From Spirochaetales bacterium (GTDB taxonomy: Bacteria > Spirochaetota > Spirochaetia > UBA9216): 34,933 nucleotides of DNA. The DNA lies in assembly GCA_016839055.1 (NCBI GenBank), contig JAEKNX010000027.1:1-34933 (forward strand), in the 5' to 3' direction. Of the stretch, positions 1 to 34,933 are shown piece by piece. Position numbers and translations under genes: made by a program. Every line of letters starts with the position of its first letter. Position 1 is the first letter of the stretch. Below the pieces are notes generated by a model. That model was not told the DNA's origin. It saw only the letters and a list, made by a program, of their open reading frames with translations, and did no database searches.

Positions 1-17
1 TTTATTTTCTTCAATTA

Positions 18-653
18 TCATTTATAAACATAATCAGTTTTGTGCTGCTCTATTTCCAGATTCGCCGCCTCTATCACTTCAATAATTTCATCTTGATTAT
101 CAAGAAAAACATCTACGGTATCAGGGCAGAACTGTTGCCCCCTGCAGCGTTCTATCTCTTTAAACGCTTCCTCATATGAACGACCCTGTCTATAAGTCCT
201 GGAACTTGTAATTGCATCAAAAGAATCAGCAACCGCTATAATTCTACTGCCCAGGGGGATGGCCCTGCCGCATAGCCCTTCAGGGTATCCTCCGCCGTCC
301 CATCTTTCGTGGTGGTAAAGGATATAGTCGGAAACACCCTGCAATATCTCGATTTTTTTGGCAATTTCAAACCCCTTCATACTATGAGTCTTCATGCTTT
401 CATATTCCCTGTCGGATAAGGAACTTGTTTTATTGAGTATTGCATCCGGGATTCCAATTTTCCCCATATCATGCAAGTGGGCGGCGACATGAATGATTTC
501 GATATACTCCGAATCCAGGCCGAGAAGCTGAGCGACCTTCTCGCTCATCCCTGCAACCCTCCAGGAATGCGTAAACGTGTAGGGATCACGCGTATCGAGT
601 ATTTTCATTGTAATATCAATTAAATTGTGAAAAGGAATTGAGAGAAAACTCAT
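18..653 (-). CDS. Stand-alone HD-GYP domain c-di-GMP phosphodiesterase
   Basis: The 211-residue protein is almost entirely an HD-GYP domain. The metal-binding HD pair is at H61-D62 in HLHDMGKIGIP, a second His motif is at H114-H115, and the diagnostic GYP is at G122-Y123-P124 in RWDGGGYPEG. ADSFDAIT follows near residue 141. HD-GYP proteins hydrolyse cyclic di-GMP in the cytoplasm. No receiver, GAF or PAS domain is attached, so input must come from a partner or from expression. The ATG has AGGAG six bases upstream. The C-terminal 25 residues are acidic and helical. No operon partner is visible because the next gene upstream is divergent. Family is certain; the substrate is taken from family knowledge. 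Confidence 0.93.
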   Translation of the reverse strand: MSFLSIPFHNLIDITMKILDTRDPYTFTHSWRVAGMSEKVAQLLGLDSEYIEIIHVAAHLHDMGKIGIPDAILNKTSSLSDREYESMKTHSMKGFEIAKKIEILQGVSDYILYHHERWDGGGYPEGLCGRAIPLGSRIIAVADSFDAITSSRTYRQGRSYEEAFKEIERCRGQQFCPDTVDVFLDNQDEIIEVIEAANLEIEQHKTDYVYK

Positions 654-734
654 TTCATCTCCTGTTGTTGTTATTTATAACGTATTTTTAACAGCAAGCT
701 TCGCAATGACTCGAATAATGTCCATCTTTTTTAA

Positions 735-748
735 TTAATGCGCATTAA
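735..748. repeat. 14-bp perfect palindrome, possible operator
   Basis: TTAATGCGCATTAA is a perfect two-fold palindrome in the 203-base divergent spacer between the HD-GYP gene and the glycosidase-like gene, about 40-70 bases upstream of the predicted promoters for the latter. A dimeric repressor or activator could bind it. No regulator gene lies beside it, so this rests on symmetry and position only. Confidence 0.3.
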
Positions 749-785
749 CTCCTGTGTGAGATAAATATATTAGTCTTGCCTAAGC

Positions 786-848
786 TTGTCAATACAAAAA
801 ATATAACTATAAAATCAATTTGAAATCCAACTAAAAAGATAGTATGCT
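786..848 (+). promoter_or_regulatory. Promoter region for the glycosidase-like gene (two overlapping candidates)
   Basis: Candidate one is TTGTCA (786-791), 16 bases, TATAAA (808-813), giving a leader of about 37 bases. Candidate two is TTGAAA (820-825), 17 bases, TATGCT (843-848), which would start transcription within a few bases of the ATG at 857. Neither leader contains a good Shine-Dalgarno sequence. The sequence alone does not decide between them. Confidence 0.4.
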
Positions 849-856
849 CATCAGTA

Positions 857-1960
857 ATGAACAGAATTATCAAACCCTTGCTTTTATTTATGATAACCCT
901 TCCCCTGTTCTCATGCGGTGAACCGGAATTAATTATCCAAGGATCACATTCCACCTATGGAACAACTGATATAGTTGCTGGAATGTCTTTTCCTCCATTT
1001 ACTAATTCTCAGCAGATGGATTTCACTATTGATAAACTAAAGAATCTGGCAATCGATCGAATTCGAATAGGTATCGACTGGCGCAGCAGAGAACCGGAAA
1101 AAGGAAACTTTTACTGGGAGCCGATGGATCTTCGTATGAATACTGCCAGAGAAAATAATATCTCAGTTTTCCTGACAATAATCAGCCTGGGTCCGAAATG
1201 GGCATGTCTTCCTTCAGGAAGTGACGGCGCATGTCTCCTTGATGAAAATGCTCTTAAGACATTCATAGAAGAAATACTTATCCGATATGAAAATATAGAC
1301 AAAATCCAATTTGGAAATGAGTGGGAATCCGGGATAGAGGATGGCATCTGTTATATTGACCGATATTCAGTCGAAAAATTTGTTGTATATACCAATATTC
1401 TTTATGATGCTGTTCAAAGACTCTCTCCTGATACCGAGGTGGTACTCGGGGGGCTTACAAGAACCTATCCTATAGCTGAATATTACTCGGAAGAGGGCAG
1501 TTACCCTGATTTTACAGGCATCAGACTTTCTAATGGAGTGACGGTTGAAAATCTCAAGGTTAAGATAGATAAAATAAAAGAAGATTATAACAGCAGCGGA
1601 AGCAAACAGAACATAGAATGGGTTTTCCAGAATGCAAACTATGATATCATCGATATTCATCTATATGATGACCCTGAAAATTGGCCGGAATATCTTACCG
1701 TGATACCGAAGGGAAAACCGGTTCTGGTTTCTGAATTCGGAGGTCCAAACTCAGAATTTGAAGACACAAGTCCCGACTATCAGGCTGAAAGAATGGAGTT
1801 CTATATCAACGCAATAGAACAGCTACCAATCACGGAAGCATATTATTTTAAACTTGTAGAATCTGATACGTCCTATCATAAGGATTCAGGTTTATTTTTC
1901 AGCAATATGATAATGAAACCATCTCGCAATGTATTTGCCAGAAGACTGATTCCACAGTAA
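857..1960 (+). CDS. Lipoprotein, clan GH-A glycoside hydrolase-like
   Basis: The 367-residue protein has a signal peptide ending in the lipobox PLFSC (Cys20), so it should be a lipid-anchored surface or periplasmic protein. The rest looks like a GH-A TIM barrel (GH5/GH39-like). An early strand reads DRIRIGIDW with REPEKGNFYWEP after it, the likely acid/base glutamate is E155 in FGNEWES, and the likely nucleophile is E293 in VLVSEFGGP near the last strand. Both catalytic glutamates are present, so it is probably an active retaining glycosidase. The substrate cannot be read from sequence. There is no good Shine-Dalgarno upstream. The next gene starts 24 bases downstream and is probably co-transcribed. 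Fold fairly sure, family number not. Confidence 0.7.
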   Translation: MNRIIKPLLLFMITLPLFSCGEPELIIQGSHSTYGTTDIVAGMSFPPFTNSQQMDFTIDKLKNLAIDRIRIGIDWRSREPEKGNFYWEPMDLRMNTARENNISVFLTIISLGPKWACLPSGSDGACLLDENALKTFIEEILIRYENIDKIQFGNEWESGIEDGICYIDRYSVEKFVVYTNILYDAVQRLSPDTEVVLGGLTRTYPIAEYYSEEGSYPDFTGIRLSNGVTVENLKVKIDKIKEDYNSSGSKQNIEWVFQNANYDIIDIHLYDDPENWPEYLTVIPKGKPVLVSEFGGPNSEFEDTSPDYQAERMEFYINAIEQLPITEAYYFKLVESDTSYHKDSGLFFSNMIMKPSRNVFARRLIPQ

Positions 1961-1984
1961 TATAAATACTTTATGGGAGGTCAG

Positions 1985-2953
1985 ATGAGTAAAGAAATCA
2001 GTGTCAACAAGGTATTCATAGCAGCCATACTGACAAGCGCCCTCCTGGTTTTCATTACCTGGCTGCTCGGAGGCAGGCTTGATACAATCCCGCATCCTGT
2101 TGATGAAGGCGCCCACTGGTATTACTGGCAGCTTGGAAGCCCCACTGTAGCCTCCAGGCTCAGCGCATGGCTCGGATACGGCCTGCACCAGATGTTTATC
2201 TGGGTTGTCCTTTTCAAGGCAAAAAATGAGAAGCCGCATCCAGAGACTGTCAGCAGATTCAATATAGCCGTCCTCCTGATAAATCTTGTTTTTATAATCC
2301 TGCACCTTGTTCAGACCCATATCTGGTATGACGGGCTTGCCCAGGATGTGCCTATCTGGACCTCACAGGGTTCAGTTATTGTCATGCTTGTTCTGATGCT
2401 CGTAATGCTCACCCCGCGGAGGGGCTTCATTCTAGGCAGGAAGATCAGCCTGCCGGAAAATGGCAAACGATTTCTTGCCGCCTTCCACGGTATATTCATC
2501 TCATGGGCGCTTGTCTATACCTTCTGGTTTCACCCAATGGAAGGAACTTACGGACTTCTTTCAGGCTTTTTCTATATGTATCTGCTTTTCATCCAGCTGA
2601 GCCTGTTCAACACAAAAATACACTTCAACATGAAGTGGCTCATTCTGCTTGAGACTATGGTTGCCGTTCATGGAACGCTGATAACACTACAAAAGGAAAA
2701 TCCTATCTGGCCGATGTTCCTGTCAGGCTTTCTTTTCATGTTCGTTTTTACCTATGTTTACGGCCTGACAAAGAAACGGAGTTTACGTATAGCTACACTG
2801 ATATTATACGTGATTTCAATTGCGGCAATGTACTATTTCAGGGGCTTCGACAAACTCTACGAGGTGAGTTTCATACCGGTAGCCCTCTATGGCGGCGGCC
2901 TTGCATTGATTCTGCTGCTGAAACTATTTGTAAAAGATAAAAAAAGCCAATAA
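1985..2953 (+). CDS. Multi-pass membrane protein of unknown function
   Basis: The 322-residue protein has about eight hydrophobic segments, with a more polar stretch near residues 100-115 (HIWYDGLAQDVPIWTSQ) between helices. I do not recognise the family. An ATG at 1973 lies in the same frame, but GGGAGG at 1975-1980 is correctly spaced only for the ATG at 1985, so that start is chosen. Aromatic and histidine residues (HWYYWQL, GLHQMFIW, FWFHPMEG) repeat in or near the membrane segments, which is compatible with a redox, metal or lipid-handling role but proves none. It is probably an operon partner of the glycosidase-like lipoprotein 24 bases upstream. A stem-loop follows the stop codon. Confidence 0.75.
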   Translation: MSKEISVNKVFIAAILTSALLVFITWLLGGRLDTIPHPVDEGAHWYYWQLGSPTVASRLSAWLGYGLHQMFIWVVLFKAKNEKPHPETVSRFNIAVLLINLVFIILHLVQTHIWYDGLAQDVPIWTSQGSVIVMLVLMLVMLTPRRGFILGRKISLPENGKRFLAAFHGIFISWALVYTFWFHPMEGTYGLLSGFFYMYLLFIQLSLFNTKIHFNMKWLILLETMVAVHGTLITLQKENPIWPMFLSGFLFMFVFTYVYGLTKKRSLRIATLILYVISIAAMYYFRGFDKLYEVSFIPVALYGGGLALILLLKLFVKDKKSQ

Positions 2954-2955
2954 CG

Positions 2956-2981
2956 GGTATTAGCCCTAAGGGGTTAATACC
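2956..2981 (+). other. Stem-loop after the membrane protein gene
   Basis: GGTATTAGCCC pairs with GGGTTAATACC over 11 base pairs with one G-T wobble and a four-base loop (TAAG). It sits three bases after the stop codon. No T-tract follows, so it is not a textbook intrinsic terminator. It may protect the 3' end or be a weak terminator. Confidence 0.5.
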
Positions 2982-2992
2982 TGAGGTATAAA

Positions 2993-3094
2993 ATGATCCG
3001 GAGGGAGGCTTCAAGCCAACCCTTTAATGACGCCGGAGCGATTGCCAACGGGCTGCTCTACCCCATCGTATGTATAATCGCCGGGAAAAAATAA
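2993..3094 (+). CDS. Possible small peptide, 33 residues
   Basis: An ATG at 2993 with GAGG six bases upstream opens a 33-codon frame ending in TAA at 3092-3094. The first half is polar (MIRREASSQPFNDAG) and the second half hydrophobic (ANGLLYPIVCIIAG), ending in KK, like a small tail-anchored peptide. It fills the space between the stem-loop and the promoter of the next gene. It has no recognisable family and may be chance or the remnant of a longer gene. Confidence 0.25.
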   Translation: MIRREASSQPFNDAGAIANGLLYPIVCIIAGKK

Positions 3095-3100
3095 AAATAA

Positions 3101-3129
3101 TTGACAACCGAAAATAACGACTCCATAAT
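3101..3129 (+). promoter_or_regulatory. Strong sigma-70-like promoter, apparently leaderless
   Basis: A perfect -35 TTGACA (3101-3106) lies 17 bases from CATAAT (3124-3129). The predicted start near 3136 is only about three bases before the ATG at 3139, and there is no Shine-Dalgarno sequence. The transcript would be essentially leaderless. Confidence 0.65.
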
Positions 3130-3138
3130 TTCTTTATT

Positions 3139-3480
3139 ATGAAAAGAAAATTAATTTTTATTACTGTCGGAACAGGCGGGGCAATCATTCTTGCACTAAT
3201 TTTAAGCACTCTGGGTCATTTTAAAATATGGATTTTTACTGATTCCTTTAATGACAACCTGTTTATAACAGGCGGATTAGCCTTTATTACAGGATTATTA
3301 ACACAGAATAACACTTCTCAGTTTGCGAAAGGAATGAGCGTTCTCTACACCGGCCGAAATGAAAAACCGGAGCAACATCCTGGAAACGAGCAGAGCCGTT
3401 TCGGGACATTGCTGTATCTAAGCATAATATTTGTAATTATATGTCTGCTTTCTTTCTTACTGCCCGACCTCCGGCTATAA
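3139..3480 (+). CDS. Small membrane protein, DUF3899-like
   Basis: The 113-residue protein has three likely transmembrane helices at about residues 5-25, 41-57 and 90-107. Between the second and third is a polar stretch containing NEKPEQHPGNEQS. The layout DNLFITGGLAFITGLL in helix two followed by a soluble loop and a last helix recalls DUF3899-type small membrane proteins; that is an impression, not a secure match. Function unknown. The ATG is chosen because it gives a basic start (MKRK) followed directly by the first helix. No Shine-Dalgarno precedes it; the promoter points to leaderless translation. Confidence 0.6.
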   Translation: MKRKLIFITVGTGGAIILALILSTLGHFKIWIFTDSFNDNLFITGGLAFITGLLTQNNTSQFAKGMSVLYTGRNEKPEQHPGNEQSRFGTLLYLSIIFVIICLLSFLLPDLRL

Positions 3481-3524
3481 GCGGTCCCAGGGCTTAAATG
3501 AGCCTGCAATTTACATTTTTACAG

Positions 3525-3549
3525 AAAAACCGCCCCAAAACTCCGGGGC
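3525..3549 (-). terminator. Probable intrinsic terminator of the flavoprotein gene
   Basis: On the minus strand GCCCC and GGGGC form a five-pair G/C stem with an eight-base loop, followed after GG by TTTTT. It lies 47 bases downstream of the minus-strand stop codon. The stem is short, so strength is uncertain. Confidence 0.5.
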
Positions 3550-3595
3550 AGCCTGAATCTTCACTTGGTTCAGAGTACTCTCTATTTCTTCTATA

Positions 3596-4945
3596 TTACT
3601 TTCTCAATGCCTTAGCTACAATCTCAGCTGCTTTAATTAGCGGAAAACCAGCCGGGGACGCAGTTAATAAAGGCTGAGTGCCGATTTGAGTCATGATTAA
3701 ATCATGAACGGTCATGTGATTCTGAATAGCAATACCGATTGCGTTGATTAATTGTCCGACGCATCTTCCGCCAAGAACTTCACCGCCGAGGATAACACCG
3801 GATTTTGCGGATACAATCAATTTGACCGTTTCTTTATGAGCATCTTCTATTTTTCCTGGGTGGCGGTTAACGCCTGTAAATGAACCTGTAACGATATTAA
3901 AACCTTCTGTAACGGCTGTTTTTTCTATAAGACCGGCTACGCCGTAAGCTGTATCACCGATACATGTTGAGTAAATGCCGACGGTTCCTTTAAAAACGCT
4001 GTAAGTGTTTAACTCATAAAGACTCAATGCTGCAATACGTGCTTCGGTACAAGCTGTTGATGCAAGCATGATTTTGCTTAATTTTCCTGTTGCAAAATCG
4101 GTTTTTTCAGCACAATCACCTGCAGCAAAGATATCTGGAATAGATGTACGACGGTACTGATCTGCTTTGATAAAATCGAATTCATTGAGTTCCAGTCCCA
4201 TATCTTTGGCTAAAGTTGTATTCGGCAGATAACCCAATGACAGGATAACTGCATCCGCCTCCAGTGAGCTTCCGTCGCTGAAGGTTACACCGCTGACTTT
4301 TCCGCTTCCGGTAATTGATTTTATTCCACAATTGCTCTTAACCTTTACTCCGCGGCTGATTAATAGTTCCTGAGCATCTGAAGCGAATTCTTCATCAAAA
4401 GTAGCGCCTAGAATATAAGGCAGGAGTTCAACCAAGACGACTTCTTTGCCGATTTTGTTTAACTCATCCGATGTTTCAACGCCGATAAAACCAGCGCCTA
4501 CAACTACAATCTTATTCAGTCCATCTATTTTTTTCTGCAATTCATCAAGATAAATCTTATCTTTGGGGATAGTAAATACATTATCAAGATCCGTGCCTTC
4601 AAGCCATTTGGGAACCGCAGGAAGTGATCCAGTTCCAATAATTAGCTTATCATAGGTAATTGTTTCTCCGGCTTTTGTCTGACATGATTTTGCTTCTGCA
4701 TCAACACTGACAACTTCATCGACGATAATTTCCACTCCCAGGCCGACTAAGCCGCCATCGGGAAGAATGTTGTTGTCACTTGATTCCGTTGTGCCATAAA
4801 TATAAGGGATTCCGCAGGGAATCATTACTTTTTCCTCTTTTCTAATTACTGTAACCTGTTTGTCGGGATGGTCTGATTTGGCTGTCATAGCAGCTACAAG
4901 TCCGGTAGCGCTGCCGCCGATTACTAATACATCTGTCTGTTTCAA
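3596..4945 (-). CDS. FAD/NAD(P)-dependent oxidoreductase, CoA-disulfide reductase / NADH oxidase family
   Basis: The 449-residue protein has two Rossmann motifs: FAD binding at the N-terminus (VLVIGGSATG, residues 6-15) and NAD(P) binding near 147 (IVVVGAGFIGVE). A second FAD motif is DIFAAGDCAE, and a dimerisation domain begins at about residue 325. C44 in MIPCGIPY is the single redox-active cysteine of CoA-disulfide reductases, NADH oxidases and NADH peroxidases, which cycle through Cys-S-SCoA or Cys-SOH. Possible reactions are reduction of CoA disulfide, persulfide, oxygen or peroxide; sequence alone cannot decide. No rhodanese domain is fused. The start is TTG with GAGGAG eight bases upstream, since the frame has no better placed ATG before the FAD motif. 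It appears monocistronic. Confidence 0.85.
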   Translation of the reverse strand: MKQTDVLVIGGSATGLVAAMTAKSDHPDKQVTVIRKEEKVMIPCGIPYIYGTTESSDNNILPDGGLVGLGVEIIVDEVVSVDAEAKSCQTKAGETITYDKLIIGTGSLPAVPKWLEGTDLDNVFTIPKDKIYLDELQKKIDGLNKIVVVGAGFIGVETSDELNKIGKEVVLVELLPYILGATFDEEFASDAQELLISRGVKVKSNCGIKSITGSGKVSGVTFSDGSSLEADAVILSLGYLPNTTLAKDMGLELNEFDFIKADQYRRTSIPDIFAAGDCAEKTDFATGKLSKIMLASTACTEARIAALSLYELNTYSVFKGTVGIYSTCIGDTAYGVAGLIEKTAVTEGFNIVTGSFTGVNRHPGKIEDAHKETVKLIVSAKSGVILGGEVLGGRCVGQLINAIGIAIQNHMTVHDLIMTQIGTQPLLTASPAGFPLIKAAEIVAKALRK

Positions 4946-5107
4946 AATAAGCTCTCCTCTATATCTTCTCTTTCAATAAAGCATTATCGATATATATTTT
5001 TTTTAGTAGATATAGAAAAGTATAAAACCACTTTAGAATTTTGTAAAGGGGGAAAGTGCAACGCCCCTTCGGGTATTTCGAACACCGATTCATACAGATA
5101 ACTTTTA

Positions 5108-5136
5108 TTTACAAATTATGGATAATATTATATATT
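5108..5136 (+). promoter_or_regulatory. Promoter of the lipoprotein flavin reductase gene
   Basis: TTTACA (5108-5113) and TATATT (5131-5136) are separated by 17 bases, each one mismatch from consensus. The predicted start near 5143 gives a leader of about 33 bases that includes AAGGAG. Confidence 0.55.
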
Positions 5137-5175
5137 TACAGTGTATTTTTATAAATACTAATATAAGGAGAAATC

Positions 5176-6651
5176 ATGAAGAAAAACACAGGAAAACTTG
5201 TAGCAGTGATGCTATTAACAATGACAATTCTAATTTCGACCGGATGCTCAAAAAAAGAGACCCAAGCTGAAGTTATTGTTGTAGGCTCAGGATTAAGCGG
5301 TCATGCGGCAGCCTATTCAGCCCTCGAGAATGGAGCAAAGGTCCTCTGGATCGAAAAACAGGAGAAGCTCGGAGGCTCAGCAGTGATTGCGACAGGAACT
5401 TTCAGCGCCGCGGGTACTGAAATCCAGAAGGCAAAGGGAATTGAAGACTCTGTTGATCTTTTCATCGAAGATTTAAATCGCATAGGAAAAGGGAAGGCCG
5501 ACCAGGATCTCCTTAAGGTATATGCTGAAAAGGCTGACGATGTATGGGCATGGTTCATCGAGAAAGGTCTCGTCCCCTCAGAGAAGAGTCCATTCATCGA
5601 TCCTGTACATACCCCCTACTCCGTTGCGAGAACATCCACTCCCGAAAAGAACTCTGCATTTGAATACTGCAAGGTTCTCCAGAACGAAATGGAAAATTAC
5701 AAAAAATCTCTGACTGTTATGACTTCAACCGAGGTTGTGGAACTTCTTATTGAGAAAGGTGCTGTAACTGGCGTAAAGACAGCCAACGGTAAAGAGTTTT
5801 ACTCTGATGCGGTTATTCTCTGTACCGGAGGATACGGCAGCAACTTTGATTTTATCGCGGAGCGCATGCCGAAATATAAGGAAATTAGATCAGTCACAAT
5901 GCCGCATACCGACGGCAAGGGTATTATAATGGCTGAAAAAGCTGGTGCCGCCATTATAAACATGGATTACATGGTCGGATACTTCGGCGCTATCGCTCAG
6001 GAAGGAACCAAGCAGGCTAGCTTCGGAACCCTGACTTCAGGCTTTGCCGACCGCTGGAAGGGCGACATTTGGGTTGATATTAACGGGAACAGATTCATCA
6101 ACGAGGACGCCTCCGACGAAGACCCCCGCGAGACAGCTATAGACAGCATCCCCGAGCAGACATCATTCATCATCTTCGACCAGGCGGCAATTGATGCAGC
6201 AGGCGGCAAGGTTCCTGTACGAGATTTCGAGAAGTGGATTGCAACAGACTATGGTGTTAAAAAATCCGACAGTCTGGAAAAACTTGCTGAGAGCTTTGAT
6301 CTCCCGGTTGCTAACTTCTTGAAGACAATAGACGGAGTAAATGAAGCAGCAAAAACAGGCATCGATAAGGACTTCGGAAAAGAAGTGAATATGCCAATTT
6401 CTACAGCTCCTTTTTACGGTATTAAAGCCTATGGAACAACCTTCATGACTCAGGGCGGAATCAAAACGACTACTGATATGCAGGCAGTAACCTCGGACGG
6501 CAAGCCGATTGAAGGCCTCTATGCTGCGGGTGAAGTTCAGGGAACTGCCCAGTGGGGAGGATTCGGATATGCCGGTGGTTCAGGCAACAGCCCGGCGCTA
6601 ATCTTCGGATTTGAAGCCGGACGGCACGCTGCCGCATCTTCGATAAAATAA
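5176..6651 (+). CDS. Lipoprotein FAD-dependent reductase of the fumarate/urocanate reductase family
   Basis: The 491-residue protein has a signal peptide with lipobox LISTGC (Cys24) and then directly the FAD-binding motif VVGSGLSGHAAA. The C-terminal FAD motif is GLYAAGEVQG. This is the flavoprotein fold of soluble fumarate reductases and related periplasmic enzymes that reduce unsaturated acids. HTDGKG (H244) and R318 after RFINED fit the active-site region, R318 being the likely proton donor. The His-His-Thr-Met-Gly-Gly block of fumarate reductases is TTFMTQGG here (421-428), and the Asn-Arg-Leu-Gly-Gly block is YAGGSGN, so the normal carboxylate-binding His and Arg are absent and the substrate is probably not fumarate. 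No FMN-binding or cytochrome domain is fused, so the electron donor is unknown. AAGGAG precedes the ATG by six bases. A TetR gene follows after a terminator. Confidence 0.85.
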   Translation: MKKNTGKLVAVMLLTMTILISTGCSKKETQAEVIVVGSGLSGHAAAYSALENGAKVLWIEKQEKLGGSAVIATGTFSAAGTEIQKAKGIEDSVDLFIEDLNRIGKGKADQDLLKVYAEKADDVWAWFIEKGLVPSEKSPFIDPVHTPYSVARTSTPEKNSAFEYCKVLQNEMENYKKSLTVMTSTEVVELLIEKGAVTGVKTANGKEFYSDAVILCTGGYGSNFDFIAERMPKYKEIRSVTMPHTDGKGIIMAEKAGAAIINMDYMVGYFGAIAQEGTKQASFGTLTSGFADRWKGDIWVDINGNRFINEDASDEDPRETAIDSIPEQTSFIIFDQAAIDAAGGKVPVRDFEKWIATDYGVKKSDSLEKLAESFDLPVANFLKTIDGVNEAAKTGIDKDFGKEVNMPISTAPFYGIKAYGTTFMTQGGIKTTTDMQAVTSDGKPIEGLYAAGEVQGTAQWGGFGYAGGSGNSPALIFGFEAGRHAAASSIK

Positions 6652-6656
6652 TAAAG

Positions 6657-6684
6657 AAAAGGGGCGGGAATCCGCCTCTTTTTT
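6657..6684 (+). terminator. Intrinsic terminator after the flavin reductase gene
   Basis: AAAAGGGGCGG pairs with CCGCCTCTTTT (11 base pairs, one wobble) around a GAAT loop and is followed by further T residues. It starts five bases after the stop codon and separates this gene from the TetR gene. Confidence 0.9.
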
Positions 6685-6831
6685 GATAAGTTACAATTTA
6701 AATTTAATCTCCGGAAGCATCTGAATAATCTTTAAAATGTCTGAACATCTAACCATGCCTCTTTGCCGTGTGTTGAATAGTTTGATAAGCAATCCACTTG
6801 CGGGCTGAGAATCTTTGAGGTATGCTGAATT

Positions 6832-7431
6832 ATGCCAAGAGAAAAGAAAATTCCAAATCCCGTTGATATAATCGACGCGGCGTTTGACATCATCGATAAA
6901 GATGGTTATACCGCATTTTCAGCACGGAAGCTGGCCGCGAGACTCGATGTAGCGCATATGACCGTCTACAATTACTACAGCCGTGAATACATTCTGGGAG
7001 CGGTTATCAGGCGGGGGTTCATCATAATCCATAAACTCATTGATAATAAAATAATCAAGCATATAAAGCAGAATAATGACCCTGTTGGAATCTACCTGAT
7101 CATAGCAGACAACCTGATGCAATTCGCAAAAGATCATCCGCTTCTGTACCGTTACATGTTTCAGGAGGAATCAACTGGAGAAATAAACAATCCATCGCTC
7201 AGACGCCAGTATTTAAGCGGTTCTGCGATTTTACGCAGGCGTATACCGCAGGATATTTTCGATGATTTTAAAAATGACAGCTATCTATATATTCTGCTGA
7301 TAAACAGCCTCATTCTGTCATACATTGAGGAACGCCACGGGATGGATGAAAATACGTATGATAAAAACATAAAACGCAGCTTTGAAATGATACTTGGGCA
7401 ATACCGGCAAAAATTAAGGGATGCCGTCTGA
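6832..7431 (+). CDS. TetR/AcrR family transcriptional regulator
   Basis: The 199-residue protein has an N-terminal TetR helix-turn-helix of about residues 10-55, with AFDIIDKDGYTAFSARKLAA as helices one and two and VAHMTVYNYYS as the recognition helix region. The rest is an all-helical ligand-binding and dimerisation domain. TetR proteins bind palindromic operators and release DNA on ligand binding. A weak GAGGT lies ten bases before the ATG. Its natural target would be the upstream lipoprotein reductase or itself, but no clear operator palindrome was found in the 180-base spacer. Ligand unknown. Confidence 0.85.
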   Translation: MPREKKIPNPVDIIDAAFDIIDKDGYTAFSARKLAARLDVAHMTVYNYYSREYILGAVIRRGFIIIHKLIDNKIIKHIKQNNDPVGIYLIIADNLMQFAKDHPLLYRYMFQEESTGEINNPSLRRQYLSGSAILRRRIPQDIFDDFKNDSYLYILLINSLILSYIEERHGMDENTYDKNIKRSFEMILGQYRQKLRDAV

Positions 7432-7463
7432 CATCCCTATGTAAATAAAAAACCGATTACTAA

Positions 7464-7880
7464 TTAGAAGCCTGAAACTCTATTCATTTTATATTTTTCA
7501 AGAATTTTTATCCCGTGATCTACATCTTCAACCTTAAAGATTACTACAGCCTTGCCCTGTCCATGCTCGAGAGATGAATAGAGATATTCTATATTTACTC
7601 CGTTCTCATCGAAGGTCTTCATCACTTTAGCAAGCCCGCCCGGAGAATCATCTACTTCGACTCCAAGAACCTTGTTTTCCCTCGCGGTAAAACCATTCTT
7701 CTCAAGAAGCATGAGAGTCTCATCCGGTTTGTCTACTATCATCCTGAGGATTCCAAAATCGGCGGTGTCAGCAATGCTAATCGCCCTAAGATTGATACCC
7801 CCATCCCCTACAATTCCGCTTACATCGGCGAGTCTGCCTGTTTTATTTTCAAGAAAAACTGAAATCTGTCTTAATGCCAT
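7464..7880 (-). CDS. Tandem ACT-domain protein
   Basis: The 138-residue protein consists of two ACT domains, about residues 1-68 (RQISVFLENKTGRLADVSGI) and 70-138 (VLGVEVDDSPGGLAKVMKTF). ACT domains bind amino acids or related ligands and regulate enzymes allosterically. Free-standing double-ACT proteins of this type commonly accompany phenylacetate-CoA ligase genes in anaerobes, as here. AGGAG is six bases before the ATG. The gene is last in the TetR - ligase - ACT operon and separated from the ligase gene by 118 bases packed with three hairpins. A role in sensing aromatic amino acids or their 2-oxoacids is inference. Confidence 0.85.
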   Translation of the reverse strand: MALRQISVFLENKTGRLADVSGIVGDGGINLRAISIADTADFGILRMIVDKPDETLMLLEKNGFTARENKVLGVEVDDSPGGLAKVMKTFDENGVNIEYLYSSLEHGQGKAVVIFKVEDVDHGIKILEKYKMNRVSGF

Positions 7881-7897
7881 GCTATTCTCCTAAAATT

Positions 7898-7917
7898 GCC
7901 CGCCAAGGAAGGCGGGT
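7898..7917 (-). other. Intercistronic hairpin A
   Basis: CCCGCC and GGCGGG form a perfect six-pair stem, plus one G-T pair, with a six-base loop. In the minus-strand mRNA it ends about ten bases before the Shine-Dalgarno of the ACT gene. No U-run follows that would make it a strong terminator. Confidence 0.7.
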
Positions 7918-7925
7918 TATTGAGT

Positions 7926-7958
7926 TGAAGTTTGAAAGGCTCAGCTTTTCAAACTTCA
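7926..7958 (-). other. Intercistronic hairpin B
   Basis: TGAAGTTTGAAA pairs with TTTCAAACTTCA over 12 perfect base pairs; inner bases can extend the stem. It lies between hairpins A and C in the ligase-ACT spacer. Confidence 0.75.
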
Positions 7959-7959
7959 G

Positions 7960-7991
7960 GATGAAATTGGAAACGGATGTCCAATTTCATC
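7960..7991 (-). other. Intercistronic hairpin C
   Basis: GATGAAATTGGA pairs with TCCAATTTCATC over 12 perfect base pairs with an eight-base loop. It begins about eight bases after the stop codon of the ligase gene in mRNA sense. Confidence 0.75.
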
Positions 7992-7998
7992 AATCCTC

Positions 7999-9300
7999 CT
8001 AAAGATTACGCTTGTCTATTACCCGCTTTGCCTTACCGGTGCTGCGCTCGATAGATTTAGGCTCGACAAGTTTTATAACCGCATTAATTCCAAGCCGGCT
8101 CTTCATCTCACCCCTGATTCTTGCCCGCAGACTTTCCATCTGCCTTGTTTCATCAGAGAAGAACTGATCTTTCACCTCAACCCAGACTTCAACTTCATCA
8201 AGGTGTTTCTTACCGCGGTCAACAATAATCTGGTAATGCGGCTGGGTCTCTTCCATCTGCACAAGAATCTCTTCTATCTGCGTCGGGAAGACATTAACAC
8301 CCCTGATAATAAGCATATCATCAGTCCTGCCCATAAGTCTATGCATTTTTACCGATGTCCGGCCACAGGAACACTTGCCCCTCGACAGGTAGGTGATATC
8401 CCGGGTTCTGTATCTTAAGATGGGAGTACCTTCTTTAGTAAGGGTTGTGAATACAAGCTCACCCTTCTCTCCGTCAGGCAGAGGCTTTCCGGTTTCTGAA
8501 TCGATTATTTCCGGATAAAAAAGATCTTCATTCACATGAAGTCCATCTTTACACTCACATTCATTCGCGACACCCGGACCGATAATCTCGGTAAGGCCAT
8601 AGATGTCAAATGCGTCAAGATGGAGTTGAAGCTCCATCTCCTTTCGCATTTCCTCTGTCCACGGTTCCGCGCCGAAACAGCCAGCCCTAACCTTCATGTC
8701 CTTCATCGAGATGCCGTTTTCGTGGGCATATTCGGCTATATAGAGAGAATATGACGGAGTACAGGTAAGAAAGGTGGCACCGAAGTCATGCATAACTTTG
8801 AGCTGCCTGGCTGTATTCCCTCCTGAAATAGGAATAATATTCGCGCCGATTGCTCTGGCACCATAGTGTACACCGATACCGCCGGTGAACAGGCCGTAAC
8901 CATAGGCATTCTGAATAACATCGCCGCTGCCGGCTCCGGCCATCACAAGACACCGGGCCATACATTCAGACCAGATATCGATATCTTTCCGAGTATAAGC
9001 GTCAACAACCGGAGTACCGGTTGTTCCGGAAGACTGATGCACCTCAACAATTTCAGATTCGTCGACAGCAAGAAGTCCGTATGGATAGATTTCGCGAAGC
9101 TCATCCTTCGTAGTAAACGGGAGTTTCTCGATATCGCAGATATCCTGAATATCTGCGGGTTTAATTCCCAGCTCATCAAATTTTCTGCGGTAAAAAGGAA
9201 CTCGTTCATATAAGGTTTCCGTGAGTTTCACAAGGCTCTCAAGCTGAGTTTTTTTCATTTCAGCTTCGGGCATGGTTTCTATTTTTTCATTCCATATCAT
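7999..9300 (-). CDS. paaK: Phenylacetate-CoA ligase family AMP-forming enzyme
   Basis: The 433-residue protein has the PaaK layout. The nucleotide-binding loop is HQSSGTTGTP (S90-G95), the adenylate motif is YGLTEIIGPG, RYRTRDIT is the hinge region, and a C-terminal ACT-like subdomain carries GVNVFPTQIEE. Cysteines in the CECKDG and GKCSCGRTS stretches fit a bound zinc. PaaK-type enzymes convert aryl-acetates to CoA thioesters using ATP. In anaerobes they work with aromatic 2-oxoacid oxidoreductases, which are not in this window. AAGGAG is six bases before the ATG. The gene overlaps the preceding TetR gene by 14 bases, so it is probably translationally coupled to it. The exact acid is unproven. 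Confidence 0.88.
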   Translation of the reverse strand: MIWNEKIETMPEAEMKKTQLESLVKLTETLYERVPFYRRKFDELGIKPADIQDICDIEKLPFTTKDELREIYPYGLLAVDESEIVEVHQSSGTTGTPVVDAYTRKDIDIWSECMARCLVMAGAGSGDVIQNAYGYGLFTGGIGVHYGARAIGANIIPISGGNTARQLKVMHDFGATFLTCTPSYSLYIAEYAHENGISMKDMKVRAGCFGAEPWTEEMRKEMELQLHLDAFDIYGLTEIIGPGVANECECKDGLHVNEDLFYPEIIDSETGKPLPDGEKGELVFTTLTKEGTPILRYRTRDITYLSRGKCSCGRTSVKMHRLMGRTDDMLIIRGVNVFPTQIEEILVQMEETQPHYQIIVDRGKKHLDEVEVWVEVKDQFFSDETRQMESLRARIRGEMKSRLGINAVIKLVEPKSIERSTGKAKRVIDKRNL

Positions 9301-9934
9301 ATCTTACTCCTTCTGTCATTCCTGTTATGCCGTAGCGGAGAATTCGGACTACATAGGTCCAGTTCGCCAGATAATCTTCCTTTATCTTATCAATATCTGA
9401 TTCAACTTCAATCTCTGAAAGAAAATCATAACGTGTCTTCATTATCAGCCATGAGGCAATATCAAGAGCCTTTCGTTTCGGGATATTGATTGTTGAAAAA
9501 TCACAATCTTCGAAAAGTCTGTTGAAGTGCTCCCGGCTGATTTTATCAACCTTAATCTCTACACTGCGCTCACTGATTTTATGGGTATTTACTATCAGCG
9601 AAACATAGGCAGGATTTGTTATATAAAAATCAATAACATTCTCCGCATAAAGATACATCCTGTCCACCAGAGCCAGGGGAAGTCTCCGATCCTTTTTCCA
9701 TGAATCCCAGCCTAAATGTGAGTTAAGCTTTTCATATCCGTAGTTAACGATATAAAGAAAAAGCTCCTCTTTACTGCTGATGTATTCATATAGACCGCCC
9801 TTCGATATTCCGGCTTTCTTGATAATACGGTCAGTTGAGCTTTTCTCATATGAATTACTGCCGAATTCATTGATACATGCGTTTATTATTCTCTGTTTCT
9901 TCTCCTCAGGGAGTCTGTTAAAGGTTAATTTCAT
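9287..9934 (-). CDS. TetR/AcrR family regulator of the ligase operon
   Basis: The 215-residue protein has a TetR helix-turn-helix at about residues 10-55 (KKQRIINACINEFG and AGISKGGLYEYISSKEELF, close to the family consensus). The C-terminal ligand domain is typical of FadR/YsiA-like TetR proteins that respond to acyl-CoA or aromatic compounds. It is the first gene of the minus-strand operon and overlaps paaK, so it probably controls its own operon. The Shine-Dalgarno is weak (GGGA). Confidence 0.85.
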   Translation of the reverse strand: MKLTFNRLPEEKKQRIINACINEFGSNSYEKSSTDRIIKKAGISKGGLYEYISSKEELFLYIVNYGYEKLNSHLGWDSWKKDRRLPLALVDRMYLYAENVIDFYITNPAYVSLIVNTHKISERSVEIKVDKISREHFNRLFEDCDFSTINIPKRKALDIASWLIMKTRYDFLSEIEVESDIDKIKEDYLANWTYVVRILRYGITGMTEGVRYDME

Positions 9935-9967
9935 TGTGTTTATTTCCCGACTACACGGTCAGGATGT

Positions 9968-9996
9968 ATAGTAATGGGAGCAGGGGATAAAATCAA
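9968..9996 (-). promoter_or_regulatory. Candidate promoter of the TetR-paaK-ACT operon
   Basis: Reading the minus strand, TTGATT (9996-9991) and TACTAT (9973-9968) are 17 bases apart, each matching consensus at four of six positions. The predicted leader is about 27 bases. Weak match; the rest of the 263-base divergent spacer shows nothing else convincing. Confidence 0.3.
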
Positions 9997-10161
9997 GCAT
10001 AAAATCAAATTGAAAGGCAGAAGATCTCAAGCGACGGATGGAGCCGGTGTAAAGCACAGCCTCTAAAACAAAAAAAATCTTATCCTCTTCATCTCTACTG
10101 TGCGCCGCTATTCATGAATCCGTGGCCAAAGTCAAAATTCCTGCTTATCATCAGCCTGAGG

Positions 10162-10191
10162 TCGACATCTGAGGCCTAAATATACTATATT
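10162..10191 (+). promoter_or_regulatory. Candidate promoter of udk-rlmKL, possibly leaderless
   Basis: TCGACA (10162-10167), 18 bases, TATATT (10186-10191), with TATACT overlapping at 10181. The -10 box ends six bases before the ATG at 10198 and no Shine-Dalgarno is present, so transcription should begin at or next to the start codon. Confidence 0.4.
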
Positions 10192-10197
10192 GTAATT

Positions 10198-10809
10198 ATG
10201 GATAGAGTATACCTAATAGGCATTTGCGGCGGATCAGGTTCCGGAAAAACAACTATAGTACGTCAGATTGAAAATATCGTTCCGGATTTTGTCTTTGTTC
10301 CGCAGGACAATTATTATAAATCTGCAAAATACATCAACAATCAGAATATAACAGCATTTAACTTCGACCATCCCGACGCCTTTGACAACGATCTGCTTTT
10401 CAGCCATCTCTCCGAATTGAAAGACGGCCATGGAATACAGATGCCTCAGTATGACTTTGTTCATCACTGCCGGGCTGACGAGATTATAAACGTGGAGCCT
10501 AAGAAGGTGATTATCTTCGAGGGAATAATGATCTTCTCTGACAAGAGAATAAGAGAGCTTATTGATCTCAAACTCTATGTAGATACACCGGCTGACGTCA
10601 GGTTTATTAGAAGAATGAAGCGCGATATTGAAGAGCGAGGACGGACGGTCGACTCAGTTATAAAACAGTACATGGAAGTTGTCAGACCCGGACACATTGA
10701 GTTCATCGAACCGACAAAGACCTTTGCCGATCTGATCATCCCCGAAGGCGGATACAATCAGATGGCTCTTGAAGTACTCACCTCGTTTATAAGGACAACA
10801 CTGAAATGA
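10198..10809 (+). CDS. udk: Uridine kinase family P-loop kinase
   Basis: The 203-residue protein has a Walker A GGSGSGKT (residues 11-18), VPQDNYYK, FNFDHPDAFD and PQYDFVHHCR, the standard Udk sequence order, then IIFEGIMIF and RFIRRMKRDIEERGR as the lid. Uridine kinase phosphorylates uridine or cytidine in pyrimidine salvage in the cytoplasm. Length matches bacterial Udk. The stop codon overlaps the start of rlmKL in an ATGA, so the two are co-translated. There is no Shine-Dalgarno sequence, and a -10-like box sits six bases upstream. Confidence 0.88.
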   Translation: MDRVYLIGICGGSGSGKTTIVRQIENIVPDFVFVPQDNYYKSAKYINNQNITAFNFDHPDAFDNDLLFSHLSELKDGHGIQMPQYDFVHHCRADEIINVEPKKVIIFEGIMIFSDKRIRELIDLKLYVDTPADVRFIRRMKRDIEERGRTVDSVIKQYMEVVRPGHIEFIEPTKTFADLIIPEGGYNQMALEVLTSFIRTTLK

Positions 10810-13022
10810 TTATTCATACCTATTTCGCCACCTGCCCCTTCTATCTTGAAGAACTCCTAAAAAAAGAACTCGAAGACTTCGGAGCCACCGAGATAACAAT
10901 TGCCCACGGCGGCGCGGGCTTCAACGGAAGTTTAGAGACCGCATATCGGGCATGCCTGTGGTCAAGGATTGCAAACAGGATACTGTTTCCACTCGTCTCG
11001 TTTGAAGTTTCCGAACCGGAGGATATCCGGAAAGCCGCTGAAGACTTTGACTGGGAAAGCCATTTCAACCTTACCTCTACTATCTCGGTAGACTCAACCC
11101 TGTCTAAGACGAAGATATGTACCCCTGATTACGCCTCGTTGTCGGTAAAAGACGGTCTCGTGGACAGAGCAAGAACGCTCACCGGGAAAAGGCCGTCGGT
11201 TGACCCGAATAATCCTGATATAAGGCTGCATCTGCATGTTACACTCAGCCAGGCAGTCATCTCGATCGATCTTTCCGGTGAAGGTCTGCATAAACGCGGA
11301 TACCGGCTTGATACTGTAAGGGCGGCTGTCAGGGAAAATACCGCGGCAGCCATCCTGATGCGTGCCGGCTGGCCGAGTACCGAACTGGAACACTTTGTCG
11401 ATCCGATGTGCGGCTCGGGTACAATCCTGATAGAAGCTGCGATGATGGCGGCCGATATTGCCCCGGCTATAAACAGGCGCCGGTTCGGTTTTGAAAGATG
11501 GAAAAATCATGAGCCTGAAATATGGGGAAAACTCATGACCGAAGCCGCCCAGCGTAAACAGAAGGGCACTGCCCGACTGACAGAGTCAGCGGGTGGAAAA
11601 GCACTCTTCTTCGCCCGTGATCTGGATCCCCAGGCAATCACAGCGGCGAGGTCAAACACAAGGGCAAGTGCCGCGGCAGAACTTTACAGCAGAGGGTTAA
11701 TCGATATTTCCATGGCCGATTTCTTCACAGAAGGAATGCCGTCAACCGCCAAGTCCGGACTCCTTGCTGTAAACCCGCCCTATGGCGAACGACTTAACAA
11801 AAACGACAACCTGCTCAATTTTTACGCCCGCATGGGCGAAGTCTTTAAAAGCAGCTGCGGAGGCTGGAATATATGCGTCCTTACAGGCCACAAGGAGCTC
11901 TCTGAATCAATAGGTCTTCGCTCTGACAAGATTAACACCGTCTACAACGGCGGAATAAGATGTACTCTTGGTCATTTCAGAGTTTTTAATGACAGACCCG
12001 ATATTGTAAGAAAGACTGCTGTTCAAGTACAGCCCGGGAGTTATCCGGCATTCGAAGATCTGAGCCCGGGGTCGGCCATGATGTTTTACCGGCTCAAGAA
12101 AAATGCTAAGCGCCTGAAAAAATGGCTTAAAACCAGCGGAGTAAGCTGCTACCGGCTCTATGACGCCGACATGCCGGAATATTCGGTGGCCGTAGACATC
12201 TATCCTCCGAATATAGTAATCCAGGAATACGCGCCGCCTATGACAATCGATCCGGTATCGGCCGCATCAAGGCTTAGGGAAGCCGTCCTTGCAGTACAGG
12301 CCTTCCTCGAGCTGCCTGAGTCGCAGATTCACCTGAAAACCAGAAAAAGACAGCGAGGGAGCAGTCAGTACGTCAAAAACGACACGGAAAGCATATTCTC
12401 CGGAACTAAAGAAAGGGTTATAATCGAGGAGGAGGAGCTGAAATTTTTGGTTGATCCGTTCAGTTACCTTGATACCGGAATCTTCCTCGACTCAAGGCCG
12501 ATAAGGCGTCTGATTCGAAACGAGGCTGACGGAAAGAGCTTTCTCAACCTCTTCTGCTATACGGGAACAGCGAGTGTTCATGCCGCGGCAGGCGGGGCCT
12601 TGTCAACCTTATCAGTAGATACATCGAAAACCTATCTTGACTGGGCCGAAGCCAATATGAAAATCAACGGATTCGAAGGCAGCACTCATACCCGCGTTAG
12701 AATGGACTGCTTAGAATGGCTCGGCAGAGCCGTCGGGAGATGGAACCTTATCTACCTCGATCCGCCGACATTCTCTAACTCAAAAGACCGAGATGATGTC
12801 TTCGATCTCCAGAAAGATCATGAACAGCTGATAAGACTGACAATCTCGAAACTCTCAGAAGGCGGACTGCTAATCTTTTGCTGCAACTTCAGGAAATTCA
12901 AGATGAGCCTCGTCCTCTCCGAAGAGTTCAGTATTGAAGAAATTACCGACGAGACAATTGATCCTGATTTTGAGCGAAAAAAATCAATTCATAGATGCTG
13001 GAAGATAAAAGAAAATAAATAG
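10806..13022 (+). CDS. rlmL: Fused 23S rRNA methyltransferase RlmKL
   Basis: The 738-residue protein joins three parts. A THUMP RNA-binding region covers about residues 45-160. An RlmL-type methyltransferase follows, with PMCGSGTILIEAA as the SAM loop and N323-PPYGER as the catalytic motif. The C-terminal RlmK-type methyltransferase has LNLFCYTGTASVHAA as its SAM loop and D652-PPTFSNSK. In E. coli this fusion makes m2G2445 and m7G2069 in 23S rRNA, and its length of about 700 residues agrees. Both catalytic motifs are intact. It overlaps udk by four bases. A long inverted repeat follows 13 bases after the stop codon. Confidence 0.93.
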   Translation: MIIHTYFATCPFYLEELLKKELEDFGATEITIAHGGAGFNGSLETAYRACLWSRIANRILFPLVSFEVSEPEDIRKAAEDFDWESHFNLTSTISVDSTLSKTKICTPDYASLSVKDGLVDRARTLTGKRPSVDPNNPDIRLHLHVTLSQAVISIDLSGEGLHKRGYRLDTVRAAVRENTAAAILMRAGWPSTELEHFVDPMCGSGTILIEAAMMAADIAPAINRRRFGFERWKNHEPEIWGKLMTEAAQRKQKGTARLTESAGGKALFFARDLDPQAITAARSNTRASAAAELYSRGLIDISMADFFTEGMPSTAKSGLLAVNPPYGERLNKNDNLLNFYARMGEVFKSSCGGWNICVLTGHKELSESIGLRSDKINTVYNGGIRCTLGHFRVFNDRPDIVRKTAVQVQPGSYPAFEDLSPGSAMMFYRLKKNAKRLKKWLKTSGVSCYRLYDADMPEYSVAVDIYPPNIVIQEYAPPMTIDPVSAASRLREAVLAVQAFLELPESQIHLKTRKRQRGSSQYVKNDTESIFSGTKERVIIEEEELKFLVDPFSYLDTGIFLDSRPIRRLIRNEADGKSFLNLFCYTGTASVHAAAGGALSTLSVDTSKTYLDWAEANMKINGFEGSTHTRVRMDCLEWLGRAVGRWNLIYLDPPTFSNSKDRDDVFDLQKDHEQLIRLTISKLSEGGLLIFCCNFRKFKMSLVLSEEFSIEEITDETIDPDFERKKSIHRCWKIKENK

Positions 13023-13035
13023 TTTAGTGAGGGAA

Positions 13036-13076
13036 TTTCAAAAATCAGGAGATTTAAAATCTTCTGATTTTTGAAA
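13036..13076 (+). other. Long inverted repeat (20-bp stem)
   Basis: Bases 13036-13055 pair with 13057-13076 around A13056, with only one G-T wobble. The folded hairpin is A/T rich with a tight loop. It lies 13 bases after rlmKL. It could be a transcription terminator, since the 3' arm contains TTTTTG, or an mRNA-stabilising or processing element. No separate T-tract follows the stem. Confidence 0.75.
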
Positions 13077-13147
13077 GAAGCTCATGTGTAATGTGTTTTT
13101 ATTGATTAATACTTAAAATTCCGGATTTTCTTCTTAAAGGCGGATAG

Positions 13148-14686
13148 ATGACAGTCATTTTCATTTCCATTCATATCGAAAAATCACCCGTTGCCTTCCC
13201 GCTTGCATCCGCGGTACTTAAAACAGCTGTTGAGAAATTCACCGGCCTTAAAGACTGCAGGGCCCTGCTGGAAGAGTTTTTCATGCCGCAAAAAGCTTCC
13301 GATATAGCAGATAGGCTCATTAAGACCGGCGCTTCATTCTTCGGATTCTCCGTCTACACCTGGAATGCCTCCCTTGTGATCGAAACCGCGCGAGTGCTCA
13401 AAGAGAGGATGCCCGATGCGGTTATTTTTGCAGGCGGACCGCAGGTTACGGCAGTACCCGGGGAGTTCAGAAAAACCGGACTGTTTAGTTTCATAGTCGA
13501 GGGTGAGGGTGAAGGAATTGTGCCTGGCCGTCTTTTGGGTTCTGCAGCACATGAAAGTATTGAATTCGATTTCAGCAAATCAGCCTCCCCCTATGCAAAG
13601 GTTCTCTCCGAAAAAAAATACAGCGGGGTACTCTGGGAGGTTTCCCGCGGATGTCCCTATAACTGCGCCTTCTGTTATGAATCAAGGGGCTGCGCTTCAA
13701 TAAGGACAATTTCCGAACAGCGGCTGATAGAAGAGCTCAAGCTGTTTCGTAAGATGGAAATTGAAAAGATCTGGGTACTTGATCCGACCTTTAATCACAA
13801 CAAAAAACATGCAGAAAACGTCCTTCAGATGATTCTCAAATACAATCCTGATGCCCATTACACTTTTGAAATCAGGGCCGAACTAATGAACGAAACATTG
13901 TGCAGACTGTTTTCTGAACTGGATGCCTCGCTCCAGATTGGACTTCAGAGTACCGACGAACAAGTATTAAAGAGCGTAAACAGATCACTCGATAAGGTGA
14001 AATTCGCGCAAAAATGCAAGCTGATGTCCTCATGGGGATTAACCTATGGAATAGATCTTATCTACGGACTTCCCTTCGATAGCATTGATAAGTTCTGTGA
14101 ATCTATCGATTTCGCGGTAAGCTCCGGTCCTAACAATATAGATATTTTTCCTCTTGCCGTTCTTCCGGGAACAGAACTTGCGGAAAAAGCTGATAGATAC
14201 GGACTTAACAACGAGGGGTTTCCCTCTTATACAATTACAGGTAATGCCGGCTTCCCAGCCGGGGACCTCCGTAAAGCCGAGGCTATAACCTCGGCCTGCA
14301 ACAGCCTTTATAATAAAGAGCAGGCCTTCCCGTGGTTTGAAACAATATTAAAAACTCTGGAACTTCCGGCTTCAGCGCTCTTTGAAAGGTATGACGCTGA
14401 CTCTGATTATGGGGCGGACATTATCGATTTCTTAGCCCGTGAGTTTAAAAAAGCCGGGAAAGAAGCATTATTCCAGCTTTTCGAGAGCTTCATACTCTGG
14501 AGCAGGACAGCCGAGGCCGCGTTTGCCAATCAAGGAACCGCCTTTCAGGTGAGTTTATGTCGAAAACCTGAGCAGCTTGATGAACTAATCAACACCGACC
14601 CCGAGACTTTTTTAGCCAGACATCCGAACGACAAAATGAAAAAGTATCAGATCATCTTCGACGGAGAGGAACTATATATCTATTAA
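13148..14686 (+). CDS. B12-binding domain / radical SAM protein (DUF4080-like C-terminus)
   Basis: The 512-residue protein has an N-terminal cobalamin-binding-like Rossmann domain at about residues 1-130 (FFGFSVYTWNASLVIETARVL, then FAGGPQVTA; no DxHxxG motif is evident). A radical SAM domain follows, with the cluster motif C169-PYNC173-AFC176. SLQIGLQSTDEQVLKSVNR, GIDLIYGLPFDS and DIFPLAVLPGTELAEKA are typical of this superfamily. The C-terminal 130 residues resemble the DUF4080 extension. The reaction (methylation, methylthiolation or another radical step) cannot be deduced. The start has AAGGCGG four bases upstream. The histidine kinase gene follows 48 bases downstream. Confidence 0.88.
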   Translation: MTVIFISIHIEKSPVAFPLASAVLKTAVEKFTGLKDCRALLEEFFMPQKASDIADRLIKTGASFFGFSVYTWNASLVIETARVLKERMPDAVIFAGGPQVTAVPGEFRKTGLFSFIVEGEGEGIVPGRLLGSAAHESIEFDFSKSASPYAKVLSEKKYSGVLWEVSRGCPYNCAFCYESRGCASIRTISEQRLIEELKLFRKMEIEKIWVLDPTFNHNKKHAENVLQMILKYNPDAHYTFEIRAELMNETLCRLFSELDASLQIGLQSTDEQVLKSVNRSLDKVKFAQKCKLMSSWGLTYGIDLIYGLPFDSIDKFCESIDFAVSSGPNNIDIFPLAVLPGTELAEKADRYGLNNEGFPSYTITGNAGFPAGDLRKAEAITSACNSLYNKEQAFPWFETILKTLELPASALFERYDADSDYGADIIDFLAREFKKAGKEALFQLFESFILWSRTAEAAFANQGTAFQVSLCRKPEQLDELINTDPETFLARHPNDKMKKYQIIFDGEELYIY

Positions 14687-14734
14687 TGCAGATAATACAG
14701 AGATTATTTTTTTCTACCGGACGATCCTTGATTT

Positions 14735-15784
14735 ATGTTTTATTTCTACTACACTAGAATAGTGAAGCAAAACAATAAGCATTATACGAAGACTCTTCTC
14801 GTCGAGAGCGAACGAAAACTGTCGACCCTCATGAGCAACCTCCCGGGCATGGCATACCGATGCAGAAATGATGAAGAATGGACAATGGAATTTGTCAGTG
14901 ACGGCTGCAGGGATTTGACAGGCTTTGAGCCTTCCGATCTAATAAATAATGCCCAGATTCCATACGCCTGCCTTATTCATCCCGAAGACCGCTACAGAGT
15001 CTGGACAGGCGTAAATGACGGAATTGCAAATAATAAAATATTCAAACTAACCTACAGGATTATATCAAAGAAAGGTATTGAAAAATGGGTCTTTGAACAG
15101 GGCCAAGGAGTATACAGGGAAAATGAGGAGCCGGTAGTTGAGGGATTCATAACTGATATCTCGGAAAGAATAAATGCAGAAAACGCCTTAGTAAAATCCC
15201 TTAGCGAAAAAGACGTTCTGATGAATGAAATTCATCATAGGGTAAAAAACAATATGCAGCTTGTTATTTCACTTCTCTCTCTTCAGCAAAATGAGGCTTC
15301 AGTAGATCTTCAGCCGTTTTTTGATCAGCTCATTGTGAGAATTGGAATTTTTGCCGACATTCATCAGGAACTTTATCAGTCAGAATCCTTCTCGGATATT
15401 AATCTTGAACAACATATTTATAATAATTTCCTCAAGCTCCGTGCGGTCATGCAGAACTATCATAAGCAAATAGATCTGGAGCTCGATATTCCGGATCCGC
15501 TTTTTAATATAGATATAGTCATTCCTGCAAGCCTTATTATCAATGAATTGGCGACAAATTCGCTGAAACATGCTTTCGATAAAGAACATGGGAAAATATC
15601 CATCTCAATACGGAAAAATCCTGAAGGATCAATTAAAACCATGACCTACACCGATGACGGAGATAAAATGCATAATACTAAGGAGGGTTTCGGAATAACC
15701 TTGATTAAAAGCCTCACTAGACAGCTTAATCTCACGATGATCTCAGATCCGACAGGCAATATTAAATATTCATTTTATATGTAG
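14735..15784 (+). CDS. PAS-HisKA_2 sensor histidine kinase, N-terminally shortened
   Basis: The 349-residue protein has a PAS domain at about residues 27-145, ending in the PAC signature VEGFITDISERINAENAL. A HisKA_2-type phosphoacceptor follows, NEIHHRVKNNMQLV (H167/H168), then an ATPase domain with N box INELATNSLKHAF. The first residues, MFYFYYTRIVKQNNKHY, look like the end of a transmembrane helix and its cytoplasmic flank, but an in-frame TGA lies two codons upstream, so an N-terminal sensor may be lost. The G1 box reads TDDGDKM (307-311 region), lacking the second Gly of DxGxG. No clear Shine-Dalgarno is present. It may be a degraded or altered kinase. No response regulator is adjacent. 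Confidence 0.75.
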   Translation: MFYFYYTRIVKQNNKHYTKTLLVESERKLSTLMSNLPGMAYRCRNDEEWTMEFVSDGCRDLTGFEPSDLINNAQIPYACLIHPEDRYRVWTGVNDGIANNKIFKLTYRIISKKGIEKWVFEQGQGVYRENEEPVVEGFITDISERINAENALVKSLSEKDVLMNEIHHRVKNNMQLVISLLSLQQNEASVDLQPFFDQLIVRIGIFADIHQELYQSESFSDINLEQHIYNNFLKLRAVMQNYHKQIDLELDIPDPLFNIDIVIPASLIINELATNSLKHAFDKEHGKISISIRKNPEGSIKTMTYTDDGDKMHNTKEGFGITLIKSLTRQLNLTMISDPTGNIKYSFYM

Positions 15785-15853
15785 CGTAAACGGGAAACAC
15801 TCGCTGACTATCCTGCTTTTTTGTTCATCCCAAATATTTGGAATCGATCATTT

Positions 15854-15881
15854 TTTACGTATCTGCGGCCGACTTTATGAT
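15854..15881 (+). promoter_or_regulatory. Candidate promoter of the UPF0371 gene
   Basis: TTTACG (15854-15859), 16 bases, TATGAT (15876-15881). The predicted leader is about 34 bases and includes AGGAG nine bases before the ATG. Confidence 0.4.
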
Positions 15882-15921
15882 AGAATCACCGGATACACAA
15901 TAATACCAGGAGACACTAACA

Positions 15922-17445
15922 ATGAAAACAGCCGCAGCAGGTTTTGATAATAATAAATACCTTGAGCAGCAGACAGCCGCCATCCTCGAAAGGGTTTCGC
16001 GATTTGAAAATAAACTTTATCTGGAATGCGGTGGAAAACTGATTTTTGATTATCACGCCTCTCGTGTCCTGCCGGGCTTCGATCCGAATGTGAAAATGCG
16101 GGTATTTCAATCATTTAAGGACAAGATTGATGTTATAATCTGCATCTTCGCCGGAGATATAGAAAAGAAAAAAATCCGTGCCGATTTCGGTATTACCTAT
16201 GATACCGATACGCTGAAACTGATCGATGATTATTCGTCCTGGGGGCTGAATGTAGCGGGAGTTGTAATAACCCGCTTCGAAGAGCAGCCGGGAGCTGTTC
16301 AGTTCAAGAACCTCCTTGAGAGACGCGGCATAAGGGTCTATACACATAAGTACACGAAGGGATATCCGACGGATGTCGACCTGATAGTGAGCGATGAAGG
16401 ATACGGAGCCAACGAATACATAGAAACAAGCCGGCCTGTTGTCGTAGTTACCGCACCAGGACCGGGCAGTGGAAAACTTGCTACCTGCCTGTCGCAGTTT
16501 TACCATGATTACCGCCGGGGAATCCGTTCCGGTTACGCCAAGCTTGAGACTTTTCCCATCTGGAACCTGCCGCTGAGCCATCCGGTTAATGTCGCCTATG
16601 AGGCCGCTACCGCCGACCTGGGGGATATCAATCTTATAGATAACTTTCATCTCGAGGAATATGGAGAAACTTCGGTCAATTACAACCGGGATATTGAGGC
16701 CTTCCCAGTACTGAAACGAATAATCGAAAAAATAACCGGTGAGAAATCTTTCTATCAGTCTCCGACCGACATGGGTGTCAACCGCTGCGGTTTCGGGATT
16801 TTCGATGATGAAATTGTTAAAGAGGCGGCAAAACAGGAGATAATTAGAAGGTATTTCAGAGCATCCTGTGACTATATCACCGGAGCGGGGACAAAGCAGA
16901 CAATAGATAAAATAAAGGTGCTGATGGACAACCTCGAACTGCATTCCAAAGACCGAGTAACAGTTCCCGCCGCAAGAGATGCGGTGACAGACGGAGCCTC
17001 ACGCGGAAAAGGCAAGGACGGAATAGTCTCGGGGGCCGCCATTCAGCTGAAAGACGGAACCCTTCTAACCGGTTCAAACTCAGAGCGGATGCACGCGGCC
17101 TCCGCCCTAATCCTGAATGCGTCAAAGCATCTTGCCGGAATGCCTTCAAATATTCATCTGATTCCACAGAGCATTATGAGCTCAGTCCGTTATCTGAAAG
17201 ACAAGGTTCTCGACGGCCGCCGCATCAGCCTCGATCTCGAAGAGGTTCTAATATCTCTTGCCATTTCGGCCGCAAATAATCCGGCGGCTCAGATGGCAAT
17301 GGATAAACTGAAAGAACTCCGGGGCTGTGAGGTTCATCTGACCCATCTGCCTTCCCCTGGTGATGAGGCGGGCCTCAGAAAGCTGGGAATCAACCACACA
17401 AGTGATCCTCAGTTTGCCTCGAGGCATCTTGTAGATGAAGTATAA
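15922..17445 (+). CDS. UPF0371 / DUF1846 family protein
   Basis: The 507-residue protein matches the DUF1846 (UPF0371) family over its full length. Landmarks are the N-terminal LYLECGGKLIFDYHASRVLPGF, a P-loop-like TAPGPGSGK (177-185), NVAYEAATADLGD, FYQSPTDMGVNRCGFGI and a C-terminal segment with GSNSERMHAASALILNA. Family members have known structures, but I know of no established reaction. The P-loop-like segment suggests a nucleotide or phosphate ligand. It appears to be a single-gene unit ending before the convergent rhodanese operon. AGGAG supports the ATG. Confidence 0.85.
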   Translation: MKTAAAGFDNNKYLEQQTAAILERVSRFENKLYLECGGKLIFDYHASRVLPGFDPNVKMRVFQSFKDKIDVIICIFAGDIEKKKIRADFGITYDTDTLKLIDDYSSWGLNVAGVVITRFEEQPGAVQFKNLLERRGIRVYTHKYTKGYPTDVDLIVSDEGYGANEYIETSRPVVVVTAPGPGSGKLATCLSQFYHDYRRGIRSGYAKLETFPIWNLPLSHPVNVAYEAATADLGDINLIDNFHLEEYGETSVNYNRDIEAFPVLKRIIEKITGEKSFYQSPTDMGVNRCGFGIFDDEIVKEAAKQEIIRRYFRASCDYITGAGTKQTIDKIKVLMDNLELHSKDRVTVPAARDAVTDGASRGKGKDGIVSGAAIQLKDGTLLTGSNSERMHAASALILNASKHLAGMPSNIHLIPQSIMSSVRYLKDKVLDGRRISLDLEEVLISLAISAANNPAAQMAMDKLKELRGCEVHLTHLPSPGDEAGLRKLGINHTSDPQFASRHLVDEV

Positions 17446-17490
17446 ATCTGTATAAGGAATCCTCTGGCAGGCTTTGGTATTGCCGGATAA

Positions 17491-17522
17491 ACAAAAAGGG
17501 GCTGATGATAAACATCAGCCCC
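17491..17522 (-). terminator. Intrinsic terminator of the sulfur operon
   Basis: GGGGCTGATG and CATCAGCCCC form a perfect ten-pair stem with a five-base loop. On the minus strand it is followed directly by TTTTTGTTT. It lies 31 bases after the last stop codon of the rhodanese operon. On the plus strand no T-tract follows. Confidence 0.92.
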
Positions 17523-17552
17523 ATAGAACTCAAATAAAACCCAAAGAATGGA

Positions 17553-18479
17553 TTATTTCACTACAGGAAAACCTTCATTTACCCATCCCGAAGCTCCGGT
17601 AACCGATGTTCCCATTCCGCTTTTCATTGATACAGCGTCGTAACCGAGCAGTCTGAGAATTGCTACAGCCTGACCCGCGGTCTGGCCTGAGTAACAGTGA
17701 ACCACGAAGGTTTCATCCTTTGGAAGGCTTGAAAACTTCTCCTGCATTCCCTTACCCCAGGGAATAAGAATGGCGCCTTCAATATGACCGGCATCGTAAG
17801 CGTCCTGCATTCGGATAGAAACAACTGTACCGAGTTCCTCGGCATCAAGCATCTCTTTAACCTTGGACGCGGGCCAGATATTGCTTCCCTTCTCGGGGAT
17901 TACGTTAAAAAAGCCTTCGACTGCGGCCTTGATGTCGGCATCATACTTTACGCCTGAGGCATCGGGAGCCATTGTAGTCTCTTTTGTAATGTAAGCATCA
18001 ACACCTTCGGTCTTCATGATGCCGAGATTGTAACCATATTTAATTGACTCTGCCTGAATGCCGGCAACATTGAGCGCGGCGACTGCCTGACCGGCCGTCT
18101 GTCCAGTGTAACAGTTTACAAAAACGGGTTTGTCATCCGGAAGCCATGCAAGAGCATCGGCAATTGCAGGACCCCATGGAGCGTTTACCGCGCCTCTTAA
18201 ATGACCTTTGACATAGTCGTCGGCCTGTCTGATATCAAGAATCAGGAAATCTTCACCGGCGTCAATCATTTCCATGATCTTATCAGTCGGAATAATTCTG
18301 TTTCCGGGAAAATCAGCAAAATATGCAAGGGCTGCTGCTTCTACAGTATTTACCTTCTCTTCAACAACAACTTTCTCAGCAGCAACCGGAGCTGCAACTT
18401 TTTCGTCTTTAGTACAAGAAACGGCAATAAAACCGAAGACTAAAGCGAAAGACAACATTAAAGCGGTAATTTTCTTCAT
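17553..18479 (-). CDS. Lipoprotein with two rhodanese domains, both with catalytic Cys
   Basis: The 308-residue protein has a signal peptide with lipobox IAVSC (Cys22), an Ala/Val/Glu-rich linker, and two rhodanese domains at about residues 60-160 and 195-308. Each keeps an active-site loop: NCYTGQTA (C123) and HCYSGQTA (C262). The loops are near-copies, as are the preceding motifs (ILDIRQADDYVKGHL and VVSIRMQDAYDAGHI), indicating internal duplication. Rhodaneses carry sulfur as a Cys persulfide. Being lipid-anchored, this one acts outside the cytoplasm. AAGGAG is six bases before this ATG; a TTG one codon earlier is too close to it. It is the last gene of the sulfur operon. Confidence 0.88.
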   Translation of the reverse strand: MKKITALMLSFALVFGFIAVSCTKDEKVAAPVAAEKVVVEEKVNTVEAAALAYFADFPGNRIIPTDKIMEMIDAGEDFLILDIRQADDYVKGHLRGAVNAPWGPAIADALAWLPDDKPVFVNCYTGQTAGQAVAALNVAGIQAESIKYGYNLGIMKTEGVDAYITKETTMAPDASGVKYDADIKAAVEGFFNVIPEKGSNIWPASKVKEMLDAEELGTVVSIRMQDAYDAGHIEGAILIPWGKGMQEKFSSLPKDETFVVHCYSGQTAGQAVAILRLLGYDAVSMKSGMGTSVTGASGWVNEGFPVVK

Positions 18480-18502
18480 CAAAAACTCCTTATTGATTAT
18501 GC

Positions 18503-18520
18503 CATCCTGAACTCAGGATG
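18503..18520 (-). other. Small intercistronic hairpin between rhodanese genes
   Basis: CATCCTGA and TCAGGATG are perfect inverted repeats separated by two bases, so a seven-pair stem with a four-base loop can form. It lies about 15 bases before the Shine-Dalgarno of the downstream rhodanese gene in mRNA sense. Confidence 0.55.
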
Positions 18521-18523
18521 CGT

Positions 18524-18548
18524 GACGCTTCCTATTCTAAGAAGCGTC
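18524..18548 (-). other. Hairpin spanning a stop codon
   Basis: GACGCTTC (18524-18531) and GAAGCGTC (18541-18548) form an eight-pair stem. The loop contains the TAG stop codon (18537-18539) of the upstream rhodanese gene and one arm encodes its last residues. No U-tract follows. Confidence 0.6.
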
Positions 18549-19454
18549 CTGAACTTCTATTCTAACTTCACCGGGCACTTCCGGTACAAATACCGGCAGT
18601 GAATCATCAGCGCTCCATTCAAGCCACGCGCCGTCATAGATCTTTAGATTTCTGTAGCCTGCATTATAGAGCGCGATCCAGCTCTGAGCGGCCCGGATTG
18701 AGCTCTTGCAGAACATAACAACGGTATCTTCCGGCATTATGTTCTTATCCTTGTAGAGGATTCTAATCTGCTGCACGGGTTTATATGTAAAATCTGAGAA
18801 ATCATTATTCAAATACTCAACATGTACAGCTCCGGGAATTGTTCCGGCATTGTACTCTTCATCTGATCTGACATCGATAATTACGCAGTTCTCAAGCGGA
18901 TTATCCAGCAGCTTGAGAACTTCTTCCTTATCAATTATCATCGATGAGTCAAGATTTCCGGGCTTGTAGACTACTGTCTTAGCAGAAGCCTTTCCCTTAA
19001 TAATTTTCACACCTTCAGCCTTCAAGGCCGAAAGGCCGCCTGAGACTACCTTAATCTGACCCTTATGGCCGTAGATCATGAATGTCCACGCAAGCCTGCC
19101 TGAATCCATATTATTGTTATCATCATAGATGATTATGTCTGATTCAGCGGTAATCCCCGCCATACCGGCGGCAGCGGATATACTTTCAGGCGAGGCAAGC
19201 ATATTCGCAACCTGCTTCTTTACGGTTATCTGGGCCCTCTCGATGTTAACAGCGGCTTCCACGTGTTCTTTTTCGAAGGACGTAGATTTCTGGGCATCAA
19301 CAAGAATCCAAGAACCAGTGGCGGCAAGTTCTGCCGCGTCATCTGCATTAATTATCAGCATACCGGACTCTGCGTAATCCCCATTCCCGCAGGATAAGAG
19401 AAGTACAACGGATATCATGATGATCAGAGCATCGGATAATAGTCTTTTCTTCAT
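18537..19454 (-). CDS. Lipoprotein tandem rhodanese sulfurtransferase (one active domain)
   Basis: The 305-residue protein has lipobox VVLLLSC (Cys22) and two rhodanese-like domains in the SseA/TST arrangement. The N-terminal domain has no catalytic Cys (IIYDDNNNMDSGRLAW), as usual for the structural half. The C-terminal domain carries C249 in FCKSSIRAA. Thiosulfate or mercaptopyruvate sulfurtransferases normally have CGSGVTA-like loops, so specificity may differ. The protein should be anchored outside the cytoplasm. The ATG at 19454 has AAGGGG eight bases upstream and places the basic start MKKR before the helix. A TTG eight codons earlier is possible but would overlap the preceding gene. 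Spacing to the reductase gene is 16 bases. Confidence 0.87.
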   Translation of the reverse strand: MKKRLLSDALIIMISVVLLLSCGNGDYAESGMLIINADDAAELAATGSWILVDAQKSTSFEKEHVEAAVNIERAQITVKKQVANMLASPESISAAAGMAGITAESDIIIYDDNNNMDSGRLAWTFMIYGHKGQIKVVSGGLSALKAEGVKIIKGKASAKTVVYKPGNLDSSMIIDKEEVLKLLDNPLENCVIIDVRSDEEYNAGTIPGAVHVEYLNNDFSDFTYKPVQQIRILYKDKNIMPEDTVVMFCKSSIRAAQSWIALYNAGYRNLKIYDGAWLEWSADDSLPVFVPEVPGEVRIEVQDAS

Positions 19455-19470
19455 TCCAGCTTCCCCTTTA

Positions 19471-20694
19471 TTAAGCAAGTATTGATTTCACTTCTTCCGG
19501 ATCAAAATTCTCACCGAGGATCTTGACTATTTTCCCGCCCTTGACAATTGCTAGGCGCGGAACTTCATCAATTTCCATTCGGTCGGAGAGTCCCCTTGAT
19601 TTATAGATATCAACCCTGGTAACGCAATGGTTTTTCTGCATTTCTTTCTCAAGTTTCTCAACCTCGGCAAGGCAGTCTCTACAGCCGGCCTCAGATGCAT
19701 CATAAACAAAAACAACTCCATCTTTACCGAGAATCTGACTCTTATACGTCTCTTCCTCAGCGATGAACTTTTCGGCTGCGTAACCGGCAATGGCACCATC
19801 GCCTACCGCGGTAGCTACCTGCTTCAGAAATTTATCGGTGACATCGCCTACCGCATAGACACCGCTGACATTTGTTTCCATGTTTTCATTTACAAGAACA
19901 TAACCCTTGTCAGTCATATTAAGCTTATCGTTAAAAATCTCGGTATTCGGAAGATATCCAATGAACTCAAAACAGGTAGGAACCTTGATATTAACTTCTT
20001 CCTTGGTCCTGAGGTTCTCAAGAACAACATTTTCAAGGTGTTCTCCGCCTTCAAACCGTTTTACAACAGTATTCCAGACAAATTCCATCTTGGGATTGGC
20101 AAGAGCCTCGGCCTTTGCAATCTCATTACAATCCATCTTGCCTTCATCATGAATAACGGAAACGATAACCTTATTAGCAAACTTAGTAAGAAACATTCCC
20201 TCTTCAATCGCGGCATCGCCTGAACCGATAATAAGAACATCTTTGCCACTATTAGAGGCAGCATCACAGGTTGCGCAGAATGAAATTCCCTTGTCAAAGA
20301 GAAATGTTTCTTCATTCTCGGCTCCTGTAACTCGGGGCCGACCGCCGGAGGCGACAATTACAACCTTTGACTTGTAGATGTTCCTGAAAGTCTCGACAAT
20401 CTTTACCTCACCCGAAAAATCTACAGATTTAACATCTGTACCCTTGAACTTAACACCAAACTTCTTCGCCTGCTTCTCGAACAGATTCATTAAACCCAGA
20501 CCTGTTGTCCCTTCGGGGAATCCGGGATAATTCTCTATTTCATTAGTGTATGTAGCAAGGCCGCCGACGAGCGATTTTTCAATAAGGAGGGTCTTGAGTC
20601 TTGCCCTCCCGCTATAAATGCCGGCAGTAAGACCGCCGGCTCCTCCGCCGATGATGACTACGTCATACTCTTCTATCTTTTTCTCTCTTTCCAT
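19471..20694 (-). CDS. Thioredoxin reductase fused to a C-terminal thioredoxin-like domain
   Basis: The 407-residue protein has a TrxB-type flavoprotein at residues 1-315, with the FAD motif GGGAGGLTAGIYSGRA, redox pair C140-ATC143, NADPH motif IIGSGDAA and the second FAD motif VYAVGDVTD. After a short linker there is a thioredoxin-like fold at about 322-407, with C338-RDC341 and the cis-Pro region DEVPRLAIVKGGK. The fusion should move electrons from NADPH through FAD and Cys140/143 to CRDC and then to a disulfide or persulfide substrate. Context suggests the TusA-like carrier, thiosulfate or glutathione-type persulfides. GGAG is five bases before the ATG. The fusion does not look like a sequencing artefact because the frame is continuous. 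Confidence 0.9.
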   Translation of the reverse strand: MEREKKIEEYDVVIIGGGAGGLTAGIYSGRARLKTLLIEKSLVGGLATYTNEIENYPGFPEGTTGLGLMNLFEKQAKKFGVKFKGTDVKSVDFSGEVKIVETFRNIYKSKVVIVASGGRPRVTGAENEETFLFDKGISFCATCDAASNSGKDVLIIGSGDAAIEEGMFLTKFANKVIVSVIHDEGKMDCNEIAKAEALANPKMEFVWNTVVKRFEGGEHLENVVLENLRTKEEVNIKVPTCFEFIGYLPNTEIFNDKLNMTDKGYVLVNENMETNVSGVYAVGDVTDKFLKQVATAVGDGAIAGYAAEKFIAEEETYKSQILGKDGVVFVYDASEAGCRDCLAEVEKLEKEMQKNHCVTRVDIYKSRGLSDRMEIDEVPRLAIVKGGKIVKILGENFDPEEVKSILA

Positions 20695-20762
20695 TATTAC
20701 TCCAATTTATCCAAACAATGCCGGATTCACACCAGAGATCTACTCACGCCGTGAAAAGGCCG

Positions 20763-20781
20763 GAGCAATTTCCGATTGCTC
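20763..20781 (-). other. Intercistronic hairpin in the sulfur operon
   Basis: GAGCAAT and ATTGCTC form a perfect seven-pair stem with a five-base loop in the 106-base spacer between the second YeeE half and the reductase gene. No T-tract follows on the minus strand. Confidence 0.55.
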
Positions 20782-20800
20782 TGCAATGCCCGATGGCTCC

Positions 20801-21334
20801 CTACATAAAAAACTTTACAAGTAGTTTACTTCCAACATAAGCGCCGGCAAACAAGAAGATAGCGTAGACCCATCCGGAAACCGAAAAGGAAGAGATCCCG
20901 CTGAAAAGCGCGCCAATGTTACATCCGAAACCGATTCTGGCGCCATAACCCATTGCAAGTCCGCCAAGGACTGCAGCAGCTATCTGTCTCCAGGATTTAA
21001 TCTTCTTGATCTTGAACTGTGACGCCATCAGAGTCGCAAAAAGCGCGCCAAGGATGATTCCTACATTTCTCATGCTTCCGGTATCTGACAAAAATCCGCC
21101 CTCAAGCGTCCTCTGGGCGCCAACGGACGCAAAGTAGTACCATTTATCTACAGTCCCGCCGACTGCCTCATAAAGCCAGGCTCCCCAGTTTGCGAGCACA
21201 CCAGAGACTCCCCATGGACTTCCGGTTGACGCCAGAGTAAAAACCTGAAATGCGGACAGAAGAACAGCGCCGGTTATGTAAGGCCAGGCGTCCTTGAACC
21301 ACATTTTATAGAATTCGTTATCCTTCAAAGCCAT
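20801..21334 (-). CDS. YeeE/YedE (TsuA-like) transporter, second half
   Basis: The 177-residue membrane protein has about four transmembrane helices and the YeeE hallmark GYGARIGFGCNIGALFSGIS, which carries a conserved Cys. TsuA/YeeE transporters conduct thiosulfate, using conserved cysteines from both halves of a pseudo-twofold molecule. Here the halves are separate genes, and this one supplies the C-terminal repeat. An unusual soluble loop (residues 40-70, WYYFASVGAQRTLEGGF nearby) precedes the repeat. The start lies two bases after the TusA-like stop codon, so translation is probably coupled. Substrate from family knowledge, split nature from sequence. Confidence 0.85.
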   Translation of the reverse strand: MALKDNEFYKMWFKDAWPYITGAVLLSAFQVFTLASTGSPWGVSGVLANWGAWLYEAVGGTVDKWYYFASVGAQRTLEGGFLSDTGSMRNVGIILGALFATLMASQFKIKKIKSWRQIAAAVLGGLAMGYGARIGFGCNIGALFSGISSFSVSGWVYAIFLFAGAYVGSKLLVKFFM

Positions 21335-21336
21335 GA

Positions 21337-21564
21337 TTATTTCACTTTCTCAATCACACATTCCCATTCACCGTCATCAACTTCTTCAATTTCGACGTTG
21401 TGACCCTCTTTTCTTGCCCACTCAGGAACATTCTTCATTGCACAGCTGTGGTCGATAAGCACGATAAGAAGATCTCCTATCTCAAGTTCCGCAAGTTTCT
21501 TTTCTGCCTTTACCAGAGGTATCGGACAAGCTTCTCCTAAACAATCAAGTTCATATTCTGCCAT
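21337..21564 (-). CDS. TusA/SirA-like sulfur carrier (TsuB/YeeD type)
   Basis: The 75-residue protein is a TusA-family two-layer sandwich with the sulfur-carrier motif C13-PIPLVKAEKKL. A second Cys in DHSCAMKNVPEWA is characteristic of the YeeD/TsuB branch that partners YeeE/TsuA. It should accept sulfur from transported thiosulfate at the cytoplasmic face and pass it on. Two in-frame ATG codons are present; the second (21564) has GGGAG at proper distance, whereas the first abuts it, so the second is chosen. The gene lies between the two YeeE halves. Confidence 0.9.
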   Translation of the reverse strand: MAEYELDCLGEACPIPLVKAEKKLAELEIGDLLIVLIDHSCAMKNVPEWARKEGHNVEIEEVDDGEWECVIEKVK

Positions 21565-21598
21565 ATTCATTCTCCCGTTTATTTAAGTATTATCATGC

Positions 21599-22294
21599 CT
21601 AAGCATTTTTTTCTTTTTTTCTATTCTCCCATTTGTGTGCCGCAACAAACAAACAGGCAATGATCAGCAACTGAACAACAAGCGCCCCAGCCCATCCGAA
21701 AACATCGGGCATGAAAACAGCTTTTCCGTTGCTGATTACGTTCAGTTTCCACCATCCAAAATCATGAGCGCCCCAGAGGGATCCAATAATGAAGAACAAG
21801 AGTGAAATAATCTGCATTGTGAATCCTTCACCAACTCTCATCAGTGTACCCGACGCACATCCGCCGGCTATTACCATCCCTATCCCAAAGATGAAGGCAC
21901 CGATTACAGTCGCGAAACTTACAGGAACGACATAGGATTGCCCCGGAATAGGCAGACCCTGCTGAGACGCGCCGTATTTAATAGCCCAGAATCCTAAGGA
22001 TGTCAGGGCAAAGGCTACAAGAACTGCCCTAGTGACGGTTGTACTGCCCGTCAGAGACGGATCTCTCATACTCGCTGTAAAACAAAACCTTGATTTCTGA
22101 AGGATGAAGCCGAAAGCCATTCCGGTAAACCAGAAAAGCCCGAGTTTCGGGTCCTTCAGAGCAAGAAGAATTCCAAGAATAATAATCACTATTCCCGCAG
22201 CTATTCCTATTGGAAGCTGACTCTTCTTCTTTTTTCGTGTTCTGCTTGAGCGTCTTATGCTTCCTGATGTCCCGGAAGTAGAAGCTTCACTCAT
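21599..22294 (-). CDS. YeeE/YedE (TsuA-like) transporter, first half
   Basis: The 231-residue membrane protein has about six helices. Family motifs are LQKSRFCFTASMRD and VIAGGCASGTLMRVGEGF, each with a conserved cysteine expected to line the thiosulfate path. The first 27 residues are unusual: a Ser/Thr-rich stretch followed by RTRKKKK, probably a cytoplasmic basic tail. It is the first gene of the sulfur operon, with a very good Shine-Dalgarno (AAGGAGG, six bases before ATG). Together with the second half it should form a complete TsuA-like channel. Confidence 0.88.
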   Translation of the reverse strand: MSEASTSGTSGSIRRSSRTRKKKKSQLPIGIAAGIVIIILGILLALKDPKLGLFWFTGMAFGFILQKSRFCFTASMRDPSLTGSTTVTRAVLVAFALTSLGFWAIKYGASQQGLPIPGQSYVVPVSFATVIGAFIFGIGMVIAGGCASGTLMRVGEGFTMQIISLLFFIIGSLWGAHDFGWWKLNVISNGKAVFMPDVFGWAGALVVQLLIIACLFVAAHKWENRKKEKNA

Positions 22295-22397
22295 TAAAAA
22301 CCTCCTTGCTGAAATTCAATTTCATTCAGATTATCATCGAATTAGGCAAATCTAACTATCTTTATATTACCTTATTCGTATAATCACTCTTTAATAC

Positions 22398-22426
22398 ATT
22401 ATAAGCTAGTTATATTCAGTTTACAA
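22398..22426 (-). promoter_or_regulatory. Promoter of the sulfur operon
   Basis: On the minus strand TTGTAA (22426-22421), 17 bases, and a perfect TATAAT (22403-22398). The predicted leader is about 97 bases, long enough for regulation, but no riboswitch-like fold is recognised in it. Confidence 0.6.
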
Positions 22427-22461
22427 TATAAAGCTTTTAAATTATCGATAAAATAAGTTGC

Positions 22462-22491
22462 TTGACACGAATAGATGTGCACAATTATATT
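22462..22491 (+). promoter_or_regulatory. Promoter of the GT39-like gene, apparently leaderless
   Basis: Perfect TTGACA (22462-22467), 18 bases, TATATT (22486-22491). The -10 box ends eight bases before the ATG at 22499, and no Shine-Dalgarno is present, so the start codon should be at or next to the 5' end of the mRNA. Confidence 0.6.
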
Positions 22492-22498
22492 AATATAA

Positions 22499-24037
22499 AT
22501 GAAAAAACGCACTTTTCATCCGAGTACTTTAGTAATTTTTATCTTTATCTGGACAATAATAAACCTGCTCTTCCTGTCAGTCTTTCCGTTCATGCATACT
22601 GATGAAGCATGGCTTGCCGGACTCAGCAGGACCATGATGCTCGAAAAAAATCCGGGTGTGACCGAAACTTTCTTTGATATCAGCCGAAGAGCACCTCATG
22701 CAATAAAACTACTATACCATCTACTTCAGATAATTTTCATCAAGACAGCCGGTTACAGCCTCTTCAGTGTCCGTCTTCTTTCTCTTTTTGGAGGAGCCTC
22801 CGCCCTGCTGACCTTCGGAGGACTTCTAAAAAAATTGTCATTACCGCCGCTCGGCGGAACCATCCTGCTCTCGCTCGAGGTTCAGTTCTTATACGCATCT
22901 CACTTCGGGCGTCAGGAAATACTCATACTCCTTCTCATGCTCATCTCGCTCAATGCTCTTTATATGAAAAAGTATCAGGGCCTAATCCGCGGACTCCTCT
23001 GCGGACTGCCAATTGCCCTGGCCGTCGGTTTTCACCCGAACGCCTTCATAGCGGCCTGGCCTTCCGGGCTGCTGCTTGCAGGGTTAATAATCCGAAAAAA
23101 AAGGCGGCTCTCCGAGGGACTCGGCTTCATTCTGACCGCCTCCGCGGGAGCCGGAGTTTTCATCCTGCTGAGTTTTCTTTTTAACCGGGCCTTTGCAGCT
23201 GATTACACCTCATTCGGCTCGAAGGTCGGGGCTCTAAATCCCCTGGATGTAAAACTCCTCGGCTTTGATGATTTCTACAGAAAGCTCTTTCTCAGAATAA
23301 GCGGAACCTACTACACCCCGAATATAATCCCACTTTTTATAGCGGCGGCTGCGGGGACAGTCTGCTCCGCCTTGCTTTCAATAAGAAGCAAGACCATTCC
23401 GAAGACTATGATTTTTGCGCTTACGGGAATTGCCGCCGTTAACGCGGGGATCATCCTCATTGGCAAATACAGCGCGCCGTCGGTTGTCTTTCTCACTCCT
23501 TTCATGGTGATCCTCATCTGCGGCGGTATCGAGAGGACTGGCAGGATGCATAGAAGAGCTCTCTATGCTGCCGCTGCGTCCGTCCTGCTGCTGAACTCCA
23601 GCCTGATGATAGCAGAAGAGCTCCGCGGCGGCCGCGAGACTCACGCGCAGTACACCGAAAAAATAGCAGAGGCAATTCCGCGAAACGCGATGACCCTCGG
23701 CGGGCTCACAGCGGGCTTCTATTTTGAAGATGGAAAGCTGCTGGACTGGCGGAACCTTGCACTGCTAAATGAGGCGGGAGTCACCCTTGAGGAGTATATC
23801 GGGGGAAATGATATTGAATATATTATTTATTCCGATGAGATAGACTACATCTATAAAAACCGTCCGGTATGGAACATTCTATATGGAAATCCGGTTGTAT
23901 ATTATGAGCCGCTTCAAGTTTTCCTCGAAGAAAAATGCAGGCTAATCTCGGAATTTCCGAGCCCCGGCTACGGCACCAGGCTTGTTATGCATAGATTTAA
24001 AAAAAACTGGAAAGTCAGGATCTACCGGCTGAAATAA
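22499..24037 (+). CDS. GT39/ArnT-like membrane glycosyltransferase
   Basis: The 512-residue protein has about ten transmembrane helices followed by a soluble C-terminal region from about residue 385. The first external loop carries HTDEAWLAGLSR (D35-E36), the acidic motif of GT-C enzymes such as ArnT and protein mannosyltransferases that bind a polyprenyl-phosphate sugar. FGRQEILILLLMLISL and FHPNAF fit the family. It should transfer a sugar from a lipid carrier to a lipid, glycan or protein on the outer face of the inner membrane. It converges on, and overlaps by 23 bases, the last gene of the operon that encodes a matching GT2 and flippase-like pair. No Shine-Dalgarno. Confidence 0.8.
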   Translation: MKKRTFHPSTLVIFIFIWTIINLLFLSVFPFMHTDEAWLAGLSRTMMLEKNPGVTETFFDISRRAPHAIKLLYHLLQIIFIKTAGYSLFSVRLLSLFGGASALLTFGGLLKKLSLPPLGGTILLSLEVQFLYASHFGRQEILILLLMLISLNALYMKKYQGLIRGLLCGLPIALAVGFHPNAFIAAWPSGLLLAGLIIRKKRRLSEGLGFILTASAGAGVFILLSFLFNRAFAADYTSFGSKVGALNPLDVKLLGFDDFYRKLFLRISGTYYTPNIIPLFIAAAAGTVCSALLSIRSKTIPKTMIFALTGIAAVNAGIILIGKYSAPSVVFLTPFMVILICGGIERTGRMHRRALYAAAASVLLLNSSLMIAEELRGGRETHAQYTEKIAEAIPRNAMTLGGLTAGFYFEDGKLLDWRNLALLNEAGVTLEEYIGGNDIEYIIYSDEIDYIYKNRPVWNILYGNPVVYYEPLQVFLEEKCRLISEFPSPGYGTRLVMHRFKKNWKVRIYRLK

Positions 24038-24734
24038 GCTTATAAACTTCACGCTCAATCTTTACAAATTCATCAGAGAATTCATCCCGCTCCCTGCTCA
24101 GGCTGATTGCCATTTCACGAGTTCCGCCCGGTGTCATTATCAGCAGCCTATCGGCAAGGTAGACAGCCTCTCTTATGTCGTGGGTAACAAACATCATCGA
24201 TACACTGAACTCCAGCCGGAGGTCGAGAAGCATGTTCTGAAGTTCCCGGCGGGTCGGAGCATCAAGTGCTGTAAACGGCTCATCGAGCAGGAGAATCTCG
24301 GGTCTCGGGGTCATGGCCCTTGCAATCACGGCCCGCTGCTTCATCCCGCCTGAGAGCTGAGACGGATACATTTCCGCAGACTCCGACAGCCCAACCAGCC
24401 GCAGCAGCCTGTCCGAGCTGTCCTCCTCGCCGGGAAGAGATGGAAAGGCGACATTCCGGCGGACAGTCAGCCATGGGAAAAGTTGATGGCTGTCCTGAAA
24501 TACCATTATCCGCTTGCGGCCGGGCTGAGGATTGATCATTTCCTGAAAAACAAGTCTGCCGCCTTCCGGAGGCGTAAAACCTCCCGCAATATTGAGTAAA
24601 CTGGTTTTCCCGCAGCCGGAGGGGCCGATTATGCATAGGATTTCATCCTTACCGAGACGCACAGAGACATCGCTGAGAACCGGCGGAAAGCCTGGATATC
24701 CGAAACGGATATGCTCAAGACTGATGACTGTCAT
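24015..24734 (-). CDS. ABC importer ATPase (SsuB/TauB-like)
   Basis: The 239-residue protein has Walker A GPSGCGKT (37-44), signature LSGGMKQRAVIARA and Walker B ILLLDEPFTALD, with the switch His in FVTHDIREAVYLADR. It matches the nitrate/sulfonate/taurine importer ATPases. The ATG at 24734 overlaps the permease stop codon as ATGA and has GGGGAG seven bases upstream, so it is preferred over an upstream GTG. It is the last gene of the minus-strand operon; its end overlaps the convergent GT39 gene by 23 bases. Confidence 0.9.
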   Translation of the reverse strand: MTVISLEHIRFGYPGFPPVLSDVSVRLGKDEILCIIGPSGCGKTSLLNIAGGFTPPEGGRLVFQEMINPQPGRKRIMVFQDSHQLFPWLTVRRNVAFPSLPGEEDSSDRLLRLVGLSESAEMYPSQLSGGMKQRAVIARAMTPRPEILLLDEPFTALDAPTRRELQNMLLDLRLEFSVSMMFVTHDIREAVYLADRLLIMTPGGTREMAISLSRERDEFSDEFVKIEREVYKLISAGRS

Positions 24735-25504
24735 ACGGAGACTCCCCACCTGCGGACTGTTTTATTTTCAATAAGATTGAACAGCCCGCTCTCGACGATT
24801 ATGCCGAGGATGGCAAGCATTAAGATTCCGGCGTACATCCCGGGAGTATCCATGAAGATTCTCTTGTTGTAGACAAACCAGCCTAGACCTCCCCCGCTTC
24901 CGGTTATTCCAAATACCATCTCGGCGCTTACTGCCGCCCTCCAGGCCCGGGCCCATGCCGTCTTGAGTCCTGACAGGATATGCGGAAAGGAGGCCGGAAC
25001 CATTATCCTAAAAAAGAAGGCCGCGGATTTAAGTCCGTAATTACTTCCTATCCTGCGGTAAACAGCGGGAACCGAGGTAAAACCGGCCGATATATTTATT
25101 ATCAGCGGCCAGATGACCGAATGGATAATAACAACGAGCAGCGTAATCCGGCCTATTCCGAAGAAGAGAATGAAGACCGGAAGAAGGGCAATTCCCGGAA
25201 GCGGATGAAGGACGGCCGTCAACATTCCGCTGAGTCTTTTGACTGCGTCAAACTGAAACGACAATGCTGAAATTATAAAGGCTCCTATTCCGCCCGCACT
25301 TATTCCGGCAAAGACGAAACCAAGGGATAAAAGCATGCTGATCTCAAGTTCGCCGCTTCCCCACTCGAAGGCAAAACTGCGCAGAATAACCGTAACCGGC
25401 GGCATGATTAATTGTGAAACAAGACCGCTCCGCGAAACGATCTCCCAGAGCCCGAGGAGGGCGGCAAACCAGATAATAGAGCCTTCTATCCTGCTTCTTT
25501 TCAT
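24731..25504 (-). CDS. ABC importer permease (SsuC/TauC-like)
   Basis: The 257-residue integral membrane protein has about six helices and a central permease coupling motif (RIGSNYGLKSAAFFFRIMVPASFPHI contains the EAA-like region; GLKTAWARAWRAAVSAEM follows). It belongs to the BPD_transp_1 family of the sulfonate/nitrate/taurine group. It starts three bases after the substrate-binding protein stop codon and overlaps the ATPase gene, so the three form one importer. The Shine-Dalgarno is poor. Confidence 0.88.
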   Translation of the reverse strand: MKRSRIEGSIIWFAALLGLWEIVSRSGLVSQLIMPPVTVILRSFAFEWGSGELEISMLLSLGFVFAGISAGGIGAFIISALSFQFDAVKRLSGMLTAVLHPLPGIALLPVFILFFGIGRITLLVVIIHSVIWPLIINISAGFTSVPAVYRRIGSNYGLKSAAFFFRIMVPASFPHILSGLKTAWARAWRAAVSAEMVFGITGSGGGLGWFVYNKRIFMDTPGMYAGILMLAILGIIVESGLFNLIENKTVRRWGVSV

Positions 25505-25507
25505 CCG

Positions 25508-26446
25508 CTAATCCCGGAGGCCCTCATAGAGCACATCGCTCTCAGTCAGTCCGCTGCTGAGATAATTATTTTCGGTCATAAACTCTATGAATCTGCCGAG
25601 GCCCTTTATCTCTGTTGTATATTTCATCCCCGGATAGGTAATGTATCTAAGAATATCCTCTTGCGGCAGCTCATAAATACCGGCTAATATCCGCGCGCAT
25701 TCTTCAGGCCGGGCGCCTATAAAATCAACCGCCCTCTCAAGGGCCGTTAAAAAGCTGTTTAAAAGTTCCGGCCGATCCTTTATGAACGCGCCGTCGGCCA
25801 TGGCCACAATGAAGGAAAACTCACCGCCAAAGGCCTCCGTGCCTCCGAGCACCGTCTCATAACCTCCTCCACCTTCATTCTCCATGAAGATGTAGGGAGG
25901 AGAGGTAAAGTGAGCGTCAACCGCCCCGGAGAGAAGCGCCATCATCCCGTCGGGGTGTTTCATAGTAACAAGGCTGCCGTCAAAGAGGGCCGGATCACCC
26001 CGCTCTCTTTCAGCCGCCATTGATAGAAGGATGTGCTGAATGCTTCCAGGCTGAGGCAGCGCTATGCGGTGATCTTTTCTAAGGCTGCCGAAATCAGGAA
26101 TCTCAGAACTTTCGGCAACGAGACCGACTGGGCAGACCGACAGGCCCGAAATCAGCTTCCAGTCCATCCCTTTATCGGCACCTATGAGGAGGGGAGGAAT
26201 TCCCAGAAAACCGGCGTCTACTTCGCCGGCAAGTACTGCCTCGCGAATAGCGGCCGTATTTCCAAGTTTTACCCACTTCACCTCGAAGTCCGGCTCGAGT
26301 TCTTCAAAAAAAGCTTTCTCCCGCATAATCTGGAGCGGGGCGTACGCAAGTCCGTACTGCTCAGCTATCGTAACGGACTTATCGTCCGAACAGGAAACAA
26401 AGAGAAACACCGATAGGGTTAAGGTGATTACAACTAATTTTCTCAA
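25508..26446 (-). CDS. ABC importer substrate-binding lipoprotein (SsuA/NMT1-like)
   Basis: The 312-residue protein has lipobox LFVSC (Cys19). The periplasmic-binding fold of the SsuA/TauA/THI5 group follows, with AEQYGLAYAPLQIMREKAFF at the start, GEVDAGFLGIPP in domain one and SGAVDAHFTSPPYIF in domain two. Ligands of this group include sulfonates, taurine, nitrate and thiamine precursors; none can be chosen here. The start is TTG with GGAGG seven bases upstream, inside the end of the ATP-grasp gene, only three bases from its stop codon. That links the importer to the ATP-grasp/glycosyl genes in one operon. Confidence 0.87.
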   Translation of the reverse strand: MRKLVVITLTLSVFLFVSCSDDKSVTIAEQYGLAYAPLQIMREKAFFEELEPDFEVKWVKLGNTAAIREAVLAGEVDAGFLGIPPLLIGADKGMDWKLISGLSVCPVGLVAESSEIPDFGSLRKDHRIALPQPGSIQHILLSMAAERERGDPALFDGSLVTMKHPDGMMALLSGAVDAHFTSPPYIFMENEGGGGYETVLGGTEAFGGEFSFIVAMADGAFIKDRPELLNSFLTALERAVDFIGARPEECARILAGIYELPQEDILRYITYPGMKYTTEIKGLGRFIEFMTENNYLSSGLTESDVLYEGLRD

Positions 26447-26449
26447 AAT

Positions 26450-27715
26450 TCAGCCTCCAAAGAACATCTTATCATAGACTCTTATCATATTCTGTCCGTT
26501 TTCATCATTAATCCTTAGAAGCGAATAAGCTTTCCGTACAACTTCATCGGCTTCTGCCTTGTCAGAGCAGCAGACAATAAAGTAACCCGAGCGCTGGGTT
26601 GAATTGAGCCTGTTCCGAACAGAAGTCCCCCCCGGCAGAAGAAACGCGCCTCCTGTTACCCCCGGCAGTTTTCTAACTTCCTCCATCCCGAGACAGGAAT
26701 CAATCCTCCCCTCGCGGCAGAAAAACATCTGAAGAGAGACGACCTTTCCTTCTAAGTGGCTGTCAATCCGCTCCATAGCGCCCTTATCATAATCGAGTCC
26801 GCAGCTCATCTTTATCATCACATCGAGAATATCTACTCCGGTAATAAAGGGGATAAACTCATCCTCATAGGCGCCGCCGAGCCTGCAGGCTGTCTCGTTC
26901 ACGATTATGCCCTCTTCGCCGATCAGGTACTGAAAATACACCGGCCCCGTTTTTATCCCGAAGGTGAGGACAATTTCCTCGGTCATTCGGCGGATTTCGG
27001 GAAGGCGCTCTATATGCCGTGAGGGGTACTGATGAGAGATGCAGACGCCTATGCCCGGAAGATTATCAAGCCTGCGCCGGTCGGTGACCGTCAGTATATA
27101 AAGCCGTCCGGCCTCGACCCAGCCGCTGAGCGTTACCTCATCGGACTCATAATACTCTTCAACGAGGATTTCACTCTCCCGGCTGAAATGCGCGACCTCG
27201 CTGAACCTGTCGGCAACTTCAGCAGCGGTTTCAAGCCGGTAGACCCCGCGCTGTCCCTGAGAATCAAGCGGTTTGACAACAACTGGAAACGAGAGAGAGG
27301 ATATCTCATCGGCCCTGAAGCCCTCGGAGACAAAGGTATAGGGGGAAACCCTGATTCCAGCCGCGCTCAACCTTGTTTTCATAGCCTTTTTATTCGTTAC
27401 CCAGAGGGCCTGTTCGGGACTTAGAAAATACGGGATACCGAGCCGCTTGGAAACTACCGCAGCCGTCAGAACAGGCTGATCTGTGCCCGTAACCAGAACG
27501 GCACCGACACTGAGGCCCCGCCTCGTCTGGAACCGCCTGAGCGCCGCCTCAGTCTCCTGGGCATCGAAGGTGGATGCCTTCTCAAAGAAATCTGCGGCGA
27601 GGCAGCCCGGGGCTTCGCTGTTTATGTCGGTAACGAGAACCTTCATCCCGAGCTTGCGGCTTCGCATTATGGCAGAAAGCTGCCCCGGGCCGCCGCCAAT
27701 AATATTTAGAATCAT
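26450..27715 (-). CDS. ATP-grasp superfamily ligase
   Basis: The 421-residue protein has a PurK/carbamoyl-phosphate-synthase-like preATP-grasp Rossmann start (IIGGGPGQLSAIMRSRKLG, then VTDINSEAPG). The ATP-grasp core follows: FPVVVKPLDSQGQRGV, ILVEEYYESDEVTLSGW and the metal-binding IIVNETACRLGGAYEDEF. ATP-grasp ligases activate a carboxylate as acyl phosphate and join it to an amine, thiol or similar. No partner domain identifies the substrate. GGGAGG is six bases before the ATG, which overlaps the GT2 stop codon by four bases. Its position between the glycosyltransferase and the importer suggests it modifies a sugar or imported acid, by inference. Confidence 0.85.
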   Translation of the reverse strand: MILNIIGGGPGQLSAIMRSRKLGMKVLVTDINSEAPGCLAADFFEKASTFDAQETEAALRRFQTRRGLSVGAVLVTGTDQPVLTAAVVSKRLGIPYFLSPEQALWVTNKKAMKTRLSAAGIRVSPYTFVSEGFRADEISSLSFPVVVKPLDSQGQRGVYRLETAAEVADRFSEVAHFSRESEILVEEYYESDEVTLSGWVEAGRLYILTVTDRRRLDNLPGIGVCISHQYPSRHIERLPEIRRMTEEIVLTFGIKTGPVYFQYLIGEEGIIVNETACRLGGAYEDEFIPFITGVDILDVMIKMSCGLDYDKGAMERIDSHLEGKVVSLQMFFCREGRIDSCLGMEEVRKLPGVTGGAFLLPGGTSVRNRLNSTQRSGYFIVCCSDKAEADEVVRKAYSLLRINDENGQNMIRVYDKMFFGG

Positions 27716-28470
27716 TTAAAGCCTCCCTTATCGGCTACCCGATACTGCCGGCATCCGCTGACTATCCCCGGGCCTTCGGTAAGTAACCGGGTTAATCTTC
27801 TGATTACAGGAGTATACCAGAGAAAAAGTTTAAGGTAGAGAATGAGCCTGCCCGATGTTCCGTAACGGCTTGGCTGAGCCGGCAACGCGGCCTGCGGTTC
27901 GGCCGGATATCTTATTGAGCCAATCCTGAGGGCCCCGCTGAAGAGTTCGGCGGAGATATAGACAAACCTGCCGTCGGCAGCGCAGATGAGATCTACAGCG
28001 GCCCGGGAGAGGATCCTGAAGCTTCCTATCTTCATTCCTGCCGGTTTTCCAAGAAGAATAGAGAAAAACCCGTCACGAATAAGGCCTCCGGCTTTACCCG
28101 AGCCATTCCCGGGCACCGCGTAAACCGCGTCAAATCTGCCCTCTTCCGCCTCGCTATACAGGGCCGGGATGAATTCGGGCGGATGCTGAAGGTCGTCATC
28201 TATCGTCACCGCCCAGTCGCCGCTGCAGTGCCGAAATCCGCAGAGGACGGCTGCCTGCTGCCCCCTGTTTTCGGCGAGTCTAACCCAGGCGGACGAGGGT
28301 TCGGTCGTGCATATGCCTTTAATCTGCTCAATACTGCCGTCGGTACTGCCGTCATCAACGAAAACAACCTCCCAGGGGCAGCCAAGAGCTTTCATCACAG
28401 GCTCAAGCCGGGTCCATAGAGCCTTCAGCCCGGCGCCTCCGTTATAGACGGGGATGATAACACTAAGCAC
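27712..28470 (-). CDS. GT2 polyprenyl-phosphate-type glycosyltransferase
   Basis: The 252-residue protein is a GT-A enzyme of the dolichol-phosphate-mannose synthase / ArnC group. It begins LSVIIPVYNGGAGL, has FVDDGSTDGS and TIDDDLQHPPEFIP (metal and sugar-nucleotide binding), GSFRILSRAA and SRYGTSGRLILYLKLF. Unlike ArnC or GtrB it lacks the two C-terminal transmembrane helices, so it probably docks at the membrane or with the EamA partners. The GTG start at 28470 has GGAG six bases upstream and overlaps the EamA gene by eight bases. An ATG at 28548 would overlap it by 86 bases and add 26 unrelated residues. Confidence 0.83.
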   Translation of the reverse strand: MLSVIIPVYNGGAGLKALWTRLEPVMKALGCPWEVVFVDDGSTDGSIEQIKGICTTEPSSAWVRLAENRGQQAAVLCGFRHCSGDWAVTIDDDLQHPPEFIPALYSEAEEGRFDAVYAVPGNGSGKAGGLIRDGFFSILLGKPAGMKIGSFRILSRAAVDLICAADGRFVYISAELFSGALRIGSIRYPAEPQAALPAQPSRYGTSGRLILYLKLFLWYTPVIRRLTRLLTEGPGIVSGCRQYRVADKGGFK

Positions 28471-28831
28471 CGAGGGCTCCGGATGCAAACGGCAGAAGAA
28501 ATCCTGCTGAAATAAGGACCACACCTGCAACCTGCATGGCGTTAACATCCTCCTTCAGGAGAAAGTGGCCGGAGAGAAAAACAAAAATATAATTGAGAGA
28601 GTTAAACGCGAAAGCCTCGGACAGCGGAACTGCCCCGAGCGCCTTAATGTAAAGAAGGGGAGCACAGACAACTCCGGCCGCCCCAAGGATAATTCCCGGA
28701 ACAAGAAGAGAATGAAAAAAACTTATAAGACCCGCGTCGGTGACTATTTTGTACGTATTTTTCTTCAACAAAAGCTGTCCGGCCGTCACCAGCACCGGCA
28801 TAAGAATAAGAAGAAGGTATTCAGCTCTCAT
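28463..28831 (-). CDS. EamA/EmrE-like small membrane protein, second of pair
   Basis: The 122-residue protein has four transmembrane helices in the small-multidrug-resistance/EamA half-size pattern, with AGQLLLKKNTYK after helix one and EAFAFNSLNYIFVFLSGHFLLKE before helix four. Half-size pairs of this sort include ArnE/ArnF, which flip undecaprenyl-phosphate aminoarabinose. Its ATG overlaps the upstream EamA stop codon by one base (TAATG) and it overlaps GT2 downstream. Probably works as a heterodimer with its neighbour. Confidence 0.8.
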   Translation of the reverse strand: MRAEYLLLILMPVLVTAGQLLLKKNTYKIVTDAGLISFFHSLLVPGIILGAAGVVCAPLLYIKALGAVPLSEAFAFNSLNYIFVFLSGHFLLKEDVNAMQVAGVVLISAGFLLPFASGALGA

Positions 28832-29196
28832 TACGCACTCTTCCCCTTCCTCGCCCCCGACTGTCCTGCTGCAGTAAAGACTATCCCGGTAAAAATCAGC
28901 GCGGCTCCTGCAGCCTTCTCCCAGCTTATTTCATCGCCGAAGAAATAAGCCGATAGCGGCAGAATGAGGAGATAGACCATCCCGGTTAAGGGATAAGCGG
29001 CAACAAGCTTCATCCTCTTTAGAATGAGAATCCATATCAGTCCACGGCTCAGGAGACAGATATAACTGATTGCCGTAAAAAGATTTATAAAACCGTCTTC
29101 GGCTCCGGCCCTCCCGGCTGACAGCTGTCCTCCAAGCTGCAAGGCGAGAAAAAGCAGCATGAGCTGTACTATAATTTTATTGTGTCTTGTTATCAC
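28831..29196 (-). CDS. EamA/EmrE-like small membrane protein, first of pair
   Basis: The 121-residue protein has four transmembrane helices, with MKLVAAYPLTGMVYLLILPLSAYFFGDEISWEKAAG matching the central part of EamA/SMR proteins. It begins with GTG and has no Shine-Dalgarno. A -10 box lies eight bases upstream, so the operon mRNA may be leaderless. It is the first gene of the seven-gene operon and likely forms a heterodimeric lipid-sugar flippase or exporter with the next gene. Confidence 0.78.
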   Translation of the reverse strand: MITRHNKIIVQLMLLFLALQLGGQLSAGRAGAEDGFINLFTAISYICLLSRGLIWILILKRMKLVAAYPLTGMVYLLILPLSAYFFGDEISWEKAAGAALIFTGIVFTAAGQSGARKGKSA

Positions 29197-29203
29197 GTTC
29201 AGG

Positions 29204-29233
29204 ATTATATATGAATATTGATGCTAGTTGCAA
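29204..29233 (-). promoter_or_regulatory. Candidate promoter of the EamA-GT2-ATP-grasp-ABC operon
   Basis: On the minus strand TTGCAA (29233-29228), 18 bases, and a perfect TATAAT (29209-29204). The expected start near 29197 is next to the GTG start codon at 29196. Confidence 0.45.
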
Positions 29234-29250
29234 TTTCTAACCGAACTCTA

Positions 29251-29279
29251 TTGACTTTTTTCGGCGGTTTAAGTATAAA
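29251..29279 (+). promoter_or_regulatory. Promoter of tRNA-Phe
   Basis: TTGACT (29251-29256), 17 bases, TATAAA (29274-29279), placing the start about six bases before the mature tRNA 5' end. Confidence 0.7.
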
Positions 29280-29291
29280 TATTCCAGTAAC

Positions 29292-29364
<73 letters not shown>

Positions 29365-29369
29365 GTTTG

Positions 29370-29404
29370 AACCATTTCAAGGCAACTTGAAATGGTTTTT
29401 TTTT
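29370..29404 (+). terminator. Intrinsic terminator of tRNA-Phe
   Basis: AACCATTTCAA and TTGAAATGGTT form a perfect 11-pair stem with a six-base loop, followed by further T residues. It begins six bases after the tRNA. The opposite strand has no T-tract after the stem, so it should terminate plus-strand transcription only. Confidence 0.9.
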
Positions 29405-29425
29405 CAGGTTTACAATCTGCAAAAC

Positions 29426-30946
29426 TTATCTGTAAACTGATATTACACCTTTGGTTTTGTCAAGTTTAAAGCGGACACCGCTCATCTCTTCGCTCACGAC
29501 ATAAGATATATGACAAATCTCAATATAGACGCCGGGATATACCTTTCCGCTTACCCAGACTTCTGCAGTGTCGTTTTTATCCAGTTTATAGACCAAGTCA
29601 CCCGCCAGCTCATTGAGTTTGTGAATTGACTCCTTCAGTTTTTTTCTAATATCTACGAGTTCGCCGTCTGCAATATTATTTTTTTTAATTTCCAAGTCAA
29701 TTCTATTTAATTTAATTGCTAATTTGAGACTATTATCTCTTATCCATTCGAGTTTGTTGTAAATTCGATAATCCGTTCCGCAATAAATTTCAGTTCGAGG
29801 TCCCATCCTCGAGCCTATATGCGCGGCTTGAACCCCATTCTGCGCTCTGATTGTGCCGCCCACGATAACGCCCTTACTGCCTAATTCGAGTTTTCCTGAA
29901 GTATAGATGGCGGAATTCATAACGCCCACCTCAATATAAATACTATCCAGAGCCTCAACATAGCAGTTTTCAATAAATTTTGCTCTTATTATCCCGCCGA
30001 CTTTTACTGAGGCCTTCTTTCGTCCGATTATCCCCTGCTTCACATTTAAATCAACTTTACATACAATCTCGGATGCGTCCAATGTCTTTATTACGAAGAT
30101 TGAGCCGCCAGATTTTATCTTAAAACCGTCCTGAATACTCCCCCCCACAATAACATCTCCGGGAAAGTCTATATGCCCCGTACTGTAATCGACATCGCTG
30201 CTTATCTGTAGAATTTCATTAACATAGAATTCATCATTCTGAATCTCAAACCGTCCGTCGCAGGTTGAGACGATATGATCTTCATAGGTTCGCGTATTCT
30301 TACCAGGGTTTACGATCTTGATTCTCCGTGTTCCGGATTCCATCTCCTCCCCATAGATATTCCTTCCGTCGGAACCTGCTCTTAAATGGATTCGCCTTGC
30401 CAGGGTTTCACCTTCCTTAACGAGGATAAACGGACTCATCTCCTTAAAATCAATGTTTTCAGTTTTTTCAAGTTTCTTCTTCTTGAAATTGAGGTTTTCC
30501 TCGATTACTACATGTTCAGGTATTTCATCTTCCGGCATTTTCCCCCTAGCAATCAGAACTCCCCTTACCGCCTCTCCTTCTGTATTACAGGTAAAAATGG
30601 CATCTTTAATTGCATCTCCTTCTATACCATAAACTATCCCTTTTTCGGCAAGTTTCTCTGAAACATCATTATATTGAAGAGGTTTCATGCCTTCCGACGG
30701 CGGATAAAAATCAACCAACAGAACCATTTTATCTTCTGAAGCATTAAATTCGGTACGTCCATCAATCCTGAAAACCTGCCCTTCACTCTCGTCCTCATGG
30801 AACCGGGATTTAATGGCATCTGAAACATTATTATTGAACAGATCCCTACTCTGTCTCAGCATATCATCCAAGGAACTGAGTTCATCTAGAGTATTTTTCG
30901 ATTCAGTTAATAAATCCTCGATTATATATTTCTCAGATTCTCTCAT
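29426..30946 (-). CDS. FapA / DUF342 family protein
   Basis: The 506-residue protein has the DUF342 (FapA) architecture. The N-terminal domain contains GIVYGIEGDAIKD. The central repeat-rich right-handed beta-helix runs from about residue 235 to 390 (IDFPGDVIVGGSIQDG, IKSGGSIFV, VKQGIIGRKKASVKVGGIIRAKFIENC, GVIVGGTIRAQNGVQAAHIGS). A helical segment follows at about 400-460, then a short C-terminal strand region. FapA helps polar flagellar assembly or chemoreceptor placement in Vibrio-type bacteria; its role elsewhere is little known. AGGGG is six bases before the ATG and the receiver gene ends three bases upstream, so the pair is coupled. Confidence 0.87.
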   Translation of the reverse strand: MRESEKYIIEDLLTESKNTLDELSSLDDMLRQSRDLFNNNVSDAIKSRFHEDESEGQVFRIDGRTEFNASEDKMVLLVDFYPPSEGMKPLQYNDVSEKLAEKGIVYGIEGDAIKDAIFTCNTEGEAVRGVLIARGKMPEDEIPEHVVIEENLNFKKKKLEKTENIDFKEMSPFILVKEGETLARRIHLRAGSDGRNIYGEEMESGTRRIKIVNPGKNTRTYEDHIVSTCDGRFEIQNDEFYVNEILQISSDVDYSTGHIDFPGDVIVGGSIQDGFKIKSGGSIFVIKTLDASEIVCKVDLNVKQGIIGRKKASVKVGGIIRAKFIENCYVEALDSIYIEVGVMNSAIYTSGKLELGSKGVIVGGTIRAQNGVQAAHIGSRMGPRTEIYCGTDYRIYNKLEWIRDNSLKLAIKLNRIDLEIKKNNIADGELVDIRKKLKESIHKLNELAGDLVYKLDKNDTAEVWVSGKVYPGVYIEICHISYVVSEEMSGVRFKLDKTKGVISVYR

Positions 30947-30949
30947 TAT

Positions 30950-31303
30950 CTACCCCTCTCTTAAGAATGATAGAATTTTCCCTATTTCAAAGGGCTTCTT
31001 AACCAGTCCCTTTGCTCCGGCGTCCAGCGATTGTCTTGCCAGCGGATCTCCGGGAAAAGCTGTTATAATTAATATCCGGGCATTGGGTTTTTTGGCCATA
31101 ATATTTCTTGTAACTTCAGCCCCGTTACGCTCAGGCATCCTCATATCACAAAGAATAAGATCATAATCTTCAGTCAGAGCCGCAGATTCGCCATCGATTG
31201 AATTAGAAAAAGTAGTAACTAAATATCCCATATCATCTAAAATAGTCTTCAGCGCCTCTAAAATGGATACCTCATCATCAATAGCAAGTATTTTTTTACT
31301 CAT
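30950..31303 (-). CDS. Single-domain response regulator (CheY-like)
   Basis: The 117-residue protein is a receiver domain only: acidic pair D9-D10, phosphoacceptor D53 in LCDMRMPERNG, T81 and K103-PF. All active residues are intact. With no DNA-binding domain it must act through protein contact, probably with the FapA-like protein whose gene follows three bases later, or as a phosphate sink for the two upstream kinases. Confidence 0.92.
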   Translation of the reverse strand: MSKKILAIDDEVSILEALKTILDDMGYLVTTFSNSIDGESAALTEDYDLILCDMRMPERNGAEVTRNIMAKKPNARILIITAFPGDPLARQSLDAGAKGLVKKPFEIGKILSFLREG

Positions 31304-31365
31304 TTAATTCTCCTTCTTCTATTTATCGGTACGCCCTCGTCTTTTCATAGACCGCAGCCCACGCT

Positions 31366-32979
31366 TTATAATTTAAGATAAACAGAAACTGTCATCCCAC
31401 GGCCAGGTTCATTCACAATACCTATAGCCCCGTTATGCTTTTGTATAATGCCGTAAACCTTAGTCAGCCCCAAACCTGCTCCGGTTCCAAATTCTTTGGT
31501 AGTAAAATATGGTATGAAAACTTTCTCGAGTGTATCCGGCGACATTCCGAGGCCCTTATCAATAATAGAAAAACTTACGCACTTCTGCTCAGCATCGACC
31601 AGAAAACTGGAGATAATATCATGAGGTTTTTCAAGAGCCGTGGTTATTATGATTTCCTGCTCACCCCGTACCGCGGCTGCCGCGTTCTTGACAAGTTCAA
31701 TAATAACCTCTTCCATTAGTACTGAATCAAACTCAACGCCAACTGAATTGTCCATTCTGATTATGCGATATAAACCCTTTATATTCAGACTATCCTCATT
31801 CTTTTTCAGTACGCCTTCGAGAAACGAATCAAGATTCTGTAATACAGGATTAAAATCATAGGCTCCTATCGAAGACATCAGCCCCTGAAGAATGTGGTCA
31901 GCCCTGTTAACCGCCGATAAAATTCTTCCCACTGAGTTTAAAAGGGGGTTGTCCTTTTCTAACTTATACTGGATGACCTGTGCATGCCCCTGGATTCCCG
32001 CAAGAATATTATTAATGTCATGTGCAATTCCCGCGGCCAGTTCATTAATAGAATTCATATATTTATTCCGGTATTCAAGAGAGTCCATTCTGCGCTTTTC
32101 TTTTTCCAGCATTCTTATTGCTGTGATATCAATTAGACTGCTCTCAATTATCATGTTTCCATTTTCTATAACTGAGTATGCGGTAACAAGGGCGGGAAAG
32201 CTTTTTCCGTTTAAACGTTTGAAATGGATTTCCATGCTTTTCACTATGGCATCCTTCCTAATCATCTCATAAAGATATTCCCGTTCAATACTCTCCTCAA
32301 AGAATTGGTTGAAATCAATATTTTCGAGATTCTGATCATCAGGAATTTCCATGAGGCTGAGAAATTCATCATTGGCAGAGAGCAGCTCGCCGTAAAAAGT
32401 CGAACGATATATCGGAATTGGAAGATCTTTAAAAAAATGCTTACCAGCTATACTGCTCTCTTTGGTAATTTGACTGTTTCCTGTCATTTCAGAGAACGGC
32501 AGCTGCTTTTTGATCATTAAAATGCCGTTGAGTAATTCGGCATCTTCAAATGCTGTTAATTCAAAATGTTGATGACTGTTTTCACCAGATTGATAATTTT
32601 CGCATTTTATTCCGGTAAGGCTTCCTCTACCCTCTCCGACATGGTTTAGAGCGGCTTGATTAAAATCTACTACTAAATCTGTCCGGGAATCAACCATAAT
32701 GAGATTTGCGGGAATTTTTTTAAATATCAAAGATCGAAAGATCTTATTGTGGGATGATTCTTCTTCAATGTTTTTACATTTTATTCGTTCTATGATTAAA
32801 AAACAGCAGATAACGGCAACTAATATGAAGTCAAGGATGAGAGACGCGCGGAGTAAAAAGACAGGCCCTGAGATAATTTCTTTCATGAGCATAAAAAACC
32901 AGAGGACAGGAAAAATAAGTAGAGGCAAAATACTAAATAAAATTCCGAACGGTCTTCGATTACTGCTGTTTCGGGTCAA
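31366..32979 (-). CDS. Membrane-anchored PAS sensor histidine kinase
   Basis: The 537-residue protein has two transmembrane helices at about residues 10-30 and 40-60 with almost no external loop. PAS-like regions follow (about 80-140 and 185-290). The HisKA phosphoacceptor is GIAHDINNILAG (H320). The ATPase has N box ELVKNAAAAV, G1 DKGLGM and G2 GTGAGLGLTKVYG. This NtrB-like H box (AHDINN) is shared with the neighbouring hybrid kinase. All catalytic boxes are intact. The start is TTG with GAGGGTGG about nine bases upstream. Gaps to the hybrid kinase and receiver are 50 and 62 bases, so one operon is likely. Confidence 0.88.
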   Translation of the reverse strand: MTRNSSNRRPFGILFSILPLLIFPVLWFFMLMKEIISGPVFLLRASLILDFILVAVICCFLIIERIKCKNIEEESSHNKIFRSLIFKKIPANLIMVDSRTDLVVDFNQAALNHVGEGRGSLTGIKCENYQSGENSHQHFELTAFEDAELLNGILMIKKQLPFSEMTGNSQITKESSIAGKHFFKDLPIPIYRSTFYGELLSANDEFLSLMEIPDDQNLENIDFNQFFEESIEREYLYEMIRKDAIVKSMEIHFKRLNGKSFPALVTAYSVIENGNMIIESSLIDITAIRMLEKEKRRMDSLEYRNKYMNSINELAAGIAHDINNILAGIQGHAQVIQYKLEKDNPLLNSVGRILSAVNRADHILQGLMSSIGAYDFNPVLQNLDSFLEGVLKKNEDSLNIKGLYRIIRMDNSVGVEFDSVLMEEVIIELVKNAAAAVRGEQEIIITTALEKPHDIISSFLVDAEQKCVSFSIIDKGLGMSPDTLEKVFIPYFTTKEFGTGAGLGLTKVYGIIQKHNGAIGIVNEPGRGMTVSVYLKL

Positions 32980-33029
32980 TTATGTTTACCACCCTCATTC
33001 TTGATACTAAAACTTTGTTAACATCCAAT

Positions 33030-34877
33030 TCAATCCCCCTTGAAAATCTGAGATTTCAGAGCCGACCGCAATACTTTCATTCTGGGAGGTTTACTCAAGA
33101 CCATATCGATATTCACAGGAATTATATCGTCCTGAAGTATCTGCTGCCCCCAGCCGGAAAGCATAATTATCGGAATTAGAGGATCGATCTTTTTAAGCTG
33201 TGAGGCTACCTCATATCCATCCATTCCTGGCATTCCTAGATCGGTAATTACTATCTGAAAACCATCCTTATTTCTAAAGTGTTCATAAAATAATTCTATT
33301 GCTTCTTTTCCGCTCCTGGCCGTCTCAACATAATGACCATCAATGGCAAGCATTTCACTGAGACCGTCAAGGACTATAGGATCATCATCTACGCAGAGAA
33401 TTTTAACTGAAGGTATTGGAGCTGTAGGTTTTTCATCAACTTTTACATTATTATTTTTTTCCTTCCTTGGAAAATATAAATTTATTGATGTACCTTCGCC
33501 GGGAGTACTTTCGATCTCAAGATGACCGCTATGCCGTTGTATCATGCCATAAACCTCTGAGAGGCCAAGCCCGGTACCGGCTGAACCCTTAGTTGTATAA
33601 AAGGGTTCCCGGCAACGCTGCAGCTGCACCTCGGTCATGCCGCTTCCATTATCAATGACTGACAGAATGCAATAATCAGCAGACTCTCGTTGTACCAATT
33701 TTATCATTCCACCTTCAGGCATAGCATCAACCGCATTTAAAACACAATTAACAAGTGACTCTCTGATATCACTAGTTATCCCTTCAATTACAAACTTTGG
33801 ATCAGAAATCAGTTTAGCTATGCTAATAACTTTACCGCTCCGGTTTGGCATGGCCTCCCAGCGGGGACGTGTCAATTCTATTAATTCATCGAAGAGCTGA
33901 GTGACAACAATGGATTCAGTTATTTGCTCTTCATCCTGCTTATAGAAGGTTCTTAACCTTTGCGTAACATTTTCAATATCAGCCACAGCATTCTGAATAG
34001 TCTTGAGATATCGTCGGGCGCGGTCACTCAGTTCAGGCTCATTATCAAGAAGGGCCTCAGTGTAGAGAGTTATTGGTGCAAGAGTATTATTGATGTCATG
34101 AGTAACCCCACTAGCTATCTGGCCCATAGCTTTTAGTCGTTCCTGCTTTCTCATCGAATCCTGCGCCTTTTTAAGATGTTCATAAGATTTTTTCAGTTTC
34201 TTGTATAATCTTATATTATCCATCAGCATAGTTGTATAATCTGTGAGTCCTGTCAGATAATAATTCTCATTATCTGAAATGCAAAGTTTTTTACAATACC
34301 CCATAAAAAGCTGTCCAACTTGCTTATCTCCGGTAGAAAATGGAATTAATACAAAGGTTTTCAACCCGTTGTTTTCGAGTCTCTTTAAAAGGGCAAAAAA
34401 TTCAGGCCCTGCTTCACCAGAACTTACAGATTCAATATCCACAACATAGGCGCCGCTCTTTTTAGACAACAGAATCGACATGTCCTGATTAGTTATTCGG
34501 TATTGATCATTATACTTAACATCTATCTGTTTAAGAAGATCTGACTCTCTACAATCAAGATGATCGATTGTAAAAACCGAATGATCCCAGTTGAAAAATA
34601 TTGTGAATGCGAGTGAATAATCAAAGTTCTTTGATAAATGGGCCATTATTATATTAATCGAACTATTAAAGTCCAACTTTCGCGCGATATCGAAAGAGAA
34701 ATCATTCAGCGCGTTCATCCAGACAGCCCTGTCTTTAAGCTCAACATTCACTGCTTCCAGTTTCAAATTGGTCTCATACAGAGCTTTTTCCGCTTCCTTC
34801 CGCGTTGTAATATCTTCGACCGAGACCTCACAATATTGCTGGCCGTCAGGAGCTTCTATGATGAGCCCTACTGTCAA
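33030..34877 (-). CDS. Hybrid sensor histidine kinase (PAC-GAF-HisKA-HATPase-REC), N-terminus incomplete
   Basis: The 615-residue frame starts within the second half of a PAS domain (PAC signature EVSVEDITTRKEAEKAL). It continues with a GAF-like domain at about 55-215, HisKA GVTHDINNTLAP (H260), an ATPase with DNGSGM and GTGLGLSEVYG, and a C-terminal receiver with D546 in VITDLGMPGMDG. The first available start is TTG at 34877, without a Shine-Dalgarno. The same frame continues upstream as PAS-like residues (FSLDGLRNDTP), interrupted by TAA at 34896-34898, up to the window edge. So this may be the distal part of a longer kinase broken by a nonsense mutation, or a gene re-initiating at TTG or at ATG codon 54. 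Confidence 0.8.
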   Translation of the reverse strand: MTVGLIIEAPDGQQYCEVSVEDITTRKEAEKALYETNLKLEAVNVELKDRAVWMNALNDFSFDIARKLDFNSSINIIMAHLSKNFDYSLAFTIFFNWDHSVFTIDHLDCRESDLLKQIDVKYNDQYRITNQDMSILLSKKSGAYVVDIESVSSGEAGPEFFALLKRLENNGLKTFVLIPFSTGDKQVGQLFMGYCKKLCISDNENYYLTGLTDYTTMLMDNIRLYKKLKKSYEHLKKAQDSMRKQERLKAMGQIASGVTHDINNTLAPITLYTEALLDNEPELSDRARRYLKTIQNAVADIENVTQRLRTFYKQDEEQITESIVVTQLFDELIELTRPRWEAMPNRSGKVISIAKLISDPKFVIEGITSDIRESLVNCVLNAVDAMPEGGMIKLVQRESADYCILSVIDNGSGMTEVQLQRCREPFYTTKGSAGTGLGLSEVYGMIQRHSGHLEIESTPGEGTSINLYFPRKEKNNNVKVDEKPTAPIPSVKILCVDDDPIVLDGLSEMLAIDGHYVETARSGKEAIELFYEHFRNKDGFQIVITDLGMPGMDGYEVASQLKKIDPLIPIIMLSGWGQQILQDDIIPVNIDMVLSKPPRMKVLRSALKSQIFKGD

Positions 34878-34933
34878 GACATATTTTGAAAAGGTTTAAG
34901 GTGTATCATTCCTTAAGCCGTCCAAGCTAAATC

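Follow-up and report, generated by a model that had tools for sequence, protein, structure and literature searches.

Three-component periplasmic glycosylation systems combine a polyprenyl-phosphate GT2 glycosyltransferase, a small membrane flippase and a GT-C transferase (PMC11127046, PMC8035078), and the cluster described here encodes the same trio, to which an ATP-grasp enzyme of the L-amino acid ligase type (sometimes fused to the GT2) and an ABC importer are added; it is also linked to a sulfur module. The Arn pathway (ArnB, ArnC, ArnE/ArnF, ArnT) shares with it the logic of a 4-amino sugar, an ArnC-like GT2 domain, a paired EamA flippase and a GT-C transferase. Specifically for the additions, the L-amino acid ligases BL00235, RizA and BacD (3vot, 4wd3, 3vmm) share the fold, the LAL_C2 domain and the ExxxRxGG motif of the ATP-grasp enzyme, SsuABC and TauABC belong to the same families of binding protein, permease and ATPase, and YeeE/TsuA-TusA import (E. 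coli TsuAB, SoxT; PMC11582611) likewise pairs a YeeE-type transporter with a TusA-like carrier encoded next to it. The literature yielded no paper that describes the glycan genes together with the sulfur module.

The locus comes from a Spirochaetales bacterium (assembly GCA_016839055.1, contig JAEKNX010000027.1); the whole stretch analysed, positions 1 to 34,933, is referred to as the window, and the operon region spans 22,462-29,233. The features are as follows.

17553-18482, minus strand: RhodB, a double-rhodanese lipoprotein (Rhodanese 2.3e-25, two stretches)
18537-19478, minus strand: RhodA, a double-rhodanese lipoprotein (Rhodanese 4.2e-33, two stretches)
19471-20694, minus strand: TrxR, a thioredoxin-reductase-like flavoprotein with a C-terminal thioredoxin-like domain (Pyr_redox_2 1.8e-42, Thioredoxin 7.5e-06)
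20801-21334, minus strand: YeeE_N, one half of a split YeeE/YedE transporter (Sulf_transp 9.8e-33, second half of the profile)
21337-21570, minus strand: TusA-like sulfur carrier (TusA 4e-25)
21599-22294, minus strand: YeeE_C, the other half of the split YeeE/YedE sulfur transporter (Sulf_transp 1.4e-30, first half of the profile)
22295-22498, no strand: divergent promoter region shared by the GT-C gene and the sulfur module, with back-to-back sigma-70-like sites
22499-24037, plus strand: GT-C membrane glycosyltransferase of the PMT_2 group, assigned through PMT_2 matches of its orthologues
24015-24734, minus strand: ABC importer ATPase (ABC_tran 1.6e-27; start ATG 24734 proposed from an ATGA overlap)
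24731-25504, minus strand: PERM, the ABC importer permease (BPD_transp_1 5.9e-15)
25508-26446, minus strand: SBP, a substrate-binding lipoprotein, NMT1/SsuA group (exceeds the Pfam cut-offs of NMT1_2 and NMT1)
26450-27715, minus strand: GRASP, an ATP-grasp amide ligase of the L-amino acid ligase type (Pfam ATP-grasp_4 and LAL_C2)
27712-28470, minus strand: GT2, a predicted polyprenyl-phosphate sugar transferase in soluble form (Pfam Glycos_transf_2 7.8e-29)
28463-28831, minus strand: EamA2, the second transporter half (Pfam EamA 36.6 bits, above the cut-off of 28.2)
28831-29196, minus strand: EamA1, a small ArnE/F-like transporter half with four helices (Pfam EamA 21.7 bits, under the cut-off of 28.2)

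The original prediction of seven closely packed minus-strand genes, with a membrane transferase (there called GT39) converging on their end, agrees with the sequence: all seven ORFs are in place with gaps of at most 3 bases, the plus-strand ORF is present, and Pfam confirms the families of the EamA/ArnE-F-like pair (one half above its cut-off, the other below), the ArnC-like GT2, the ATP-grasp enzyme, the lipoprotein SBP, the permease and the ATPase. EamA1 and EamA2 overlap by 1 base at 28831, as read from the sequence, EamA2 and GT2 by 8 bases (if GT2 starts at GTG 28470), GT2 and GRASP by 4 bases (ATGA, 27712-27715) and permease and ATPase by 4 bases (if the ATPase starts at ATG 24734), while GRASP/SBP and SBP/permease are each separated by 3 bases; the 3' ends of the GT-C and ATPase genes overlap by 23 bases (24015-24037). 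We infer that the seven genes are read as a single transcript. A sigma-70-like promoter, recognized by consensus match only, lies upstream (29233-29204) and ends 8 bases before the first GTG, so that this transcript may be leaderless. In the shared divergent region, the GT-C side carries TTGACA-18-TATATT (plus strand, 22462-22491) and the sulfur-module side TTGTAA-17-TATAAT (minus strand, 22426-22398).

The order GT2-GRASP-SBP-PERM-ATPase with a convergent GT-C gene recurs in about 40 loci from spirochaetes, Halanaerobiales, Calditrichales and Clostridia, and the arrangement is therefore not due to chance. Conservation proved far stronger in relatives than the window alone could show, with GT2 and GRASP adjacent in 33 loci and EamA pairs in 9. 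Of 41 homologous loci, 29 carry a linked sulfur module, which diverges from the GT-C gene and was absent from the original prediction. GRASP, GT-C and RhodB are shared by the same 13 of 60 relatives, and among 299 genomes of a second phylum RhodB occurs in all 16 that are GRASP-positive versus 7 of the 283 others, although the common ancestry of relatives means that co-occurrence p-values overstate independence.

The logic of charging, flipping and transferring a sugar stands up to closer annotation. GT2 is closest among solved structures to ArnC (3e-25) and DPMS (7.4e-17), with D39-D40 and D91-D92-D93 conserved, so that family and nearest structures predict the polyprenyl-phosphate GT2 of a three-component system; no hydrophobic segment was found in the window protein, and a C-terminal membrane hairpin is absent from most GT2 copies. 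The EamA halves, kept as a tandem pair in 9 loci, are the predicted small membrane flippase. For the GT-C protein of the window there was no Pfam match above threshold, and its profile gave nothing significant against solved structures; 16 of 22 orthologues match PMT_2 (Pfam, best 4.8e-12), an N-terminal HxDE motif is conserved across the 22-member alignment, and through these orthologues a GT-C transferase is predicted to be encoded alongside. As for the sugar, linked WecE and RfbB above NCBIfam cut-offs in other lineages, genes that the original prediction had missed, point to a dTDP-4-amino-4,6-dideoxyhexose there. No linked or close orthologous WecE was found in the window's genome; identities of 25-34% and scores under the WecE cut-off were obtained for its four strong DegT aminotransferases, so that the amino sugar is only putative in this organism. 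WecE and EamA were also considered as mutually exclusive versions of the system, an idea rejected because both are present in loci L145-L147 and L149; most WecE-type loci showed no flippase gene in their vicinity.

Our best explanation, to which we assign a probability of about 0.5, is that the operon of seven genes, together with GT-C, forms the glycan half of a two-part cluster conserved across several phyla, the other half handling sulfur. The glycan half would then be a three-component system whose ligase adds an acyl group to a lipid-linked amino sugar ahead of its flipping and transfer, in the service of extracytoplasmic sulfur handling. Gene content and order, fusions, fold classes, co-occurrence and the dTDP-4-amino-4,6-dideoxyhexose genes of other lineages are directly observed, whereas the individual reactions, the acid that is ligated, the acceptor and any connection between the halves are inferred. 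On the cytoplasmic side, GT2 would load undecaprenyl phosphate with a (4-amino-4-deoxy) sugar; GRASP, beside or fused to it, would turn a carboxylic acid (an amino acid being the likeliest) into an acyl phosphate and ligate it onto the amine of the sugar; the EamA pair would flip the acylated lipid-linked sugar, and GT-C would transfer it to an extracytoplasmic acceptor. The SsuA/TauA-like importer would supply a small acid, probably containing sulfur, and the rhodanese lipoproteins, split YeeE, TusA and thioredoxin reductase would collect sulfane sulfur outside, import it and reduce it or hand it on. This reading is supported by the congener G003, in which GRASP, GT2, EamA and GT-C have decayed together and RhodB is absent, and weakened by loci L146-L149 and L097, where no strong sulfur-module match was found (in L145, YeeE, TusA and a multi-rhodanese protein appear as weak matches only). 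Known three-component systems move plain sugars; with an amide ligase wired into it, such a system would attach acylated or aminoacylated sugars outside the membrane, and its close ties with extracytoplasmic sulfur handling in anaerobes that are distantly related suggest that the surface glycoconjugate has a role connected with sulfur.

That the ATP-grasp enzyme and the importer are true members of the unit is borne out by a dedicated SBP in 36 of 38 genomes and by GRASP-SBP adjacency in 28 loci, with a median overlap of 4 bases; the ABC or ATP-grasp genes are not regularly elsewhere in relatives, as they would be had the original grouping been wrong. The SBP model (AF2, pLDDT 94.1) is closest in fold to SsuA (2x26) and TauA (6ssy), as it is by profile, but it scores under every SsuA/TauA cut-off (SsuA_fam 86.3 vs 163.5; taurine_ABC_bnd 25.8 vs 304), and no SsuD/TauD-like gene was recognized within the annotated stretch. 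Membership in SAO (SaoAPX, NCBIfam), whose related ABC families are likewise associated with sulfur/selenium genes, was rejected (SaoA 176, SaoP 78 and SaoX 40 bits vs cut-offs of 360, 295 and 300). The ABC genes remain intact in G003 after the decay of GRASP, which weakens both the proposed system and the idea that the imported compound is the substrate of the ligase; two genomes without a dedicated SBP further weaken the former, and two genomes in which the ATP-grasp gene has a different SsuABC-like importer nearby further weaken the latter. A serious competitor, which we hold at somewhat below even odds and which concerns the role of the importer only, being compatible with the rest of our explanation, is that it serves the sulfur module by taking up sulfonate or other organosulfur compounds, the substrate of the ligase being an ordinary amino acid of the cytoplasm. 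The resemblance of the SBP to SsuA and TauA, its retention with the other ABC genes in G003, and loci L045/L046, where the ABC genes stand beside TrxR/YeeE instead of GRASP, all speak for this; yet the close GRASP-SBP junctions do not, ligands of the SsuA group also include nitrate, thiamine precursors and PQQ, and G003 lacks RhodB too, so that its ABC genes survive without either half.

Turning to the ligase of our preferred explanation, its LAL_C2 domain scores 43.1 bits (cut-off 29.4), the ExxxRxGG catalytic motif is present, and the AF2 model (pLDDT 91.8) has as its best VIA-align match the L-amino acid ligase 3vot_B (Z 37.6, 381 residues, rmsd 2.7). Domain and modelled fold both place it in the L-amino acid ligase group, with a predicted amide-forming activity. 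It is only 13-20% identical to BL00235, RizA and BacD and, in contrast to them, adjoins or is fused to a glycosyltransferase. GT2 and GRASP have been merged into one ORF at least three separate times, on three separate branches of the GRASP tree, and these fusions, together with the adjacency in 33 loci, argue for a shared substrate. They also make it unlikely that the enzyme produces a small soluble peptide or cofactor, leaving the sugar untouched and the operon sharing regulatory, even if its closest characterized relatives are dipeptide-forming.

In the sulfur half, the YeeE gene is split, its two parts flanking TusA, and it is coupled to two rhodanese lipoproteins and a TrxR-thioredoxin fusion, all of which sets it apart from described YeeE/TsuA-TusA import (PMC11582611); the 231-aa YeeE half scores 74.6 bits against the TsuA equivalog cut-off of 400. 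TrxR reaches 307 bits with TIGR01292 (cut-off 343), and alignment shows RhodB loops of the form C-x-(S/T)GQTAGQ. The portion of the Halanaerobium thiosulfate work consulted (PMC5497025) reports rhodanese-like proteins, without the present cluster. AsrA thiosulfate reduction was rejected as a partner, its cut-off being passed in one relative only, itself without the cluster. A more specific and quite unlikely reading is that the product of the glycan half is a sugar-thiol anchored to the membrane or to a protein, corresponding at the surface to bacillithiol or mycothiol, with cysteine or another sulfur acid ligated to the lipid-linked amino sugar and the exported thiol binding sulfane sulfur for the rhodanese lipoproteins. 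It is improbable, at long odds, that the cluster is a selenium system, with selenium moved by the YedE/TusA-like genes and by the LysR found in other lineages, and carried or handled by the glycan: the YedE/FdhT selenium model does give the YeeE halves their best scores (102 and 100 bits), the linked LysR reaches 192 bits with a selenium-associated model, and selD occurs in 9 of 13 GRASP-positive versus 15 of 47 other relatives, but these scores lie below the cut-offs of 350 and 250, and selD is missing in four GRASP-positive genomes (two of them at least 90% complete), on which ground selenium was rejected as the sole explanation.

The label "Arn-like" given in the original prediction does not extend to pathway membership, since ArnC scores 83 bits vs 529, ArnE 38.8 vs 92 (for EamA2, NCBIfam) and ArnF 31.1 and 27.9 vs 99. 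As for the supply of UDP-L-Ara4N, an aminotransferase of the same genome reaches 303 bits with ArnB (cut-off 631), and no ArnB is linked within the window. The cluster further differs from the Arn pathway in a GT2 mostly without the membrane hairpin, in the dTDP-sugar genes of other lineages and in carriers beyond LPS-bearing bacteria. That the cluster is a genuine Arn pathway (L-Ara4N lipid A) to which genes were added is hardly credible, although ArnC is the nearest solved structure to GT2 and the EamA halves fit ArnE/ArnF better than other models, given that every Arn model falls below its cut-off, that the cluster occurs in Clostridia, where lipid A is not expected, and that the linked sugar genes are of the dTDP-Fuc4N and not the UDP-Ara4N type.

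The gene unit in question, in which genes for a glycosyltransferase of ArnC type (GT2), paired small EamA transporter halves, an ATP-grasp enzyme (GRASP) and an ABC importer (binding protein SBP, permease and ATPase) are met by a membrane glycosyltransferase gene (GT-C), is almost certainly real and conserved. All eight genes of the original prediction are found in the window where it had placed them; the minus-strand genes are indeed tightly packed, with overlaps or 3-base gaps, and GT-C converges on the operon end, in a 23-base tail-to-tail overlap with the ATPase gene. The gene identities were upheld by family scans, except that one EamA half falls below the Pfam cut-off and the window GT-C has no Pfam match, its class being supported because 16 of 22 orthologues match PMT_2 (Pfam). 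The neighbouring features of the window are as follows.

29292-29364, plus strand: tRNA-Phe gene, divergent from the operon
29196-29233: promoter-like site of the operon, ending 8 bases upstream of the first GTG
22295-22498: 204-base region separating the GT-C gene from a sulfur operon, with back-to-back sigma-70-like promoter sites
15922-17445: protein with both the N- and C-terminal DUF1846 domains, just past the sulfur module
13148-14686: B12-binding radical SAM protein

Judged from the sequence, the operon transcript may be leaderless. While the predicted operon and GT-C were confirmed, the linked sulfur half had been missed: beyond the GT-C gene, on the side opposite the glycan operon, lie genes for a split YeeE, TusA, a thioredoxin reductase (TrxR) carrying a thioredoxin-like tail, and a pair of double-rhodanese lipoproteins (RhodA and RhodB). 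Because the promoter-like sites stand back to back between them, shared control of GT-C and the sulfur operon is suggested. Of 41 homologous loci, 29 include one or more sulfur-module genes in the retrieved DNA, and contig ends truncate several of the others. GT-C is placed downstream of RhodB in the same direction in 7 loci and divergent from RhodA in 11. Doubled RhodB proteins of about 590-610 aa occur in several lineages (listed at L042, L045, L046, L056, L141, L144 and L145), and that of L145 reaches 740 aa, with four rhodanese stretches and a Cu_amine_oxidN1 domain. A literature search, with most subscription journals outside its scope, found no description of this combination of glycan and sulfur genes.

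GRASP homologues were found in spirochaete genomes and on Halanaerobiales, Calditrichales, Clostridia and Eubacteriaceae contigs. In gene maps covering these loci plus 15 further ones, GT2-GRASP-SBP-permease-ATPase is the order in most, and GT-C converges on the ATPase gene in 23. GRASP distances correlate with those of GT2, GT-C, SBP, RhodB and TrxR (r 0.64 to 0.78, only cluster genes being compared), which fits the expectation for a cluster that moves as one. With GRASP orthologues scored above 200 bits, the same 13 of 60 relatives carry GRASP, GT-C and RhodB, apart from a weak RhodB match in G014 and a GT-C fragment in G003, a congener of the window genome. Among 299 genomes from the phylum of a Halanaerobiales locus, GRASP occurs in 16, all 16 with RhodB (both in divergent forms in 5), and RhodB occurs in 7 GRASP-negative genomes, always at 243 bits or less. 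Fisher p values are 3e-12 (60 relatives) and 2e-21 (299 genomes), related genomes being non-independent. Scoring 205-240 bits, a second ATP-grasp family (L073-L092), itself large and mostly made up of ORFs of about 750 aa, is found in dozens of genomes within the spirochaete phylum.

G003 offers a natural case in which the glycan part and the sulfur part disappeared jointly while the importer remained: at its locus (L062, G003:C42:41000-60500) GRASP is reduced to fragments with stops, GT2 is not intact and EamA and GT-C are also decayed, RhodB was not found in this genome in the search of the 60 relatives, and SBP, permease and ATPase are intact.

A three-component glycosylation core is likely. 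The nearest solved structures to GT2 are ArnC and DPMS, and D39-D40 and D91-D92-D93 are kept; the hydrophobic hairpin is missing from most copies. The ATP-grasp model (pLDDT 91.8) aligns with 3vot_B, an L-amino acid ligase, across 381 residues (Z 37.6), and a profile alignment finds the family's ExxxRxGG motif kept. The best reading is that this enzyme would acylate the amine of a sugar, which is preferred because of WecE (dTDP-4-amino-4,6-dideoxygalactose transaminase) genes and of GT2-GRASP fusions. Single GT2-GRASP ORFs occur at L052, L057, L058, L094 and L095; when 40 GRASP proteins were placed in a maximum-likelihood tree, these fusions fell on three distinct branches, unfused relatives lying in between. 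An aminotransferase gene adjoins GT2 in many non-spirochaete loci and in the spirochaete loci L054-L056. This aminotransferase exceeds the NCBIfam cut-off for WecE at L040, L041, L042, L055 and L145, as does dTDP-glucose 4,6-dehydratase its own cut-off at L042, L137, L139 and L142; RmlA-like thymidylyltransferases are present at L137 and L142. Since L145-L147 and L149 carry both WecE and EamA genes, it is preferable to regard the two as belonging to a single pathway, each a step in it, and not as alternatives. Four strong members of this aminotransferase class are encoded elsewhere in the window genome, with no close WecE relative among them.

The importer is a regular but looser member of the cluster, and its ligand could serve the glycan half or the sulfur half alike, because 36 of 38 genomes have the dedicated SBP, the other two (G510 and G680) have another SsuABC-like set nearby, and the ABC genes adjoin sulfur genes in L045 and L046. 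The nearest folds to the SBP model (pLDDT 94.1) are SsuA and TauA, and many residues are invariant from spirochaetes to Clostridia, which suggests one conserved ligand. In these two genomes without the dedicated SBP, flavoprotein disulfide reductase-rhodanese fusions (L136:164-1861 and L138:10015-11712, the rhodanese of L136 by Pfam) adjoin a different SsuABC-like importer.
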